From positions 3,162,001 through 3,226,000 of the forward strand of contig LS483371.1 in the NCBI GenBank assembly GCA_900475325.1: a DNA stretch of 64,000 nucleotides, given 5' to 3'. Below the pieces are notes generated by a model. It worked only from the letters and a program-made list of their open reading frames with translations. It ran no database searches and was not told the origin of the DNA. Source of the DNA: Paucimonas lemoignei (GTDB lineage Bacteria > Pseudomonadota > Gammaproteobacteria > Pseudomonadales > Pseudomonadaceae). Position 1 is the first letter of the stretch. Every line of letters starts with the position of its first letter. This document shows positions 1 to 64,000 of the stretch, piece by piece. Made by a program: the position numbers and the translations under genes.

Positions 1-1513
1 CCAGCGCCTTGGACTCGAACGAGTTACGCACCGTGGTGATCAGCTTCTCCACCTCAGGCGACGCGAAGTAGCCCCAGTTGTTGGAAACCGGCGGGTAGGC
101 CTTTTCACTGGCGAACCGCACCATGCCGAAGTACGGGTCCATGACCGCCGCGCTGACGTTGATCGCGTTGGCGCCCTGGCCTGCCGGATCCTTGGCCCCC
201 AGACGCCAGCCGCTGAACAGCGTGTTCCACTCGGTGACCGCAATGTCCACGTCGAAATAGCAGCCCTTGAGGCTCTGCTGGATGTATTCGTTCATCGGCA
301 GCGGCTGCATCTGCCCGGAACCGGAGGCCGAGGTCAGGACCTTGACCTTGACCGGTTTGTCTTTGCTGAACCCGGCGTCGGCCATGAGTTTCTGGGCGGC
401 GGCCTGGTCGTACCGAATCTTGAATTCGGGGTTGCCATACCACGGTGAATCCTTCTCATAGATCCCGGTGGCCTCCTGCATGTACCCGCCCAGATAGGCT
501 TTCAACTCGCTGCGATCCAGACACAGGTTGGCGGCCTGACGCACACGTTTGTCCAGCCACGGCGAACCCGGGGCGAAGGAGAACTGCCAAGGCCACAGGT
601 GAGGCTGGCCATTGGAGTAGATTTTGAATTTCTTGCTCTTGATCTGCTCCATGGCATCGGGTGCCGGGGCTTCGATCCAGTCCACCTGGCCCGACAGCAA
701 CGCCGCCGTGCGGGCATTGGCCTCTGGCAGCGGGATCAGCACCACATGGTCGACTTTGGGGACGCGCTTGGGGTCCCAGTAATCAGGGTTTTTATCCAGC
801 ACCAATTCCTGGCGCGGCACCATGCGATCCATCTTGAACGGCCCGGTGCCCACCGAGTGACTGGCAAACGCGGTCCAGGCTTGTTTGGAGCGCTCGGCTG
901 GATCGGTGACGGCGGCAGGAACGGCGGTGAAGTCTTTCTGCCAGGCCGTCGGCGAGGCCATGAACAGATTGGTCAGGTTGTACGGCAGCACTGCATCCGG
1001 TTCGCTGGTGGTCAGCTCGACGGTAAGGTCATCGATTTTCCTGGCGCTGCGCAGGGTCGGCATCCGCGACACGGTCATGCCGATCTGCCCCGGTGCATAG
1101 TGCGGGGCCTGCTTGTCGAGCACCTTGTTGACGTTCCACACCACGCTGTCGGCATTGAACGCCGAGCCATCGTGGAACTTGACGCCCGGGCGAAGTTTGA
1201 AGACCCACTTGGTGTGGTCATCCGGATCGACCGCCCACTCCGTGGCCAGCCCCGGGACCAGCCCGGCCGCCTTGTCAGCTTGTGACAGGTCCCATTCCAC
1301 CAGGGAGTCAAACATGGTGATGCCGGTGAAACGGTTGCCCTCATAGCCCTGATCCGGCTGACCGTGAGTCAGGGGGATGTCTGCTGCGGTCATGGCGATG
1401 CGCAAGGTGCTTTCGGCCATCGCCGCCAAAGGTGACAAGGCACCCATCGCTACCGAGCAGGCCAGTGCCAGTCGGGTAAAACTACGTGCGCGGTTTGCAG
1501 AAGCATGCGTCAT
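1..1513 (-). CDS. ABC transporter substrate-binding protein, family 5 (partial, 3' end outside window)
   Basis: The gene reads leftward and stays open to the window edge, giving 504 codons without a stop. It starts at the ATG ending at 1513 with an N-terminal signal peptide (Arg-rich start, hydrophobic stretch, cleavage near AMA-E). The mature part has the usual opening of DppA/OppA-like binding proteins: a short beta strand, YEGNRFTGITMFDSLVEWD, then WVFKLRPGVKFHDGSAFNAD, the most conserved block of the family. It is a periplasmic binding protein delivering a solute to an ABC importer; the permease and ATPase genes would lie to the left. Family members bind peptides, nickel or oligosaccharides. 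The divergent LacI regulator leans towards a carbohydrate-type ligand here, which is inference only. Confidence 0.88.
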   Translation of the reverse strand, partial: MTHASANRARSFTRLALACSVAMGALSPLAAMAESTLRIAMTAADIPLTHGQPDQGYEGNRFTGITMFDSLVEWDLSQADKAAGLVPGLATEWAVDPDDHTKWVFKLRPGVKFHDGSAFNADSVVWNVNKVLDKQAPHYAPGQIGMTVSRMPTLRSARKIDDLTVELTTSEPDAVLPYNLTNLFMASPTAWQKDFTAVPAAVTDPAERSKQAWTAFASHSVGTGPFKMDRMVPRQELVLDKNPDYWDPKRVPKVDHVVLIPLPEANARTAALLSGQVDWIEAPAPDAMEQIKSKKFKIYSNGQPHLWPWQFSFAPGSPWLDKRVRQAANLCLDRSELKAYLGGYMQEATGIYEKDSPWYGNPEFKIRYDQAAAQKLMADAGFSKDKPVKVKVLTSASGSGQMQPLPMNEYIQQSLKGCYFDVDIAVTEWNTLFSGWRLGAKDPAGQGANAINVSAAVMDPYFGMVRFASEKAYPPVSNNWGYFASPEVEKLITTVRNSFESKAL

Positions 1514-1667
1514 GGCGAGTTTCCCATCAGTCAGGTAAGGAGAGCTGATGGGTGCAACGCAATGCCCATACCAACTTTTTTCAGGACGCAAATCGTCGCT
1601 TGCCGGGGCACTCAAAAAACGAAGCAATTCAGACGGTTAGCCAGCACGAAAAATCACCCGGAAAATT

Positions 1668-1685
1668 TACCCAAACGTTTGGGTA
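1668..1685. promoter_or_regulatory. Perfect palindromic LacI-type operator
   Basis: TACCCAAACGTTTGGGTA is an 18-bp perfect palindrome with the central CG step typical of LacI-family operators. It lies between the divergent binding-protein gene (start 1513) and the LacI-family gene (start 1783). It probably serves autoregulation and control of the transporter. Binding is inferred, not shown. Confidence 0.8.
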
Positions 1686-1782
1686 GTGTTGCGCGGCGGT
1701 TCGTGCAATCTTTTGGTACGCCGCGCTCCAAGCTGGCGCACCTCCTTTGATGCACCGCTAACTCAACGCCCAGGTGGCATTC

Positions 1783-2799
1783 ATGAACAAACGTCCGGCC
1801 ACCCTTCGCGGCATTGCTCAACAACTGAATGTCCATGTGTCGACGGTCTCTCGGGTGTTGAACGGCACCCTGGATCACGCCGGGCGCGCGGCGTCCAAAG
1901 ACACCATCAAGCGCATCCGGGCGTTGGCCGCCAGCCTTGATTACCAGCCCAACACCCACGCCAGAACCCTGAAAACCCGGCACAGCCGCGAGATTGCGAT
2001 TCTGGTGCCCAGGCTCTCGGACATCGTGCTGGCCACGGTGTATGAAGGGATCGACGAAGCCGCCAGCGCCCGGCGCTACACCTCGTTTGTCGCCAACACC
2101 CTGGACCGGCCGGAACGCCAGCGTGAACTGGCCGAACGCGCCCTGGCCCGCAACGTCGAGGGGCTGATCATCAGTGACGTGCATTGCACCCCGGAACCGG
2201 GCTTTCTGGAAGAACTGGCGGAGCGTCGCGTGCCCTTCGTGCTGGTCAGCCGACGCCGCGCGCCCCATTGCTCAGTCACCTCGGATGACGAAATGGGCGG
2301 GCGCCTGGCCGCTCAACATTTGTTTGCCCAGGGCCACACACGTGTTGCGGTGATCGCGGGCGAGGCCCACAGCAGCAATGCCAGCGAGCGGACTGCGAGC
2401 TTTGTCGAGTACTACCGCGAGCGCGGCATAGAGATAGGTCCTGAGCGGGTTATCTCCGGCCAGTTCGATACCGCCACCGGTTTCAGCATCGGCGAACACT
2501 TACTGGCTCATCCGCAGCCGCCCACGGCGATCTTCGCGGTCAACGACTTCCTGGCCATTGGCCTGTTCGGTGCGTTGCGCGACCGAGGCCTGGAGGCCGG
2601 ACGGGACATTGCGGTGGTGGGCTACAACGACACGCCGTTGGCCGCCCACCTGCAATTGACCAGCATCAGCACCAGCATGCATGCCCAGGGCGTGCGTGCC
2701 GTTGAAACCCTGCTGCGCCTGATTGCCGGGGAAACGGTGCAGTCCTACCGTTTCCCCGCCGCGCTGAAGGTGCGCGCCAGCAGCCTTTACAGGCCTTAG
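1783..2799 (+). CDS. LacI family transcriptional regulator
   Basis: A protein of 338 aa with an N-terminal helix-turn-helix (TLRGIAQQLNVHVSTVSRVL, about residues 7-26) and a hinge helix. The periplasmic-binding-protein-like effector domain runs from about residue 65 (EIAILVPRLSD) to the end, including the conserved AVNDFLAIGLFGALRDRG and VVGYNDTPLA blocks. An in-frame GTG lies 9 nt upstream, but the ATG at 1783 has an AGGTG 7-8 nt before it and gives the normal family start. It is probably a repressor of the divergent transporter through the palindrome at 1668-1685. The effector is unknown. Its stop overlaps the stop of the convergent TonB receptor gene. Confidence 0.92.
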   Translation: MNKRPATLRGIAQQLNVHVSTVSRVLNGTLDHAGRAASKDTIKRIRALAASLDYQPNTHARTLKTRHSREIAILVPRLSDIVLATVYEGIDEAASARRYTSFVANTLDRPERQRELAERALARNVEGLIISDVHCTPEPGFLEELAERRVPFVLVSRRRAPHCSVTSDDEMGGRLAAQHLFAQGHTRVAVIAGEAHSSNASERTASFVEYYRERGIEIGPERVISGQFDTATGFSIGEHLLAHPQPPTAIFAVNDFLAIGLFGALRDRGLEAGRDIAVVGYNDTPLAAHLQLTSISTSMHAQGVRAVETLLRLIAGETVQSYRFPAALKVRASSLYRP

Positions 2800-5225
2800 A
2801 AACCGACCGTGGCCGACACCAGCCAGGTACGTGGCGTCGACAGGGTCAGGCCCGCCGCGGCATCCGATGAAGTCGCGGCCGACGCCCAATAGGTTTTGTT
2901 CAGCACGTTTTCCACCCCGGCGCGCACGGTGACGGGGTTGGTGCCGAGCTTGAACGCGTAGCGGCCACCCAGATCGTACCGCTGCCAAGCGTCGATTTTC
3001 TGGTCATTGGCCTGATCCAGATACTGCGAGCCGGTGTGAATGGCCCGCGCGGTCAGGGTCAGCCCCGGCAGTTGATCGAGGTCGTATTCCACGCCCATGT
3101 TGGCGTTGAGGATCGGCGAACCGGTGCCACGCTTGCCGTCAAACTGGCCCAGTGCGGTTTTGGTCTGTTCGCTGTCCAGCACCATCACCCCGCCCAGCAA
3201 ACGCAGGTCGCTGGTCAATTCGCCGAACACGTTCAACTCCACACCCTGGTTGCGCAGTTCGCCATCGGGTTTGAAGTTGCCTGCCGCATCGGTGATGTAG
3301 CTCGGCTGCTCGATGCGGAACACGCTCAGGGTCGTGGCAAACCCGCCCATGTCCAGCTTGACCCCGGCCTCGGTCTGCTTGGATTTGTAAGGCGCAAAGA
3401 CTTCGTCGCGGTTGGTGGCGGTGGTCGGGGCGGTCTCACCCTGGCTCAGGCCTTCGATGTAGTTAGCGTACAGCGAGATGTGGTCGGTGGCTTTGATCAC
3501 CAGCCCGACTGCCGGTGACGTGGCCTGTTCGTCATATTGCTGGCCCAGAACGCCGGAGGCATAGGCGTCAACCTCGACCCGTTGCAGGCGTGCGCCCAGG
3601 GTCAACTGCACGCGATCATCAAGAAAACCCAGGGTGTCGGACAGCGCCGCGCTGGTGAACAGGTTCTCGGTGTGGGTCGAGGTGTCGAACCGCGTGGCCG
3701 CGCCGGGGTACGGCGCCAGGACGGGGTTGTACAGGTTGCTGGTGCGCGCCAGGTAGCGCTCGCCACCGTTATCGAAGTCCATGTCGAAGCGGTTCAGGCT
3801 GACGTTGAGCGTATGACTGATCGGGCCGGTATTGAGCCAGCTCCGCGCACCGACGGTGAAGGTTTTGACGTCTTCGTCGCGCTGGAAACTGCGTGGCTGG
3901 AACGCGAAGTTGCCGTTGCTGTTATTGACCTGTACCGCATGGCGCAGGAAGTCATATTCACCTTTGCGTGCCCCCGCCGCGGCGTACACCATCAGCGAAT
4001 CGCTGACATCAAACTCGCCCCGTACCGCGCCGAAGGTGTCCTTGGAGTTGGAGTAGGTCCAGGGCTGGGCGAAGTTGTGGTGGATGTCTTCGGCCTTGGG
4101 CATCTTGATGCCGGCAGCGACTTCCACGCGCTCGATAGGCGCATCCGCGTGGCGTTCCTGGCGTCCGAAGTCGGCGGAAAGGCGCACTCGCTCCTTGCGA
4201 AAATCCAGGCCGACCACCGCAGCTTCGCGCTCGACGCTCTGGTGATCCCACTCGGTGTCACCCGACTGGCGCACGCCATTGAAGCGAATGCCGTATTCCT
4301 GTTCGTCACCGAAGCGCCGACCAATGTCCACATGCCCGCCAAACTGACCGGCCGACGCGTAGCTGCCGGTGAATTCGGTCAATGGCTCGCTGCCCGCGCG
4401 CTTGGGTTCGATATTGATGCCGCCCCCGACACTGCCACGTGGCGCGATGCCACCGAGCAACGCGCCGGGGCCTTTGAGGATGTCGATGCGCTCGACCATT
4501 TCCATGTCGATGGAATACGTCGGCAGCACGCCGTACAAGCCGCCAAACGACACATCGCTGTTGTACAGGCTCAGGCCGCGCACCGAGAACTGCTCGAAGC
4601 GCCCGCCCGCCGGGTTGGTGATGCGCACCGACGGGTCATTGGCGACCACATCGCCCAGGGTTCTCGCCTGCTGGTTCTTCACCGTGGTGCTGGTATAGGA
4701 CGTCAGGTTGAACGGGGTTTCCATGAAGTCCTTGTCACCGAGCAAGCCCTGGGCGCCACGACGATTGACCTGCCCGCCTTCATAGACATCGCCCTGGGTG
4801 TCGAACGCGCTGCTGTTGATCGAGGTCTGCGGCAGGTTCAACGATCCGCCTTCAGGCGCGGGCGTCAAGGTGTACGACTGATCACTGACCGGCTGCAGTT
4901 GCAAACCCGAGCCTTGCAGCAGTCGGGCGAAACCTTCCTGCACGCCATAGCTGCCGCTGAGCCCGGCGCTGTTGCGGCCGGTGACTAATGCCGGATCAAC
5001 CGACAGGCTGACCCCGGCCTGGGCCGAGAACTGATTCAGGGCGCTGCTCAAGCTGCCTGCAGGAATCTGATAGCTGCGCTTGGCCGCTTCTTGCGCCACG
5101 GCCGGGGCAATGTACATCGAACCGGCGCTCAACCCCGCCAACACACCGGCGTGACAAGTCATTTGCAACACAGGACGCATGCCCAAGCGGGCCAGGCGCA
5201 GACGTCGAAGAAAAACTGCAGGCAT
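2796..5225 (-). CDS. TonB-dependent siderophore receptor with N-terminal signalling (STN) domain
   Basis: An outer-membrane transducer of 809 aa. After a signal peptide (ending near AVA-QEA) comes an STN domain (about residues 50-105, YQIPAGSLSSALNQFSAQAG), which touches FecR-type anti-sigma factors. The plug follows (ARTLGDVVANDPSVRI, VERIDILKGPGALLGG, GSVGGGINIEPKR), then the beta-barrel, ending in VSATVGF with the C-terminal aromatic needed for outer-membrane assembly. It imports a ferric siderophore with TonB energy and signals ligand presence. A TTG codon 36 nt upstream is an alternative start, but the ATG at 5225 with GAGAG before it is better placed. It lies downstream of fecR- and fecI-like genes with a small gap, as in FecIRA-type units. 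The ligand cannot be read from the sequence. Confidence 0.93.
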   Translation of the reverse strand: MPAVFLRRLRLARLGMRPVLQMTCHAGVLAGLSAGSMYIAPAVAQEAAKRSYQIPAGSLSSALNQFSAQAGVSLSVDPALVTGRNSAGLSGSYGVQEGFARLLQGSGLQLQPVSDQSYTLTPAPEGGSLNLPQTSINSSAFDTQGDVYEGGQVNRRGAQGLLGDKDFMETPFNLTSYTSTTVKNQQARTLGDVVANDPSVRITNPAGGRFEQFSVRGLSLYNSDVSFGGLYGVLPTYSIDMEMVERIDILKGPGALLGGIAPRGSVGGGINIEPKRAGSEPLTEFTGSYASAGQFGGHVDIGRRFGDEQEYGIRFNGVRQSGDTEWDHQSVEREAAVVGLDFRKERVRLSADFGRQERHADAPIERVEVAAGIKMPKAEDIHHNFAQPWTYSNSKDTFGAVRGEFDVSDSLMVYAAAGARKGEYDFLRHAVQVNNSNGNFAFQPRSFQRDEDVKTFTVGARSWLNTGPISHTLNVSLNRFDMDFDNGGERYLARTSNLYNPVLAPYPGAATRFDTSTHTENLFTSAALSDTLGFLDDRVQLTLGARLQRVEVDAYASGVLGQQYDEQATSPAVGLVIKATDHISLYANYIEGLSQGETAPTTATNRDEVFAPYKSKQTEAGVKLDMGGFATTLSVFRIEQPSYITDAAGNFKPDGELRNQGVELNVFGELTSDLRLLGGVMVLDSEQTKTALGQFDGKRGTGSPILNANMGVEYDLDQLPGLTLTARAIHTGSQYLDQANDQKIDAWQRYDLGGRYAFKLGTNPVTVRAGVENVLNKTYWASAATSSDAAAGLTLSTPRTWLVSATVGF

Positions 5226-5306
5226 TGGAGCACTCTCTATATTTCGTTCACTTGAGAGCAATGACAGGTGACGTCAGAAAAAGGGACACGCTCCGGGAAA
5301 AAACTT

Positions 5307-6257
5307 TCAGACCGATACTTTGCCCGGGGCCAGGGTGACCCAGTAACGGGTCCGGCTGTGCACCTGCAGCCCCAGGCTGGCGGCCAGCAGTTGCAGGATC
5401 TGGTCGGTGTCATCCAGGCGGAAGGTGCCCGTGACTTTCAACCGCTCCAGCTCAGGCTCCCAGCGCAGAATGCCGGGTCGATAACGGCTCAAATCTGCGA
5501 GAAACGCCCCCAACGGCTGATTTTCGACACTCAGCACGCCCTGACGCCAGCCGGGCTGCCGGGTGTCAAACGGCTGGGCGGGCGAAACCTGCGCGGCACT
5601 CATCGTGGCCCGCTGACCGGGTTGCAAACGCATGGACGGGCCGTGTTCGGGAAACAGCTCGACATCGCCACGCCATACCGAGATCAGGCAATCGTCGTCC
5701 AGTTGACGAACACACAGATCCGCCCCGCTGACCTGCACCCTGCCCTGGCGAGTCTTGATGGTCATGGCTTTCACATCGTTGCCCATGTTCAGGGCCATCT
5801 CGCCTTCGATCAACGTCAGCAGCCGCCTGCCCTGCTCCAGCTCGATGTTCAGCGCGCTGGCGGTATCCAGTTGCAGCAGGCTGCCGTACTGCAGACGGAT
5901 ATCCCGGCGATCACCTGCTGCGGTGCGCATGTCGGCACGCAAGGCGGCAATGGGTGCCTGCTGGGCGAGCATCCAACCTGCCGGAAGCAACGCCGCCACA
6001 ACCAGTGCACGTTTGAGCGCCGTTCGACGGCCCAGGTCCGGTCGGTCGAGGCTGGCCATGGCCAGTTCGGGCGGCAACGTTGCGAAGCGTTGGCGCAAGC
6101 CCTGGGCTTTTTGCCAGGTCTGCTCGTGATGAGCCGACTGCTCGCGCCAGCGCTGCAACCGGGCACGATCATCAGCGCTGGCAGTGCCGGATTCCAGTAG
6201 CACCAGAAAGTGCGCCGCGTCTTCGGCGATCTGTCGCGTCTGAGCGTGGTTGTTCAT
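5307..6257 (-). CDS. FecR-family anti-sigma factor / sigma regulator
   Basis: A protein of 316 aa with the FecR layout. The cytoplasmic N-terminal domain (DUF4880-like; AEDAAHFLVLLESG and LQRWREQSAHHEQTWQ, residues 10-50) binds the sigma factor. A membrane segment sits near residues 85-100 (ALVVAALLPAGWMLA). The periplasmic FecR domain follows (YGSLLQLDTASALNIE, LIEGEMALN), and the C-terminal region contacts the receptor STN domain. It should relay receptor occupancy across the inner membrane. The start overlaps the upstream sigma gene stop by 4 bp (ATGA), so the two are translationally coupled. Confidence 0.92.
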   Translation of the reverse strand: MNNHAQTRQIAEDAAHFLVLLESGTASADDRARLQRWREQSAHHEQTWQKAQGLRQRFATLPPELAMASLDRPDLGRRTALKRALVVAALLPAGWMLAQQAPIAALRADMRTAAGDRRDIRLQYGSLLQLDTASALNIELEQGRRLLTLIEGEMALNMGNDVKAMTIKTRQGRVQVSGADLCVRQLDDDCLISVWRGDVELFPEHGPSMRLQPGQRATMSAAQVSPAQPFDTRQPGWRQGVLSVENQPLGAFLADLSRYRPGILRWEPELERLKVTGTFRLDDTDQILQLLAASLGLQVHSRTRYWVTLAPGKVSV

Positions 6258-6772
6258 GGCTCAAGCATCAGGCAATGGGTGTAGGCCTGGGCCATGTAGC
6301 GCTTGACCGTACGTTCGGACACCTTCAAGCGCTCGGCAATCTGCGAGTAGTTGAGCCCCTCAAGCTGCGCCCACAAAAAAGCCCGGCGCACCGCCAGTGG
6401 CAATGCATCGAGCAGTTCATCCAGGGCTTGCAGAGTTTCGAGCAGGACCCAACGCTGTTCCGGTGACGGGATGACGGTCTCTGGAAGGGTCGCCAGCGCC
6501 TGGAGGTAAGCCTGTTCGAGGCTGCGCCGCTGGTAGTGGTTGATCAGCAGGCGCTTGCCTACCGTCAGCAGATAAGCCCGGGGCTCGCGCAAGCTGTGCA
6601 ATGGCTCGCTGTGTTGGCTGGCCAGCACCCGAACGAAGGTATCCTGACTCAAATCAGCGGCATCCCACGCATTGCCCAAACGGCAGCGCAGCCAGTTTTC
6701 CAGCCAACTGCGATGCTCACGGTAGAAATTCTCCAGGGTAGGCGCTGACGCCCCAACTGCTTGCCTCATCAT
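6254..6772 (-). CDS. FecI-type ECF sigma-70 factor
   Basis: An ECF sigma factor of about 172 aa. Region 2 is visible (DAADLSQDTFVRVL, REPRAYLLTVGKRLLINHYQ) and region 4 carries the helix-turn-helix (LPLAVRRAFLWAQLEGLNYSQ, then IAERLKVSERTVKRYMAQA). It should direct RNA polymerase to the adjacent TonB receptor promoter when FecR signals. The start is uncertain: ATGs at 6772 and 6769 are possible and a GTG at 6793 would add 7 residues. No strong Shine-Dalgarno is seen for any of them. A Fur box just upstream predicts expression only under iron limitation. Confidence 0.92.
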   Translation of the reverse strand: MMRQAVGASAPTLENFYREHRSWLENWLRCRLGNAWDAADLSQDTFVRVLASQHSEPLHSLREPRAYLLTVGKRLLINHYQRRSLEQAYLQALATLPETVIPSPEQRWVLLETLQALDELLDALPLAVRRAFLWAQLEGLNYSQIAERLKVSERTVKRYMAQAYTHCLMLEP

Positions 6773-6798
6773 CACCGGCCCACGCAATGGCACTACTT

Positions 6799-6817
6799 AA
6801 AATGAGAATCATTCTAT
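6799..6817. promoter_or_regulatory. Fur box upstream of the fecI-like gene
   Basis: AATGAGAATCATTCT matches the core of the Fur consensus (AATGATAATCATTAT) at 13 of 15 positions and sits just upstream of the sigma factor start. This fits iron repression of the whole sigma/anti-sigma/receptor unit. Confidence 0.8.
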
Positions 6818-6881
6818 TTAGTTACCGTCAGTGCGCCAACTTATTTACATATCTATAGCGTTCGGACGTCCTGCGCATGAA

Positions 6882-7200
6882 TCTGCGAAGCAGATTTGCT
6901 TTGGCTCTTTTCCCTCGATTTCACAGACGACGCAAAATGCGCGTCGGGAGGGTGAACGCAGGTGTCGTGGTGGGGGTCGCTCGGCATGGATGCCGAGCGA
7001 GCGCCGTTGGGCCATGGATGGCCCGTCGGCGCGTGCCCCCACCACGGCGCCGGAGTGAACGAACCCTCGCGAAGCGAGGGCCGGACGCCAGCGCAGAGGT
7101 TTTGGTTACTTTTGGCACCAAAAGTGACCCGGCCGTCAGGACGGAACCAGACTCAGCAGCCCCAAAGTGCTGTTGTCATTACACGATCAAAGGCGCGACG
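6882..7200 (+). repeat. Large structured intergenic repeat, copy A (single unit)
   Basis: This fills most of the 500-bp gap between the sigma factor and araH. It contains serial perfect hairpins: GCTCGGCATGGATGCCGAGC, GGGCCATGGATGGCCC, CCTCGCGAAGCGAGG, and the imperfect palindrome around ACTTTTGGCACCAAAAGT. It then ends in CGGCCGTCAGGACGGAAC. The same order of modules recurs, inverted, in the left halves of the elements near 35.8 and 53.7 kb. Short open frames on both strands are arginine/proline-rich by-products of the palindromes. From 7201 to 7327 I see no gene or clear signal. Confidence 0.85.
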
Positions 7201-7327
7201 CATAAAATAGAGATGAACATTCACCGCCTCTTCCTGACCGAAAGAACGCCTCCGCGAGCAAGGTGGAGCGCCACCCCGGTCGCACAGGTAATCACCGACG
7301 CCGTAGGCGAGTGGTCGGCATTGCCAC

Positions 7328-8293
7328 TCAGCGCCGCTTCATCCGATCAATAATCACCGCCAGCAACAGAATCGAGCCACGGATGACGTATTGATAGAAG
7401 GTGTCGATGTTTTTCAGGTTCATGGCATTTTCGATGATGGCCAGGATCAACACCCCGGCAATCACATGGCGGATCATGCCGATGCCACCGCTGAGCGACA
7501 CCCCGCCCAGCACGCAGGCCGAGATTACCGTGAGTTCGAAACCCTGGCCGATCATTGGCTGACCGGAGGTCATGCGTGAGGCCAGTACCACGCCCGCCAG
7601 TGCGCCGATCAAACCGTGCACGGCAAAAATAATGATCTTGGTGCGATCTACATGCACCCCGGCCAGCAACGCTGCTTCCTGATTGCCGCCGATGGCCAGG
7701 GAGTTGCGCCCGTAGGTGGTGTAGTTGAGCAGCCAGCCAAAGAACGCAAAGCAGACGATGGTGATCAGGATCGGCACCGGCACGCCATACACCTGGCCGT
7801 TGCCGAACACGAAGAAGTCCTCGTTTGAAACCCCCACCGCCTTGCCATTGGAGAAGATGTACGCCAGGCCACGGACGATCTGCATGGTCGCCAGCGTGGC
7901 GATCAACGCGTTGATCCGCAGCTTGGCAATCACGATGCCGTTGACCAGCCCCACCACCAGGCCCATGGCCAGCGCGGCTGACACGCCGAGAAACAGGCTG
8001 TCGGTGTCACGTATCACAATCCCGGCAATCACCCCGGAACAGGCCAGCACCGAACCCACCGACAAGTCGAAGTGCCCGGAAGCCAGGCAGAACAGCATGG
8101 TGCAGGCGGCAATCCCCACGGTGGAAATCGCCAGGCCCAGGCCGCGCATGTTCAGGGGCGACATGAAGTTATCGATGAGCAGCGTACACAGCGCAAAGAT
8201 GCCCACGGCAGCCATGAGCATTGCCCAGTCATCGATAAACCGACGCAGGTTCAGGCCTTGGCGTGGAGCCGCCAGACTGGTTTCGTTAGACAT
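7328..8293 (-). CDS. araH: L-arabinose ABC transporter permease AraH
   Basis: An inner-membrane permease of 321 aa, close to E. coli AraH in length and in blocks such as MRGLGLAISTVGIAACTMLF, CLASGHFDLSVGSVLACSGV, INALIATLATMQIVRGLAYI and AVGVSNEDFF. About eight to ten hydrophobic segments are visible. It forms the channel for arabinose import with AraG and AraF. I chose the ATG at 8293 because GAGG lies 6-9 nt upstream; an ATG 39 nt earlier lacks such a site. It is the last gene of araFGH, 56 bp after araG. Confidence 0.93.
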   Translation of the reverse strand: MSNETSLAAPRQGLNLRRFIDDWAMLMAAVGIFALCTLLIDNFMSPLNMRGLGLAISTVGIAACTMLFCLASGHFDLSVGSVLACSGVIAGIVIRDTDSLFLGVSAALAMGLVVGLVNGIVIAKLRINALIATLATMQIVRGLAYIFSNGKAVGVSNEDFFVFGNGQVYGVPVPILITIVCFAFFGWLLNYTTYGRNSLAIGGNQEAALLAGVHVDRTKIIIFAVHGLIGALAGVVLASRMTSGQPMIGQGFELTVISACVLGGVSLSGGIGMIRHVIAGVLILAIIENAMNLKNIDTFYQYVIRGSILLLAVIIDRMKRR

Positions 8294-8349
8294 ATGCACC
8301 TCTTTCTTGTAGTTTTTCATGCTTGTTTTCATCGTTCCTGGGCCAGGCC

Positions 8350-9876
8350 TCAGCCACGGGTGCGCGGCAACGCCAACTGCAACAGCCGCGCTTCGTTGGC
8401 CTCGTCGCGGTTCAGCTCGCCGGTGATGGCGCCTTCACTCATGACCAGAATCCGGTCGGCGATGCCCATGACTTCCATCAGGTCGCTGGAGACAACGATC
8501 ACGGCAATGCCGTCAGCGGCCAGGTTATGAATGATCTGGTAAATCTCGGATTTGGCACCGATGTCGATGCCTCGGGTCGGTTCATCCAGCAGCAGCACCT
8601 TCATCGGCATCGACAGCCAGCGCCCCAGAATCGCCTTCTGCTGATTGCCGCCGGAGAGGTAAAGCATTTGCTGATCCGGCGACGGCGTCTTCACGTTCAT
8701 GGCTTTGATCTGGTGGTTGGCGTTGCTCTTTTCCCACCGACCTTGAATCAGGCAGCCCAGGTGAACGTGACGAGGGCGCGCCCCCATGTTGATGTTCTCG
8801 GCCACGCTGGACAGCGGCACGATGCCCTCTTTCTTGCGGTCTTCGGGGCAGAGCAGAATCCCGGCGGCGATGGCATCCCGTGGGGAGCGCAACTCCAGGT
8901 TCTTTCCATCGATCTGCAACGTGCCGGACTTGCTGCGGGTCAGGCCCGACAACAGGCGAAACATCTCGGTACGGCCTGCGCCCACCAGCCCGAAGAAGCC
9001 CAGCACCTCGCCTTTCTGCACGGCAAAAGTCACCGGCTCCTGCAGCCCTGGCCCCAACAGACCGGTGACACGCAAGCCAGCGCCTTTATGCTCGCGGGGG
9101 CGGTAGTTGTAGATGTCCTGAATGTCGCGCCCGACCATACAGGTCACTAGTCGGTCGTGGTCCAGTTGCGCCATGTCCTCGAAGGTGCGCACGAAGCGGC
9201 CGTCCTTGAACACGGTGACTGCGTCGCACACCCGGAAGATTTCTTCCATGCGGTGGGAGACATAGAGAATCACTCGGCCTTCGTCGCGCAGCTTGACGAT
9301 GATTGCCATCAGCCGGTCGATTTCACGCGCGGACAGGCTGCTGGTGGGTTCATCAAAAGCAATGACGTGGGCGTTGCGCGACATGGCCTTGGCGATTTCC
9401 ACCAACTGGCGCTGGCCGAGGGATAAGTCCCCCAAACGCATGGCCGGATCGATTTCGTCAGCCAGGCCCTTGAGCAGCTCTCGCGCCTGACGGAACATCG
9501 CGCGCCGGTTGACCATGCCCCAGCGGCTGGGCATGTGCCCCAGCAGCAGGTTTTCCGCTACCGACATTTCCGGCACCAGTTGCAGCTCTTGGTGGATCAC
9601 CGCGATGCCCGCCGCGATGCTGTCGGCGGTGGATTTGAACGTGTAAGGCTGGTCGCCGATGGACAGGCCGCCGCTGTTGGGCTGGTACGAGCCGCCCAGA
9701 ATCTTCAGCAGCGTTGATTTGCCTGCGCCGTTTTCACCCATCAGCGCATGCACGCTGCCTGGGCGTGCTTCAAAGGTGATATCTGACAGCGCGCGCACGC
9801 CGGGAAAGGTCTTGCCGATGCCATTGAAGCGCAGGCTACCGGCGGGGTGCTGTTGAGCAATTGCGACTGGTTGCAT
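8350..9876 (-). CDS. araG: L-arabinose ABC transporter ATP-binding protein AraG
   Basis: A 508-aa double ATPase of the sugar (CUT2) type, matching the length of E. coli AraG (504 aa). The first nucleotide-binding domain has Walker A GENGAGKST, signature LSLGQRQLVEIAKA and Walker B VIAFDEPTSSLSA. The second has GLVGAGRTE as the degenerate Walker A usual in the C-terminal half, signature LSGGNQQKAILGRWL and VLLLDEPTRGIDIG. It powers arabinose uptake. The start at 9876 has GGAAGG before it. Upstream (9877-10066) lies a REP-rich gap before araF. Confidence 0.94.
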   Translation of the reverse strand: MQPVAIAQQHPAGSLRFNGIGKTFPGVRALSDITFEARPGSVHALMGENGAGKSTLLKILGGSYQPNSGGLSIGDQPYTFKSTADSIAAGIAVIHQELQLVPEMSVAENLLLGHMPSRWGMVNRRAMFRQARELLKGLADEIDPAMRLGDLSLGQRQLVEIAKAMSRNAHVIAFDEPTSSLSAREIDRLMAIIVKLRDEGRVILYVSHRMEEIFRVCDAVTVFKDGRFVRTFEDMAQLDHDRLVTCMVGRDIQDIYNYRPREHKGAGLRVTGLLGPGLQEPVTFAVQKGEVLGFFGLVGAGRTEMFRLLSGLTRSKSGTLQIDGKNLELRSPRDAIAAGILLCPEDRKKEGIVPLSSVAENINMGARPRHVHLGCLIQGRWEKSNANHQIKAMNVKTPSPDQQMLYLSGGNQQKAILGRWLSMPMKVLLLDEPTRGIDIGAKSEIYQIIHNLAADGIAVIVVSSDLMEVMGIADRILVMSEGAITGELNRDEANEARLLQLALPRTRG

Positions 9877-9911
9877 GGAGCCTTCCTCATACCTGGATCT
9901 AAACACCGCCC

Positions 9912-10042
9912 GCTGCAGGAGCTGCCGCAGGCTCCGAAAGCAGTGTTTCAGACAACCCGCATTCGTCACCGTCGTAACCTCCGACAACGCCTACAGAACC
10001 GCTTAAACGCCGAACCTGTAGGAGCTGCCGCAGGCTGCGAAC
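9912..10042. repeat. REP-type repeats, GGAGCTGCCGCAGGCT family
   Basis: Two direct copies of the AGGAGCTGCCGCAGGCT module, with a degenerate inverted arm between them (CGTCGTAACCTCCGACAACG). They sit between araF and araG and could moderate transcription or stabilise the araF message. Confidence 0.75.
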
Positions 10043-10066
10043 AACGGTGTCCGCGTTGCTACCGCC

Positions 10067-11071
10067 CTACTTCCACAAACCAATCTTGGTCAGTACTTCC
10101 TGGAAGTTCGCCCGGGTGATCAGCGTCACGTCATCCATCGCGGTGTATTTAGGCGGCTCCGTGCCCTTGGTGACCCACTCGTAGACCATGAGCGCCGTGT
10201 TGTAGCCTTCTTTGTCAGGGCTTGGCAGCATCGAGCCGAAGAAGCCGCTTTCCTTCTTTTTCAGCTCATCGATGGCATCAGTGCCATTGATGCCGATGCC
10301 GATCACGTTGGCTGGCTTGAAGCCCGCGCCTGCCGTGGCGCGGACGCCGCCCAGCACGGTGTTGTCGTTCATGCCGCCGATGATCAGGTTTTTCGCGGCC
10401 GACGGCAGTTTAGGCAAGGCCGAGTTGGTGGACTCCATGCTGCCAGGGACATCGAGGGTTTTCTGTGCAGTAAAGAGGATGTGATCTTCCGGGAAGCCTG
10501 CTTTTTTCAACGCATCGACTGAACCGTCAGTGCGCTTCTTGCCGGTGTCCAGCTCGTTGTAGGTGTTGATGATCGCGTAGGTGTCTTTCCAGTCCCAGTT
10601 GCGATTCTTCGCTTCGGCGGCCATGGCGGCGCCCTGCTTCTGGCCGACTTCAAACGCGGCCATGCCCAGGTAGGGCACGTCCTCCATGAATTTGCCTTTG
10701 GCATCGACAAAGCGATCATCCACCGCCATGACTTTCATGCCGTTGGCCTTGGCTTTGGCGACGATGGCAGGGCCCAGGGACACATCAGGCGGGCAGATGA
10801 CGAAGCCCTTCACGCCATTGGCGGCCAGGCTGTCAATCGCAGAGAGGGTTTTCTCACCGTCTGGGACGGCGATCTTGACCACGGTGAACCCGTGATCCTT
10901 GCCCGCTTTTTCTGCGAAGGCCCATTCGGTCTGGAACCAGGGTTCTTCGGCCTGTTTGACGAGGAAGCCGATCTTGACTTCTTCGGCAGCGGAAACTGCG
11001 CCAGACAGACCCAGCACAGCAGTAGCAACAGCGGCACAGCAAAGGGAGCGAATCCCGTGACGACTCAACAT
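10067..11071 (-). CDS. araF: L-arabinose-binding periplasmic protein AraF
   Basis: 334 aa with a signal peptide (cleavage near VSA-AEE), then the type-I periplasmic binding fold. Long blocks match E. coli AraF: IGFLVKQAEEPWFQTEW, KIAVPDGEKTLSAIDSLAA, GMNDNTVLGGVRATAGAGFK and IGIGINGTDAIDELKK. It captures L-arabinose (and usually D-galactose or related sugars) for AraGH. An AAGGAG lies 7 nt before the ATG. The promoter region holds a TNGTNNNACNA site (11178-11188) shared with the neighbouring lactonase and mutarotase genes. Confidence 0.95.
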   Translation of the reverse strand: MLSRHGIRSLCCAAVATAVLGLSGAVSAAEEVKIGFLVKQAEEPWFQTEWAFAEKAGKDHGFTVVKIAVPDGEKTLSAIDSLAANGVKGFVICPPDVSLGPAIVAKAKANGMKVMAVDDRFVDAKGKFMEDVPYLGMAAFEVGQKQGAAMAAEAKNRNWDWKDTYAIINTYNELDTGKKRTDGSVDALKKAGFPEDHILFTAQKTLDVPGSMESTNSALPKLPSAAKNLIIGGMNDNTVLGGVRATAGAGFKPANVIGIGINGTDAIDELKKKESGFFGSMLPSPDKEGYNTALMVYEWVTKGTEPPKYTAMDDVTLITRANFQEVLTKIGLWK

Positions 11072-11177
11072 AGCTAACTCCTTATTGTTATTGAATAGCT
11101 ACAGCGTCCAACGTTTTGGGTTAGTAACCTCAGGCCTACCAGCCAGCAGTAAATCCGACATCACCACAGCAGCTAAA

Positions 11178-11188
11178 TAGTCATACCA
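11178..11188. promoter_or_regulatory. FadR-type (GntR family) operator motif upstream of araF
   Basis: TAGTCATACCA fits TNGTNNNACNA, the consensus of the FadR subfamily of GntR regulators, within the larger block TAAATAGTCATACCAT. Two further copies lie before the lactonase and the mutarotase. The regulator is not in this window. Confidence 0.6.
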
Positions 11189-11264
11189 TATTCGTGTTGG
11201 CCGCAATGTAACCTAGTGTCACCCGCAGCAGTGGAGCCTCCTTTCGGATGGAACAGGGCCGGGA

Positions 11265-12143
11265 TCAGCCCGCGAAACGGATTGAATGCGTCCCGCCAAC
11301 GCCCACGTTGGCCATTAGCAGCGCACCGTCGAATTGTCCCGAGGCATCTGCCGGCGCGGCGCTGGTGATGTACAGGGTGGTCATGTCAGGGCCGCCAAAA
11401 ACGCAGCTGGTGGGGTGGCTCACGGGCAGGTCAACAACCCGGTCCACGCTGCCGTCCGGCGCAAAGCGGATCAGGCAGCTGCCTCCCCAGCGGGCATTCC
11501 AGGTGAACCCTTCAGCGTCCATGGCCGAGCCATCCGGCACCCCGCGTGGATGCTTGGCGGCCCAGACCGAACGCTCGCCCAGCCCGCCCTCAGGAAGGAT
11601 CGGATACTGATAGATCACCCCATCGAGACTGTCGGCGCTGTACAGCCTGTCGCCGCTGGCATTCCACAGCAGGGTGTTGACGATGCCCTGGCCGCCGAGC
11701 AGTGCTGTAGCGGTGGCGTCGGCATCTATACGAAACACCCCACCGGAGCGCCGCAGAATGGGCAAATCGCCGCCCTGCTCGTCCAGGTTGTTCTGCATGG
11801 TGCCCAGCCAGAGTCGGCCTTGAGCATCGCAGCGGGCTTCATTGGCACGATTACCGGCCACCGGGTCAGCACGGCACAACAGTGTGAGTGCCGGTGTGTA
11901 GCCAGGAGAATCAAGATCAAGGCGATACACGCCGCTGGCCAGGGTCACCAGTGCGTCGCCATGGGTGGTGGGAATGAACGCCGAGACAGGTTCCGGCAAA
12001 TGCCATTGCTGGTATTGATCCTCGAACAGCCGGCAAGCGAGCCGGCCCGCGATATCGACCCAATACAGCGTCTGGGTGTCAGCGTCCCAGAACGGACCTT
12101 CACCCAGCATGAAACGGTGTGCCGAGACAGGCAGCCATTGCAT
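11265..12143 (-). CDS. SMP-30/gluconolactonase-family protein, probable L-arabinono-1,4-lactonase
   Basis: A 292-aa six-bladed beta-propeller lactonase. The metal-binding residues of the SMP-30 family are in place: Glu15 in LGEGPFWD, Asn in GNRANEARCD, Asn in VNTLLWNASGD, and Asp in the following SADSLDG. The lid and second-shell blocks RLWLGTM and PDGSAMDAEG are also present. The family opens sugar lactones; next to araFGH and a mutarotase, the likely substrate is L-arabinono-gamma-lactone in non-phosphorylative arabinose oxidation. AAGGAA lies upstream of the ATG at 12143. It reads toward araF, 193 bp away, with its own operator motif upstream. Confidence 0.85.
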   Translation of the reverse strand: MQWLPVSAHRFMLGEGPFWDADTQTLYWVDIAGRLACRLFEDQYQQWHLPEPVSAFIPTTHGDALVTLASGVYRLDLDSPGYTPALTLLCRADPVAGNRANEARCDAQGRLWLGTMQNNLDEQGGDLPILRRSGGVFRIDADATATALLGGQGIVNTLLWNASGDRLYSADSLDGVIYQYPILPEGGLGERSVWAAKHPRGVPDGSAMDAEGFTWNARWGGSCLIRFAPDGSVDRVVDLPVSHPTSCVFGGPDMTTLYITSAAPADASGQFDGALLMANVGVGGTHSIRFAG

Positions 12144-12257
12144 AGCAATACGTTCCTTATTGTTATTTTCTGATTCTGTCGAGCTGCGATGAAACCTTGT
12201 AGGCCCAGCGCTGGCTCAGGGCGGCCAAACGCATCCGCCGTCGATGACGACACTAAA

Positions 12258-12268
12258 TAGTATTACGA
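12258..12268. promoter_or_regulatory. FadR-type operator motif upstream of the lactonase gene
   Basis: TAGTATTACGA fits TNGTNNNACNA and sits in AATAGTATTACGATT, an almost perfect 15-bp palindrome. It is 115 bp upstream of the lactonase start, in the divergent promoter region shared with the mutarotase gene. Confidence 0.62.
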
Positions 12269-12330
12269 TTAAATTTTCAAGCTGCCATTTATCGTCTATA
12301 AATCCAGATGCAGCACTTTTAAGAGATAAA

Positions 12331-12341
12331 TAGTCTTACCA
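12331..12341. promoter_or_regulatory. FadR-type operator motif upstream of the mutarotase gene
   Basis: TAGTCTTACCA fits TNGTNNNACNA, with the same upstream ATAAA context as the other two sites. It is 59 bp before the mutarotase start codon. Confidence 0.6.
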
Positions 12342-12399
12342 ATGGCAGCGCAGCTCGACTGCAGCTTCGCTCAAGACAACAACAATAAAAGGTAACCTC

Positions 12400-13548
12400 A
12401 TGAAACCCTCTGCACTGCTCAGCAGTTTTGGACTGTCCTTGATGATCGCCACCCTCACCGCCAACGCGGCCAGCCTGTCCAGCGAACACAGCGCATTCGG
12501 CAGCACTGCCGATGGCACTGCGGTCGAGAAGTACACCCTGCGCAACAGCCATGGCGTTGAAGCCAGCATCATCACCTATGGCGCGACTCTGCAATCGCTG
12601 CTGGTGCCCGACAAGAGCGGCAAGGTGGCCGATGTGGTGCTGGGTTTCGATGATGTCAAAGGCTATCAAGACAACGGCACGGTGTACTTCGGCGCGACCA
12701 TCGGTCGATTTGGCAACCGCTTGGCCAACGGCCAGTTCAGCCTGGATGGCAAAACGTATCAGGTGCCCCAGAACGACAAGACCAACGCCCTGCACGGTGG
12801 CACTCAGGGTTTTGACAAGCGCGTCTGGAAGGCCGAGCCAAGCGATGCGAATGGCTGGGTGGGCGTCAAGCTGACCTACCTGTCACCGGATGGCGAAATG
12901 GGTTTTCCTGGCAATCTCAAGACCGAGGTCACCTACAGCCTCAACGAGAAAAACGAGCTGCGCATCCAGTACCACGCCACTACCGACAAGCCCACGGTGC
13001 TCAACCTGACCAACCACAGCTACTTCAACCTGGCAGGTGCAGGCAATGGCGATGTACTCAAACAAGTGGCGATGATGCACGCGTCGCACTACACGCCGGT
13101 CAACGAAAAGCTGATCCCTACCGGCGAACTGCCCGCGGTAAAAGGCACGCCCATGGACTTCCTTACACCCACCGCGATTGGCAAGAACATCCACGCCGAC
13201 CATCAGCAACTGAAGTATGCCGAGCCCAAGCAAGGCGGCTTTGACTTCAACTGGGTGCTGGATACCAAAGGCGACGTGAGCAAGCTGGCGGCAGAAGTCA
13301 GCGACCCGCAATCGGGCCGTCGTTTGCAATTGTTCACCAGCGAGCCCGGCGTGCAGCTGTATACCGGCAACTTCCTGGACGGCAGCATCCACGGCAAGGG
13401 CGGCAAGGTTTACCCGCACTGGGGCGCCTTCACCCTGGAAACCCAGCATTACCCGGACGCCCCGAACCAGCCGAAATTCCAGAGCACACGGCTTGATCCG
13501 GGCAAGACCTATACCCAGACGACAGTGTTTAAATTATCAGCGCACTAA
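12400..13548 (+). CDS. Periplasmic aldose 1-epimerase (mutarotase, GalM family)
   Basis: 382 aa with a clear signal peptide (SLMIATLTANA-ASL), so it acts in the periplasm, unlike cytoplasmic E. coli GalM. The catalytic set is visible: His in NALHGG, His in LTNHSYFNL, and the general base Glu in LETQHYPDAPNQP; GFDFNWVLD holds the conserved Asp. It interconverts alpha and beta anomers of aldoses, which would supply the anomer preferred by AraF or by a sugar dehydrogenase. The gene is divergent from the lactonase and shares the operator motifs, which supports a role in arabinose or galactose use. Confidence 0.9.
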   Translation: MKPSALLSSFGLSLMIATLTANAASLSSEHSAFGSTADGTAVEKYTLRNSHGVEASIITYGATLQSLLVPDKSGKVADVVLGFDDVKGYQDNGTVYFGATIGRFGNRLANGQFSLDGKTYQVPQNDKTNALHGGTQGFDKRVWKAEPSDANGWVGVKLTYLSPDGEMGFPGNLKTEVTYSLNEKNELRIQYHATTDKPTVLNLTNHSYFNLAGAGNGDVLKQVAMMHASHYTPVNEKLIPTGELPAVKGTPMDFLTPTAIGKNIHADHQQLKYAEPKQGGFDFNWVLDTKGDVSKLAAEVSDPQSGRRLQLFTSEPGVQLYTGNFLDGSIHGKGGKVYPHWGAFTLETQHYPDAPNQPKFQSTRLDPGKTYTQTTVFKLSAH

Positions 13549-13550
13549 AC

Positions 13551-13712
13551 CTGCAGGAGCTGCCGAAGGCTGCGAATGGCGGTGTGCAGACAAACCGCTT
13601 TCGCAGCCCTCGTAACCTCGGTCAGCTCCCAGGCCGAACGCAATACCTGTAGGAGCTGCCGCAGGCTGCGAATGACGGTGTGTCAGACATGACGCATTTG
13701 GCAGCTCCTACA
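13551..13712. repeat. REP doublet plus extra copy, GGAGCTGCCGAAGGCT family
   Basis: A REP pair in opposite orientation (GGAGCTGCCGAAGGCTGCGA, then TTTCGCAGCCCTCGTAACC) is followed by a second forward copy and GGCAGCTCCTACA. It fills the gap between the convergent mutarotase and zinc-binding-protein genes and may act as a bidirectional terminator. Confidence 0.8.
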
Positions 13713-13723
13713 CCAAGCTCGGG

Positions 13724-14617
13724 TCACTGACCCTTCATCGCCTTGACCAACTGATCCACGTTGTAGCGGAACATCTGCACGTAGCTGGCTGCCGGACCAT
13801 CGGCAGGCGACAGTGCTTCCACGTACAGCTCGCCGCCCGGCTTGGCGCCGCTGGCATCGGCGATCTGTTTGACTAGGCGCGGATCACCGGAGTTTTCGAA
13901 GAAATACGCACTGACGTGCTCAGCCTTGATCTGCCGGATCAGCTTGCCGACATCCGCTGCCGAGGCTTCTGACTCAGTGGAAAACCCCAGCGGCGACAGG
14001 AAGGTCACGCCATAGGCATCGCCGAAATAGCCGAAAGCGTCATGGGACGTCAGGACCTTGCGTTGGGCGACAGGGATGCCCTTGATCTGCTCACGGGCGT
14101 AGCTGTCCAGCGCCTGCAACTGCGCGCTGTAGCGCTCGCCATTGGTCTGATAGACGCTGGCACCCGCCGGGTCGGCCTTCTTCAATGCCTCAACGATATT
14201 GCGCACGTAGATCACCGCGTTGGCGGCGCTGTTCCAGGCGTGGGGATCGGTGATGCGCTGGCCGTCTTCTTCCATGCTGCGGGTCTTGATGCCGTTGGAC
14301 AGCACCACCGGCTCGCCTTTGTAACCCGAGGCCTTGATCAAACGGTCCATCCAGCCTTCCAGGTGCAGCCCGCTGACGAACGCCACGTCGGCCCTTTTCA
14401 AAGCTTGGGCATCAGCCGGGGTGGGCTCGTAGACGTGTGGGTCGCCATTAGGCCCGATCAGCGAGGTGACATGCACCCGCTCGCCGCCGACGTTCTGCAC
14501 CATGTCGGCGATGACAGTGAACGAAGCCACCGCTTCGAGTGCCTTGGCCTGAGCCAGAACGCTAAACGCAGACAGCGCAAAGGCCGCGAGTGTGCCGAAC
14601 AACTTTGATCGTTTCAT
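13724..14617 (-). CDS. Zinc ABC transporter substrate-binding protein (ZnuA/AztC-like, cluster A-I)
   Basis: 297 aa with a signal peptide (SVLAQA-KAL). Metal ligands of the zinc type can be assigned: His in GPNGDPHVYEP, His in ITDPHAWNS, His in LTSHDAFGYF (equivalent to the third ZnuA histidine), and Asp in SPADGPAASY. STESEAS is typical of AztC-like proteins. There is no long His-rich loop. It delivers Zn2+ (or possibly Mn2+) to the adjacent permease/ATPase. It is the last gene of the operon, 27 bp after the permease. Confidence 0.9.
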   Translation of the reverse strand: MKRSKLFGTLAAFALSAFSVLAQAKALEAVASFTVIADMVQNVGGERVHVTSLIGPNGDPHVYEPTPADAQALKRADVAFVSGLHLEGWMDRLIKASGYKGEPVVLSNGIKTRSMEEDGQRITDPHAWNSAANAVIYVRNIVEALKKADPAGASVYQTNGERYSAQLQALDSYAREQIKGIPVAQRKVLTSHDAFGYFGDAYGVTFLSPLGFSTESEASAADVGKLIRQIKAEHVSAYFFENSGDPRLVKQIADASGAKPGGELYVEALSPADGPAASYVQMFRYNVDQLVKAMKGQ

Positions 14618-14644
14618 GACGTTCCTTTTTGTGGGAGCCAGCTA

Positions 14645-15515
14645 TCAGCCAGCCAGATGGGATTGAGGAAACAGCCGCCGCAAAATGCCGGTCCGGCCAA
14701 ACAGCAGCGAAAACCCGTAGAACGCACTCGCGGTCAGGACAATGGCCGGGCCGGATGCGACGCCCATGTGATAGGAAATGATCAACCCGATCAGCCCCGA
14801 CAACGTCGCCACCAGCGTCGAAATCAATACCAGGGCGCTGAGCGAAGTGGCCCAGAAGCGCGCGGCCGTGGCGGGCAGCATCATCATGCCCACCGCCATC
14901 AGCGTGCCTAGGGCCTGAAACCCGGCCACCAGGTTGAGCACCACCAGCAGCAGAAACAGCACGTGATACAACGAACCGCGCCCCCCCACGGCACGCAGGA
15001 AACCAGGATCGAAGCACTCCAGAACCAGCGGCCGATAGATCACCGCCAACAGGATCACCGTGAACGAGGCAATGCCGCCGACCATGTAAATGGCGTCCGA
15101 ATCGATGGCCAGGATGGTGCCGAACAGCACGTGCAGCAGGTCGACATTGGAGCCGTGCAGGGAAACGATCATCACCCCGGCTGCCAAAGAGGTCAGGTAG
15201 AAGCTGGCGAAACTCGCGTCTTCGCGCAATGCGGTGAGCCGGCTGACCAGGCCCGAGAGCAATGCCACCGCCAGCCCGGCAATCAGGCCGCCCACGCCCA
15301 TGGCAGGCAGCGACAAGCCGAAAAAACAGGAAACCCAGCGCAGCCCCCGGCAATACCGCATGGCTCATGGCATCGCCCACCAGGCTCATGCGCCGCAGCA
15401 TCAGCAGCACACCGACCGGCCCGGAGCCAATGCCCAGCGCCAGACACGCCACCAGGGCACGGCGCATGAAGCCGAACTCGACGAAAGGGTCGATCAGGAG
15501 GTTATAAAGCGTCAT
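14645..15515 (-). pseudogene. Zinc/manganese ABC transporter permease, interrupted by a frameshift
   Basis: The N-terminal part (from the ATG at 15515, MTLYNLLIDPFVEFGFMRRA to LPGAALGFLFF) is in one frame. The rest (GLSLPAMGVGGLIAGLAVAL to the stop at 14645) is in another. The junction is the six-A run at 15321-15326 (TTTTTT on the coding strand). Removing one base, or a +1 shift, restores FLFFGLSLPAMG and a normal 8-TM ZnuB/AztB-type permease of about 290 aa. Both halves are otherwise intact. It could be a true inactivating mutation, a sequencing or assembly error in the homopolymer, or slippage-dependent expression. The flanking ATPase and binding-protein genes are intact, so error or recent mutation is most likely. 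Confidence 0.85.
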
Positions 15516-15564
15516 GAAAAGCATTCTCTCGAAACCTATGGATATCTGATCGGGGTCCACGACC

Positions 15565-15652
15565 TGTGGGAGCGAATTCATTCGCGAAGGCGGCAGACCT
15601 GAATAATTACCTGAGCTGACACACCGCTTTCGCGAATGAATTCGCTCCCACA
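15565..15652. repeat. REPIN (inverted REP pair), GAGCGAATTCATTCGC family
   Basis: Two arms of TGTGGGAGCGAATTCATTCG and continuation in opposite orientation enclose a short spacer. It lies inside the zinc operon, between the ATPase and permease genes, where it could reduce or process read-through. Confidence 0.88.
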
Positions 15653-15714
15653 AGTTGGTGATTCATGTCGGCTCACCCTCCACCCCACACAACTGCGCAT
15701 CCGGGCTCCAGAAC

Positions 15715-16413
15715 TCAGCCATGTTCCGCGCCCTTGCGCAGGTTGGCGGCGTTGAGCACCTCGCTGGTTGCGCCCCAGGCGATGGTTTCCCGGGCCATGA
15801 GCAGGGTCTGCGGGAAATGCTGACGCACCTGGTCGATGTCATGCAGCACAGCAATCACCGTTCTGCCCTGCCCGTGCCAGACCCGCACCAGTTCCAGCAA
15901 ATCCCGGGTTGTGCGTGCGTCGATGGCGGTGAAAGGCTCGTCGAGCAAAATCACCGCGGCGTCCTGCAACAGCAAACGGGCGAACAACACCCGCTGGAAC
16001 TGCCCGGACGACAACGAACCGATACTGCGCGACTCGAAACCCTCAAGGCCCACCGCCTGCAAGGATTCCCGGGTGCGTTTTGCCGCCTCCCGACCCAGGC
16101 CGCGAAAGGCACCGATGCTGCGCCAGGCGCCCATGGCCACGGTGTCGGCCACACTCAATGGAAAGCTGCGGTCGATTTCTGCCGCCTGTGGCAGATAACC
16201 CAGGGTCTTGATCGCCAGATTGCCGCGATCAACGCGCCCCGCCGCAGGCTTCATGGTCCCGGCAATGGCTTTGATCAGCGTTGATTTGCCGGCCCCGTTC
16301 GGCCCGACGATGGCGGTCAGGCTGCCGGCTTCGAAGCGCCCGGACATGTGGTGCACTGCCGGGCGGCGCTCATAGGCAACCGTGAGGTCTTTGAGGGAAA
16401 TGGCGGCACTCAT
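15715..16413 (-). CDS. Zinc/manganese ABC transporter ATP-binding protein (ZnuC/AztA-like)
   Basis: 232 aa with Walker A GPNGAGKST (about residues 37-45), Q-loop GYLPQAAEID, signature LSSGQFQRVLFARLL, Walker B VILLDEPF and switch His in VLHDID. It energises metal uptake through the neighbouring permease. I placed the start at the ATG at 16413, which overlaps the stop of the 43-aa upstream gene (ATGA). A longer frame reaching 16557 would run through that small gene and lacks a matching family N-terminus. The permease follows after a 199-bp gap containing a REPIN. Confidence 0.92.
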   Translation of the reverse strand: MSAAISLKDLTVAYERRPAVHHMSGRFEAGSLTAIVGPNGAGKSTLIKAIAGTMKPAAGRVDRGNLAIKTLGYLPQAAEIDRSFPLSVADTVAMGAWRSIGAFRGLGREAAKRTRESLQAVGLEGFESRSIGSLSSGQFQRVLFARLLLQDAAVILLDEPFTAIDARTTRDLLELVRVWHGQGRTVIAVLHDIDQVRQHFPQTLLMARETIAWGATSEVLNAANLRKGAEHG

Positions 16414-16541
16414 GGAATGGCCACCGCCCAAGCGATGGCCAGCCACAGCAACACCAGCATGCCCAGAGCGAGCAAGACTCTCTTCCAGGCTGGCTGGGCG
16501 AGTGCCGAGCCAGCAACGGAAGGACTGCGGGGAGCTTTCAT
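16410..16541 (-). CDS. 43-aa single-span membrane protein, first gene of the zinc operon
   Basis: It starts MKAPRSPSVAGSALAQ and has one hydrophobic helix (VLLALGMLVLLWLAIAWAVA, residues 22-41), with basic residues on the N-terminal side. The stop codon overlaps the ATPase start by 4 bp, so translation is probably coupled. Two Zur-like boxes lie 22-67 bp upstream of the start. I do not recognise a named family. The position suggests a small partner of the transporter, which is inference. Confidence 0.72.
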   Translation of the reverse strand: MKAPRSPSVAGSALAQPAWKRVLLALGMLVLLWLAIAWAVAIP

Positions 16542-16562
16542 GATCAGTAACCTGCAACGATT

Positions 16563-16608
16563 TGTTACAGTATCACATAGCTATAAGCAAAAGTGTTATG
16601 TAATAACG
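16563..16608. promoter_or_regulatory. Two Zur-like boxes upstream of the zinc operon
   Basis: TGTTACAGTATCACA (16563-16577) and TGTTATGTAATAACG (16594-16608) each match the gamma-proteobacterial Zur pattern TGTTATANTATAACA at 11-12 of the 14 defined positions. The second contains a perfect GTTAT-N3-ATAAC inverted repeat. They are 31 bp apart, about three helical turns. They lie between the zinc operon and the divergent radical SAM gene. Confidence 0.68.
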
Positions 16609-16711
16609 CTTCGTCCGATCAGTGTGTGTCGGGATCAGCCGCCCGACCACAGGGCGTTGCGCCACCTGCCTGAACCCGATACTGTACATGCACACAGTAT
16701 CGGAGTTTCCC

Positions 16712-17932
16712 ATGCAGTTGATCGACAAGCTCAGCATCCTCGCCGACGCCGCCAAGTACGACGCCTCATGCGCCAGCAGCGGCGCGCCCAAGCGCAGCTC
16801 TGAAGGCAAGTCGGGCCTGGGGTCGAGTAACGGCATGGGCATCTGCCACAGCTATACGCCAGATGGTCGTTGCGTTTCGCTGCTCAAGATTCTGCTGACC
16901 AACTTCTGCCTCTACGACTGCCAGTACTGTGTCAATCGCCGCTCCAGCGATGTGCCCCGCGCCCGCTTCAGCCCCGAGGAAGTGGTCACCCTGACCCTGG
17001 ATTTCTACCGGCGCAATTGCGTCAGCGGGCTGTTTCTCAGTTCCGGCATCATTCGTTCGGCCGACTACACCATGGAGCAATTGATCGAGGTCGCGCGACA
17101 GTTGCGCGAAGTCCATGAGTTTCGCGGTTATATCCACCTCAAGACCATCCCCGATGCCGACCCCGCACTCATCGCTCTGGCGGGCCGCTATGCCGATCGC
17201 CTGAGCGTGAACATTGAGCTGCCCACCGATGCAGGCCTGAAAATCCTCGCCCCGGAAAAAGACGTCAAATCCATCAAGCAAGCCATGCAGACCATCCACA
17301 CAGGTCAGCAGACGATTCTCAACGAGCCCCGCGCTCCGCGTTTCGTGCCAGCCGGGCAAAGCACGCAGATGATCGTCGGCGCCGATGAAACCGACGACAG
17401 CACCATCCTGAGCAGCGCCGAATCGCTGTACGGCAACTACGGCCTGCGTCGGGTCTATTACTCGGCGTTCAGCCCGATCCCCAATAGCCCGAAAAGCGTG
17501 CCCCTGGCCGCACCGCCCTTGATGCGCGAGCACCGGTTGTACCAGGCGGACTTCCTGCTGCGCGGCTATGGCTTCAAGGTCAACGAACTGTTCAAGGGGC
17601 CGGGGCATCTGGCGCTGGACATCGACCCGAAACTGGCCTGGGCGCTGAACAATCGCAACCTGTTCCCGCTGGATCTGAACCGCGCCGAGGCGGCATTGAT
17701 TGCGCGCATTCCGGGGATTGGCATCCGCACCACCAACCGGCTGATGGAATTGCGCCGCCAGCGCCGGATTCGGTACGAAGACCTGACGCGGATGCGCTGT
17801 GTGCTGGCAAAGGCCAAGCCGTTCATTATCACCAGCGATTACCACCCGAGTCGGGCTGAAAGCAGCAGCGAATCCCTGCATCAGTTGTTACGCGACCGTC
17901 CACAGCCACAGCAAATGGGGCTGTGGGGATGA
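16712..17932 (+). CDS. Putative DNA modification/repair radical SAM protein
   Basis: 406 aa with the radical-SAM cluster motif CLYDCQYC (CxxxCxxC, about residues 65-72) and the Elp3-like core. ILLTNFCLYDCQYC, GLFLSSGIIRSADYTMEQL, GYIHLKTIPDAD and SVNIELPTD are blocks of the TIGR03916-type family. The C-terminus has a helix-hairpin-helix (LIARIPGIGIRTTNRLMELR), a non-sequence-specific DNA-binding fold. The reaction is not known. The family is named for its constant pairing with the downstream gene and its DNA-binding tail. The start at 16712 has GGAG 8 nt upstream. The stop overlaps the next start (ATGA). Confidence 0.9.
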   Translation: MQLIDKLSILADAAKYDASCASSGAPKRSSEGKSGLGSSNGMGICHSYTPDGRCVSLLKILLTNFCLYDCQYCVNRRSSDVPRARFSPEEVVTLTLDFYRRNCVSGLFLSSGIIRSADYTMEQLIEVARQLREVHEFRGYIHLKTIPDADPALIALAGRYADRLSVNIELPTDAGLKILAPEKDVKSIKQAMQTIHTGQQTILNEPRAPRFVPAGQSTQMIVGADETDDSTILSSAESLYGNYGLRRVYYSAFSPIPNSPKSVPLAAPPLMREHRLYQADFLLRGYGFKVNELFKGPGHLALDIDPKLAWALNNRNLFPLDLNRAEAALIARIPGIGIRTTNRLMELRRQRRIRYEDLTRMRCVLAKAKPFIITSDYHPSRAESSSESLHQLLRDRPQPQQMGLWG

Positions 17933-18789
17933 TCAGCCTGGATTGCGACGGCCTGTTCGACAACTGGCGCACCCAGGCACGCTGGCTGCTCAGCCATCAA
18001 GTGGACCCCAGCGAAGTAAGCTGGGCGTCCACCGACGCTGCTGACCTGTTCGCCTCCGACCACAGCTACCCCGAACAACAAGGCCCTTTCCAGGCCCGGA
18101 TTCCCAAGGAATTACTGCAATTGCTGGAAAGCGCCGCGCAGTATCGCGGCGAACAGCGCTGGAGCCTGCTGTACGAAGTGCTCTGGCGCGTCAGCCACGG
18201 CGATCGAACCGCCATGCTGGCCGGTGACAAGCTGGGCAGCGAGCTGCACCGGCGGATCAAGCAAGTCCGTCGTGAATCCCACCACCTGCATGCGTTCCTG
18301 CGCTTTGTCGCCTTGCCCACCACCGATTTGCCTGCCGAGTTCGCACAACCCGAATACGTCGCCTGGCACGAGCCTGCCCACGACATCCTGCACAGCGCCA
18401 GCGAACACTTCATCGGGCGCATGGGCCAGCACCGCTGGATGATCGCCACCCCGCAGGATGGCGTGTATTACGACGGCCAGCAGTTGATCCATCTGCGGGT
18501 CTGCCCGCCCGAATGGCAGGCGCTGGCCCGCAATGCCGAAGATCCAGGCGGCGAACTCTGGCTGACTTATTACAGCCATATCTTCAACCCGGCGCGGCTC
18601 AACCCCAAGGTCATGCAGGGGCATCTGCCCAGTCGTTTCTGGAAAAACCTGCCCGAAGGCCCGCTCATTCCAGCACTGATCAGCCAGGCGCGCACCGGCA
18701 AGCAGCGCGATGGTCAGGCCAGTGAGATTTCCAGCAGGCCCGGCAAGCGCATTTCTCGAGGCCCGGAGCCTATCCAGCGTCTGCCTTGA
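17929..18789 (+). CDS. TIGR03915/DUF4130 partner protein of the radical SAM enzyme
   Basis: 286 aa beginning MISLDCDGLFDNWRTQARWL. The DUF4130-type region is recognisable (LYEVLWRVSHGD; FLRFVALPTTDLPAEF; YVAWHEPAHDILHSASEHFI; RWMIATPQDGVYYDGQQL), and the end is a basic tail. In this family the N-terminal part is a 'probable DNA metabolism protein', and some members are fused to a uracil-DNA-glycosylase domain, which is absent here. The 4-bp overlap with the radical SAM gene shows tight co-translation and strongly suggests a joint function. Biochemical role unknown. Confidence 0.87.
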   Translation: MISLDCDGLFDNWRTQARWLLSHQVDPSEVSWASTDAADLFASDHSYPEQQGPFQARIPKELLQLLESAAQYRGEQRWSLLYEVLWRVSHGDRTAMLAGDKLGSELHRRIKQVRRESHHLHAFLRFVALPTTDLPAEFAQPEYVAWHEPAHDILHSASEHFIGRMGQHRWMIATPQDGVYYDGQQLIHLRVCPPEWQALARNAEDPGGELWLTYYSHIFNPARLNPKVMQGHLPSRFWKNLPEGPLIPALISQARTGKQRDGQASEISSRPGKRISRGPEPIQRLP

Positions 18790-18790
18790 G

Positions 18791-18809
18791 CGGTCTTATT
18801 ATCAGACCG
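18791..18809 (+). terminator. Hairpin after the radical SAM operon
   Basis: CGGTCT-TATTATC-AGACCG forms a 6-bp stem directly after the stop codon. There is no T tract, so it may be a weak terminator or an operator. Confidence 0.35.
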
Positions 18810-18911
18810 GATGAAAAAACCCACCCTGCATCGGTTCTGTTAACCTGCACTACGCTTTGAACGCGCCGGACCTCCTCATCATCGAGAGGGGGGCTGCACT
18901 GAGAAAACCAA

Positions 18912-19253
18912 ATGGAAGGCATTGGCAGCAGACTCAAGTCGGAGCGCAAACGACTGGAGCTTTCACAGCACGAAATGGGTGCTGTCGGCGGCATCGAGGC
19001 AAATGCTCAGGGGCTTTATGAACGAGGCAAGCGTTTCCCCAACGCGGGCTATCTGAGCCTGATCGCCAAGGCGGGCGTCGACATACTGTTTGTCATCACC
19101 GGCACTCGCAAGGTGAAGGCAATCGACACCATGACCGATGGTGACACCAAGCTGCTCAGCGAACTGGATGGATTGCCTGATGAAGTCCAGCAGGACATCA
19201 AGCGTCTGATCAGCACGCTGTTCCATTCGGACGACGCCCTCCGGAGGCCTTGA
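18912..19253 (+). CDS. XRE-family helix-turn-helix regulator
   Basis: 113 aa. The N-terminal HTH (IGSRLKSERKRLELSQHEMG, then GGIEANAQGLYERGKRFPNA, residues 4-45) is of Cro/C1 type. The family usually has a consensus Gln-x-x-Ile-Ser-x-tyr-Glu motif, and ANAQGLYERGKRFP fits it. The C-terminal part (YLSLIAKAGVDILFVITGTR, then a helical tail) is common in small Pseudomonas regulators. No strong Shine-Dalgarno is visible. The target is unknown. It lies between the radical SAM pair and an aldehyde dehydrogenase without clear coupling to either. Confidence 0.8.
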   Translation: MEGIGSRLKSERKRLELSQHEMGAVGGIEANAQGLYERGKRFPNAGYLSLIAKAGVDILFVITGTRKVKAIDTMTDGDTKLLSELDGLPDEVQQDIKRLISTLFHSDDALRRP

Positions 19254-19442
19254 ACAGACCGTCTTCACGTCAGGCCATCGCAACCGCGCAGACGTGAGCG
19301 GGTGACAAATGCGGCCCTTCTGAAACGCAGCCTCCTCCCGCGACGCGCACACCTTCAAATCTTCAACTATCGTGCAGTGCTGGAAAAAACTGCACGGCCG
19401 TCGACCATCTTCTGCGGCCTCAAGCTCGATAACGGAGGCCGC

Positions 19443-21023
19443 ATGACCGCACTACTGGGACATAACTTCATCAACGGGGCCCGCAGCGCCGCGGGTTCGG
19501 TCAGCTTGCACAGCCTGGACGCCACGACCGGAGAAGCGCTGCCGCTGACCTTCATGGAAGCCACCCGTGATGAAGTGGACGCATCTGCCCTCGCCGCCGC
19601 GCAGGCCTACCCCGCCTACCGCACCACCAGCGCGCTGCAACGGGCGACCTTTCTGGACGCCATCGCTGACGAACTCGATGCACTGGGCGAAGAATTCATT
19701 GCCATGGTGTGCCGCGAAACCGCGCTACCGCCTGGCCGCATTCAGGGCGAGCGAGCCCGCACCAGCGGCCAGATGCGTCTCTTTGCGCAGCTGTTGCGCC
19801 GAGGCGACTTCTACGGTGCGCGAATTGACCGCGCCCTGCCTGAGCGTCAGCCCATGGCGCGCCCGGACTTGCGCCAGTACCACATCGGCCTGGGCCCGGT
19901 GGCGGTGTTTGGTGCCAGCAACTTTCCGCTGGCCTTCTCGACCGCCGGTGGCGACACCGCCGCTGCGCTCGCGGCAGGTTGCCCGGTGGTGTTCAAGGCT
20001 CACCCCGGTCACATGGCGACCGCTGAATGGGCGGCACTGGCGATTATTCGTGCAGCGGAAAAAACCGCGATGCCCGCAGGCGTGTTCAACATGATCTACG
20101 GCGGCAGCGTCGGCGCCTGGCTGGTCCAGCATCCGGCGATCAAGGCGGTGGGTTTTACCGGCTCATTGGGTGGTGGTCGCGCGTTGTGTGACATGGCGGC
20201 GGCGCGACCGGAACCGATTCCGGTCTTCGCCGAGATGTCGAGCATCAACCCCATGCTGGTGCTGCCGGAGGCACTCAATACGCGCGCAGAGAAAATCGCC
20301 GCGGAACTGGCCGCATCAGTCGTACAGGGCGGCGGCCAATTCTGCACCAAGCCTGGGTTGGTGTTGGGCATTGCATCCCCAGAGTTCGAGCATTTTCTGG
20401 ACCGCCTGGGCCACCTGATACAGGCCCATGCACCGCACACCCTGCTCAATGCCGGGGGCCTGTGCAATTTCTCCGATGGTTTGGGGCGGCTCGCCAGCCA
20501 TCCGGGCTTGAGGCATCGCGCCGGTCATGCGCAACAAGGCAGTCAGGCGTTTCCACAACTCTATGAGGCGCACGTGGCGCTGCTGCTGGAAGGCGACCCG
20601 CTCTTGCAGCACGAAGTCTTCGGGCCGATGCTCGTCGCGGTAACGGTGGCTGACGCCGCACAGTTGAAAAAGGCGGTACAGAGCCTGCAGGGCCAACTGA
20701 CGGCAACCTTGATTGGCGAACCTGCGGACTTCGCAGCTTTTGCCGAACTGGTGCCGCTGCTGGAGCACAAGGCGGGGCGACTGTTGATCAATGGCTACCC
20801 CACTGGGGTGGAGGTGTGTGACGCAATGGTCCACGGCGGCCCATATCCGGCCACCTCGGATGCACGGGGCACCTCGGTGGGAACGCTGTCCATCAACCGT
20901 TTTCTGCGGCCGATCTGCTTCCAGAACTATCCGGACTCGCTGCTGCCCGACGCGCTCAAAGACGCCAACCCCCTGGGGCTGATGCGCCTGGTGGATGGCG
21001 TCGGAACCCGTGATCCAATCTGA
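19443..21023 (+). CDS. Aldehyde dehydrogenase (NADP+), alpha-ketoglutarate semialdehyde dehydrogenase-like
   Basis: 526 aa, the length of KGSADH-type enzymes rather than generic 480-500 aa aldehyde dehydrogenases. Features: LGPVAVFGASNFPLAFSTAG (cofactor and oxyanion region), VFKAHPGH, GFTGSLGGGRAL, the general base Glu in FAEMSSINPM, catalytic Cys in QGGGQFCTKPGL, and HEVFGPMLV. It oxidises 2,5-dioxopentanoate to 2-oxoglutarate, the common last step of oxidative pentose and hexarate breakdown. The ATG at 19443 has GGAGG 6 nt upstream. It is not in an operon with araFGH but lies within 6-8 kb, so a link to arabinose is plausible. Other inputs (glucarate, hydroxyproline) are equally possible. 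Confidence 0.87.
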   Translation: MTALLGHNFINGARSAAGSVSLHSLDATTGEALPLTFMEATRDEVDASALAAAQAYPAYRTTSALQRATFLDAIADELDALGEEFIAMVCRETALPPGRIQGERARTSGQMRLFAQLLRRGDFYGARIDRALPERQPMARPDLRQYHIGLGPVAVFGASNFPLAFSTAGGDTAAALAAGCPVVFKAHPGHMATAEWAALAIIRAAEKTAMPAGVFNMIYGGSVGAWLVQHPAIKAVGFTGSLGGGRALCDMAAARPEPIPVFAEMSSINPMLVLPEALNTRAEKIAAELAASVVQGGGQFCTKPGLVLGIASPEFEHFLDRLGHLIQAHAPHTLLNAGGLCNFSDGLGRLASHPGLRHRAGHAQQGSQAFPQLYEAHVALLLEGDPLLQHEVFGPMLVAVTVADAAQLKKAVQSLQGQLTATLIGEPADFAAFAELVPLLEHKAGRLLINGYPTGVEVCDAMVHGGPYPATSDARGTSVGTLSINRFLRPICFQNYPDSLLPDALKDANPLGLMRLVDGVGTRDPI

Positions 21024-21032
21024 AAACCCGGT

Positions 21033-21119
21033 CCTGTAAGAGCTGCCGAAGGCTGCGAATAGCGGCGTATCAGACACACCGCCTTCGCAGCCCTCGTAAC
21101 CTCGGTCAACTCCTACAGG
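21033..21119. repeat. REP inverted pair, AGAGCTGCCGAAGGCT family
   Basis: Inverted arms (AGAGCTGCCGAAGGCTGCGA and the matching TTCGCAGCCCTCGTAACCTC) lie between the convergent aldehyde dehydrogenase and PhzF-like genes. Confidence 0.85.
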
Positions 21120-21141
21120 TAACCTGAATCAACGCAGCCCC

Positions 21142-21990
21142 CTAAACCCGCAACACCCCGTCGATGCAGGTCACCGCATCGCCACCGATCCAGATGTCTG
21201 CGCCCAGGCGTTGCACATGCACCCGGCCCTGGCGGCCCATTGCGGTGCCCTGGCTGACCACATAACTGTCCGGCGCCAGGCCTTCGGCCAATAACCATTG
21301 GGCGATACCTGCGTTGAGGCTGCCGGTGACCGGGTCTTCCGGCATGCCGTCACCGGCGATGAAGGCCCGCACTTCGAACTGCGCGTCATCGCCATCCAGC
21401 GTTGCGTCCCATGGGGCAACCACGCCGATGGCCAGGTCCATGAGCTGCGCATAATCAGGCTTCAACGCCAACACACTGGCCCGGTCAGGCAGCTTCAGCG
21501 CCAGCCATCCGGCGCCGTTGTCCACCCAGCGGGCATCAATGATCGCCTGAGCCTCCAGGCCCAGCCCTGCGCGGACCCGCTCAAGCAATGCCGCGTCTAC
21601 CGGCCCCGAACGCAACAAGGCAGGTGCGGTAAATGCCAGTCGCGTGCCCAGGCGGCGAATGCGCACCAAGCCAATACCGCACTCCTGAATGATCTCCTCA
21701 CCCTTGGGCTGACCGCCGCTTTCCAGCCAGGCATGGCAACTGCCCAGCGTCGGATGACCGGCAAACGGCAGCTCGCCCAGCGTCGTGAAAATGCGCAACC
21801 GGTAATCCGCTTCGGGGTGTTGCGGCGCCAGCACGAAGGTGGTTTCGCTGAGGTTGGTCCAGCGTGCGAACTCCGCCATCCGCGCGTCACTGAGCCCGTC
21901 TGCTTCCAGCACCACCGCCAGAGGGTTGCCCAACAATGTCTGGCTACTGAAGACATCAATCTGTTTGAATGGGTAACGACTCATGAACAT
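21142..21990 (-). CDS. PhzF-family isomerase-like protein
   Basis: 282 aa with the PhzF/diaminopimelate-epimerase fold. Evidence: FKQIDVFSSQTLLGNPLAVV at the N-terminus; LSETTFVL, holding the conserved Glu that acts as acid/base in PhzF; FTTLGELPFAGHPTLGSCHA; and DPVTGSLNAGIAQWL near the C-terminus. There are no phenazine genes nearby, so this is one of the common stand-alone homologues of unknown substrate. ATGs at 21990 and 21984 are both possible starts. It is divergent from the sirtuin gene (90 bp gap). Confidence 0.88.
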   Translation of the reverse strand: MFMSRYPFKQIDVFSSQTLLGNPLAVVLEADGLSDARMAEFARWTNLSETTFVLAPQHPEADYRLRIFTTLGELPFAGHPTLGSCHAWLESGGQPKGEEIIQECGIGLVRIRRLGTRLAFTAPALLRSGPVDAALLERVRAGLGLEAQAIIDARWVDNGAGWLALKLPDRASVLALKPDYAQLMDLAIGVVAPWDATLDGDDAQFEVRAFIAGDGMPEDPVTGSLNAGIAQWLLAEGLAPDSYVVSQGTAMGRQGRVHVQRLGADIWIGGDAVTCIDGVLRV

Positions 21991-22080
21991 GGACTCTGAA
22001 CAAACCAGGGCGGCGAGGTTCGCATTTCAGGCGGGCAAAGGCAAAACGTACCGCTCCATCTGCCACGCGGAGATTCCAAC

Positions 22081-22935
22081 ATGCTCGATAGCCCTTCGGC
22101 CTCCCTGGTCGACACGCTTCACTCATTGATGGCCCACAAGCGCTTCGTGGTCCTGACCGGTGCCGGGATCAGTACGCCGTCGGGCATCCCCGACTATCGC
22201 GACACCGAAGGCGTCCGGCGCGGCAAGGCGCCGATGATGTTTCAAGAGTTCCTTGGCACCCCCGAAGCCCGCCGTCGCTACTGGGCGCGGGCCATGCTGG
22301 GCTGGCCTCGGGTCTGCAGCGCACAGCCCAACGCGGCGCACCGGGCATTGGCGCAGTTGCAAGCCAGACACCAGATCAGCGCACTGATCACCCAGAACGT
22401 CGACACACTGCACGACCAGGCCGGCAGCGAGGGTGTGATCGAGCTGCATGGCAGCCTGCATCGGGTGATTTGCCTGGACTGCCATCAGCCCTCGCCACGA
22501 TCAGCCATCCAGCTGACCATGGAAGCGCAGAACCCGTACCTGGCCGGAGTCGATGCAGTGCAGGCCCCCGACGGCGATACCCTGCTGGACCCGGCATTCG
22601 AGTCGCGCTTCCAGATCCCCCATTGCCCACACTGCGACGGTCAGCGACTCAAGCCCGACGTGGTGTTTTTCGGCGAGAACGTCGCTCCACCCACCGCGGC
22701 CAAGGCCATGCTCAGCATCGAGCAAGCCGACGGTTTACTGGTGGTGGGCTCATCGCTGATGGCCTATTCCGCGTTTCGCTTGTGCAAGGCCATTCATGAA
22801 CAGGGCAAGCCTCTGATCGCGATCAACATCGGCAAAACCCGCGCGGACGAGCTGCTGGACCTGAAAATTGAAATGTCCTGCGAGCAGTTGCTGCCCGCGC
22901 TGGCCGAAAGATTGGGTGTGGGCATTGGTGCCTGA
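22081..22935 (+). CDS. NAD-dependent protein deacylase of the Sir2 family
   Basis: 284 aa with every sirtuin signature: GAGISTPSGIPDYRD (NAD site), TQNVDTLHDQAG, catalytic His in ELHGSLHR, zinc cysteines in CLDC and CPHC, then FFGENV and GSSLMAYSAFRL. The long insert between the two CxxC pairs and the GIPDYRD form fit class II (SIRT4-like) sirtuins rather than CobB. It removes acyl groups from lysines, forming O-acyl-ADP-ribose, or may ADP-ribosylate. GGAG lies upstream of the ATG. It stands alone between PhzF and polB. Confidence 0.92.
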   Translation: MLDSPSASLVDTLHSLMAHKRFVVLTGAGISTPSGIPDYRDTEGVRRGKAPMMFQEFLGTPEARRRYWARAMLGWPRVCSAQPNAAHRALAQLQARHQISALITQNVDTLHDQAGSEGVIELHGSLHRVICLDCHQPSPRSAIQLTMEAQNPYLAGVDAVQAPDGDTLLDPAFESRFQIPHCPHCDGQRLKPDVVFFGENVAPPTAAKAMLSIEQADGLLVVGSSLMAYSAFRLCKAIHEQGKPLIAINIGKTRADELLDLKIEMSCEQLLPALAERLGVGIGA

Positions 22936-22971
22936 GGGATTGCAACAGAAGACCACCGACCTGTGGGAGCG

Positions 22972-23049
22972 AATTCATTCGCGAAAGCGTCGTGCCAGAC
23001 ACAGATGTATTTCCGGTCTGACGCCTTCGCGAATGAATTCGCTCCCACA
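22972..23049. repeat. REPIN, GAGCGAATTCATTCGC family
   Basis: Inverted REP pair between the convergent sirtuin and polB genes; the arms are identical to those at 15565-15652. Confidence 0.88.
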
Positions 23050-23127
23050 AGTAAGTGCTCAGTCTGTCGTTCCCGGCCAGACAGCACGGTTGCTCCTGCA
23101 AGGCATTCCATCTGAAAATCAGCTGAC

Positions 23128-25518
23128 TCAAAACAACCCTAACTGCCCACCCACCAACGTACTGAAATCATCATCGACAAACGGCAGGATCGCTTCGGCG
23201 ATGGGCTGCAGTTGCCGGGTGACGTAGTGATCGTAATCAATGGGCGTCTGTTGCTTTTCAAGAGGCTCAGGCCCGGCCAGGGTGATCACGTAGCTGATCC
23301 AGCCGCCGTTCTGGTATTGCCGGGGTCGCCCAAGGCTCAGGTTGTGTTCGTCGGCCAGCCGTGCAGCCCGGACATGAGGCGGCACGTTGCGTTCGTAATC
23401 ATCGAGCCTGCGCCGCAGCCGCTTGCGGTAGATCAGCAGATCATCAAGCTCCCCCGCCAGGGTTCGGCGCACATAGTCGCGCACATAATCCTGATACGGC
23501 CGCCGATTGAAAATTCGCGCATACAGCTCCTGCTGAAACTCCCGAGCTAGCGGAGACCAATCGGTACGCACCGTTTCCAGGCCCTTGTAAATCATCTCGT
23601 CGGCGCCATCGGCACGCCTGACCAGCCCGGCATAACGCTTCTTGCTGCCCTCCTCCGCGCCGCGAATGGTGGGCATCAGAAAACGCCGGAAGTGAGTTTC
23701 GAACTGCAGCTCCAGCGCGCTGCTCAGGCCGTATTCCTCTTGCAAATGCCCTTGCCACCACTGATTGACCTGCTGCACCAGCGAACGGCCAATGTGCGCG
23801 GCATCTTCCTCGCTGTGCAGGCTTTTGAGCCAGACGAAGGTCGAGTCCGTATAGCCATAGATCACCGTGTAGCCCTGGGCTTCGATCAGTTGCCGGGTCT
23901 GGCGCATGATTTCATGGCCGCGCAAGGTGATGGACGACGCCAGCCGGGTATCGAAAAAACGGCATCCGCTGGAACCCAGGACGCCATAAAAGGCATTCAT
24001 GATGATTTTCAGCGCCTGTGACAACGGCTGATTGTTCTCGCGCTTGGCGGTTTCCCGACCCTGCCACACACGCTCGACAATCGCGGGCAGGCAATGCCGG
24101 GTTCTTGAAAACCGGGCCCCGCGAAAACCGGGAACCGAGTCCTCGTCAGCGGGATGGCGCAGGCCTTCAACGAGACCCACCGGGTCAATCAGAAAAGTGC
24201 GAATGATCGACGGGTACAGGCTTTTGTAATCCAGCACCAGCACCGACTCATACAGCCCTGGCCGGGAATCCATCACGAAGCCGCCAGGGCTGGCCTCAGG
24301 CATGCGCTCCCCCAGATTGGGCGCTACAAAACCCTGGCGATGCATCAGCGGAATGTACAGATGACAGAACGCCGCCACCGAGCCACCGCTGCGATCGGCG
24401 GGCAAACCGGTCACCGTCGCCCGTTCCAGGAGGAAGGTCAGCAGCTGGGTCTTGGCGAAGATCCGCGTCACCAGCTCGCAATCCTTGAGGTTGTAACGCG
24501 CCAATGCGGGCTTGTCCTCGGCGAACATGCGGTTGATCTCGTCCATGCGCTGGTAAGGCGTACTGATGGCCTTGCCCTCACCAAGCAGGGTCTGCGCGAC
24601 ATTCTCCAGGCTGAACGATGGGAAGCTCCAGGTGGCCGAGCGCAGCGCCTCGATGCCGTCGATGATCAACCGCCCGCTGGCATCGGCAAAGAAATGGTTA
24701 TTGCGCGAACCATGCTCGCGCCACCCCATCACTTCGCCGCCTCGGCCCAGACGCAGCGGCACTTGCAGGCGCTGGGCATGCTCGTGCAGGACCCGCAAAT
24801 CGAACTGCACCACGTTCCAGCCGATGATCGCGTCCGGGTCGTGACGCTCCAGCCACTCATTCAAACGCTCCAGCAGCAGCTTGCGGGTCGCGCAGTATTC
24901 GAGCTGAAAATCCACCCCGCTGTCGTCGCCATTGGCCGGGCCGAGCATGTACACCTGACGCTCGCCACAACCTTCCAGCGCGATGGAATACAGCTCGCCT
25001 TTTTCCGTGGTTTCAATGTCCAGCGACACCAGCCGCAAGGTGGGCCGGTAGTGGTCGTCAGGCTTGATCTGCGCGTTGCACAGCGTGCCATGGGTGTCCG
25101 GCACCCCGCTGAACTGCACCGGCGCGGTGATGAAGCGCTCCATCAAGTAACGCTCGGGTGGGCGGATGTCGGCTTCGTAGACATCGACGCCGCCCTTGCG
25201 CAAGGCCTTTTCCAGGTTCATCAACTGCCGGTGTTGCTGGCAATAAACCCCCAATACCGGCCGATGGCGGAAGTCACACAGCTCCAGTGCCCGCAGTTCG
25301 ACGCCGGATTCATTGCGCAGGACGGCTTCAGCACGCCCGCGATGTTCGGCCGGGATAAACGCCACCGACGGCTGCACAGGCAAGCGAATGTGCCGGGGAC
25401 CGTTATCGGTCGCCAGCCAGAATTCGACTTCAGTACCCGCTGGCGTATCACGCCAATGCCGGCTCAGGATGAAACCCTGCTGGATATCCTGATGCCCCTG
25501 TTGCTGTACCTGCGCCAC
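23128..25518 (-). CDS. polB: DNA polymerase II (family B), with altered motif C
   Basis: 796 aa, near the 783 aa of E. coli PolB. The proofreading exonuclease is complete: Exo [13 protein letters not shown], Exo [16 protein letters not shown], Exo [12 protein letters not shown]. Polymerase motif [14 protein letters not shown] and motif [21 protein letters not shown] are intact. Motif C reads [13 protein letters not shown]: the first Asp of the otherwise near-invariant YGDTDS is Tyr (codon TAT at about 23848), while the second Asp is kept. The enzyme normally does translesion and restart synthesis in the SOS response. I saw no LexA box in the upstream 100 bp. Activity may be reduced or changed by the substitution. 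Confidence 0.94.
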
Positions 25519-25647
25519 GCAAACCTCAAAAACCGGATCTCAGAGCACGATTCTACGTGGCATTGGCCCCGGCGCGCAGGTTGTGGGGCAGATCAGGGCG
25601 AGATAGTCTGCCGAGCACCGCCAATAAACGTCTTTGAAGGACCGCAC

Positions 25648-26115
25648 ATGTCAGCAGACCAGCGCTTCAACCTGATCGCCGAGAAACTGGGTTACAGCTT
25701 TGACGGCGATATCAAGATCGGCGGCAACTACGTCCCGCTGGTGCGCAACGGCAACGAAATTTATATCAGCGGGCAAATCCCGAGGGTCGGCGATACCGTG
25801 GTGGTGACCGGGCGCGCGGGCGCTGACGCGACGATGGCTCAGGCCCGCACCGCCGCTAAAGTCTGCGCCATGCGGGCACTGGCCCTGCTGCAACGTAGTG
25901 TCGGCTCGCTGGATGAGATCAAGCGACTGCTGCGCATGAACCTGTACGTGCAATGCGCGGCGGATTTCACCCAGCAGAGCGAGGTTGCCGACGGCGCATC
26001 AGAGGTGCTGTTTTTCGTGCTAGGTGAAGCCGGTGCCCACACCCGCAGTTCCATTGGCGTGTATCAACTGCCGAAGAACGCCACTGTCGAGCTTGACCTG
26101 ATTGCCGTGGTTTAA
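25648..26115 (+). CDS. RidA family protein (YjgF/TdcF-like)
   Basis: 155 aa starting MSADQRFNLIAEKLGYSFDG. The RidA fold is recognisable in IYISGQIPRVGDTVVVTGRA, the helical block AARTAAKVCAMRALALLQRS, MNLYVQCAADFTQQSEVADG and AHTRSSIGVYQLPKNATVEL. The last segment contains the Arg that binds the carboxylate of imines/enamines. The subfamily with GYSFDG at the N-terminus and extra length lies outside the 128-aa archetype, so deaminase activity is likely but not certain. GAAGG stands before the ATG. Confidence 0.87.
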   Translation: MSADQRFNLIAEKLGYSFDGDIKIGGNYVPLVRNGNEIYISGQIPRVGDTVVVTGRAGADATMAQARTAAKVCAMRALALLQRSVGSLDEIKRLLRMNLYVQCAADFTQQSEVADGASEVLFFVLGEAGAHTRSSIGVYQLPKNATVELDLIAVV

Positions 26116-26157
26116 GGTGTTGCAAGGCTGGCGAACTGAGCAAGAGCGGAGCAAACC

Positions 26158-26676
26158 ATGAGCAGCATCGAACGCCTGCAACCCCGGCATGCAGCCGCCT
26201 ATCGGGCCCTGATGCTGGAAGCCTACGCCCTTCATCCGGACGCCTTCACTTCGTCAGCCACGGAACGCGCGGCTTTGCCCCTTGCCTGGTGGGAGGCGCG
26301 CCTGAATGATCAGCCCGACGCACTGGAAGTGGTGCTCGCAGTGATCCACGACGAGACGATCATGGGCGTGGTCGGGCTGGCGTTCAATCAGCGGGAGAAG
26401 GCCCGGCATAAAGTCTCGCTGTTCGGCATGTACGTGCCCGACGCTTATCAACACCGCGGCCTGGGTCGCCAGTTGGTCAACGTCGCCCTGACCTGCGCCA
26501 GCCTGCGGCCTCAGGCGCGCTTGATCCAGCTGACCGTCAGCGAGCACAACCGTGCAGCTGTGCGGCTTTACGAGCAGAGCGGGTTTGTCCCCTTCGGGGT
26601 CGAACCGTTGGCAGTCGCGACAGGCGACGGCTTCATTTCAAAAGTCCACATGTGGCGACTACTGCCCAACGCCTGA
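26158..26676 (+). CDS. GNAT family N-acetyltransferase
   Basis: 172 aa with the GNAT fold. Motif A/acetyl-CoA loop is seen in LFGMYVPDAYQHRGLGRQLV (RGLGRQL as the QxxGxG/A-like loop, residues 93-112), and motif B in LTVSEHNRAAVRLYEQSGFV. The substrate is unknown. CGGAG precedes the ATG. The last 109 bp lie antisense to the 3' end of the convergent AraC-family gene. Confidence 0.88.
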   Translation: MSSIERLQPRHAAAYRALMLEAYALHPDAFTSSATERAALPLAWWEARLNDQPDALEVVLAVIHDETIMGVVGLAFNQREKARHKVSLFGMYVPDAYQHRGLGRQLVNVALTCASLRPQARLIQLTVSEHNRAAVRLYEQSGFVPFGVEPLAVATGDGFISKVHMWRLLPNA

Positions 26677-27107
26677 TAGCGCACGGTTGCGGCCTTGCGC
26701 TCGCGGCCGCGCCATGAGGCCGGGTTAGTGCCTTCGGTCTTGCTGAACATGTGGGAAAAATGCGCCTGATCGCAGAAGCCACATTCGGCGCTGATTTGAG
26801 TCAGCGTCAGGGCCGAAGTCTTGATCAGTTCCTTGGCCTGGCTGATGCGCTGCAGGCGAATCCAGTCCTGTGGCGAAAGGCCCATGCTGCGCTTGAAGGC
26901 CCGTGAAAAATGGCTGCGGGTCAGTGAGCAGGCTTCGGCCAGCAATGGCACCGATATCTTCTTGCCCAGATCCGCCTTGATCATCTGCTTGACCCGCTCC
27001 AGCCGCCAGTGCGACAGCCCGCCGACCACCGTCGCGCGATCATCAGGGCGTGGCTCAAGAGCGGGCTCGACATCATGCTCAGACCGGGCGACAGGTTGGT
27101 TTGGCAT
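26568..27107 (-). CDS. Small AraC-family transcriptional regulator
   Basis: About 179 aa from the ATG at 27107 (AAGG upstream); longer starts exist up to 27245. It is a DNA-binding domain with almost no effector domain: the two HTHs are in RVKQMIKADLGKKISVPLLA to WIRLQRISQAKELI and LTQISAECGFCDQAHFSHMF to NPASWRGRER. The last 40 or so residues are encoded antisense to the GNAT gene. Similar short AraC proteins occur in Pseudomonas next to GlxA regulators; here the glxA-like gene lies 148 bp upstream on the same strand. Confidence 0.8.
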   Translation of the reverse strand: MPNQPVARSEHDVEPALEPRPDDRATVVGGLSHWRLERVKQMIKADLGKKISVPLLAEACSLTRSHFSRAFKRSMGLSPQDWIRLQRISQAKELIKTSALTLTQISAECGFCDQAHFSHMFSKTEGTNPASWRGRERKAATVRYQALGSSRHMWTFEMKPSPVATANGSTPKGTNPLCS

Positions 27108-27255
27108 CACCCTATACCTTGCGAAAATTCGATGGCTTATCTTCGCAGGGATGGTTGGGCAGACAACCTTCACGAGGGGATCAGGACGGCCAATCCTGTG
27201 CGCAATACCGACAAATCCGCGCCCGCTGCCTGATGCAGGCAGCAAGGCGGGGTTT

Positions 27256-28206
27256 TCAGCCGAATTGCTGGCGGTATTGGCTGGGGGTCAGGCCAAGCCG
27301 GTCGCTGAACAGTGAGCGCATGTATCGCACGCTGCCAAAGCCACTGCGATGGGCCACGGTCTTGAGCGGCAGCGCGCTGGTTTCCAGCAGATTGCGCGCC
27401 CGATCCAGGCGTGCGTTCTGGATGAACTCCATGGGCGTCATGTTCACTTCGCGGCTGAAGACCCGGGCAAAATGCCGAGGGCTCATGGTCGCCATACAGG
27501 CCATGCGCTCGATACTGAACTCCTCCTCCAGATGTTCCAGCAGGTAGTTCTGCACCTTGGTAATGGCCGTCTCGTGAGTCGCAACGGTAGCGATCAACGG
27601 GCTGAACTGCGCCTGGCCACCCTGGCGCTTCATGACCACTAACAACACTTTGGCCACATCGAGGGCCACCTTGCGACCGTGATCGAGCTCGACGATCGAC
27701 AACGCCAGGTCAATGCCTGCCGTCACCCCACCGGAGGTCACCAGCCGCTCATCCCTGATATAAATCTGATCGGTCGTTACCTGAGCCAGCGGGAAGCCCT
27801 TGATCAGGCGCTCGGTGTAATGCCAATGGGTGGTTACCCGGCGGCCATCGAGCAAACCGGCCTTGCCCAGAATGAACGCACCGGTGCAGATCGAACCGTA
27901 AAGCCCGCTGCTCTGGGCAACGTGCTGCAGCCAGGACCAAAGCTTGGGATGATCGTCGTTGTAAGAACCCGGACCGCCCGGCACCAGTACCACGTCGTAC
28001 TGTTTTTCAGCCGTTTCAACCCAGAGGTCGGGCTGTACCGAAACGCCATTGGAGGCCCGCATGGCGCCGGGTTCGGTGCCGACGGTGGTGAGTGTGTAGT
28101 GCTTGTCCGTCGCCAGATAGCGGTTGGCAATGGAGAACACCTCCATAGGCCCGGCCATATCGAGCAGGAGGAAATCGGGAAAGAGGATGATTGCTACGGT
28201 TTTCAT
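27256..28206 (-). CDS. GlxA-family regulator (DJ-1/PfpI domain plus AraC HTH)
   Basis: 316 aa. The N-terminal DJ-1/PfpI (GATase1-like) domain covers about residues 1-180 (VAIILFPDFLLLDMAGPMEV, VVLVPGGPGSYNDD, SICTGAFILGKAGLLDGR with the nucleophile-elbow Cys, TSGGVTAGIDLAL). The C-terminal AraC domain covers residues 215-316 (FSIERMACMATMSPRHFARV; LETSALPLKTVAHRSGFGSV). The family senses small nitrogen compounds (for example GbdR, ArgR, CdhR in Pseudomonas). The effector and targets are not evident here. Confidence 0.9.
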   Translation of the reverse strand: MKTVAIILFPDFLLLDMAGPMEVFSIANRYLATDKHYTLTTVGTEPGAMRASNGVSVQPDLWVETAEKQYDVVLVPGGPGSYNDDHPKLWSWLQHVAQSSGLYGSICTGAFILGKAGLLDGRRVTTHWHYTERLIKGFPLAQVTTDQIYIRDERLVTSGGVTAGIDLALSIVELDHGRKVALDVAKVLLVVMKRQGGQAQFSPLIATVATHETAITKVQNYLLEHLEEEFSIERMACMATMSPRHFARVFSREVNMTPMEFIQNARLDRARNLLETSALPLKTVAHRSGFGSVRYMRSLFSDRLGLTPSQYRQQFG

Positions 28207-28337
28207 GGTTAGGCATCGTCAAATCAGCATAAAAGCGGTGGCGGTCATGGCTGCTTGTCGAAGACATCAATGCAATGACCTGGCGCATAGTACCGTTTTG
28301 CATGCCTCAGTCGGGGCGTTCCGGTTTTGTGGTGATC

Positions 28338-28373
28338 AACCCTGGGAACGCCACCTCGGCCGCTCCCAGGGTT
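28338..28373 (-). terminator. Probable terminator hairpin
   Basis: AACCCTGGGA and TCCCAGGGTT form a 10-bp stem just downstream of the DUF4174 gene. The T run (GGGTTTT) is on the plus-strand side, so termination of the minus-strand gene would rely on the stem. Confidence 0.5.
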
Positions 28374-28379
28374 TTCATG

Positions 28380-28919
28380 TCAATCCTCCAGCGCTTTCGG
28401 AGCTCCCTTCACCGCTTTACCGCCTTTGTCCGCCTTGCCAGGTTTAGCCTCGGGCTCTGGCGCTACCGGTACTGCCGGCGCCGTGGCGGCTTTCTCCTGA
28501 GCAGGCAACTGATCCACTGCACTGAACAGCTCCTTGATACCTATCGGCCCGGTCTGCTCAAGTTTTTTCTCGCCATCCTTGCCCACCAGAATCACCTTGG
28601 TACCTGTGCTGGCGCCCAGCTTCAGCTCGCGAATCAGCGCCATGGTCGGTTGCGCGTCGAGGTTCTTGCCGTCGCGCTGGCCCATGGTGTTGACCACGGT
28701 GTAGAGCACCATATTGCGCTCGTCGAAGCCTTTCTTGTTGTCCGGCTCGGCGATGGCTTTCTTCAGGTTGACCAGGGTTGGGTCCACGCTGCTGGGCGCG
28801 ATGATGATCAGTGCGCGGGCCTTGCCGCGGTCCTGGTTGAGGGGGCTGTCACTGTCGGCCGCGAATAACGGGCTTGCAGCGGCCAGCAAGGTGGCGATGG
28901 TCAATGACCGGATAAACAT
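28380..28919 (-). CDS. Secreted DUF4174-domain protein
   Basis: 179 aa from the ATG at 28919 (AAGGAG upstream), with a signal peptide (TIATLLAAASPLFA-ADS). The core LNQDRGKARALIIIAPSSVD, NMVLYTVVNTMGQRDGK and TKVILVGKDGEKKLEQTGPI resembles a thioredoxin-like DUF4174 domain with no CxxC. The C-terminus is a low-complexity Ala/Pro/Lys tail. Probably periplasmic; function unknown. Confidence 0.83.
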   Translation of the reverse strand: MFIRSLTIATLLAAASPLFAADSDSPLNQDRGKARALIIIAPSSVDPTLVNLKKAIAEPDNKKGFDERNMVLYTVVNTMGQRDGKNLDAQPTMALIRELKLGASTGTKVILVGKDGEKKLEQTGPIGIKELFSAVDQLPAQEKAATAPAVPVAPEPEAKPGKADKGGKAVKGAPKALED

Positions 28920-29042
28920 AAATGGCTCCTTCAAACTGGTTCGAGTTTTCGACGCCCTTTTCGGTGCTTTGTTCTAAGCGCTTGATTCTCAGCGGCTGCG
29001 CTCTAACGGGTATAGCTCAACAGCAAGGCCAGGCGCTGGTTT

Positions 29043-29366
29043 TCAGCGCTCGGTGGAAACCAGTTTCAGCCCGACGATGCCGGCCAGAATCAGCATGAAA
29101 CACAAGATGCGCAACACGCCACGATCCTCACCGAGGTACAGCATCCCATAGGTCGCGGTACCCACCGCGCCGATACCCACCCATACCGCGTAGGCCGTAC
29201 CCACCGGGATCGTGCGGGTCGCCTGCGACAGCAGATACATGCTCAGACAGATGAAAAACCCGCAGAACAGGCTTGGCCATAACCGGCTGAAACCCTCGGT
29301 ACGCGGCATGACGGCTGCATAAATGATCTCGCAGGCCCCTGCGAACAACAAAAACATCCAGCCCAT
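29043..29366 (-). CDS. SMR-family exporter, SugE/Gdx-like
   Basis: 107 aa with four hydrophobic helices. The essential Glu is in the first (AGACEIIYA). GFSRLWPSLF after TM1, and PVGTAYAVWVGIGAVGTATY in TM3, match SugE/Gdx guanidinium exporters more closely than EmrE drug pumps. It exchanges substrate for protons across the inner membrane as an antiparallel dimer. I looked for a guanidine riboswitch in the upstream 130 bp and did not recognise one. It is divergent from topB. Confidence 0.88.
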   Translation of the reverse strand: MGWMFLLFAGACEIIYAAVMPRTEGFSRLWPSLFCGFFICLSMYLLSQATRTIPVGTAYAVWVGIGAVGTATYGMLYLGEDRGVLRILCFMLILAGIVGLKLVSTER

Positions 29367-29561
29367 CCATCATCCTTAGCGTCGTGTGTAACCCAGTGTC
29401 TTTACAAAATAGCGGCGCCAGAACGTTCGATGCAAGGAGCGCTGCCCATGTGGCGCAATTTCCTACGCGCAAAGACTGTATATCCATCCACATAAAACTT
29501 GCCGAAAACGGCCTACGCCCGCATGCTGTGCGCCATCGACATCAAAAAACCGACGGTAACC

Positions 29562-31517
29562 ATGCGGCTGTTTCTGTGTGAAAAACCCTCCCAGGCAAAA
29601 GACATCGCCGCCGTGCTGGGCGCCAGCCGCCGGGGTGATGGCTGCTGGTTGGGGCCCAACGTCACCGTCACCTGGTGCATCGGCCACCTGCTGGAAACCG
29701 CGCCGCCGGACAGCTACGACGCCCGCTATAAACGCTGGGTACTCGAAGACCTGCCGATCATTCCGCAAAAATGGAAAATGCTGGTCAAACCCCGCACCGC
29801 CACCCAGTTCAAGGCCGTCAAACGCCTGTTGGGTGAAGCCTCGGAACTGGTCATTGCTACCGATGCTGATCGTGAAGGCGAGATGATCGCCCGGGAGCTG
29901 GTGGACCATTGCCGCTATCGCGGGCCGGTCCAGCGCTTGTGGCTGTCGGCACTGGATGAAGCCTCGATTCGCAAGGCGCTCAACTCGCTCAAATCGGGTG
30001 CAGAAACGTTCAGTCTTTACCATTCCGCATTGGGTCGTTCCCGGGCGGACTGGCTGATCGGCATGAACATGAGCCGCCTGTTCACTTTGCTCGGTCGGCA
30101 ATCCGGCTACCAGGGCGTGCTGCCGGTCGGCCGTGTGCAGACGCCCACCCTGCGGCTGGTAGTCGACCGTGACCGCAGCATCGCGGATTTCATCCCGGTG
30201 GCGTTCTGGGCCATTGATGTGCAATTGCTCCACGACGGTCAGCCCTTCATGGCCCAATGGCGTGCCAACCCCGACGTGTGCGATGACCAGGACCGCTGCC
30301 TCAACCAGACCACTGCGCAGCAGGCCGCCGAGGCCATCCGCAACGCTGGCAGCGCCACCTTGATCAAACTGCGCACCGAACGGGTTCGTGAAGTGGCACC
30401 ACTGCCCTTCGACCTGGGGACCTTGCAGGAAATCTGCTCGAAAAAACTCGGGCTCGGCGCCCAGGAAACTCTCGACATCGCTCAAGCGCTGTACGAAACC
30501 CATAAGCTGATCACCTACCCGCGCAGTGACTGCGGTTACCTGCCCGTCAGCCAGCACGGCGAAGCAGCCTCGATCATTGCCGCGCTTGGCCGTGCTGACC
30601 CGGCGCTTGCCGAGCTGCGTGGCCATCTGGATGCCAACCGACGCTCCCGGGCCTGGAATGACGCCAAAGTCAGCGCCCACCACGGCATCATCCCCACCGG
30701 TGCGGGTAAATCCCTGGAGCAACTGACGGGCAAACTTCGCGCGGTCTACACCTTGATCCGGGCGCGTTACCTGGCTCAGTTTCTGCCCAACCACGAGTTT
30801 GATCGCACCCAGGCCGACTTTGATTGCGCCGGCGAACAGCTGCGTGCGGTGGGCAAGCAAATCGTCGAGCCGGGCTGGAAACGCGCATTGCCTGAAGCGC
30901 TGGCTCCAGCCCAGGGCAAACAGGCTCCGGCTCCGCAACCTTTGCCAGCCTTGAAAGAGCGCGGTGAATACGCAGTGGGCAACGTAGCCCTCAAAGACCT
31001 CTGGACCCAACCTCCCAAGCCTTTCACTGAAGGTGACCTGATCAAGGCGATGAAGAACGTCGCGCGGCTGGTGCTGGACCCGGTACTCAAACAGAAACTC
31101 AAGGACACCACCGGCATCGGCACCGAAGCGACCCGCGCAGGCATCATTCAAGGCCTCCTGGATCGCGGCTATCTGACCAAGAACGGCAAAGCCCTCGGGG
31201 CGACGCCAGCGGCCTTCAGCCTGATCGATGCCGTGCCCAGGGCGATTGCCGATCCGGGTACCACGGCGATCTGGGAGCAGGCACTGGATATGGTCCAGAG
31301 CGGCGAGATGAGCCTTGAGGAATTCGTTGCCAAACAAGCGGCCTGGATGAGCAAGCAGGTCGCGCGATGCGCCGGTCTGCGCTTGACCATCAACGGCCCG
31401 GCAAGCCCGGCCGGAGTTGCGCCGCCCTGGAAAAAGCAGCGCAAGGCTGGCAAACGAAAAACTGCTGGCACTCCCGCCAAGACCCGGCGTACAACGAAAG
31501 CGGCGAGCAAGGCTTGA
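29562..31517 (+). CDS. topB: DNA topoisomerase III
   Basis: 651 aa, type IA topoisomerase. TOPRIM: MRLFLCEKPSQAKDIAAVLG and ATDADREGEMIARELVDH. The catalytic Tyr is in LITYPRSDCGYLP (about residue 327). GVLPVGRVQTPTLRLVVDRD and TTGIGTEATRAGIIQ are typical blocks. The C-terminus is a basic Lys/Arg/Ala tail (KKQRKAGKRKTAG) without zinc fingers. It decatenates single-stranded links, often with RecQ. I chose the ATG at 29562 because the family starts at MRLFLCEKPSQA; a 21-residue extension has no homology. Confidence 0.95.
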   Translation: MRLFLCEKPSQAKDIAAVLGASRRGDGCWLGPNVTVTWCIGHLLETAPPDSYDARYKRWVLEDLPIIPQKWKMLVKPRTATQFKAVKRLLGEASELVIATDADREGEMIARELVDHCRYRGPVQRLWLSALDEASIRKALNSLKSGAETFSLYHSALGRSRADWLIGMNMSRLFTLLGRQSGYQGVLPVGRVQTPTLRLVVDRDRSIADFIPVAFWAIDVQLLHDGQPFMAQWRANPDVCDDQDRCLNQTTAQQAAEAIRNAGSATLIKLRTERVREVAPLPFDLGTLQEICSKKLGLGAQETLDIAQALYETHKLITYPRSDCGYLPVSQHGEAASIIAALGRADPALAELRGHLDANRRSRAWNDAKVSAHHGIIPTGAGKSLEQLTGKLRAVYTLIRARYLAQFLPNHEFDRTQADFDCAGEQLRAVGKQIVEPGWKRALPEALAPAQGKQAPAPQPLPALKERGEYAVGNVALKDLWTQPPKPFTEGDLIKAMKNVARLVLDPVLKQKLKDTTGIGTEATRAGIIQGLLDRGYLTKNGKALGATPAAFSLIDAVPRAIADPGTTAIWEQALDMVQSGEMSLEEFVAKQAAWMSKQVARCAGLRLTINGPASPAGVAPPWKKQRKAGKRKTAGTPAKTRRTTKAASKA

Positions 31518-31568
31518 GCCTGACCTTGATGGTCTGCTCAGCGCGCAGTTGACGCCCCCATCAATCAT

Positions 31569-31600
31569 CGGTTGAATGAGCCGCCCGCTCATTTCAACCG
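31569..31600. terminator. Hairpin downstream of topB
   Basis: CGGTTGAATGAGC and GCTCATTTCAACCG pair with a single bulge around a 5-nt loop. There is no T run, so it may terminate weakly in either direction. The rest of the 294-bp gap up to ppnN shows no clear gene. Confidence 0.5.
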
Positions 31601-31811
31601 AGCGCCGTCAATCAACTCGGACAGGGAGGTAGGGATACACAGGTTTTTGTCGGCGAATTCGCCATCGTGGTGCTGGCTCGCGCCCCCCGATGATGATGCC
31701 GCGACACGTGCCCGGTGCGACCGCTGTGGCTCTATCCACGGTCGACCAGGGCCTCACTATCAAATGCGTCAGTGCCCGATTGGCCTGGCAGCATTTTTCA
31801 AGGAATCAAGA

Positions 31812-33185
31812 ATGTCCCAACGCCAAGTCATCAATGCTTCGGTCAGTCCGAAGGGTAGTCTCGAAACACTGTCCCAGCGTGAAGTCCAGCAACTCAGTGC
31901 TGCCGGTTCAGGCAGCATCTACACCCTGTTCCGCCAGTGTGCGCTGGCGATTCTCAACACTGGCGCGCACGTTGATAACGCCAAGACCATCCTCGAAGCG
32001 TACGAAAGCTTCGAAGTGCGTATCCATCAGCAGGATCGCGGCGTTCGCCTTGAACTGCTCAACGCCCCGGCCGATGCGTTCGTCGACGGCGAAATGATTG
32101 CCAGCACCCGGGAGATGCTGTTCAGCGCCCTGCGCGACATCGTCTACACCGAAAGCGAGCTGGACAGCCAGCGTATCGATCTCGAAAGCTCCCAGGGCAT
32201 CACCGACTACGTGTTCCACCTGTTGCGCAACGCTCGCACCCTGCGCCCCGGCCTTGAGCCGAAGATGGTGGTCTGCTGGGGCGGGCATTCGATCAACACC
32301 GAAGAATACAAGTACACCAAGAAAGTCGGCCATGAGCTGGGCCTGCGCAGCCTGGATATCTGCACCGGCTGTGGCCCCGGCGTCATGAAAGGCCCGATGA
32401 AAGGCGCCACCATCGCTCACGCCAAGCAGCGCATCAATGCCGGTCGTTACCTGGGGCTCACCGAGCCAGGCATCATCGCCGCCGAAGCGCCGAACCCGAT
32501 CGTCAACGAGCTGGTGATCCTGCCTGACATCGAAAAACGCCTTGAAGCCTTTGTACGGGTCGGCCACGGCATCATCATCTTCCCGGGCGGCGCGGGCACG
32601 GCTGAAGAGTTCCTGTATCTGCTGGGGATCCTGATGCACCCGGATAACCATGACCTGCCCTTCCCGGTCATTCTCACCGGGCCCAAGAGTGCCGCGCCTT
32701 ATCTGCAGCAGTTGCACGCCTTTGTGGGCGCCACCCTGGGTGAAGCGGCCCACAAGCACTACACGATCATCATTGATGACCCAACCGAAGTGGCGCGGGA
32801 AATGACCGCAGGGCTCAAGACCGTCAAACAGTTCCGCCGTGAACGTAACGATGCCTTTCACTTCAACTGGCTGCTCAAGATTGACGAAGGCTTCCAGCGT
32901 CCGTTCGATCCGACCCACGAGAACATGGCCAGCCTGCAGCTGAGCCGCACCTTGCCGCCTCACCAGTTGGCGGCGAATCTGCGTCGGGCGTTTTCCGGGA
33001 TTGTGGCGGGCAACGTCAAAGACAAAGGCATCCGCCTGATTGAAGAACACGGGCCCTATGAGATCCATGGAGATGCAGAAATCATGCAGCCTCTGGACCG
33101 TCTGCTGCATGCCTTCGTCGAGCAGCACCGCATGAAGCTGCCGGGTGGCGCAGCGTATGTGCCGTGTTATCGCGTGGTGAAGTGA
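31812..33185 (+). CDS. ppnN: Pyrimidine/purine nucleotide 5'-monophosphate nucleosidase PpnN (LOG family)
   Basis: 457 aa. The central LOG domain carries the signature region GCGPGVMKGPMKGATIAHAK and FPGGAGTAEEFLYLLGIL (PGGxGTxxE, the nucleotide/phosphoribosyl site). The N-terminal DUF4478-type and C-terminal DUF3412-type regions match E. coli PpnN/YgdH in order and size. It cleaves nucleoside monophosphates to base plus ribose 5-phosphate; the E. coli enzyme is stimulated by (p)ppGpp. The start at 31812 has AAGGAATCAAG upstream. Longer upstream starts are not supported by family length. Confidence 0.93.
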   Translation: MSQRQVINASVSPKGSLETLSQREVQQLSAAGSGSIYTLFRQCALAILNTGAHVDNAKTILEAYESFEVRIHQQDRGVRLELLNAPADAFVDGEMIASTREMLFSALRDIVYTESELDSQRIDLESSQGITDYVFHLLRNARTLRPGLEPKMVVCWGGHSINTEEYKYTKKVGHELGLRSLDICTGCGPGVMKGPMKGATIAHAKQRINAGRYLGLTEPGIIAAEAPNPIVNELVILPDIEKRLEAFVRVGHGIIIFPGGAGTAEEFLYLLGILMHPDNHDLPFPVILTGPKSAAPYLQQLHAFVGATLGEAAHKHYTIIIDDPTEVAREMTAGLKTVKQFRRERNDAFHFNWLLKIDEGFQRPFDPTHENMASLQLSRTLPPHQLAANLRRAFSGIVAGNVKDKGIRLIEEHGPYEIHGDAEIMQPLDRLLHAFVEQHRMKLPGGAAYVPCYRVVK

Positions 33186-33203
33186 TAGTCGATCAGAGGC
33201 ATT

Positions 33204-33276
33204 TGTAGGAGCTGCCGAAGGCTGCGATAGCAGTATTACTGACACACCGTCATTCGCAGCCTGCGGCAGCTCTCAT
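33204..33276. repeat. REP inverted pair, GGAGCTGCCGAAGGCT family
   Basis: TAGGAGCTGCCGAAGGCTGC and its inverted partner (ATTCGCAGCCTGCGGCAGCT) directly follow ppnN. Confidence 0.82.
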
Positions 33277-33313
33277 CAAACATAAAATAACTATCTGAAT
33301 TGTAATAATTTTT

Positions 33314-33405
33314 TGTGGGAGCGAGCTTGCTCGCGAAGAGGCCGGTACGCCCGATATATCTCTGTGGGCAGGAACATTGCTTTCGCGAGCAAGCTCGCTC
33401 CCACA
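33314..33405. repeat. REPIN variant, GAGCGAGCTTGCTCGC arms
   Basis: Inverted arms begin TGTGGGAGCGAGCTTGCTCG. The stem is changed compared with the GAATTCATTC family but is self-complementary again, so it is a sub-family with compensatory stem changes. It lies between ppnN and the aminotransferase gene. Confidence 0.86.
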
Positions 33406-33463
33406 GGTTCTGTGTTTGCTGCGCGACAGCGCGGCGTCTGGACGACGTGGGCACTCCTACTAT

Positions 33464-34705
33464 TCATACCGGCAAAGCCTTGCGTACATCAGCCATCACC
33501 GCATCACGCTCACCACTCCACCCAATCCCCGTACACGACGCCAGCGTCCGGCATACCCCCATCACGATGGCATCCACCTCTCGTTCATCAATGGTCAAGG
33601 GTGGCAACAGGCGGATGGTCTTGCCCCGTGTGATGTTGATCAGCACCCCGTGATCCCGTGCCGCATAGAGCGCCAGATCCGGCAGCGGCCGGGTCAGCTC
33701 GATGCCAATCATCAGGCCTTTGCCACGGATCGCCAGCACATCCGGGTGCTCGCTCAGTTTCGCCCGCAATCCGGCCAATAACCGCTCGCCCTGCAGCCGG
33801 GCATTTACCAGCAATCCCTCCTCCTGAATAATGTCGAGCACGGTGCACCCCACGCGACAGGCCATCGGGTTGCCGCCAAAGGTGCTGCCATGGCTACCCG
33901 GCGTGAACAGCTCTGCAGCCTTGCCCCTGGCCAGGCACGCGCCGATGGGCATGCCATTGCCCAGGCCTTTGGCGAGGGTCATGACATCGGGCACGATGCC
34001 TTCATGCTGGAAGGCAAACCACTGGCCAGTCCGGCCCATGCCGGTCTGGATCTCGTCGAGCATCAACAGCCAACCCCGCCGACTGCACCGTTCGCGCACT
34101 GCTTTCAAAAAACCTGGCGGCGCCAGTTGTACACCGGCTTCCCCCTGAATCGGCTCCATCAACACTGCCGTAATCCGGTGGCCGTAGGTCTTGCAGGCTT
34201 TGTCCAGCGCGGCCAGATCACCAAACGGCACCTTGAGAAAGTCACCGGGCAAGGAGTTGAACCCCAACCTGACCGCCGGGCCATCACTGGCTGACAAGGT
34301 ACCCAGCGTGCGTCCGTGAAAGGCATTTTCCATGACCACCACCAAAGGGTGTTCGACCCCTTTGTGCCAGGCGTACAGCCGGGCAATTTTCAACGCGGTT
34401 TCGTTGGCCTCGGCCCCGGAGTTATTGAAAAAGGCCCGCTCCATGCCAGACAACGCGGTCAATTTGCCGGCCAGCCGGGCTTGCCATTCGATGGTGTACA
34501 GGTTGGAGGTATGCATCAGCAGCCCGGCCTGCTCGCTGATCGCGGCCACCACTTTGGGGTGCGAATGCCCAACGTTGGTGACCGCCACGCCTGCTACGGC
34601 ATCCAGATATTCGCGCCCTTGCACATCCCACAAGCGCGCGCCCAGACCACGAACGAAACTCAGTGGCAGGGGTTTGTAAGTGTTCATCAGGCAATGGGCG
34701 GTCAT
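33464..34705 (-). CDS. Class III PLP aminotransferase, acetylornithine aminotransferase-like
   Basis: 413 aa. N-terminal [20 protein letters not shown], the PLP region [64 protein letters not shown] and the Schiff-base Lys in [14 protein letters not shown] match the ArgD/AruC group. It would transfer amino groups between (acetyl)ornithine-like substrates and 2-oxoglutarate. It stands outside any arginine operon, so it may be a catabolic paralogue. The ATG at 34705 has GGAG 9 nt upstream, better than the ATG at 34720. It is divergent from a LysR gene that may control it. Confidence 0.9.
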
Positions 34706-34808
34706 GGTGTGAAACTCCATCGTGGGGCGTTGTTTTTTCCAGTATCGTTAGCCACCTGTGCTGGATAAACAGCCAATCCCTTCAATGATTTTAAAGTCAG
34801 GCTTGATA

Positions 34809-35714
34809 ATGGACTTACTGCAGGCGATGTCCGTGTTCGTCAAAGTCGTTGAAACCGGCAGCATGACGGCCGCCGCGCTGGAATGCGGCATGTCGACGAC
34901 CATGGTCGGTAACCACCTGCGCAGCCTGGAGCAGCGACTGGGTGTCAGCCTGCTCAAACGCACGACCCGCCGTCAGGGCCTCACCGAATTCGGCAGCACC
35001 TATTACCAACGCTGTGTGGACGTTCTGGCACTGGTGGCCGATTCCGAGCAGTTGGCGGCGCAGTCTCAGGACACGCCCCAAGGCACCTTGCGAATCACGG
35101 CGCCCTTTACCTTCGGCTCCGAAAGCCTGGCGCCCGCCTTGAGCGAGTTCATCCGCCGCTACCCGCAGATCAAGCTGGACATTGTCTGGAGCAATGAGCG
35201 CATGGACCTCATCGGTCAGGGCTTCGATGCGGCGATCCGTCTCGGGCCGGTGCACACCTCAAGCCTGATCGCACGGCCGCTGGTGGATTACACCTTGACC
35301 CTGTGCGCAGCGCCGTCTTATCTGCAACAGCGAGGGACTCCCCAAGAGCCCATGGACTTGCAGCACCACGACTGCCTGGCGTTCGCCTACCCGGCCGGAG
35401 ATGACTGGAGTGCCGCAGAGAAGCACTGGCGCTTGACCGGCCATGACGGCGAGGTGCTGGTCCCGGTCAGCGGGCCGATTACCATGAACACCTCGGCGGG
35501 GCTGCATAAGGCGGCACGTGCGGGAGCAGGCATCGTAATGATGCCGGACGCTCTGGTGGACGAAGACCTCCAAAGCGGCAGGCTGGTGGCGCTGTTGCCG
35601 GAGTACCGGTTACCGTGTCGGCCAATGCATCTGCTCTACCCACAGGATCGCTACCGATCGCCGAAACTGCGCAGTTTTGTCGACTTTGTGATGGAGTTGT
35701 GGGGCAGGCCTTAG
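34809..35714 (+). CDS. LysR-family transcriptional regulator
   Basis: 301 aa. The winged HTH is at residues 1-60 (MDLLQAMSVFVKVVETGSMT, AAALECGMSTTMVGNHLRSL). The LysR effector-binding domain follows (TLRITAPFTFGSESLAPALS; LIGQGFDAAIRLG; GAGIVMMPDALVDEDLQSGR). It is of the CrgA/AaeR-like subgroup that often represses neighbouring redox genes. It is divergent from the aminotransferase across 103 bp, its most likely target. Confidence 0.92.
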   Translation: MDLLQAMSVFVKVVETGSMTAAALECGMSTTMVGNHLRSLEQRLGVSLLKRTTRRQGLTEFGSTYYQRCVDVLALVADSEQLAAQSQDTPQGTLRITAPFTFGSESLAPALSEFIRRYPQIKLDIVWSNERMDLIGQGFDAAIRLGPVHTSSLIARPLVDYTLTLCAAPSYLQQRGTPQEPMDLQHHDCLAFAYPAGDDWSAAEKHWRLTGHDGEVLVPVSGPITMNTSAGLHKAARAGAGIVMMPDALVDEDLQSGRLVALLPEYRLPCRPMHLLYPQDRYRSPKLRSFVDFVMELWGRP

Positions 35715-35715
35715 G

Positions 35716-35766
35716 TGTCTGATACCGCTGTTCGCAGCCCTCGTAACCTCGGTCAGCTCCTTGTAT
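35716..35766. repeat. REP half-site next to structured repeat B
   Basis: TTCGCAGCCCTCGTAACCTC-GGTCAGCTCC is a single arm of the GGAGCTGCC REP family. It abuts element B; the same REP arm abuts the right side of element C in the mirror position. Confidence 0.7.
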
Positions 35767-35767
35767 G

Positions 35768-36420
35768 TCGGTAGCTTCGACGAATCAGCATGGTGAGCCT
35801 TGAATCGCGTAGCAACAACAGCATCCGGGCGCTGCTGAGTCAGGTTCCGTCCTGACGGCCGGGTCACTTTTGGTGCCAAAAGTAACCAAAACCTCTGCGC
35901 TGGCGTACGGCCCCCGCTTCGCGGCGGTTCCTTCGCTCCGGCACCGTGGGGCGGGCACGCGCCGACGGGCCATCCATGGCCCAACGGCGCTCGCTCGGCA
36001 TCCATGCCGAGCGACCCACCCCACGGCACCTCCACTCAGCCTCCCGACGCGCATTTTGCGGCGTCTGGGAAATAGCGGCAGGAAAAGCAAAAGCAAATCT
36101 GCTTTGCAGATTTTTCCAGAATGATTTCCTTCCTGACTCGCACTCTGCTTTTGATTCTGTAGGCGTGCGCAAAACGTATGGGCGACACAAATTGCGACTT
36201 GTGGCCGGCCGAGCGCAGGTATTGCGTAGTGGGCAACCCGGCATGGATGCCGGGTTAGCCGCACCGGGCCAGGGATGGCCCTTTGCGGCGGCCCACGGAG
36301 CAATGCCGGAGTGAGGGAAGTCTGAGCCTTGGCGAAGACCCGGACAAAGGAGCGGGAGCGTTTTGCTTACTTTTGCGCTCTATCAAAAGTGAGGCGCCGT
36401 AAGGGCGCAAAGGTGAATCA
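35768..36420. repeat. Large structured intergenic repeat, copy B (two units)
   Basis: It occupies most of the 830-bp gap between the LysR and aldo/keto reductase genes. The left half is copy A inverted, with the hairpins GCTCGGCATCCATGCCGAGC and GGGCCATCCATGGCCC and the ACTTTTGGTGCCAAAAGT palindrome. A central AT-richer joint (AAATCTGCTTTGCAGATTT hairpin) leads to a second unit containing CCCGGCATGGATGCCGGG. The right-hand end has diverged from copy C and lacks the matching terminal arm, so this copy looks degenerate. Between 36421 and 36495 I see no gene. Confidence 0.85.
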
Positions 36421-36495
36421 GCGTCGCCGCCGCTGCTGGATATGCATGGTTTTAGAGCTCTGCAAATAGAGTATCTACAGGACCTAGGTGCGCCT

Positions 36496-36523
36496 GAAAA
36501 AACGCAAAACCCGCCGAAGGCGG
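36496..36523 (-). terminator. Rho-independent terminator of the aldo/keto reductase gene
   Basis: On the minus strand CCGCC-TTC-GGCGG is followed by GTTTTGCGTTTTTT. It begins 20 bp beyond the stop codon. Confidence 0.85.
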
Positions 36524-36543
36524 CGACCCCGGACACGCAAAAT

Positions 36544-37539
36544 CTACCGCGCTGCATCCCCCCACCGATACTCATGGCTCAGCTCATCCAGCCGCGACTT
36601 GAGCCCTTCCTCAAGGGTGACATCGGCTGCCGCCAGCGTGTCGTCGAGCTGCTCGGGACGGCTGGCGCCGATGATCGCGGAGGTGATCTGCGGGTTCGCC
36701 AGCACCCACGCTACCGATGTCGTGGTCATGTTCAGCCCTGCGTCGCTGACCACGTTCTTGAGCTGCTCGATGCTCTGGAATTCGCGCTCATGCCAGTAGC
36801 GCTGCTGATACATCTTCCCCGCCTCGCCCACGGTTGCGGTAAAACGGCCGTCGCTGGGCGTACGGTCCAGTGCATGTTTGCCGGTCAACAAACCACCGGC
36901 CAGCGGGTTATACGGCATCACCGCCAACCCCTCCTCCTTCGCCAGAGGCAGCAGTTCGCGCTCGATTTGCCGGAACAGCAGGTTGTAACGCGGCTGGATC
37001 GACACAAAACGCGTCAGCCTCAAAGTGTCAGCACGGCCCAACATCCGAGCCATGCGATAAGCGAGAAAATTGGAAACACCGATATAACGCGCCTTGCCGT
37101 GCTTGACGATGATGTCCAGCGCTTCAAGGGTTTCGTCCAGCGGTGTCAGCGGATCGTCCAGGTGCAGCTGATACAGATCGACATAATCCGTGTTGAGCCG
37201 TTTAAGCGACGCCTCAATGGCGTCCAGCAAATGCTTGCGCGAATTGCCCTGATTCCATGCCGCAGGCCCCATGACCCCGCTGGCCTTGGTCGCAAGAATG
37301 AACTGGTCGCGTTTGCCCTTGATCCACTCGCCGACGACTTCCTCGGTGCGGCCCACGGTGTCCAGCTTGGCGCCCAGCGGATAGACGTCGGCGGTATCGA
37401 TGAAGTTGACGCCGGCATCCGCGGCACGGTCCATGATGCGGTGCGCCACTTGGGCGTCGGTCTGCAAACCAAAGGTCATGGTGCCCAGACACAGCCTGGA
37501 AACGCTGAGCCCGGTGTTGCCGAATTGTCGATATTGCAT
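36544..37539 (-). CDS. Aldo/keto reductase
   Basis: 331 aa, (beta/alpha)8 NADPH-dependent reductase. The catalytic tetrad is visible: Asp and Tyr in NFIDTADVYPLG, Lys in ILATKASGVMG and His in LYQLHLDDP. The cofactor-binding C-terminal block is AIIGASRPEQLDDTLAAADV. The family reduces aldehydes and ketones; the LCLGTMTFG start fits the YajO/Tas-like branch. CAAGGAGGAAAGT precedes the ATG at 37539. It is divergent from the chemosensory cluster. Confidence 0.92.
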   Translation of the reverse strand: MQYRQFGNTGLSVSRLCLGTMTFGLQTDAQVAHRIMDRAADAGVNFIDTADVYPLGAKLDTVGRTEEVVGEWIKGKRDQFILATKASGVMGPAAWNQGNSRKHLLDAIEASLKRLNTDYVDLYQLHLDDPLTPLDETLEALDIIVKHGKARYIGVSNFLAYRMARMLGRADTLRLTRFVSIQPRYNLLFRQIERELLPLAKEEGLAVMPYNPLAGGLLTGKHALDRTPSDGRFTATVGEAGKMYQQRYWHEREFQSIEQLKNVVSDAGLNMTTTSVAWVLANPQITSAIIGASRPEQLDDTLAAADVTLEEGLKSRLDELSHEYRWGDAAR

Positions 37540-37886
37540 ACTTTCCTCCTTGTGGGGCCTGGAAATCGCATCTCAGAAACGGCGGGTTTATTCAGGGTAG
37601 CTGGATAAGACGTTGACGTGCGAACCACTTATCTAACCTGCCCGCATTATTCTTTTAACCTCCAACTTGTGCACCTGTAAGCTGAAACAGAAAAAACTTA
37701 CGGCAAACAAAAACAAAATATTTCAATTTGTAAAATTTCCGACACGCTCCATTCACTGTGAAAAAAGCGCACTCCGCCCCGCAGATAAAGGCGATAAGCG
37801 TAAAAAATCCCGGAAAACAACACGGAATCACAAAATCACACATTCGCCCTTGCAAATAGCCTGACTATTGAAACCGAAAATGTGAC

Positions 37887-37913
37887 TAAAGTCTCAGGCG
37901 TCCTAGCAGATAA
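37887..37913 (+). promoter_or_regulatory. FliA (sigma-28) promoter of the chemosensory operon
   Basis: TAAAGTCT, an 11-nt spacer, then GCAGATAA compares with the sigma-28 consensus TAAAGTTT-N11-GCCGATAA: 7 of 8 matches in each element with exact spacing. It lies 47 bp before the first MCP start. The rest of the 420-bp gap (37540-37959) is AT-rich with no gene seen. Confidence 0.78.
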
Positions 37914-37959
37914 CCAGACATTCGGACTATCTCCTTTGTAGCAGTTCAGGGAACGAGCC

Positions 37960-39174
37960 ATGACGCCTAGCCCCAACGGTAATTCTGCAGTGCACAGCCG
38001 CCAGGCGCTTTTTCTATGGTTCCCATTGGTTCCGGCAGTTGCCGGGTGTGCCGCACTGCTGCTGTCGGCTCCGACTCAGCTGAATGTCGGCTTGAGCGCT
38101 GCGGTACTGGCGGCGGGTATAGCCTGCGGGTTGTTTGCTGCGTCGAGTCAGAATCGCAAGCTGCAGGCCATCGCTCAGGACGCGGCCTTGCGCCAACAGC
38201 AAGCGGCTGACGGTGCAGCGCTGCAATCCAATGCGCAGATCAACGAAGTGCTATTGGGCGCCATGCCGATCTGGGCCAAGCAGGTGGAAAGTTCCCGCCA
38301 GCAGACCGAAACCGCCATCGTGGCACTGACCGGGCGCTTCACGGGGATTTCTTCGCGTCTGCAAGACACCGTGCAGGCCTCGCAACATGCCGCTGGCGAT
38401 CTGGCGGGGCAAAGTGCCGACGGCGCCCTGCAGGTCCTGGCGCAAAGCGACAATGACCTGGTTCAGGTGATCAATTCCCTCAAGGCGACCCAGACCAGCC
38501 GCGACGAAACCCTGGCCCAGGTGCGCAACCTCACCGCCTATACCGGCGAACTGCGAACCATGGCCGCCGATGTCGCCGCCATTGCCGCACAAACCAACCT
38601 GCTGGCCCTGAACGCCGCCATCGAAGCCGCCCGTGCCGGTGAGGCCGGTCGCGGCTTTGCGGTGGTGGCCGACGCCGTGCGCAGCCTGTCGAGCAAATCC
38701 AGTGAGACCGGGCAACAGATGTCCGCCAAGGTCGACATCATCAACAACGCCATCACGCAACTGGTGCAGGCCGCGTCCAGCGGTGCCGACCAGGACAGCA
38801 ACTCGGTCGCCACTTCCGAAAGCAGCATCGAGCGGGTCCTGGAACGCTTCAAAAGCGTCACCGAACGCCTGGCCGAATCGGCCGAGATGCTGCAACAGGA
38901 AAGCTTCGGCATCCGCGACGAAATGACCGAAGTGCTGGTCAGCCTGCAGTTCCAGGATCGGGTCAGCCAGATCCTCGCCCACGTGCGCGACAACATTGAC
39001 GACCTGCATGCCCATCTGCAGCAAGCAGCCCAGGCGCCGGAGCAGGCACTGGCGATTGACGCCCGCAGCTGGCTGGCGCGGATGGAAGCGACCTACGCCA
39101 CAGACGAGCAGCGCCATAGCCACCATGGCGGCTCGGGCGCACAACAGAATTCTCAGGAAATCACCTTCTTCTAG
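37960..39174 (+). CDS. Methyl-accepting chemotaxis protein without a sizeable sensor domain
   Basis: 404 aa. Two hydrophobic helices near the N-terminus ([40 protein letters not shown]) leave almost no periplasmic domain, and no HAMP is evident. The rest is a coiled-coil signalling domain with the tip [20 protein letters not shown] that binds CheA/CheW. The C-terminus ([20 protein letters not shown]) resembles the CheZ/McpA-type ending seen in the CttP-like receptor of P. aeruginosa cluster II. It may sense membrane or cytoplasmic conditions, or act as a partner of the second MCP. First gene of the operon. Confidence 0.88.
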
Positions 39175-39183
39175 GAGAGCCCC

Positions 39184-39552
39184 ATGGCTAAAAACATATT
39201 GGTTGTCGACGATTCCAGCAGTGTTCGGCAAGTGGTCGGGATCGCCCTGAAAAGCGCCGGTTATGACGTGATCGAAGCCTGTGACGGCAAAGATGCACTG
39301 GGCAAGCTCAACGGCCAGAAAGTGCACCTGATCATCAGCGACGTGAACATGCCCAACATGGACGGCATCACCTTCGTCAAAGAGGTCAAGAAACTGCCGA
39401 GCTACAAGTTCACGCCGATCATCATGCTGACCACCGAGTCTCAGGAATCGAAAAAAATGGAAGGCCAGGCGGCGGGCGCCAAGGCGTGGGTGGTCAAGCC
39501 CTTCCAGCCTGCTCAGATGCTGGCGGCCGTCTCCAAACTGATTCTCCCCTGA
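39184..39552 (+). CDS. cheY: CheY-type single-domain response regulator
   Basis: 122 aa receiver only: acidic pair in VVDDSSS (Asp9/10), phospho-acceptor Asp in IISDVNMPNMDG (about residue 54), Thr in MLTTESQ and Lys in VVKPFQPAQM. It is phosphorylated by the cluster CheA and may act on a flagellar motor or another output. GGAG before the ATG; 9 bp after the MCP stop. Confidence 0.93.
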   Translation: MAKNILVVDDSSSVRQVVGIALKSAGYDVIEACDGKDALGKLNGQKVHLIISDVNMPNMDGITFVKEVKKLPSYKFTPIIMLTTESQESKKMEGQAAGAKAWVVKPFQPAQMLAAVSKLILP

Positions 39553-39575
39553 GCCGCTGAATACCGGAGGTTGCC

Positions 39576-39866
39576 ATGCCGCTTGTATGCGAAATCCTCA
39601 ACGATACGGCGCACGTGAGCCTCGACGGTGAGCTGACTATTTACACCGCAGCCGAACTGTCTGCCGAGTTGCTGCCGCGTCTTGGCGCAACACCGCAGAT
39701 GCAGATCGACCTGTCGCAGATTACCGAGATGGACGGCGCCGGCCTGCAACTGCTGATCATGGTCACCCGCGAGGCCTCCAGGGCCGGCACGGCATTGACC
39801 TTGACCGGCCACAGCAAAGCGGTACTGGAAACCCTGCAACTCAGTGGTCTGGGTGCAGCGCTCTGA
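39576..39866 (+). CDS. STAS-domain protein in the chemosensory operon
   Basis: 96 aa, a single STAS (SpoIIAA/MlaB-like) domain: VSLDGELTIYTAAELSAELL, then IDLSQITEMDGAGLQLLIMV. In anti-anti-sigma factors the position after Asp is a phosphorylatable Ser/Thr; here the motif reads DGAG, so classical kinase control is unlikely. STAS proteins are known in some F7/F8-type chemosensory operons, but their role is unclear. GGAGG lies 6 nt before the ATG. It sits between cheY and cheA. Confidence 0.85.
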   Translation: MPLVCEILNDTAHVSLDGELTIYTAAELSAELLPRLGATPQMQIDLSQITEMDGAGLQLLIMVTREASRAGTALTLTGHSKAVLETLQLSGLGAAL

Positions 39867-39894
39867 AACCGACACCGCAAAAAAGGAAGTGAGC

Positions 39895-42021
39895 GTGAGC
39901 ATCAATCTCGATCAGGCATTACAGACTTTTATCGTCGAGGCTCGCGAGCTGCTGCAGGCGATGGAAGAGTCGCTGCTGCAACTGGAAAGCGAGCCCGGCG
40001 ACGATGACGCCATTGGCGCGATCTTCCGGGCAGCGCACACCATCAAGGGCTCGGCAGGCCTGTTCGGGCTGGATCCGATTGTCAGCTTCACGCACATCGT
40101 CGAAGACGTGCTGGACCGGCTGCGCGACGGCAGCGTCAAGGTGGATGCAGGTCTGATAGCAGTGCTGCTCAAATCCGGCGATCACATGCTGGAGCTGATT
40201 GACGTGGTTGCCAGCCAGGGCGGGCAATTGCAAGCATCGGCCATGGCCCGCGAAGCCGAGCTGCGCAGCAGCCTCAAGGCGTATCAGGCCCCTGCCCACG
40301 CCGCTGGGGATGAACAGGAAGTCATTCCTGACACCGCGCTTGCGCCTGAAACGTCCGAGGCCGCGCTTTGGCATATCTCCCTGCGCTTTGCCCAGGACGT
40401 ATTCCGCAATGGCATGGACCCGCTGTCGTTTCTGCGCTTCCTCAATACGTTGGGCGAAACCGTTGCGGTACAGACCCTGACCGATAACTTTCCTGCCAGT
40501 GAAAGCTGGGACGCCGAGTCCTGCTACCTGGGCTTCGAGATCGATTTCCAGTCCGGCGCAACCCACGCAGCCATCAACGAAGTCTTCGATTTCGTCCGCG
40601 AAGACTGCCAGATCGACATCAGCCGAGTCGAAAGCAGCCACACCCCGGACGCGACGCCTGGCACCGAACTGGTCATCCAGGACGAGCAAACGCCTGAAAC
40701 CGGTACGGCAATGGTCGCCCTCGGCGAATTGCTCGAGGATCAGCGATCCGTGCCACGGATTGCCGGTCAGGCCACGGCCGACAAACAGCTCGGCAACGAC
40801 AAACAGGCCGATAGCAAAGGCAAGGACGGCCGTTATGTGCGGGTCAATGCCGACAAGCTCGACGAGCTGATCAACCTGGTGGGCGAACTGGTGATTGCCA
40901 GTGCCGGTGCCACCCTGCTCGCCCGCACCTGCGACAACGATCCTTTGCAGGAATCAACCTCGACCGTATCCGGCCTGGTGGAAGAAATCCTCGATGGCGC
41001 TCTGCGCCTGCGGATGATCCCCATTGGCGATACGTTCAATCGGTTCCGTCGTGTGGTACGCGATGTCAGCCAGGAATTGGGCAAGGACATCGACCTGATC
41101 ATCAGCGGCGCCGAAACCGAACTGGACAAGACCGTGGTCGAGAAAATCGGCGACCCGCTCATGCACCTGCTGCGCAACGCCATGGACCACGGTATTGAAA
41201 GTGCCGAAGCGCGGCTCGCTGCGGGTAAACCGCTCAAAGGCCACCTGCACCTCAATGCCTACCATGACTCGGGCAGCATCGTGCTGGAGATTGCCGACGA
41301 TGGCGCAGGCCTGAACCGCGACCGCATCCTGGAGAAAGCCCAGGAACGCGGCCTGATTGCCCTCGGTGCAACGCTTACCGATCAGGAAATCTACAACCTG
41401 ATCTTCGAGCCGGGCTTTTCCACGGCGCAGGCGGTGACCAACCTGTCCGGGCGTGGCGTGGGCATGGACGTGGTCAAACGCAACATCACCCTGCTGCGTG
41501 GCACGGTCGACCTGGACAGCAAGCCCGGCCAGGGCACGGTCATTCGTATCCGCCTGCCGCTGACCCTGGCCATTATCAACGGCTTCCTGGTCAGCATTGG
41601 CCAGTCCACCTACGTCATCCCCCTGGACATGGTTCAGGAATGCATCGAGCTCAGCGAAGGCGACCGCCAAATCAGCCGCGAACAGGGTTACCTCGACCTG
41701 CGCGGCGAAGTACTGCCGCTGGTGTACCTGCGCGACCACTTCCAGCACGAAGGCCCCGCCGCCCGCCGCCAGAACGTGGTGGTGGTGCGCTATGCCGAGC
41801 ACAAGGCCGGGCTGGTCGTCGACGACCTGCTGGGTGAGTTCCAGACCGTTATAAAACCCTTGGGCAAACTGTTTGGCGCACTGCGCGGCATCAGTGGCTC
41901 AACCATTCTGGGCAGTGGCGCCGTGGCGTTGATTCTCGACATCCCTGCACTGCTCAGCCAGATCGTACAGCTTGAAACACGCTATATCGCCAATCCCGCT
42001 CAACCCGCAACGGCCCGTTGA
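39895..42021 (+). CDS. cheA: Chemotaxis histidine kinase CheA
   Basis: About 708 aa from the GTG at 39895 (AAGGA upstream); a GTG at 39889 is an alternative start. Order: Hpt domain with phospho-His in IFRAAHTIKGSAG (about residue 47), second domain for CheY/CheB docking (LRFAQDVFRNGMDPLSFLRF), dimerisation (VNADKLDELINLVGELVIAS), ATPase with N box HLLRNAMDHGIE, G1 ADDGAGL, and G2 SGRGVGMDVVKRN, then a CheW-like coupling domain at the C-terminus (LVSIGQSTYVIPLDMVQECI). It passes phosphate to CheY and CheB under MCP control. Confidence 0.95.
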   Translation: MSINLDQALQTFIVEARELLQAMEESLLQLESEPGDDDAIGAIFRAAHTIKGSAGLFGLDPIVSFTHIVEDVLDRLRDGSVKVDAGLIAVLLKSGDHMLELIDVVASQGGQLQASAMAREAELRSSLKAYQAPAHAAGDEQEVIPDTALAPETSEAALWHISLRFAQDVFRNGMDPLSFLRFLNTLGETVAVQTLTDNFPASESWDAESCYLGFEIDFQSGATHAAINEVFDFVREDCQIDISRVESSHTPDATPGTELVIQDEQTPETGTAMVALGELLEDQRSVPRIAGQATADKQLGNDKQADSKGKDGRYVRVNADKLDELINLVGELVIASAGATLLARTCDNDPLQESTSTVSGLVEEILDGALRLRMIPIGDTFNRFRRVVRDVSQELGKDIDLIISGAETELDKTVVEKIGDPLMHLLRNAMDHGIESAEARLAAGKPLKGHLHLNAYHDSGSIVLEIADDGAGLNRDRILEKAQERGLIALGATLTDQEIYNLIFEPGFSTAQAVTNLSGRGVGMDVVKRNITLLRGTVDLDSKPGQGTVIRIRLPLTLAIINGFLVSIGQSTYVIPLDMVQECIELSEGDRQISREQGYLDLRGEVLPLVYLRDHFQHEGPAARRQNVVVVRYAEHKAGLVVDDLLGEFQTVIKPLGKLFGALRGISGSTILGSGAVALILDIPALLSQIVQLETRYIANPAQPATAR

Positions 42022-42052
42022 TGCAACTGTTTTTCCATGGAGGTAACACCCG

Positions 42053-43711
42053 ATGAAATGGTTTTACGATCTGAAGATCGCCACAAAGTTGATCGCGTCA
42101 TTTCTCACGGTGCTCGCCCTCACCGCAGTCATGGGCGTGTTTTCCATTATTCAGTTGGGACAGGTGAATGATACGGCCAGCGAGATCCGGGATAACTGGA
42201 TGCCGTCCATGCGCGCCGCCTCCGGCATGCGCTTCTTCGCCGCCAACTACCGAATCAAGGAAAACCGCCACGTAGCGGCGATGGCTATCGATGACAAAAA
42301 TGCGATTGCATTGGAAGCCACGGCCGAGCGCAAGCAGTTTGAAACCCGCCTGGACACCTACGAAAAACTGCTGAGCAATGATGAAGATCGCCGCCTGTTC
42401 ACCCAGACCAAAAATGATTGGATAGGCTACCTGGCGGTCAGCAAGGACTTGCAGACACTGTCCAATCAGAACCGCGAGGAAGACGCTCGCGCCATGTTGG
42501 CCGGTGAATCCAAGCGTCTGTTCGACCTGGTGACCGGTGACCTGCAGAAACTCGTCGAGCTCAACGATGCGGGGGCAGAAGCCGCCAGCGTGCGCGGTGA
42601 CGTGCTTTACGATACCGCGCGGGTATCCATTATCGGCGTGCTGATCGCCGCACTGGTGATTGGCCTGGGCCTTGCGCTGTTCATCTCGCGGATCATCTCG
42701 CGCCCGCTGAAACAAGCCGCCGCTGCCGCCGAACAACTGGCCGAAGGCAACCTCAACGTACACATCGAGCCGGGTTCCAAAGACGAAACCGGCATGGTAA
42801 TCAACGCCATGCAGAACATGGTCGGCAAGCTGTCGCACATCATTGGCGAAGTGCGTAACGCCGCTGACAACCTGGCCAGCGCCTCCGAAGAAGTCAGCGC
42901 CACCGCGCAGTCGATGAGCCAGGCGACCAGCGAGCAAGCCGCCAGCGTTGAAGAAACCAGTGCTTCCATCGAACAGATGAGCGCCAGCATCAACCAGAAC
43001 ACCGAGAACGCCAAGGTTACCGACGGCATGGCCAGCAAGGCCGCCAAGGAAGCCACCGACGGCGGAGAATCCGTGCAGCAGACCGTTGTGGCCATGAAGA
43101 AAATCGCCCAGCGCATCAGCATCATCGATGACATCGCTTACCAGACCAATCTGCTGGCCCTCAACGCGGCCATCGAAGCGGCGCGTGCAGGCGAGCACGG
43201 TAAAGGCTTTGCCGTCGTGGCCGCTGAAGTGCGCAAGCTGGCTGAGCGTAGCCAGGTGGCGGCGCAGGAGATTGGCGAGCTGTCTTCCAGCAGCGTCGAG
43301 ATGGCCGAAAAAGCCGGCAACCTGCTCAACGAAATGGTCCCGTCGATCAACAAGACCTCGGACCTGGTGCAGGAAATCAGTGCCGCGTCCGAAGAACAGG
43401 CTGCCGGTGTTGCGCAGATCAATACGGCGATGACCCAGCTCAATTCGGTCACCCAGCAAAACGCATCGAGCAGCGAAGAGCTGGCCGCCACGGCCGAAGA
43501 AATGAGCAGCCAGGCCGAGCAGCTTCAGCAGGCCATGAGCTTCTTTACCCTGGACGCACAGCCGCGATCGGCCAGCCAACCGGCGAAGTTCGACAGCACG
43601 CCAGGCCCGTCCATCCGCAAACCATCGCGCCCGGCTGCACCCGCGCCGCAGAAATCCTTTGCCTACAACATGGCCAACGCACCGGATGAATCCGAATTCA
43701 CGCGCTTCTGA
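42053..43711 (+). CDS. Methyl-accepting chemotaxis protein with four-helix-bundle sensor
   Basis: 552 aa: TM1 (residues 10-32, [20 protein letters not shown]), a periplasmic 4HB_MCP-type helical sensor (about 33-185), TM2 ([20 protein letters not shown]), HAMP ([20 protein letters not shown]), then the signalling domain with the tip [20 protein letters not shown]. The C-terminus ends ESEFTRF, resembling the tethering pentapeptides that recruit CheR/CheB. The ligand is unknown. GGAGG precedes the ATG. Confidence 0.93.
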
Positions 43712-43749
43712 GCGGATTCATCCACCCGTTTGCCTTGAAGGAGTAAGAC

Positions 43750-44289
43750 ATGGGCGCACTCGCCAGCACACGACAAACCGCGACAATCGTTGAGGAGCAG
43801 GAGCAGTACCTGACGTTCATGCTCGGCGCCGAGATGTTCGCCATTGGCATCCTGGGCATCAAGGAAATCATCGAATACGGCAACCTCACCGTCGTGCCGA
43901 TGATGCCCTCCTTCGTCCGCGGGGTGATCAACCTGCGCGGCGCCGTGGTGCCGGTGGTTGATCTGTCGGCACGTTTCGGGCGGGCCAACTCGGCCATTAC
44001 CCGCCGCAGCTGCGTGGTCATCATCGAAGCCAATGCGGCCGACGGCCAGGCCCAGGACATCGGCCTGCTGGTGGACACCGTATCGGCAGTGATGGACATC
44101 CCCGCTTCGCAGATTGAACCGCCACCGAGCTTCGGGGCGAAAATCCGTGCCGATTTCATCAGTGGCATGGCCAAGGTCGATGGCAAGTTCGTCATCGTTC
44201 TTGAAGTGGGCCAGGTGCTGTCCATCGACGAGATGTCCAGGCTGGCCGAAGTCGATCAGATACCGGCCATTGACGCCGAACAACGCTGA
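43750..44289 (+). CDS. cheW: Chemotaxis coupling protein CheW
   Basis: 179 aa, single CheW domain: QYLTFMLGAEMFAIGILGIK, MMPSFVRGVINLRGAVVPVV, LLVDTVSAVMDI and KFVIVLEVGQVLS. It links the MCPs to CheA. AAGGAG lies 7 nt before the ATG. Confidence 0.94.
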   Translation: MGALASTRQTATIVEEQEQYLTFMLGAEMFAIGILGIKEIIEYGNLTVVPMMPSFVRGVINLRGAVVPVVDLSARFGRANSAITRRSCVVIIEANAADGQAQDIGLLVDTVSAVMDIPASQIEPPPSFGAKIRADFISGMAKVDGKFVIVLEVGQVLSIDEMSRLAEVDQIPAIDAEQR

Positions 44290-44308
44290 CCAGGGACGGA
44301 CAGATATC

Positions 44309-45115
44309 GTGAATGCAGCAGCGCTCAATGATCGGGAATTCAGCCAGTTTCAGTCCTGGCTCTACGGCGCGGCGGGTATCAGCCTGTCGCCCGCGAAAAA
44401 GGCACTGGTAGCTGGCCGTCTGTTCAAGCGCCTCAAGCACTATGAGCTGGACAGCTATGGCGAGTACTTCAAGCTGATCATGAGCGGCCAGCGCAACGGC
44501 GAGCTGCAAGTGGCGCTGGATTTGCTCACCACCAACGAGACGTATTTTTTCCGCGAGCCCAAGCACTTTGATTTTCTGCGCCAGCAGGTCCTGCCCAAAG
44601 CGGCACCGGGCAAGACCTTCCGGGTATGGAGCGCGGCCAGCTCGTCGGGCGAAGAACCTTACAGCCTCGCCATGACCCTGGCTGAAAACCTGGGCACCAC
44701 GCCATGGGAAATCATCGGTTCGGACATCAGTAGCCAGGTGCTGGCCAAGGCCCGCGCCGGGCACTATCCGATGGAACGCGCCACCAACCTGCCTGAACCC
44801 TTACTGCACAAATACTGCCTCAAGGGCATCGGCAAGCAACAAGGGACTTTCCTGGTCGAAAGGAGTCTGCGCAGCCGGGTCAACTTCATTCAGGTCAACC
44901 TTAATGAGGCCCTGCCGGAACTTGGCGAGTTTGACGTGATCTTTTTACGCAACGTGATGATTTACTTCGACCAGGAGACCAAGATCAAGGTCGTTGCCCG
45001 TTTGCTGCCGCGCCTCAAGTCCGGCGGTTATTTCATCGTCAGCCACTCCGAAAGCCTCAACGGCGTCAGCGATGCAATGAAACTGGTAGCGCCATCGATC
45101 TATCGCAAGCCATGA
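44309..45115 (+). CDS. cheR: Chemotaxis protein methyltransferase CheR
   Basis: 268 aa from a GTG at 44309 (AGGGACGGA upstream). The N-terminal helical domain is followed by the SAM-dependent Rossmann domain: TTNETYFFREPKHFDFL, FRVWSAASSSGEEPYSLAM (SAM loop), DVIFLRNVMIYFD and GGYFIVSHSESLNG. It methylates MCP glutamates for adaptation. Its stop overlaps the cheD start (ATGA). Confidence 0.94.
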   Translation: MNAAALNDREFSQFQSWLYGAAGISLSPAKKALVAGRLFKRLKHYELDSYGEYFKLIMSGQRNGELQVALDLLTTNETYFFREPKHFDFLRQQVLPKAAPGKTFRVWSAASSSGEEPYSLAMTLAENLGTTPWEIIGSDISSQVLAKARAGHYPMERATNLPEPLLHKYCLKGIGKQQGTFLVERSLRSRVNFIQVNLNEALPELGEFDVIFLRNVMIYFDQETKIKVVARLLPRLKSGGYFIVSHSESLNGVSDAMKLVAPSIYRKP

Positions 45116-45639
45116 ACACCACCGTTGATGAAGTCTTTCTGGCGCCGGGCGATTTTCATTTCGCCACCAGCCCTACTCGAATTCGCACGATCCTGGGATC
45201 CTGCGTTGGCATTACGCTGTGGCACCCGGCGCGCAGGATTGGCGCCATGTGCCACTTCATGCTGCCAAGCCGCTCGCGACGTTGCGGCGTGCTCAACGGC
45301 AAATATGGCGATGAAGCCATCGAGCTGTTCATCGAGCAGGCGCGTGCCCATCGCACCGCGCCAGAAGACTATCAACTCAAGCTGTTCGGTGGCGGGGAAA
45401 TGTTCCCCCATCACAAACGTGGCGTGAGCTTCAACAATGTGGCGCGGATGAACATCCGGGCCGCCCTTGAGCTTGCCGACAGCCACGACCTGGACCTGAT
45501 TGCCCAGGACATGGGCAGTACCGGTTATCGCAACGTCATCTTCGACCTGTGCAACGGACATGTCTGGGTCAGGCACAAACCAATAAGGACAAGCGCGGAA
45601 CATGGCGACGAAAAAAATAAGCGTACTGCTAGTCGATGA
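45112..45639 (+). CDS. cheD: Chemoreceptor glutamine deamidase CheD
   Basis: 175 aa. Catalytic Cys in [10 protein letters not shown] (about residue 31) and His in MCHFMLP (about 48) are present. FGGGEMF and [15 protein letters not shown] are further family blocks. It deamidates MCP glutamines, and in some bacteria binds CheC. The 3' end overlaps cheB by 38 bp, and the start overlaps cheR by 4 bp. Confidence 0.93.
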
Positions 45640-46678
45640 TTCGGCAGTGGTGCGCCAGGTTCTGCTGGCCATCCTCAATGACACGCCCGACATTCATGTC
45701 ATGGGTGCAGCATCCGACCCGATTTTCGCCATGGACAAACTGGCCAAAGAGTGGCCGGACGTCATCGTGCTGGACGTGGAAATGCCGCGCATGGACGGCA
45801 TTACCTTCCTGAAGAAAATCATGAGCGAGCGCCCTACCCCCGTGGTGATCTGCTCGTCGCTGACCCAGAAAGGCGCTGAAACCAGCTTGCAGGCGATGTC
45901 CGCCGGCGCCGTGGAAGTGATCACCAAACCTACTACGGGGCTGAAAAACTTCCTGCTCGAATCAGCGGCCGAACTGGTCTCGGCGATTCGCGCTGCGGCC
46001 AATGCCAACGTGCGCAACCTGGGCAAACGCCACCCGGCGCCCGTGCTGGCCCCGGCGACCCGCCTGAGCGCTGACGCGGTGCTGCCCGCAGCCCACGGCA
46101 ACGCCATGGCGCAAACCACCGAACGGATCGTCGCCATGGGCACCTCCACCGGTGGCACCCAGGCACTGGAAGCGGTGCTCACGGCGTTGCCACGGGTCTG
46201 CCCCGGTATTGTGATCGTCCAGCACATGCCGGAGAAATTCACCGCCTCCTTTGCCGAGCGGCTCAACGGCCTGTCCAAGATCGAAGTCCGCGAAGCGAAG
46301 CACAATGATCGCATCCTGCCCGGCCTGGCGCTGATCGCCCCCGGCGGCAAACACATGATGGTCACCCGCAGCGGCGCGTACTACCACGTGCAGGTGATTG
46401 ACGGGCCGCTGGTCAATCGCCATCGGCCTTCGGTGGATGTGTTGTTCCGTTCCGTGGCCCGCTTTGCCGGCAAGAACGCCACCGGGATCATCATGACCGG
46501 CATGGGTGACGATGGCGCCCGAGGCTTGAAGGAAATGCTCGACGCCGGGAGTTCGACCGTCGCTCAGGACGAGGCCTCGTGCGTGGTGTTCGGCATGCCC
46601 AAAGAGGCCATCAAGCTCAATGCCGCCCAGCGCATCATGTCGTTGCATGACATACCGCAGGCTATTCTGCACAAATAG
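45602..46678 (+). CDS. cheB: Protein-glutamate methylesterase/response regulator CheB
   Basis: 358 aa. The N-terminal receiver ([15 protein letters not shown]; phospho-Asp in [12 protein letters not shown], about residue 58) is joined to the methylesterase domain with catalytic Ser in [13 protein letters not shown], His in [10 protein letters not shown] and Asp in [12 protein letters not shown]. It removes MCP methyl groups on phosphorylation by CheA. Last gene of the operon. Confidence 0.95.
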
Positions 46679-46796
46679 CGTTTTCTATTGCCTCGATGTC
46701 GCTTTGCAGCTTGCTCTGCAGAGCGCGCATCCACGATGCTACCGGCTGACTGTCAGGGCGCCCAACGCCGCCTCGGGTCGTCATGGGAGAACAACA

Positions 46797-47237
46797 ATGA
46801 AAACCGTCGCACAGCTGCTCAAACTCAAAGCCCTGCACAATCAACAGGTGCACACCATTGCTCCCGATCAGATGGTGCTCGATGCGCTCAAGCTCATGGC
46901 CGAGAAAAACATCGGCGCCCTGCCCGTGGTCGACAACGGCAAACTGGTGGGCGTGGTCAGTGAACGTGATTACGCGCGCAAGATGGTGCTCATGGGACGC
47001 TCATCAGTGGGCACACCGGTCAGCGCGATCATGAGCCACAAGGTGGTCACCGTGGACTCCTCACAGAGCGTCGAAACCTGCATGGGCATCATGACCGACA
47101 GCCACCTGCGCCACCTGCCGGTGGTCGAAGACGGTCAATTGCTGGGCCTGCTGTCCATCGGTGACCTGGTCAAGGAAGCCATCGCTGAACAGGCCAACCT
47201 GATCGAGCAGCTCGAGCAGTACATTCGTGGCGCCTGA
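46797..47237 (+). CDS. CBS-domain protein (tandem CBS pair)
   Basis: 146 aa made of two CBS motifs (IAPDQMVLDALKLMAEKNIG, ALPVVDNGKLVGVVSERDYA; then VVTVDSSQSVETCMGIMTDS, HLPVVEDGQLLGLLSIGDLV) and a short helical tail. Such proteins bind adenosyl ligands and regulate unknown partners. GGGAG precedes the ATG at 46797. A 118-bp gap separates it from cheB, so it may have its own promoter. Confidence 0.9.
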   Translation: MKTVAQLLKLKALHNQQVHTIAPDQMVLDALKLMAEKNIGALPVVDNGKLVGVVSERDYARKMVLMGRSSVGTPVSAIMSHKVVTVDSSQSVETCMGIMTDSHLRHLPVVEDGQLLGLLSIGDLVKEAIAEQANLIEQLEQYIRGA

Positions 47238-47273
47238 ACAGACTGTGTGAAGGCTCAGGCGTGATCTCGACAA

Positions 47274-47304
47274 TCAGGGGCATCAACCCTCATCAGGCCC
47301 CTGA
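47274..47304. terminator. Shared bidirectional hairpin between CBS and AraC genes
   Basis: TCAGGGGC and GCCCCTGA form an 8-bp stem between the two convergent genes; it overlaps the stop codon of the AraC gene. Confidence 0.55.
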
Positions 47305-48174
47305 AGAGCGCGGGATCACAATCGCTTGACGTTGCTGGCTGCGCCACACGCTCGGCGTGGCCCCTGCCAGACGGGTAAATACCTTCGTCAGGTGCGGCTG
47401 GTCGGCAAATCCGCAGGCCTGGGCAATGGTGACCAGCGACATGCCCGGCTGCGACCGCAGCAACTCTTTAGCCTTTTCGACACGCATTTGCAGCAGCCAG
47501 GTGTGCGGCGCAACCCCGGTGGCTTGCTTGAACGCGCGGGAAAAATGGCTGCGTGACAATGAGCACTCCTGGGCAATGCGCTCCACCGACAAGTCATTAC
47601 CCAGATTATTGGCGATCAATTCTTTGGCCAGCCGCTCCTGCAGCGGCGTCAGGGTCGTGGTGAACTTCCCGGCGCTGGAGGCAATACGCCCGAACCTTGT
47701 AATCGCGTGAGCACACATCGCCAACAGCACGTGATCGACGAACAGCTGATTGGCCGCCGCCGGGTTGCTCAAGGCAGGCAACATAGACTGCGCCAAGTGA
47801 TAGAGCACCTGATCCTGCACCCCTTGCTCGTAGCGAAAGCCATCGATGCGGCGCAAGCCGTTTTCACGCTGGTACTCGTCAAAGGTGTGTCGGGGAATGT
47901 TAAAACGCAGGTTGTCGTAGGCCGCGCGGTGCTGGCAGCGTAATTGATCGCCCATGAACGGCAACGAGACACTGCCCTGGCGATAACCGCCCGCATAGCT
48001 CAGGCGCCGCCCACGCCACAGGCGATGCTCGGCGAAATCCTCAAGCTGGACAATGATCGAAAACGCATCTGCACAAGGGATATCAATAATCTTGTGCGGA
48101 TCCGGGCTGGCGTCAGTCACCCGCGTGGCGGTGAACGTGTCAGCGATCAAGTGCGAAACGACAGGGGCGGTCAA
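47293..48174 (-). CDS. AraC-family transcriptional regulator
   Basis: 293 aa with an N-terminal cupin-like effector region and a C-terminal AraC domain (residues 190-290: LIANNLGNDLSVERIAQECS, LSRSHFSRAFKQATGVAPHT, then VTIAQACGFADQPHLTKVFT and ATPSVWR). The effector is unknown. It is divergent in layout from nothing useful: the upstream neighbour on the same strand is the secreted hydrolase at 48287-49279, 112 bp away, which is a possible target. Confidence 0.9.
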   Translation of the reverse strand: MTAPVVSHLIADTFTATRVTDASPDPHKIIDIPCADAFSIIVQLEDFAEHRLWRGRRLSYAGGYRQGSVSLPFMGDQLRCQHRAAYDNLRFNIPRHTFDEYQRENGLRRIDGFRYEQGVQDQVLYHLAQSMLPALSNPAAANQLFVDHVLLAMCAHAITRFGRIASSAGKFTTTLTPLQERLAKELIANNLGNDLSVERIAQECSLSRSHFSRAFKQATGVAPHTWLLQMRVEKAKELLRSQPGMSLVTIAQACGFADQPHLTKVFTRLAGATPSVWRSQQRQAIVIPRSSGA

Positions 48175-48286
48175 AACGTATCCTTATACAGAGCTGACGA
48201 CGGAGGCCACTTTATCGCCAATGCCCGTTCACTGCGACCGCCCCTGATCAGGCGGCCGCAGCCACGAGGTACCGCCATACAACACT

Positions 48287-49279
48287 TCACTTGAGCAAAG
48301 GAACGTTGGCGGCACGCTGGTAAGGGCCGTATTCCACGGGAACCCACTGGAAGTGCCCGTCGATGGCAACAATGTGGCCAATGCCGGGGAACGGCAGGTG
48401 TGCCGCAGCCGCCCAGATTTTTTGCGTGGCAACCGCCGTGAACACTTGATCTCGGCTCGCCACCGCCTGCACCGCATTCACGTCAAAGCTGATCGAGACC
48501 TGAGGATGATCGAACTGCACGGCGAGGTCATGCACCAGGTCGCCCATGAACACGATGCTCTGCCCTGCAGACGTGAACTGGTACGTCGTGCTGCCCGGCG
48601 TGTGCCCGGCCTCCAGCGCAGTCTGCACCTCAGGCACCGGCGAATCCCCTGGCTGGAAGGTCTTGAAGCGGCCAGCAACGATGTAGGGCGCAACCGACTC
48701 TTGAGCGATCTTGAAAAACTCCCGGGCTTTTTCCGGCACCCGGCTCATGGCCATCGGGTCAAGCCAGTAATCGGCTTCGGGTTTGGAGGCGTACACTGTG
48801 GCGTTGGCAAAGACTGGCTTGTGCTGGGCATCGACCAGCCCGCACACGTGATCCAGATGCAGGTGAGTCAACAGGATAGTGTCCACATCGGCCGGGTCGT
48901 AACCGGCGGCTTTCATGTTTGAAGTCAACATCCCGGCCGTCTCGCCGATGCAGGCTCCGGCCCCGGTATCCACCAGAATCAGGTGCTTGCCAGTGTTGAT
49001 CAGAAACGCATTGAACGCGGTCTGCACACCCGGGGTTTCAATCGAGCGCCGAGCCAGCAAGGCGCGGATCTGGCCAGGGCTCAGGCCTTTGAGGAGGTCG
49101 GGCGACAAATCGTTGTAGCCATCGAACAACGCCGTGACTTCGTAATCCCCCACTGCCAGTCGGTGATAACCGGGGGCCTGGGTCTTTTGTTGTGGCGGGA
49201 CCGCAGCATAGGTCACAGCGCACGACAGCGCCGACCCAAGAGCCAGGTTGCGCAGGATCGTTAATACGGACAGGCTCAT
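48287..49279 (-). CDS. Secreted metallo-beta-lactamase-fold hydrolase
   Basis: 330 aa with a signal peptide (ALGSALSCAVTYA-AVP). The metal site is clear: THLHLDHVCGL (HxHxDH), His in EAGHTPGSTTYQF, Asp in FMGDLVHD and His in AAHLPFPGIGH. It resembles MBL enzymes that open lactones or cleave esters (AiiA- or PPX-like). Periplasmic location and no signal-synthase neighbours leave the substrate open. Confidence 0.9.
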   Translation of the reverse strand: MSLSVLTILRNLALGSALSCAVTYAAVPPQQKTQAPGYHRLAVGDYEVTALFDGYNDLSPDLLKGLSPGQIRALLARRSIETPGVQTAFNAFLINTGKHLILVDTGAGACIGETAGMLTSNMKAAGYDPADVDTILLTHLHLDHVCGLVDAQHKPVFANATVYASKPEADYWLDPMAMSRVPEKAREFFKIAQESVAPYIVAGRFKTFQPGDSPVPEVQTALEAGHTPGSTTYQFTSAGQSIVFMGDLVHDLAVQFDHPQVSISFDVNAVQAVASRDQVFTAVATQKIWAAAAHLPFPGIGHIVAIDGHFQWVPVEYGPYQRAANVPLLK

Positions 49280-49371
49280 GGGATTACCTCAAGGCAAATG
49301 CTTCATTGGGGCGGATAATGCCGCCCTTGCAACGCCTTGAATTGAACCCTTGTGCTTACTCTCAGGCCGCT

Positions 49372-50277
49372 TTACTGGGGTGAGGTCAGCGACGGGCACT
49401 GCACCAGATGTTCCTTGAGAAATTCAATCAGCGCCTGAACCGGCCGCGCGCCCTGACGATGCTGCGGATACACCGCCGACAAGGCCAGGGACGGCGTGCG
49501 GAATTCATCCAGCACCCGCACCAATCGACCGTCCTTGAGCGCAGCACCGACAATGAACAGCGGCAGGTACGTGATGCCGAGCCCGGCGATGGCGGCGTCG
49601 CGCAGCAGCTCGCCATTGTTGGCCCGCATGCGCCCGCAGAGGCTGACGGCCAACGGCTTGCCATCGCGCTCGAAGCGCCACTGCACCTGGCGGCTGTGGC
49701 CATAAGGCAGGCAATCGTGTTCTTTGAGCGCCTCCGGTTGCTCGGGCTGGCCGCGTCGCTCAAGGTAGTCCGGGCTGCAACAGTACACGCGTTCGATGCT
49801 CGCAATATGGCGGGCGATCAGGGTCGAATCCTCCAGCACGCCGATCCGCAGCGCCAGGTCATAGCCCTCGCCCAACAGGTCCACGGAGCGGTCGCTCAAG
49901 TCCACTTCGACCGAGACCTCGGGGTATTTCTGCAGAAAAACCGGCAACAACGGCCCCAGATGCTCAATGGCGAACGACAACGGCGCGGTGAGGCGGATCG
50001 TGCCCCGTGGCTGGGTGTTTTGCCCGGCGATGCTTTGCTCAGCCTGTTCCAGGTCCGCCACCAGCCGCAGGGCCGACTCGTAATAGGCCTGGCCCAGCGG
50101 CGTGACGTCGAGCCTGCGGGTGGAGCGGTTGAGCAACCGCACGCCCAGGCGCTCTTCGAGCTGGATCAGGCGGCGGCTGATGAATTGTTTCGACAACCCC
50201 AGTTGATCGGCGGCAGCGGTGAAACTGCCGGACTCCATGACCTGGGTAAAAATACGCATATCTTCAAAAGGGTTCAT
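49372..50277 (-). CDS. LysR-family transcriptional regulator
   Basis: 301 aa: winged HTH (MRIFTQVMESGSFTAAADQL, LGLSKQFISRRLIQLEERLG) and LysR substrate-binding domain (TIRLTAPLSFAIEHLGPLLP; LLGEGYDLALRIGVLEDSTL; GLGITYLPLFIVGAALKDGR). It belongs to the CrgA-like subgroup. It is divergent from the MscS-type channel gene, its possible target. Confidence 0.92.
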   Translation of the reverse strand: MNPFEDMRIFTQVMESGSFTAAADQLGLSKQFISRRLIQLEERLGVRLLNRSTRRLDVTPLGQAYYESALRLVADLEQAEQSIAGQNTQPRGTIRLTAPLSFAIEHLGPLLPVFLQKYPEVSVEVDLSDRSVDLLGEGYDLALRIGVLEDSTLIARHIASIERVYCCSPDYLERRGQPEQPEALKEHDCLPYGHSRQVQWRFERDGKPLAVSLCGRMRANNGELLRDAAIAGLGITYLPLFIVGAALKDGRLVRVLDEFRTPSLALSAVYPQHRQGARPVQALIEFLKEHLVQCPSLTSPQ

Positions 50278-50377
50278 TGTCGCTCACCGGTTGACAGTCA
50301 AACGCTTTCTACCAGCTTTACCCACCGCCCGCATCTGATTAATCTGCGCTCACTCCCGCCTCTATCAGGTTCCGGCC

Positions 50378-51808
50378 ATGCTCGCGTTCATTCAAAGCTT
50401 TCCGATGACGGTCGCCACCGCGCTGATTGTCCTCGACCTGATCAGTTGGAACCTGTTGCCGCACCAGCACCGGCTGACCAAAGTCGCCGCGCGGATGGGC
50501 ATGTTCCTGCTGTACAGCGTGGTCATCATCACAGCCGGGCTGAGCCCGCTGGATACCGCACCCTGGGAAGAAGACAGCGCACGCCATCTGGCCGCCACGG
50601 CGTTGGAGATCATCTGGTGGGTGTTCGCGGCACGCACACTGACGGAGATCATCGGCACCCTGCTGATGCGTCGCATCGGCCACAGCGGGCGGCTGTTACA
50701 GGAAGTGATCGGGGCGGTGATTTTCCTGATCGCGGTGGTCGCGGCTGCGGGCTACGTGTTGCAGCTGCCGGTCAAAGGCCTGCTGGCGACGTCCGGGGCG
50801 ATGGCGATCATTGTCGGCCTGGCGTTGCAAAGCACCCTGAGCGACGTGTTCTCGGGGATCATCCTCAACACCACCAAGCCCTATCAGGTGGACGACTCGA
50901 TCAGCATCGACGGCGTCGAAGGCAAAGTGATCGACATCGACTGGCGCGCCACCCACTTGCTGACCGGCACCGGCAGTACAGCGGTGATCCCCAACTCGGT
51001 GGCCGCCAAGGCCAAGATCGTCAACCTGAGCCGGCCCAGGGATATGTTCGGCGTGTCGATCAACATCATGGTCTCGCCGCACATTCGCCCGCGTCGCGTA
51101 CTGGATGCACTGGATCGCGCCCTGCAAGGCAGCAGCGCCCTGCTGCAAACGCCCCGCCCACGCGCGGTGGTCAAGGAAGCCAGCCCGACCACCATCGAAT
51201 ACACCCTCACCGGGTTCATCAAAAGCATCGACAACAAGAGCGACGTGCGCAACCTGCTGTTTGACCTCGCCTACCGTCACCTTGAAGCCGCTGGCATCGC
51301 CTGGCAATCGGACGTCAAGGCCGAGCCTGCCACCCGGGCGCGGGTCCTGCTGGATGAGGTCAAAGTGTTCCGCGCGTTGAGCGCGGAGGAGCGCGATCAC
51401 CTCGCGCAGACCATGACCTTGCGCGAGTACGCTGCCGGGCAGGTGATTATCGAAGCCGATGAAGTCACCGACAGCCTGTTGGTCATCGCCACGGGCGTGG
51501 TGACCGCGCAGATTTGCGATGGCAGCGATTTCGTCGAAGCCGGGCGCATGGGCCCCAGCGAGGTCATGGGCGAACAAAGCATCCTCAGCGACACCCCTTC
51601 CGGCGCGCGCTTCACCGCCCTCACCTCCTGCGTGGTCTACCGGATCGACAAAACCGTCACCCGAGACACCATGGAGCAGCAAGGCCAGATCAAGAACGCC
51701 CTGACGAAACTTCAGGCTGTACGTGAACACGGCGCGCAGTCGCTGCTGACTGAAAAACCGGCGGTCATCAAGAAAGGCAGCTTCCTGGGCTGGTTGCAGA
51801 AACGCTGA
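50378..51808 (+). CDS. MscS-type channel with cyclic nucleotide-binding domain
   Basis: 476 aa. Several N-terminal transmembrane helices lead to the MscS pore helix and beta domain (GLLATSGAMAIIVGLALQST, LSDVFSGIILNTTKPYQVDD; GSTAVIPNSVAAKAKIVNLS). A C-terminal cNMP-binding domain covers about residues 335-450 (LREYAAGQVIIEADEVTDSL; EVMGEQSILSDTPSGARFTA). This is the bacterial CNG-type branch of the MscS family, where ligand binding rather than tension may gate the pore. Ligand and ion are not known from sequence. The PSGARFTA loop is the candidate phosphate-binding cassette. Confidence 0.9.
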   Translation: MLAFIQSFPMTVATALIVLDLISWNLLPHQHRLTKVAARMGMFLLYSVVIITAGLSPLDTAPWEEDSARHLAATALEIIWWVFAARTLTEIIGTLLMRRIGHSGRLLQEVIGAVIFLIAVVAAAGYVLQLPVKGLLATSGAMAIIVGLALQSTLSDVFSGIILNTTKPYQVDDSISIDGVEGKVIDIDWRATHLLTGTGSTAVIPNSVAAKAKIVNLSRPRDMFGVSINIMVSPHIRPRRVLDALDRALQGSSALLQTPRPRAVVKEASPTTIEYTLTGFIKSIDNKSDVRNLLFDLAYRHLEAAGIAWQSDVKAEPATRARVLLDEVKVFRALSAEERDHLAQTMTLREYAAGQVIIEADEVTDSLLVIATGVVTAQICDGSDFVEAGRMGPSEVMGEQSILSDTPSGARFTALTSCVVYRIDKTVTRDTMEQQGQIKNALTKLQAVREHGAQSLLTEKPAVIKKGSFLGWLQKR

Positions 51809-51852
51809 TCAGGGTTTTCAATGTGGCGCCGAGGCGACAAGCACCGCCATTG

Positions 51853-52086
51853 CAGACTGTGTGAAAACGTAGCGAGCGAAGGCAAGACAAGGCGCAACGA
51901 GCGGAGCGAGTAACAGCCGCAGGCTGGCCCGAAGGGTGAGCGGAGCGAATCAAAACAGGAGAAAAACGGCCGGGGTCGCGCTCGACGTCTAGGTGTTCTA
52001 AATGAGCATTTTTCGCCTGTTTTTAACGCAGTATTGCTCGCGTAGCACCGAAGGTGCCCAGCACGTAGTAGTTTTCACACAGTCTG
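51853..52086. mobile_element. 234-bp MITE-like element with 16-bp terminal inverted repeats
   Basis: Left end CAGACTGTGTGAAAAC (51853-51868) and right end GTTTTCACACAGTCTG (52071-52086) are perfect inverted repeats, flanked by ATTG on both sides (51849-51852 and 52087-52090) as a target duplication. Sub-terminal AAAACAGGAGAAAAA and TTTTTCGCCTGTTTTT are also roughly inverted. No transposase fits inside. It fills most of the gap between the MscS channel and the GFA gene, ending 41 bp before that gene's start. Confidence 0.78.
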
Positions 52087-52127
52087 ATTGGCAACTACCC
52101 TGTTGGATCCCACAGGAGAAACAGACC

Positions 52128-52604
52128 ATGATCAAGAAAGTCGGCCCGACTGAAATCCAGCGCTACCATCGCGCGTCCTGCCACTGTGGCGCTGTGGTGC
52201 TGGAGCTGGATCTACCGGACGGCATCGTCGACCCGCGACGCTGCGACTGCTCGATGTGCCGCCGCAAAGGCGCCATCGTCGCCACGGTGGCGCGCGATGG
52301 CGTCAAGGTGATTCAAGGCCAGAGCCAGCTGCGGCTCTACCAATTCAATACGCTGGCTGCCCAGCACCATTTCTGCGGCAATTGCGGGATCTACACCCAT
52401 CATCAACGCCGCTCCTCGCCTGACCAGTATGGCTACAACGTCGGTTGCCTCGAAGGCGTGAACCCTTTTGACCTGGGGCCGATCAAAACCAGCGACGGGG
52501 TCAACCATCCCGCCGACCGGCCACCGGCAACGGCAGCCGCGCAGACCAGTCATGGCGAACTGGCGATGGACATCACCACTAACAGGACGGGATCTACAAC
52601 ATGA
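52128..52604 (+). CDS. GFA-family (glutathione-dependent formaldehyde-activating fold) protein
   Basis: 158 aa. Zinc cysteines Cys18 and Cys20 (ASCHCGAVVLE), Cys39/Cys41/Cys44 (RRCDCSMCRRKG) and Cys83/Cys86 (FCGNCGIYTHH) match the Gfa/CENP-V fold. The family includes S-hydroxymethylglutathione synthase and many proteins of unknown thiol-related function. AGGAG precedes the ATG. It is coupled to the next gene by a 4-bp overlap. Confidence 0.9.
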   Translation: MIKKVGPTEIQRYHRASCHCGAVVLELDLPDGIVDPRRCDCSMCRRKGAIVATVARDGVKVIQGQSQLRLYQFNTLAAQHHFCGNCGIYTHHQRRSSPDQYGYNVGCLEGVNPFDLGPIKTSDGVNHPADRPPATAAAQTSHGELAMDITTNRTGSTT

Positions 52605-53554
52605 CGCAAAGCAAAACGGACATCCTGGTATGGGGCCCGATGCACGCCTCCCTGACACAAAACCTGGCACGTGACTTCACCGTGCACAACCGCTGGGAAA
52701 TCGCCGACCTGGAGGCCTGGGCCACGTCCCATGGCGAGAAGATCCGCGGCATCGTGACCAGCGGCGTGCATGGCACCGACAACGCGTTGCTCGAACGCCT
52801 GCCCAACCTTGAAGTGGTCAGCAGTTTTGGCGTCGGCTATGACGCCGTCGACACTCAGTACCTCGCCAGCCGGGGCATCCAGCTGAGCAACACCCCGGAC
52901 GTCTTGAACAATGCCGTCGCCGAGACCGCGCTGGCGTTGCTGCTGTGCGTATCCCGCAAAATCAGCCAGGCCGAACGCTTCGTACGCGCGGGTAAATGGA
53001 CCCAGGGTAAATTCCCCCTGGGCCGCGACCTGTCAGGCAAAACCTGCGGCATTGTCGGCCTGGGCAAGATCGGCAAGACCATCGCCAAGCGCGCCGCCGC
53101 GTTCGACATGAACATTGCCTACTTCCGCCGGGGCCAGGCGTATCCGGACGTGTCCTACACCCACTACGCCGACCTCAATGAATTGGCCAGGGTTTCGGAT
53201 TATCTGGTGGTGATCGTGCCCGGCGGGCCGGACACCGAGAAACTGATCAACGCCCAGGTGCTCAAGGCGCTGGGCCCTGATGCGTACCTGATCAACGTTG
53301 CCCGAGGTTCGGTGGTCGACGAAAAGGCGCTGATCGCCGCGTTGCAGGCGGGCGAGATCGCCGGTGCGGCGCTGGACGTATTCGAAGACGAGCCCAATGT
53401 ACCCGAGGCGCTGATGAGCATGGATCAGGTGGTGCTGACCCCGCATATCGGCAGCGGCACCGTTGAAACCCGCCAGGCCATGGCGGACCTGGTGTTTGCC
53501 AACCTCAGTGGCTATTTCGAAGACGGCACGCTGGTGACGGGTGTGGCGCTTTAA
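52601..53554 (+). CDS. D-isomer 2-hydroxyacid dehydrogenase
   Basis: 317 aa. NAD(P)-binding GIVGLGKIGKTIAKRAAAFD, and catalytic Arg in LINVARGSVVDEKAL, Glu in DVFEDEPNVPEAL and His in VVLTPHIGSGTVETR, are in the expected order. YFRRG after the Rossmann beta-2 strand suggests NADPH preference. It probably reduces glyoxylate, hydroxypyruvate or 2-ketogluconate-like acids. The coupling to the GFA gene suggests a shared pathway. Confidence 0.92.
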   Translation: MTQSKTDILVWGPMHASLTQNLARDFTVHNRWEIADLEAWATSHGEKIRGIVTSGVHGTDNALLERLPNLEVVSSFGVGYDAVDTQYLASRGIQLSNTPDVLNNAVAETALALLLCVSRKISQAERFVRAGKWTQGKFPLGRDLSGKTCGIVGLGKIGKTIAKRAAAFDMNIAYFRRGQAYPDVSYTHYADLNELARVSDYLVVIVPGGPDTEKLINAQVLKALGPDAYLINVARGSVVDEKALIAALQAGEIAGAALDVFEDEPNVPEALMSMDQVVLTPHIGSGTVETRQAMADLVFANLSGYFEDGTLVTGVAL

Positions 53555-53642
53555 GACGCAAAAACGCAAGCACTGAGCTGACCGAGGTTACGACGGCTGC
53601 GAAGGCGGCGTGTCTGACACTGCACTGTTCCCGGCCTCAACA

Positions 53643-54329
53643 AATCAAGGCATTGCGCCTGGATTCGAGTAGCAACAACAGCATCCGGGTGCTGCTGAGT
53701 CAGGTTCCGTCCTGACGGCCGGGTCACTTTTGGTGCCAAAAGTAACCAAAACCTCTGCGCTGGCGTACGGCCCCCGCTTCGCGGCGGTTCCTTCGCTCCG
53801 GCACCGTGGGGCGGGCACGCGCCGACGGGCCATCCATGGCCCAACGGCGCTCGCTCGGCATCCATGCCGAGCGACCCACCCCACGGCACCTCCACTCAGC
53901 CTCCCGACGCGCATTTTGCGTCGTCTGGGAAATCGTGGGAGGAAAAGCAAAAGCAAATCTGCTTTGCAGATTTCTCCGGCAAGACGTCTTTCTGACTCAC
54001 CCTGCTTTTGATTCTCCAGGCTTGCGCAAAATTTATGGGCGACACAAATTGCGACTTGTGGCCGGCCGAGCGTAGGTATTGCGTAGTGGGCAACCCGGCA
54101 TGGATGCCGGGTTAGCCGCACCGGGCCATGGATGGCCCATTGCGGCGGCCCACGGAGCAATGCCGGAGTGAGGGAAGTCTGAGCCTTGGCGAAGACCCGG
54201 CCAAAGGAGCGGGAGCGTTTTGCTGGTTACTTTTGGCACCAAAAGTGACCCGGCCGTCAGGACGGAACCTGACTCAGCAGCACCTGGATGCTGTTGTGGC
54301 TACTCGATTCAAGGCGCAATGCTTTGATT
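53643..54329. repeat. Large structured intergenic repeat, copy C (complete, with inverted arms of about 100 bp)
   Basis: The most complete copy, filling most of the 1-kb gap between the dehydrogenase and the HDOD gene. The left arm (53643-53753; AATCAAGGCATTGCGCCT, then TCAGGTTCCGTCCTGACGGC) and the right arm (54228-54329) are near-perfect inverted repeats. Between them lie two head-to-head units with hairpins GCTCGGCATCCATGCCGAGC and GGGCCATCCATGGCCC (left) and CCCGGCATGGATGCCGGG and GGGCCATGGATGGCCC (right), joined by an AT-richer AAATCTGCTTTGCAGATTT hairpin. Arginine-rich open frames inside are by-products. A REP half-arm abuts on the left (about 53573-53622). Confidence 0.88.
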
Positions 54330-54350
54330 CGTCGAAGCTACCGACATACA

Positions 54351-54440
54351 AGGAGCTGACCGAGATCACGAGGGCTGCGAGGCGGCCTGTCCGACACTGC
54401 GCTGTTCGCAGCCCTCGTAACCTCGGGCAGCTCCTACAGG
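54351..54440. repeat. REP inverted pair, AGGAGCTGACCGAG family
   Basis: AGGAGCTGACCGAGATCACG and the inverted partner ending GGGCAGCTCCTACAGG adjoin the right end of structured repeat C. Confidence 0.82.
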
Positions 54441-54561
54441 TCCCCATCGGATCCCGCATCACAAATATGTTCACTGTTTCACGCATTTAACAGCTCACTG
54501 CCGTGCACGCTCCCCAATATCGCCTATCGTTCGTTCAGGATGAGAAAAAGGTGAGTTGTCT

Positions 54562-55386
54562 ATGAGCATTGAAACGCTGTTCGCCAATTTGCACAGTCTT
54601 CCCAGCATTCCCAAGGTCGCGCAGGATCTGATTCTGCAATTCGACAGCCCTTCCTCCAGCCTCGAAAGCATTGCCCGCAATATCGAAAAAGACCCCGTGA
54701 TTTCGGCGAAGATATTGCGCCTGGCCAACTCTGCGAGGTTTCGCGGTTCGCGGGAATCATCCAGTATCGAAGACGCCGCCATGCGCCTGGGCTTCAACAC
54801 CCTGCGCACTCTGGTGCTGGCGTCGGCGGTTACCGGTGCGTTCAAGGCCGGGCCCAGCTTTGACCTCAAGGGCTTCTGGCTCAAAAGTTTTCAGGTGGCA
54901 GGCATCTGCCGCATGATCGCCAAGCAGACCGGCGCCGACCCCGAGATTGCCTTCACCTGCGGCGTGATGCACGACATTGGCGAGCTGCTGATCCAGACCG
55001 GCGCCCCGGAGGTCGCGGAACGCATCAATGCGGCCAGCAAGACCGGTACGCCGGGCCGCGCCGCCAACGAGACCGTCCAGTTGGGTTTCGGTTACCCCGA
55101 AGTCGGCGAAGAGCTGGCTCGCCGCTGGCACCTGCCCCAAGTCATTCAACAGGCCATCGCGTATCAGGCCAAACCCCTGCAAGCCCCCGACAACGCCCCG
55201 CTGCCACGCATCGTCGCTCAGGCGATGTTGATTTCCGACGCACTGGAAGCCCACGGCGGCGCCACGCCCGAAGCACAGCAGGCTGTGACCGGGCCCTTGA
55301 CCGAAGGGTTGGATCTGGATGCACTGTTCGCCGGATTGCCCGCCGTACTGGAGGCGGACAAGGCGTTTGCGGAGTTATTGAATTAG
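54562..55386 (+). CDS. HDOD-domain protein
   Basis: 274 aa. The HDOD domain, an HD-fold that lacks the full metal site, covers most of the protein: LPSIPKVAQDLILQFDSPSS, IARNIEKDPVISAKILRLAN, SIEDAAMRLGFNTLRTLVLA, TCGVMHDIGELLIQTG, and the WHLPQVIQQAIAYQ block. Such proteins work in motility and signalling networks by protein contacts. The ATG at 54562 with AAGGTGAG upstream is preferred to the TTG at 54556. Confidence 0.91.
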   Translation: MSIETLFANLHSLPSIPKVAQDLILQFDSPSSSLESIARNIEKDPVISAKILRLANSARFRGSRESSSIEDAAMRLGFNTLRTLVLASAVTGAFKAGPSFDLKGFWLKSFQVAGICRMIAKQTGADPEIAFTCGVMHDIGELLIQTGAPEVAERINAASKTGTPGRAANETVQLGFGYPEVGEELARRWHLPQVIQQAIAYQAKPLQAPDNAPLPRIVAQAMLISDALEAHGGATPEAQQAVTGPLTEGLDLDALFAGLPAVLEADKAFAELLN

Positions 55387-55405
55387 ATAGGCACACCGCC
55401 AACCC

Positions 55406-55497
55406 TGTGGGAGCGAATTCATTCGCGAACGCGATGTTCAAAGCGATGAAGAGGCATTGAATGTCCCGGCCTCTTCGCGAATGAATTCGCTCCCACA
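55406..55497. repeat. REPIN, GAGCGAATTCATTCGC family
   Basis: Inverted REP pair between the convergent HDOD and alpha/beta hydrolase genes. Confidence 0.88.
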
Positions 55498-55518
55498 GGA
55501 TGGCTGCGCTGCGTTAGA

Positions 55519-56523
55519 TCAATCGCTAACCAACCCCGAAATCAACGCCTTGTTGAAGCCCGCCGGGTCTTCCATTTGTGGGGCGTGGCCCATGCCGGGG
55601 AATTCCACCAGCTTGGCGCCGGGGATCATTTTGGCGGCGTTTTTACCCAGCACCTTGTAATTACCCAGGGTGGCCTTGAGTTCCGGGGAGACGATGTCGC
55701 TGCCAATGGCCGTGGTGTCCGCGTCGCCAATCATCAGCAAGGTCGGGACCTTGAGCTTGCCGAACTCGTAGAACACCGGCTGGGTGAAAATCATGTCGTA
55801 GATCAGCGCCGAGTTCCACGCCACCGCTTGCTTGCCGGGGCCGTTACTCAGCCCGGCCAGCATGTCGACCCACTTGTCGTACTCAGGCTTCCAGCGCCCG
55901 GCGTAGTAAGTGTTTTGCTCGTATTTACGAATGCCTTCGGCGCTGACTTTCAGCTCACGCGCGTACCATTGATCCACCGTGCGATACGGCACGCCCAGGG
56001 CTTTCCAGTCTTCCAGGCCAATAGGGTTGACCATGACCAACTGCTGGGTCTGCTGCGGATACATCAGCGCATATCGGGTGGCGAGCATGCCGCCGGTGGA
56101 GTGGCCGATGACCGTGGCTTTCTCGATACCCAGCTTGTTCAGCAACGCATGGGTATTGCTTGCCAATTGCTGGAACGTGTACTGATAGGTCTCCGGCTTG
56201 CTGGAGGTGCAAAAGCCAATCTGATCCGGCGCAATGACCCGGTAACCCGCACCGCTCAGGGCCTGGATGCTGTCTTCCCAGGTGGCGGCGCAAAAGTTCT
56301 TGCCATGCAACAACACCACGGTTTTGCCATTGGCTTTGCCTTGGGCGGCAACGTCCATGTAGCCCATTTCCAGTTTTTTGCCCTGGGATTCGAATTCGAA
56401 TTTGCTCAACGGATGAGGGTATTCGAAACCTTCCAGTTGCTTGCCGTAGCTGGGTGTCTCGGCCATGGCGCCGACGGGTAACGCCAGCGCCAGCATGAAA
56501 CCGGCTGTTGTGGCTAAACGCAT
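55519..56523 (-). CDS. Secreted alpha/beta hydrolase
   Basis: 334 aa with a signal peptide (LALALPVGAMA-ETP). The fold markers are the oxyanion region VVLLHGKNFCAATW, nucleophile elbow VIGHSTGGMLATR, Asp in MIGDADTTAIG and His in PGMGHAPQMEDP. It probably acts on esters or amides in the periplasm; the substrate is not evident. Confidence 0.9.
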   Translation of the reverse strand: MRLATTAGFMLALALPVGAMAETPSYGKQLEGFEYPHPLSKFEFESQGKKLEMGYMDVAAQGKANGKTVVLLHGKNFCAATWEDSIQALSGAGYRVIAPDQIGFCTSSKPETYQYTFQQLASNTHALLNKLGIEKATVIGHSTGGMLATRYALMYPQQTQQLVMVNPIGLEDWKALGVPYRTVDQWYARELKVSAEGIRKYEQNTYYAGRWKPEYDKWVDMLAGLSNGPGKQAVAWNSALIYDMIFTQPVFYEFGKLKVPTLLMIGDADTTAIGSDIVSPELKATLGNYKVLGKNAAKMIPGAKLVEFPGMGHAPQMEDPAGFNKALISGLVSD

Positions 56524-56647
56524 GTGTGATCACTCCAGAGTCAAAAACCAGCCCAAGGTGATACACCGGGTGTTACGCCATGGGCAAGCGATGAAACATG
56601 AAGTAAGAGTTAAGCCCGGCGCCATGCACGCTTGGTTGCCCTCAGCG

Positions 56648-58459
56648 CTACCGATACCCCCGCGCCTGCAGATCAAACAGCTGAGCATATCGCCCGCCCG
56701 CCGCCACCAGGCTGGCGTGATCGCCGCGCTCCAGCACCCGGCCCTGATCCAGCACCACAATATGGTCGGCATTGCGCACGCTGGAGAAACGGTGGGAAAT
56801 CAGCAGCGTCATGCGGCCCTTGGCGTATTCACGGAAATGGTCAAAGACTGCCGCCTCCGCTCCGGCATCCAGCGCGGCGGTGGGTTCGTCGAGAATCAGC
56901 AGGTCCGCGTTGCGGCGCATGTACGCCCGGGACAGCGCGATTTTCTGCCATTGCCCGCCAGACAATTCCTGCCCTCCGGCAAACCAGCGGCCCAGTTGCG
57001 TGGCGTAGCCTTTGTCCAGCCGCTCGATGAACTCCGCCGCCATGCCCTGGCTGGCCGCATCGCGCCAGCGGGCCTCTTCGCCGAACGCATCGATATCGCC
57101 AACCCCCAGGTTTTCCCCCACCACAAACTGGTAGCGGATGTAGTCCTGGAAGATCACCCCGATGCGCCGTCGCAGAGCATCCTCGTTCCAATCATTGAGA
57201 TCGCTGCCATCGAGCAGGATTCGCCCCTCGTCAGGCCGATACAGCCGTGTCAGCAGCTTGATGATCGTGGTTTTGCCTGAGCCATTCTCGCCCACCAGCG
57301 CCACGCTGCGTCCTGGCGAGAGGTGCAGGTCGATGTCGATCAGCGTCGGATGGCTGGAGCCGGGGTAGCTGAAACCCACACCTTCAAAGCGCAGCCCGTC
57401 TCCCGGCATCACGCCTTCAGTCAGGTGACCGCTTTCCACGGGCACCGGCTGACCGAGATAGTCGTACAGATCGGCCAGGTACAAGCCGTCCTCATATAAA
57501 CCACTGATGGCGCTGAGGCTGCTGCTCACCGCGCTTTGCCCCTGCTTGAACAGCACCAGATACATTGTCATTTGCCCGAGGGTGATCTGCCCATGCACGG
57601 CATCGATCACGATCCAGCCATAGGCAAAATAGAACGCGCTGGTGCCCAGTAAACCCAGCAGAAAGCCCCAGCCGTCACGGCGCAAGGTCAGGCGGCGATC
57701 TTCGGCATACAGCCGTTCGAAGGTGTCGCGATAACGCTTCATCAACAAGGGCCCGAAGCCGAACAGCTTGACCTCCTTGATGTAGGTTTCGTGGGACAGC
57801 AGTGTCTCGATGTAATTCTGCTGACGGCTTTCCGGGGCGCGACGGGTGAACAGCCGGAACGCATCGCCGGAAAAATGCGCCTCGGCGAAGAACACCGGCA
57901 GTGCGCCAATCACCAGAATCAGCAGCGCCCAGGGTGAAAAATGGATCAGCAGGACGCCGAAGCTGATCAACGAGATCAGGTTCTGCACCAGCCCCAGGGA
58001 TTTGGTCACCAGCGCCAGAGGCCGGGTGGAGGCCTCCCGACGAACCCTGACCAGTTTGTCGTAGAACTCCGAGTCTTCGAACTGGATCAGCGACAAGGTC
58101 TGGGCTTTTTCGAGGATCAGGGTGTTGACCTTCTGGCCCAACTGGACCCGCAGCAAGGCCTGTTGCACAGACAGCGCCCTCTGCGTCCCGGCCAGCAGCG
58201 CCAACACACCGGCTTCAAGCAGAACGTAACGCAGCACCGGCCACAGCGGCGCCTCGCCGGTAGCCGCATGCAACTGCATGGCCGCGACCACAGCGTCGAC
58301 AATGCGCTGGCCAAGCCACGCCGCCAGTGCAGGCAAGACACCGGCGATCAGCGTGGCCACAATCAACCCCAGGGATAAACCCCGAGACGTGGTCCACACC
58401 AGGCCCATGGCACGGCGGGCCTGATCGAGGAAAGCGGTGAAGCGGCTGACAACGGGCAT
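56648..58459 (-). CDS. ABC exporter (fused permease/ATPase)
   Basis: 603 aa half-transporter: six-helix membrane domain (about residues 20-320), then ATPase with Walker A VGENGSGKTTIIK, Q-loop VIFQDYIRY, signature ELSGGQWQKIALSRA, Walker B LLILDEPTAALD and switch His in LISHRFSSVRNAD. The large extension FEDSEFYDKLVRVRREASTR before TM3 is typical of MsbA/peptide-exporter-like ABCB proteins. The substrate is unknown; no biosynthetic genes adjoin it. Confidence 0.92.
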   Translation of the reverse strand: MPVVSRFTAFLDQARRAMGLVWTTSRGLSLGLIVATLIAGVLPALAAWLGQRIVDAVVAAMQLHAATGEAPLWPVLRYVLLEAGVLALLAGTQRALSVQQALLRVQLGQKVNTLILEKAQTLSLIQFEDSEFYDKLVRVRREASTRPLALVTKSLGLVQNLISLISFGVLLIHFSPWALLILVIGALPVFFAEAHFSGDAFRLFTRRAPESRQQNYIETLLSHETYIKEVKLFGFGPLLMKRYRDTFERLYAEDRRLTLRRDGWGFLLGLLGTSAFYFAYGWIVIDAVHGQITLGQMTMYLVLFKQGQSAVSSSLSAISGLYEDGLYLADLYDYLGQPVPVESGHLTEGVMPGDGLRFEGVGFSYPGSSHPTLIDIDLHLSPGRSVALVGENGSGKTTIIKLLTRLYRPDEGRILLDGSDLNDWNEDALRRRIGVIFQDYIRYQFVVGENLGVGDIDAFGEEARWRDAASQGMAAEFIERLDKGYATQLGRWFAGGQELSGGQWQKIALSRAYMRRNADLLILDEPTAALDAGAEAAVFDHFREYAKGRMTLLISHRFSSVRNADHIVVLDQGRVLERGDHASLVAAGGRYAQLFDLQARGYR

Positions 58460-58498
58460 GCAGGTGGGGCCTTTTCAAATTGAAATTTGTGCAGACTG

Positions 58499-58588
58499 TG
58501 TGGGAGCGAATTCATTCGCGAAGGCGGTATTCCAGTCATGATTATTCGTGGCTATACGGGCCCCTTCGCGAATGAATTCGCTCCCACA
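58499..58588. repeat. REPIN, GAGCGAATTCATTCGC family
   Basis: Inverted REP pair upstream of both the divergent ABC exporter and DUF1810 genes; the left arm directly follows GCAGACTG. Confidence 0.88.
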
Positions 58589-58628
58589 AGGGGCTACTCT
58601 CAGATCATTGGCACTCAGGAGGTCCAAC

Positions 58629-59063
58629 ATGGACGACACCTACAATCTGCAACGGTTTGTTCAGGCGCAAGCGCCGGTATTCGAACAGGTGCTCAGCGAA
58701 CTGCACGAAGGCCGCAAGCAAACGCACTGGATGTGGTTCGTGTTCCCGCAGATCACTGGGTTGGGCCGCAGCGAGACGGCACGATTCTATGCCATCACCG
58801 GTATCGACGAAGCGCGAGCCTATCTTGCACATCCTCTTTTGGGGGAGCGCCTGGAGCACTGCGCGAAGCTGATCGAACCCCAGTTGCAATGGACGGCCCG
58901 GCAAATATTCGGCTCGCCCGATGACCTCAAATTGCACTCCAGCATGACCCTGTTCGCCATTGCTGCGCCCGAGCGGCCGATTTTCCAGGCGGTGCTCGAT
59001 ACCTTTTTCGATGGCAGCCATGATCGCCTGACCGTTGAAAAGCTCCGCAGCCAGCAACCTTAA
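58629..59063 (+). CDS. DUF1810 family protein
   Basis: 144 aa: MDDTYNLQRFVQAQAPVFEQ, HWMWFVFPQITGLGRSETAR, YAITGIDEARAYLAHPLLGE and SSMTLFAIAAPERPIFQAVL are the standard blocks of this small alpha-helical family. Some eukaryotic relatives link it to ubiquitin or NADAR-like folds, but the bacterial function is unknown. AGGAGG lies 6 nt before the ATG. It is convergent with the DUF1615 gene (4-bp overlap). Confidence 0.88.
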   Translation: MDDTYNLQRFVQAQAPVFEQVLSELHEGRKQTHWMWFVFPQITGLGRSETARFYAITGIDEARAYLAHPLLGERLEHCAKLIEPQLQWTARQIFGSPDDLKLHSSMTLFAIAAPERPIFQAVLDTFFDGSHDRLTVEKLRSQQP

Positions 59064-60133
59064 CGCCCGGCCCGCTGCACGCAGCGCTCACGACGCCCAT
59101 CGACCCGCTCGGCAAACCACGCCGTGGTCAGCTCCCGAGTGATCTTCGGGCTCTGCAAGGTGATGCCCGGCAACATCGCTCTGGGCAGCGTCTTGCCCGT
59201 TGCCTGTTCAGCCAGGGCGAAGACTTTTTCGTACACCTCGGTCTCCTGGAAATCCAGGGTATCGCCTTGTTTGAGCTGACTGAAAATGGCCGAATTTTTC
59301 ATGTCCAGGCGCTTGCCCAATGAGCGCACGGCCAATTCTGTGGAACTGGGGGATGTGGAGTCGTAGCGAATCAGGTCGCCGTCCAGCGCCAGCTTGATGC
59401 CCGTCGCCTGGGTCACCGCGCTCTGAAAAGCCGCGTTGCGGCTGGCGTACCAGCCCGCGTTGAAATCGGCGAACCGGTACAGCGCTTTCGGGTAATCCGC
59501 CGGGTAGCCGAGCAAATGCGCGATGCCGAAGTACATCCCGCCACGGCGAGTGAACACTTCACGGCGAATGCTGCCTTCCACCGGATACGGGTAGCCCTTG
59601 GCTTGCTGTTCGGCGAAGGCGATGCTGACCTGCATCGGCCCGCCGGTGTGCACCGGGTTGAAGCTGCCAAACAGCGTTTGGCCCAGGGGCACCATGCCGA
59701 TGAAATCATCGAAGATCGCACTCAGGTCCTTCTCGGTGCGGGCGGCGTTGAGGCGCGCCGCGTAGGTTTTGCCCGTAGGTGACTTGATCGCCAGGGCACG
59801 GTTGATCAACACGTTAGGGATGTGCAGCCGCGCAGCCCGGCGATCGATTTCACCCCGCGCGATCTTTGCCATGTTGGGTACCGGCGGGTCGACCTGATAA
59901 GTGGATTCCTGTTCAGTCACGGCCAACACTGAACACAGGTTCTCGGTAGTCGGGTCCAACTCCTGCGCGGCAAAGGCGCTCTGGATATCGGCGGCCCAGC
60001 CCTCCCGATCCGGGGTTTTGGCAGGCATCAACCGCACGATCTGCGCACGCACTTGAGCAGGCGTGAGTTCGGGCGCTTGATTGACCCGTTGCGTGCCGCA
60101 GGCCGCCAACAGCAAACCCGCGAGCGCGATCAT
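59060..60133 (-). CDS. DUF1615-family lipoprotein
   Basis: About 357 aa from the ATG at 60133 (AGG upstream); frames starting further upstream lack a signal sequence. The lipobox LLLAACG near residue 12 predicts an acylated, membrane-anchored protein. Blocks: LAVTEQESTYQVDPPVPNMA, LFGSFNPVHTGGPMQVSIAF, RGGMYFGIAHLLGYPADYPK and YRFADFNAGWYASRNAAFQS. ESTYQVDP and GPMQVSIAF look like a lysozyme/transglycosylase-type active-site region, so a cell-wall role is possible, but this is inference. Confidence 0.85.
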   Translation of the reverse strand: MIALAGLLLAACGTQRVNQAPELTPAQVRAQIVRLMPAKTPDREGWAADIQSAFAAQELDPTTENLCSVLAVTEQESTYQVDPPVPNMAKIARGEIDRRAARLHIPNVLINRALAIKSPTGKTYAARLNAARTEKDLSAIFDDFIGMVPLGQTLFGSFNPVHTGGPMQVSIAFAEQQAKGYPYPVEGSIRREVFTRRGGMYFGIAHLLGYPADYPKALYRFADFNAGWYASRNAAFQSAVTQATGIKLALDGDLIRYDSTSPSSTELAVRSLGKRLDMKNSAIFSQLKQGDTLDFQETEVYEKVFALAEQATGKTLPRAMLPGITLQSPKITRELTTAWFAERVDGRRERCVQRAGR

Positions 60134-60326
60134 CAGAGGCCTGAGCGGAGCCAGAGCGTTGCACGAAAACTCGAAATACGGCGCGACGGATCGGTTCAAA
60201 AGCAGGCTTCCTCTGGCTCTACGACACATGCAATCAGCCAGGTGGCAGCCGATTTGAATTCAGTAGACCTTTGCCAGCACATGAATGCTCGGAAATTTCC
60301 TTGCAGAAGCTGTATAGCAGACGCAA

Positions 60327-60410
60327 GACCGGCTTTAGCCGGGAAGGCGTCAGCACTGTCGACATGTATGCAGTGCAAGTACCGGCCTCTTCCCGGCTAA
60401 AGCCGGTCCC
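60327..60410. repeat. REPIN of a third family, GACCGGCTTTAGCCGGGAAG arms
   Basis: GACCGGCTTTAGCCGGGAAG and the inverted CTTCCCGGCTAAAGCCGGTC flank a short spacer. It lies between the divergent glutaminase and DUF1615 genes in this 227-bp gap. Confidence 0.86.
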
Positions 60411-60456
60411 ACGGGAAAGCATTCCACTCGAGCCTCGACTGAAGCCTGGAAGCGGT

Positions 60457-61365
60457 TTAAAACACCGACCATTCGATGCGCGCACTGAGTTTTTCCAATG
60501 CCGCCATGCCCACCAACGAGTTGCCTGCCGCGTTCAGCTCCGGAGACCACACGCACACTGTGAAGCGCCCCGGCACCACGGCCACAATCCCGCCACCGAC
60601 ACCACTTTTGCCCGGCAAGCCGACGCGATAGGCGAAATTGCCTGCTTCGTCGTAGAGCCCGCTGGTGGCCATGATCGAGTTGAGCTGCTTGGTTTGCCGG
60701 GCGCTGAGAATCTGCTGGCCGCTGTGCACGCAATAGCCCTGGTTGGCGAGGAAGCCGAACGCACGGGCCAGGTCCACGCAGCTCATGCTCAAGGCACAGT
60801 GGTGAAAGTAACTGCGCAGGACGTCTTCGACGTCGTTGTGAAAGTTGTCGAAGGACTTCATCAGATACGCCGCAGCAGCGTTGCGTGAGCGGTGCTGGTA
60901 TTCGGATTCGGCCACTTTCGAATCGGAGATGATCTCGGGGTTGCCGCACAGGCGCCGGACGAAGTCACGCATCGACAGGGACGGCGCAGCGAAGCGCGAC
61001 TGGTTGATGTCGCAGATCACCAGCGCCCCGGCGTTGATGAACGGATTACGCGGCCTGCCCCGTTCGAACTCCAGTTGCACCAAGGAATTGAACGGCTGTC
61101 CGGACGGCTCATGGCCCAGCCGCTGCCAGATGTCTTCACCCGAATGACCAATGGCCTGCACCAGACTGAATACCTTGGAAATGCTCTGGATCGAAAACCG
61201 CGTCGCCGCATCGCCTGCGCAGAACAGCTCGCCATCATTGCTGTAAACGGCAATGCCCAATTGATCCGGCGACACTTCGCCCAAAGCCGGGATGTAATTG
61301 GCAACCTTGCCTTGCCCCATCAGTGGACGGACTTCATCAAGGATCTCGTTCAGCAGGTTCTGCAT
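60457..61365 (-). CDS. glsB: Glutaminase
   Basis: 302 aa serine-dependent glutaminase of the GlsA/B family: active-site Ser in [13 protein letters not shown] (SxxK, about residue 61), [44 protein letters not shown]. It converts glutamine to glutamate and ammonia in the cytoplasm, as in acid resistance and nitrogen use. It is the usual stand-alone Pseudomonas gene. Confidence 0.95.
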
Positions 61366-61455
61366 AGGTGCGCTCGTTGTTCGCCGGTTATTCTGGAGGC
61401 CGCATGCTAGACGATCAGTGGCAGCGGCGCATCACAACCGGGTGATTCGATACCT

Positions 61456-61635
61456 CCTGTAAATGCTGTCCAAGGCTGTGAATGGCGGAGTGTCAGGCGA
61501 ACCGCTTTCGCAGCCCTCGTAACCTCGGGCAGCTCCTACAGATCGGGGTGTACCTGCGAAACCTGTAGGAGCTGCCGAAGGCTGCGAAAGCGTTTTGGCA
61601 GGCATGCCGCATTTGCAGCTCCGCAGCGCCTACAA
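61456..61635. repeat. REP cluster (two inverted pairs), GGAGCTGCCGAAGGCT family
   Basis: In the 360-bp gap between the glutaminase start and the lipoprotein gene. First pair: AAATGCTGTCCAAGGCTGTG with CGGGCAGCTCCTACAG (to 61543). Second: TAGGAGCTGCCGAAGGCTGC with GCAGCTCCGCAGCGCCTAC. The remaining bases show no gene. Confidence 0.78.
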
Positions 61636-61728
61636 AAGCCCGTCTGTGGCTTCCTGAACCTTTTACTTGCGACATGGCGAACGGCTGCTATCGTGGCGCT
61701 TTTTGTCAGTTACACAGGGAGCGTTACC

Positions 61729-62346
61729 GTGCAGGCAAGATTCAACAAGGCGATCAGCAGTGGTTTCAAGTACGTGGCGTTGATCGCGGCGGTCGCACTC
61801 AGCGGTTGTGTGATGATTCCGTATGAAACAACCGAAGCCAAAGCGCAGATCGCCAGGGATCTGAACCTGGCGCCTGGCGACATTCAAGGCGTGACCGAAA
61901 CCAACTGGTGCCTGTACGTGTACGGCGCGGAGCCCGCTTGCACTGTAACCAAAGGTCTGGGCGTACTGACCCGCAATGGCTTGATCCTCAGCCTGTATGA
62001 GGGAAAGACCTATCAGCAGGCCCTCGCCCTCAAGAGCGAACAGATCACCTGTGCGAAAACCGTTGGCGGGCGAGATGCGGAAGAAACCTTCGTGGTCTTC
62101 ACCGATAAGATGGGCGTCATGCTCGCGCCAATCACCCCCGGCGGCCAAATGAACATGCCGCTGAAGAAGCAATTCTTCGATTACCTGCTGGCGCGCAATC
62201 AGACGGTGTTCACGGGCAAAGACGGCAGCTACGTCAAGGAAACCGACGAGCGCCGCTACGGCGGAGGCTTCGTCAGAGGCACAGCGATTCCTTACGCGAC
62301 TTCCGAGACGGTCTGGACCACGATCAACCCTTGCCCGGCCTCCTGA
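61729..62346 (+). CDS. Hypothetical lipoprotein
   Basis: 205 aa from the GTG at 61729 (GGGAG upstream). The N-terminus VQARFNKAISSGFKYVALI leads to lipobox ALSGC (about residue 33). The mature part has no domain I can name; it contains several cysteines (NWCLYVYG, PACTV, ITCAK) that could pair. An upstream in-frame ATG at 61693 would place the signal sequence too far inside. Function unknown. Confidence 0.78.
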   Translation: MQARFNKAISSGFKYVALIAAVALSGCVMIPYETTEAKAQIARDLNLAPGDIQGVTETNWCLYVYGAEPACTVTKGLGVLTRNGLILSLYEGKTYQQALALKSEQITCAKTVGGRDAEETFVVFTDKMGVMLAPITPGGQMNMPLKKQFFDYLLARNQTVFTGKDGSYVKETDERRYGGGFVRGTAIPYATSETVWTTINPCPAS

Positions 62347-62408
62347 TTCCCGCACGACCGGTTCAAAACCAGTCCTGCGGGAATCCATGCGCGCAAATGC
62401 TCAAAGGC

Positions 62409-62540
62409 TCAACAAGCGCCTGGCGGGATGCCGCCTTTGTTGAAGTCCTTAAGACGCTCCTTTTCCTGCTCGGTCGCATGAGCCGGGGTGTCGTCTTCAG
62501 TGGGCTGTTTCTCGGGTGTGGGCTTCTTTTCGTCGCTCAT
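62409..62540 (-). CDS. 43-aa acidic hydrophilic protein
   Basis: Starts MSDEKKPTPEKQPTEDDTPA and ends KDFNKGGIPPGAC. It is highly charged, with no hydrophobic segment and probably disordered. AGGAG lies 8 nt before the ATG, and the gene begins 11 bp after the stop of the reductase gene upstream, so the two are probably co-transcribed. No family recognised. The good RBS and operon position argue for a real gene. Confidence 0.7.
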   Translation of the reverse strand: MSDEKKPTPEKQPTEDDTPAHATEQEKERLKDFNKGGIPPGAC

Positions 62541-62551
62541 GGTGCTTCTCC

Positions 62552-63613
62552 TCAGGGAATCAGACGGCGTTGGCGCAGCTCGGCGAACACGTCAAAAAAG
62601 GCACGGTCGCTGGCTTTGTAGTCGGTAAAGCCCATCAGGCGGCTTTTCGACATGTCGGTGACCACTTCAATCGGGCGCCCCAGGTCCGCGTCGGTGTGCC
62701 AGGGTGAAATCAGCTTGTCGATGTCCGGTTCTGCCAGGTTGTGCTGTTCAACCAGCTTCTGCCAGGCCTGCGCATCGTCGGCCATTTGCTCGGCAAGCGG
62801 CGCATCCGACTCGGGGAACGGCGCGGGCTCGATATCAAACCAGCCCGCGATCTGCTCCCACATCCAGCTCCAGCGAAATATATCGCCGTTGGTCACGTTG
62901 AAGGCCTGATTGGCCGCTGCCGGAGTGGTTGAAGCCCAGATTTGCTGGCGGGCGACGATATCGGCGTCGCTCATGTCGGTGAGGCTGTCCCACTGGACCC
63001 GCGACCCGGGGAAGCGAAACGGCCGGCCGGTGGCTTTGCAGATCGACGCATAGACCGCCAGGGTAGTGGCCATATTCATGGCATTGCCCACGGCAACCCC
63101 GGTGATGGTGTGCGGGCGATGCACGCTCCAGGTGAAGCCATCACGTTTGGCTGCGGCAAAGACTTCGTCTTCCTGGGCGTAGTAGAAGTTCTCCACGTCC
63201 AGCCTGCCTTGCTCTTCGCGGAACGGCGTCTTGGGCAGCGTGCCTTTGCCGTAGGCCTCGAAGGGACCCAGGTAATGTTTGAGCCCGGTGACCAACGCCA
63301 CATGCCGGACGCTGCCCTTGGTACTCAGAACATCGAGGACGTTGCGCACCATCGCGGCATTGACCCGAATGTTTTCCGCTTCCGTGGCCTGACGCGACCA
63401 GGTGGTGATGTACACATGGGTGGGAGCACTGTCAGCCAGTGCAGCCTTCAGCGAGTCGGTGTCGAGCAAGTCAGCGACCACCGGGGTCACGCCCTCCTGC
63501 TCCACCGGCTTGCGCGCCAGCCCCGCCACTTGCCAGCCCTGATCCACCAGGCTGCGAGCCGTTGCGCTGCCGATGATTCCGCTGGCACCGATGACCAATG
63601 CGTTGTCACTCAT
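62552..63613 (-). CDS. SDR-family reductase/epimerase, PRISE-like
   Basis: 353 aa extended short-chain dehydrogenase. NAD(P)-binding GASGIIGSATARSL at the N-terminus, then GLARKPV and VADLLDTDSL. NFYYAQEDEVF and WSVHRPHTITGVAVGNAMN match the progesterone 5-beta-reductase/iridoid-synthase-like (PRISE) group, where the Tyr of NFYY is catalytic. Bacterial members reduce enones of unknown identity. The ATG at 63613 is preceded by AGGAGACTTGGG. A longer frame extends into the REPIN and is not supported. Confidence 0.88.
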   Translation of the reverse strand: MSDNALVIGASGIIGSATARSLVDQGWQVAGLARKPVEQEGVTPVVADLLDTDSLKAALADSAPTHVYITTWSRQATEAENIRVNAAMVRNVLDVLSTKGSVRHVALVTGLKHYLGPFEAYGKGTLPKTPFREEQGRLDVENFYYAQEDEVFAAAKRDGFTWSVHRPHTITGVAVGNAMNMATTLAVYASICKATGRPFRFPGSRVQWDSLTDMSDADIVARQQIWASTTPAAANQAFNVTNGDIFRWSWMWEQIAGWFDIEPAPFPESDAPLAEQMADDAQAWQKLVEQHNLAEPDIDKLISPWHTDADLGRPIEVVTDMSKSRLMGFTDYKASDRAFFDVFAELRQRRLIP

Positions 63614-63729
63614 CCCAAGTCTCCTCTGAATCGTTAGCGATTCCGGTTCGACAGGATCATCGGCTGATCGTGCAGAGAAATTGCCGAATACGGGAAAGTG
63701 TGTGCCTGAAAGACCACGTAACCGAACCC

Positions 63730-63820
63730 GTGGGAGCGAATTCATTCGCGAAGAGGACGGTACATTCGATAGAAATGCATCGTCTAAACATCCGTCTTCG
63801 CGAATGAATTCGCTCCCACA
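63730..63820. repeat. REPIN, GAGCGAATTCATTCGC family
   Basis: Inverted REP pair in the 387-bp stretch at the right end (63614-64000), which holds no gene. Confidence 0.87.
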
Positions 63821-63917
63821 GGTTATTCGCCGCCTTTGAACTCCTGCCCCCAACCGTAGAAGCAGCTTTAGCCGCGAAGGGCAGCAAAGGCGATCTGCCT
63901 GACACGCCGCAGCCCAC

Positions 63918-64000
63918 GTGGGAGCGAATTCATTCGCGAAGAGGACGGTACAGTCGATGCATCTTTATGAATCTTTACACCGCCTTCGCGAATGAATTCG
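63918..64000. repeat. REPIN, GAGCGAATTCATTCGC family (cut by window end)
   Basis: A second, nearly identical REPIN in tandem with that at 63730-63820, truncated by the window edge in its right arm. The spacer is similar too (GAAGAGGACGGTAC), which points to local duplication. Confidence 0.85.

Follow-up and report, generated by a model that had tools for sequence, protein, structure and literature searches.

The window analysed here is a stretch of 64,000 nucleotides of the Paucimonas lemoignei chromosome (contig LS483371.1, positions 3,162,001 to 3,226,000), and it carries three copies, A, B and C, of an intergenic repeat of roughly 0.6-0.7 kb that is dispersed on the chromosome. Copy C (~53634-54338) has two arms, placed head to head, that flank a variable core, and it ends in 115-nt inverted repeats that are 93% complementary (Table 1). 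The inverted ends, the two head-to-head units and the central hairpin described for this copy in the initial annotation were confirmed, although the central hairpin ranks among the more variable parts of the element. The stems CTCGGCAT/ATGCCGAG and CCCGGCAT/ATGCCGGG are both present in copy C. The same annotation had placed the element in three gaps and had regarded copy C as complete. All three gaps do carry copies, but the element is found in 80 places of the 5.92 Mb chromosome (77 beyond the window and the three window copies), and copy A has one arm only; likewise, copy C has its two arms but is atypical, in that the other class-A copies compared with it (see below) are without its right end. 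A scan of copy C for sigma-70-like promoters found none.

Table 1. Coordinates of the repeat copies and their parts in the window
Feature	Position	Strand	Basis or remark
Copy C, whole head-to-head element	53634..54338	none	sequence, inverted-repeat and copy comparison
Copy C left outer inverted end	53634..53748	-	93% complementary to 54224-54338
Copy C right outer inverted end, of left-end type	54224..54338	+	inverted-repeat and copy comparison
Terminal hairpin, left arm, GGUUACUUUUGG/CCAAAAGUGACC read outward	53722..53747	-	among the least variable parts, 38 copies
Terminal hairpin, right arm	54225..54250	+	fold; corresponding bin variable between copies, 0.101
TwoAYGGAY RNA (RF01731), copy C left arm	53813..53877	-	51.2 bits
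Three-way junction, copy C left arm	53800..53890	-	MFE fold, outward strand; P1 also in other arms
P1 of left-arm junction, copy C	53800-53816/53874-53890	-	encloses hairpin 1 and hairpin 2
Left-arm hairpin 1, copy C	53852-53873, loop 53860-53865	-	MFE fold
Left-arm hairpin 2, copy C	53819-53850, loop 53832-53837	-	MFE fold
TwoAYGGAY RNA, copy C right arm	54089..54151	+	48.4 bits; hairpin 1 54092-54113, hairpin 2 54115-54146
Central hairpin AAATCTGC-TTT-GCAGATTT in copy C core	53955..53973	none	varies between copies
Copy B, end points approximate	~35774..36481	none	arms 35953-36017 (-) and 36232-36294 (+)
Copy A, half element, single arm	~6865..7176	+	TwoAYGGAY 6974-7038 (+)
REP-type inverted pair flanking copy C, outside element	54351..54435	none	inverted-repeat comparison

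All five arms of copies A, B and C pass the covariance model of the TwoAYGGAY RNA (RF01731), with scores of 51.2, 51.2, 51.2, 48.4 and 44.5 bits against a gathering cut-off of 43 bits. In each case the matched strand is the one that reads outward from the core, and the alignment spans the two hairpins together with the inner portion of the stem that closes them. The clan of the matched family, CL00106, is presumably that of CsrB and RsmY. The isolated outward strands of the copy C arms are predicted to fold into a three-way junction (z = -6.66 and -6.75 compared with 200 shuffles), and the arms have the structure of TwoAYGGAY, namely two adjacent A-N-GGA-Y hairpins inside an enclosing stem, supported by covariation. 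Of 130 arms, 88 form this stem, P1, with at least 16 pairs when one mismatch is tolerated, while one shuffle per arm gave a maximum of 15; 58 distinct sequence pairs form it over all 130. Matches to mir-8799, HCV_SL588, SAH and CRISPR-DR9 in copy C were below their own Rfam cut-offs and were taken as chance.

The loop of both arm hairpins reads CANGGAYG, which is the published RsmE/CsrA target CANGGANG. The optimal target is given as (A/U)CANGGANG(U/A), with ANGGA exposed in a loop above a 3-bp stem, in the accessible part of PMC5668361, and CANGGANG appears as the target of the P. putida Rsm proteins in that of PMC6849547; measured against this consensus, the arms carry CANGGANG with ANGGA in a hairpin loop. 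Against circularity, 134 arms of the P. lemoignei genome were located by their terminal hairpin and not by their loops, and were then searched inward. The A, G, G and A columns of both loops were kept in 132-134 of 133-134 arms each. The N position was T in 92, A in 12, G in 10 and absent in 20 arms for the first loop, and T in 96 and G in 38 for the second, while Y of the first loop varied less than N (T 111, C 20, A 3). In ~20 of the 134 arms, the first loop is shortened to CAGGACG.

When Watson-Crick stems were required for detection, the two positions expected in these arms gave 228 hairpins, of which 225 had the sequence CA[T/G/A]GGATG, with 168 T, 46 G, 11 A and 0 C. This usage fits the preference of RsmE, which effectively bound only ATGGA and AGGGA hairpin loops in the assays described in the accessible part of PMC9928087. 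Given that these surface plasmon resonance assays used ssDNA hairpins, binding alone would not prove a role as RNA. In an outside group (G276, G387 and G264), hairpin 2 is often without a GGA loop; the P. lemoignei locus L144 was left out of this comparison, and also of the 25-versus-17 departure count and the arm-order count given below. An extra hairpin is predicted in the left-type end at 54256-54273 (GUCAGG-ACGGAA-CCUGAC), and its ACGGAA loop is a possible third Rsm site.

At E values up to 0.001, the genome has at least 142 RF01731 matches (150 of 383 candidates scored). The exact pattern of hairpin 2 occurs 70 times on each strand, compared with 0 for the reversed control. At 74 loci of this genome (L031-L104), neighbouring arm pairs are head to head in 61 cases, tail to tail in 2 and in tandem in 2. 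Using a crude frame-composition gene caller made for this analysis, we found 35 of the 80 places between convergent genes, 36 between co-directional and 7 between divergent ones, 2 remaining uncalled (convergent versus divergent, p = 1.5e-5); a neighbouring gene reads into the element at 71 of the 78 called places. With dnaA at position 1 of the contig, the first element match lies at 830 kb and the last, among the matches listed, at 5,344 kb of 5,924 kb. A repeat desert thus covers ~24% of the chromosome around the origin, ~0.6-0.8 Mb on each side of dnaA, the upper side among the matches listed.

The initial annotation had also noted REP arms abutting copies B and C and proposed that both repeat types may act or move together. 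Of 20 left ends found by a simple pattern, 10 have REP-like sequence no more than 90 bp away; REP adjacency is common, but it is not constant, and the link is weak.

The copies fall into two classes. In class A, the window type, the left end is unlike the usual right end, and copy C has the left type at both ends. Among the class-A copies compared, copy C alone matches to its own right end; the others stop at ~580-651 of 705 and continue, among the matches listed, into another right-end type; two end types occur in the other class-A copies. The left-type sequence at the right end of copy C (54224-54338) suggests that end segments were exchanged between copies. In class B, the P1 stems are of other kinds and often longer, and the cores vary; by eye, some cores were judged to hold REP-like or tandem sequence. 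The arm ends form a second conserved block, made up of a hairpin like TTACTTTTG...CAAAAGTGA followed by a GC-rich hairpin, with varied loops.

For the stems, we compared 45 of 70 distinct units from this and other species (12 of 36 from this genome, 33 of 34 from others), aligned without gaps. They had been selected for a 28-nt spacing, A-N-GGA-N in both loops, and pairing at 5 or more of 7 and at 4 or more of 7 inner positions. Two-sided changes occurred in 18 of 19 stem pairs; in these units, pre-selected for partial inner pairing, 93.5% of cells were paired compared with 66.3% after shuffling, and the covariation score was 0.610 against 0.134 for shuffles (0 of 500) and 0.081-0.134 for slid controls. 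Because the set was pre-selected, we make no claim from it on loop constancy or on the percentage of inner pairs; the six outer pairs of hairpin 2, which were free of this selection, showed two-sided changes in 6 of 6. It should be noted that the units from other species had been retrieved with a model biased towards these loops and stems.

Given the selection for partial pairing, the count was repeated without any pairing requirement on arms of the P. lemoignei genome located by their terminal hairpin (21 distinct stem sets, a few of the 134 rows being misaligned). Here, 92.3% of cells were paired, compared with a mean of 82.2 and a maximum of 85.3 in 500 shuffles, and two-sided changes affected 8 of 19 pairs in 37 cells (shuffled mean 12.0, maximum 20).

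Variation between copies was examined at 38 of the 80 places, which hold near full-length class-A copies by a BLAST criterion. In the left arm, the mean minor-base frequency was 0.000 on the 5' side of P1, 0.008 in both hairpins and 0.013 on the 3' side of P1, and it was 0.011 in the terminal hairpins; the right-arm hairpins had a mean of 0.015. The core (0.065) and left spacer (0.071) were more variable, and the outer left end was the most variable part (0.154). The right spacer was also low (0.022) and the right terminal-hairpin bin high (0.101), the latter being expected from the two end types. Gene conversion alone, without selection on each copy, could lower the diversity of the arms.

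Overall, the compensatory stem changes and structural constraint claimed in the initial annotation were borne out by the 18 of 19 pairs, the unselected control and the low variability of the left arm; rather than decaying like neutral DNA without covariation, the stems exceeded all 500 shuffles in both paired cells and two-sided changes. That structural reading was right about the constraint but missed that the loops are steadier than the stems and spell a CsrA/Rsm site on the outward strand.

We also considered whether the structure is kept at the RNA or at the DNA level. Departures from stem pairing do not separate the two, as G-T and A-C departures numbered 25 versus 17, and 11 versus 7 in the unselected set. 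The outward strand folds to a lower energy in 131 of 132 distinct arms of this genome (flanks, 54 of 134), in 45 of 49 arms of other genomes of the genus and in 74 of 91 of other genomes of the class. This asymmetry was rejected as proof of RNA: when 44 of the 132 arms were dinucleotide-shuffled, -10.5 of the -15.6 kcal/mol persisted, or two thirds, and the outward advantage in this genome is mostly base composition. The outward excess of GGA outside the two loops is likewise compositional (5.47 seen, 5.63 expected), while a depletion of GGA on the opposite strand remains (0.58, where a mononucleotide shuffle predicts 3.45 and a first-order estimate 2.0). The RNA reading is favoured by the strand-specific identity of the loops, together with the fact that Rsm proteins are RNA regulators.

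A covariance-model search for the unit, as the initial annotation had proposed, found RF01731 in 73 of 119 genomes of the genus, in 18 of 274 of the class and in 35 of 398 of the phylum sample, our genome being counted each time; 34 of the last 35 belong to the same class and one match is weak. Filters were stricter in these searches, and no more than 21, 9 and 6 candidates, respectively, were scored in any one genome, so that per-genome counts are lower bounds and absences are not firm. An exact 15-base pattern scan (at least 120 loci, 51 of the 120 listed with the two-hairpin unit) was set aside for the distribution beyond the class, given the chance matches of 15 bases in 257 billion bases. 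CsrA has 3 matches in the P. lemoignei genome and is present in 18 of 18 class genomes with the RNA, this one included; as 235 of 274 class genomes have CsrA, this co-occurrence is weak and amounts to a necessary condition. Using blastn with copy C and one class-B arm, we obtained matches in 2 of 72,556 plasmid records (one is 4.9 Mb long); of 50,697 phage records, searched with the class-B arm only, 1 matched.

Site occupancy differs between species. The counterpart of site B in the relative G022 is 46 bp long against ~834 bp in the window, and site A is without the element in two relatives, G022 and G018; for copy C, one flank only aligned in the four relatives compared. The description of a dispersed, inverted repeat was sustained, with two sites lacking the element in relatives, but the proposed comparison of occupied and empty sites showed no clean target duplication at the copy B site against one relative.

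Head-to-head order also prevails over tail-to-tail and tandem order among the loci fetched from other species; a tail-to-tail pair with adjacent outer ends occurs in another genome of the genus (L127, 1465-2058). Some head-to-head arms enclose open frames, some of them AT-rich, which are possibly cargo or chance neighbours: a 3.3-kb core with sce7725 and sce7726 family genes by NCBIfam (L425, 3180-6541), a frame of 220 codons, lipoprotein-like by eye (L427, 3806-4769), a nuclease-like frame below curated cut-offs (L142, 1559-2873), and further frames in L150 (1548-2115) and L120 (289-1513). Insertion sequences are repeatedly found inside arms. In the P. lemoignei genome they lie in or at the terminal-hairpin loop (L036 at ~1922-3185 with an IS481-type transposase by Pfam, L077, L060 and a short remnant in L062), and outside it they were noted at L436 (~5180) and L435 (~3930-5010): in phage contig MT121968.1, an integrase-core transposase gene stands beside an arm cut at the start of the terminal hairpin, and the spacer of the P. 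antarctica plasmid copy is interrupted by a sequence judged by eye to be IS110-like.

A palindromic repeat of this kind may owe its structure to copying, as a non-autonomous element, either MITE-like or transposed as a single strand, with hairpins that are folded DNA ends for a transposase acting in trans, the resemblance to CsrA sites being incidental or secondary. Its high copy number, its inverted ends, the empty sites in relatives, the head-to-head arms around open frames in some genomes and the lack of copies near the origin (upper side among the matches listed) all agree with this. We nevertheless consider it unlikely as the main explanation: no transposase sharing the ends was seen in the loci examined, the copy B site gave no clean target duplication against one relative, the plasmid and phage records searched hardly carry the element, and it is the outer left end that varies most, whereas the constant loops match Rsm sites.

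Still less probable, in our view, is a repeat that terminates transcripts or protects mRNA 3' ends, in which the stems matter and the loops are kept by gene conversion. The bias to convergent genes (35 versus 7) speaks for such a role and has been reported for other P. fluorescens repeats (PMC2718517), but the terminator-like sites in copy C (2, against a shuffle mean of 1.2) are not above shuffles, and constant CANGGAYG loops amid changing stems are left unexplained. The palindromic design and the origin-proximal gap, again on the upper side among the matches listed, could also suit a DNA-level cruciform serving as a nucleoid, gyrase or recombination site; such a site would leave the GGA loops of the outward strand unaccounted for, none of the analyses lent support to the nucleoid or recombination role raised in the initial annotation, and we regard it as highly improbable.

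The reading that we favour, and think probable, is that the arms are RNA elements selected to bind RsmA/RsmE as a pair, within read-through 3' RNA, and that they could collectively titrate Rsm. The outward strand of each arm would encode a structured RNA in which selection acts on a pair of CsrA-family (RsmA/RsmE) sites: the three-way junction would keep two hairpins with A-N-GGA-Y loops, closed by C-G and 28 nt apart, next to each other, and a single CsrA dimer could then bind both at once. Two such arms, head to head, make up the dispersed repeat; read-through from either side would then place the distal arm in sense, and Rsm would bind the 3' part of the neighbour's transcript, where it may alter stability or termination. 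Summed over ~140 arms, these sites might compete for Rsm protein as a diffuse sponge. The analysis establishes the copy number, the arrangement, the predicted structure, its covariation, the constraint on the loops and the difference in occupied sites between species, and from there we infer transcription of the arms, Rsm binding in the cell and a regulatory effect.

Provided that the arms are transcribed and bound, ~280 repeat-borne hairpin sites (~140 arms by the exact hairpin 2 pattern, two each) would belong to the Rsm network of this bacterium, at places that differ between species, and the spread of the repeat through the genome may have spread regulator-binding sites. A broader proposition, which we put forward tentatively and with some doubt, is that largely chromosomal repeats of Gammaproteobacteria distribute paired CsrA/Rsm clamp sites, that their copying rewires post-transcriptional regulation, and that some bear cargo between riboregulatory ends.

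The TwoAYGGAY RNA motif is a table entry in PMC2864571. Its function is given as unknown in the accessible part of PMC4333381, which puts it forward as a predicted CsrA-binding sRNA for Clostridia, a prediction made from motif matches without a test; other CsrA-related sRNAs are described in PMC9788540. Our search among open-licence papers found no description of the repeat as a carrier of Rsm sites. The prediction of CsrA binding is thus already known (PMC4333381), while TwoAYGGAY packaged as a high-copy head-to-head repeat had no printed description that we found in this literature. The present element would provide a concrete carrier and a hypothesis of function for this RNA family. The arms reach the gathering score of RF01731 and share its two AYGGAY hairpins and enclosing stem; the difference is that here they recur as arms of a chromosomal element that is arranged head to head and present in high copy number.

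Two repeat families of P. fluorescens, R178 (101 bp) and R200 (320 bp), are likewise intergenic and chromosomal and biased to convergent gene pairs, as compared by description rather than consensus with the accessible part of PMC2718517. REP and REPIN sequences are also palindromic intergenic repeats and often adjacent to the element (10 of 20 ends), but copy C exceeds them in length and has its REP-type pairs beyond its own ends; REPs are not known to show loop- and strand-specific constancy. The sponge RNAs CsrB/CsrC and RsmX/RsmY/RsmZ are products of dedicated regulated genes. The element resembles them in having several GGA hairpins per RNA that could hold CsrA dimers, but differs in being present in 80 places, as an inverted pair and with no promoter found in the sigma-70 scan of copy C.
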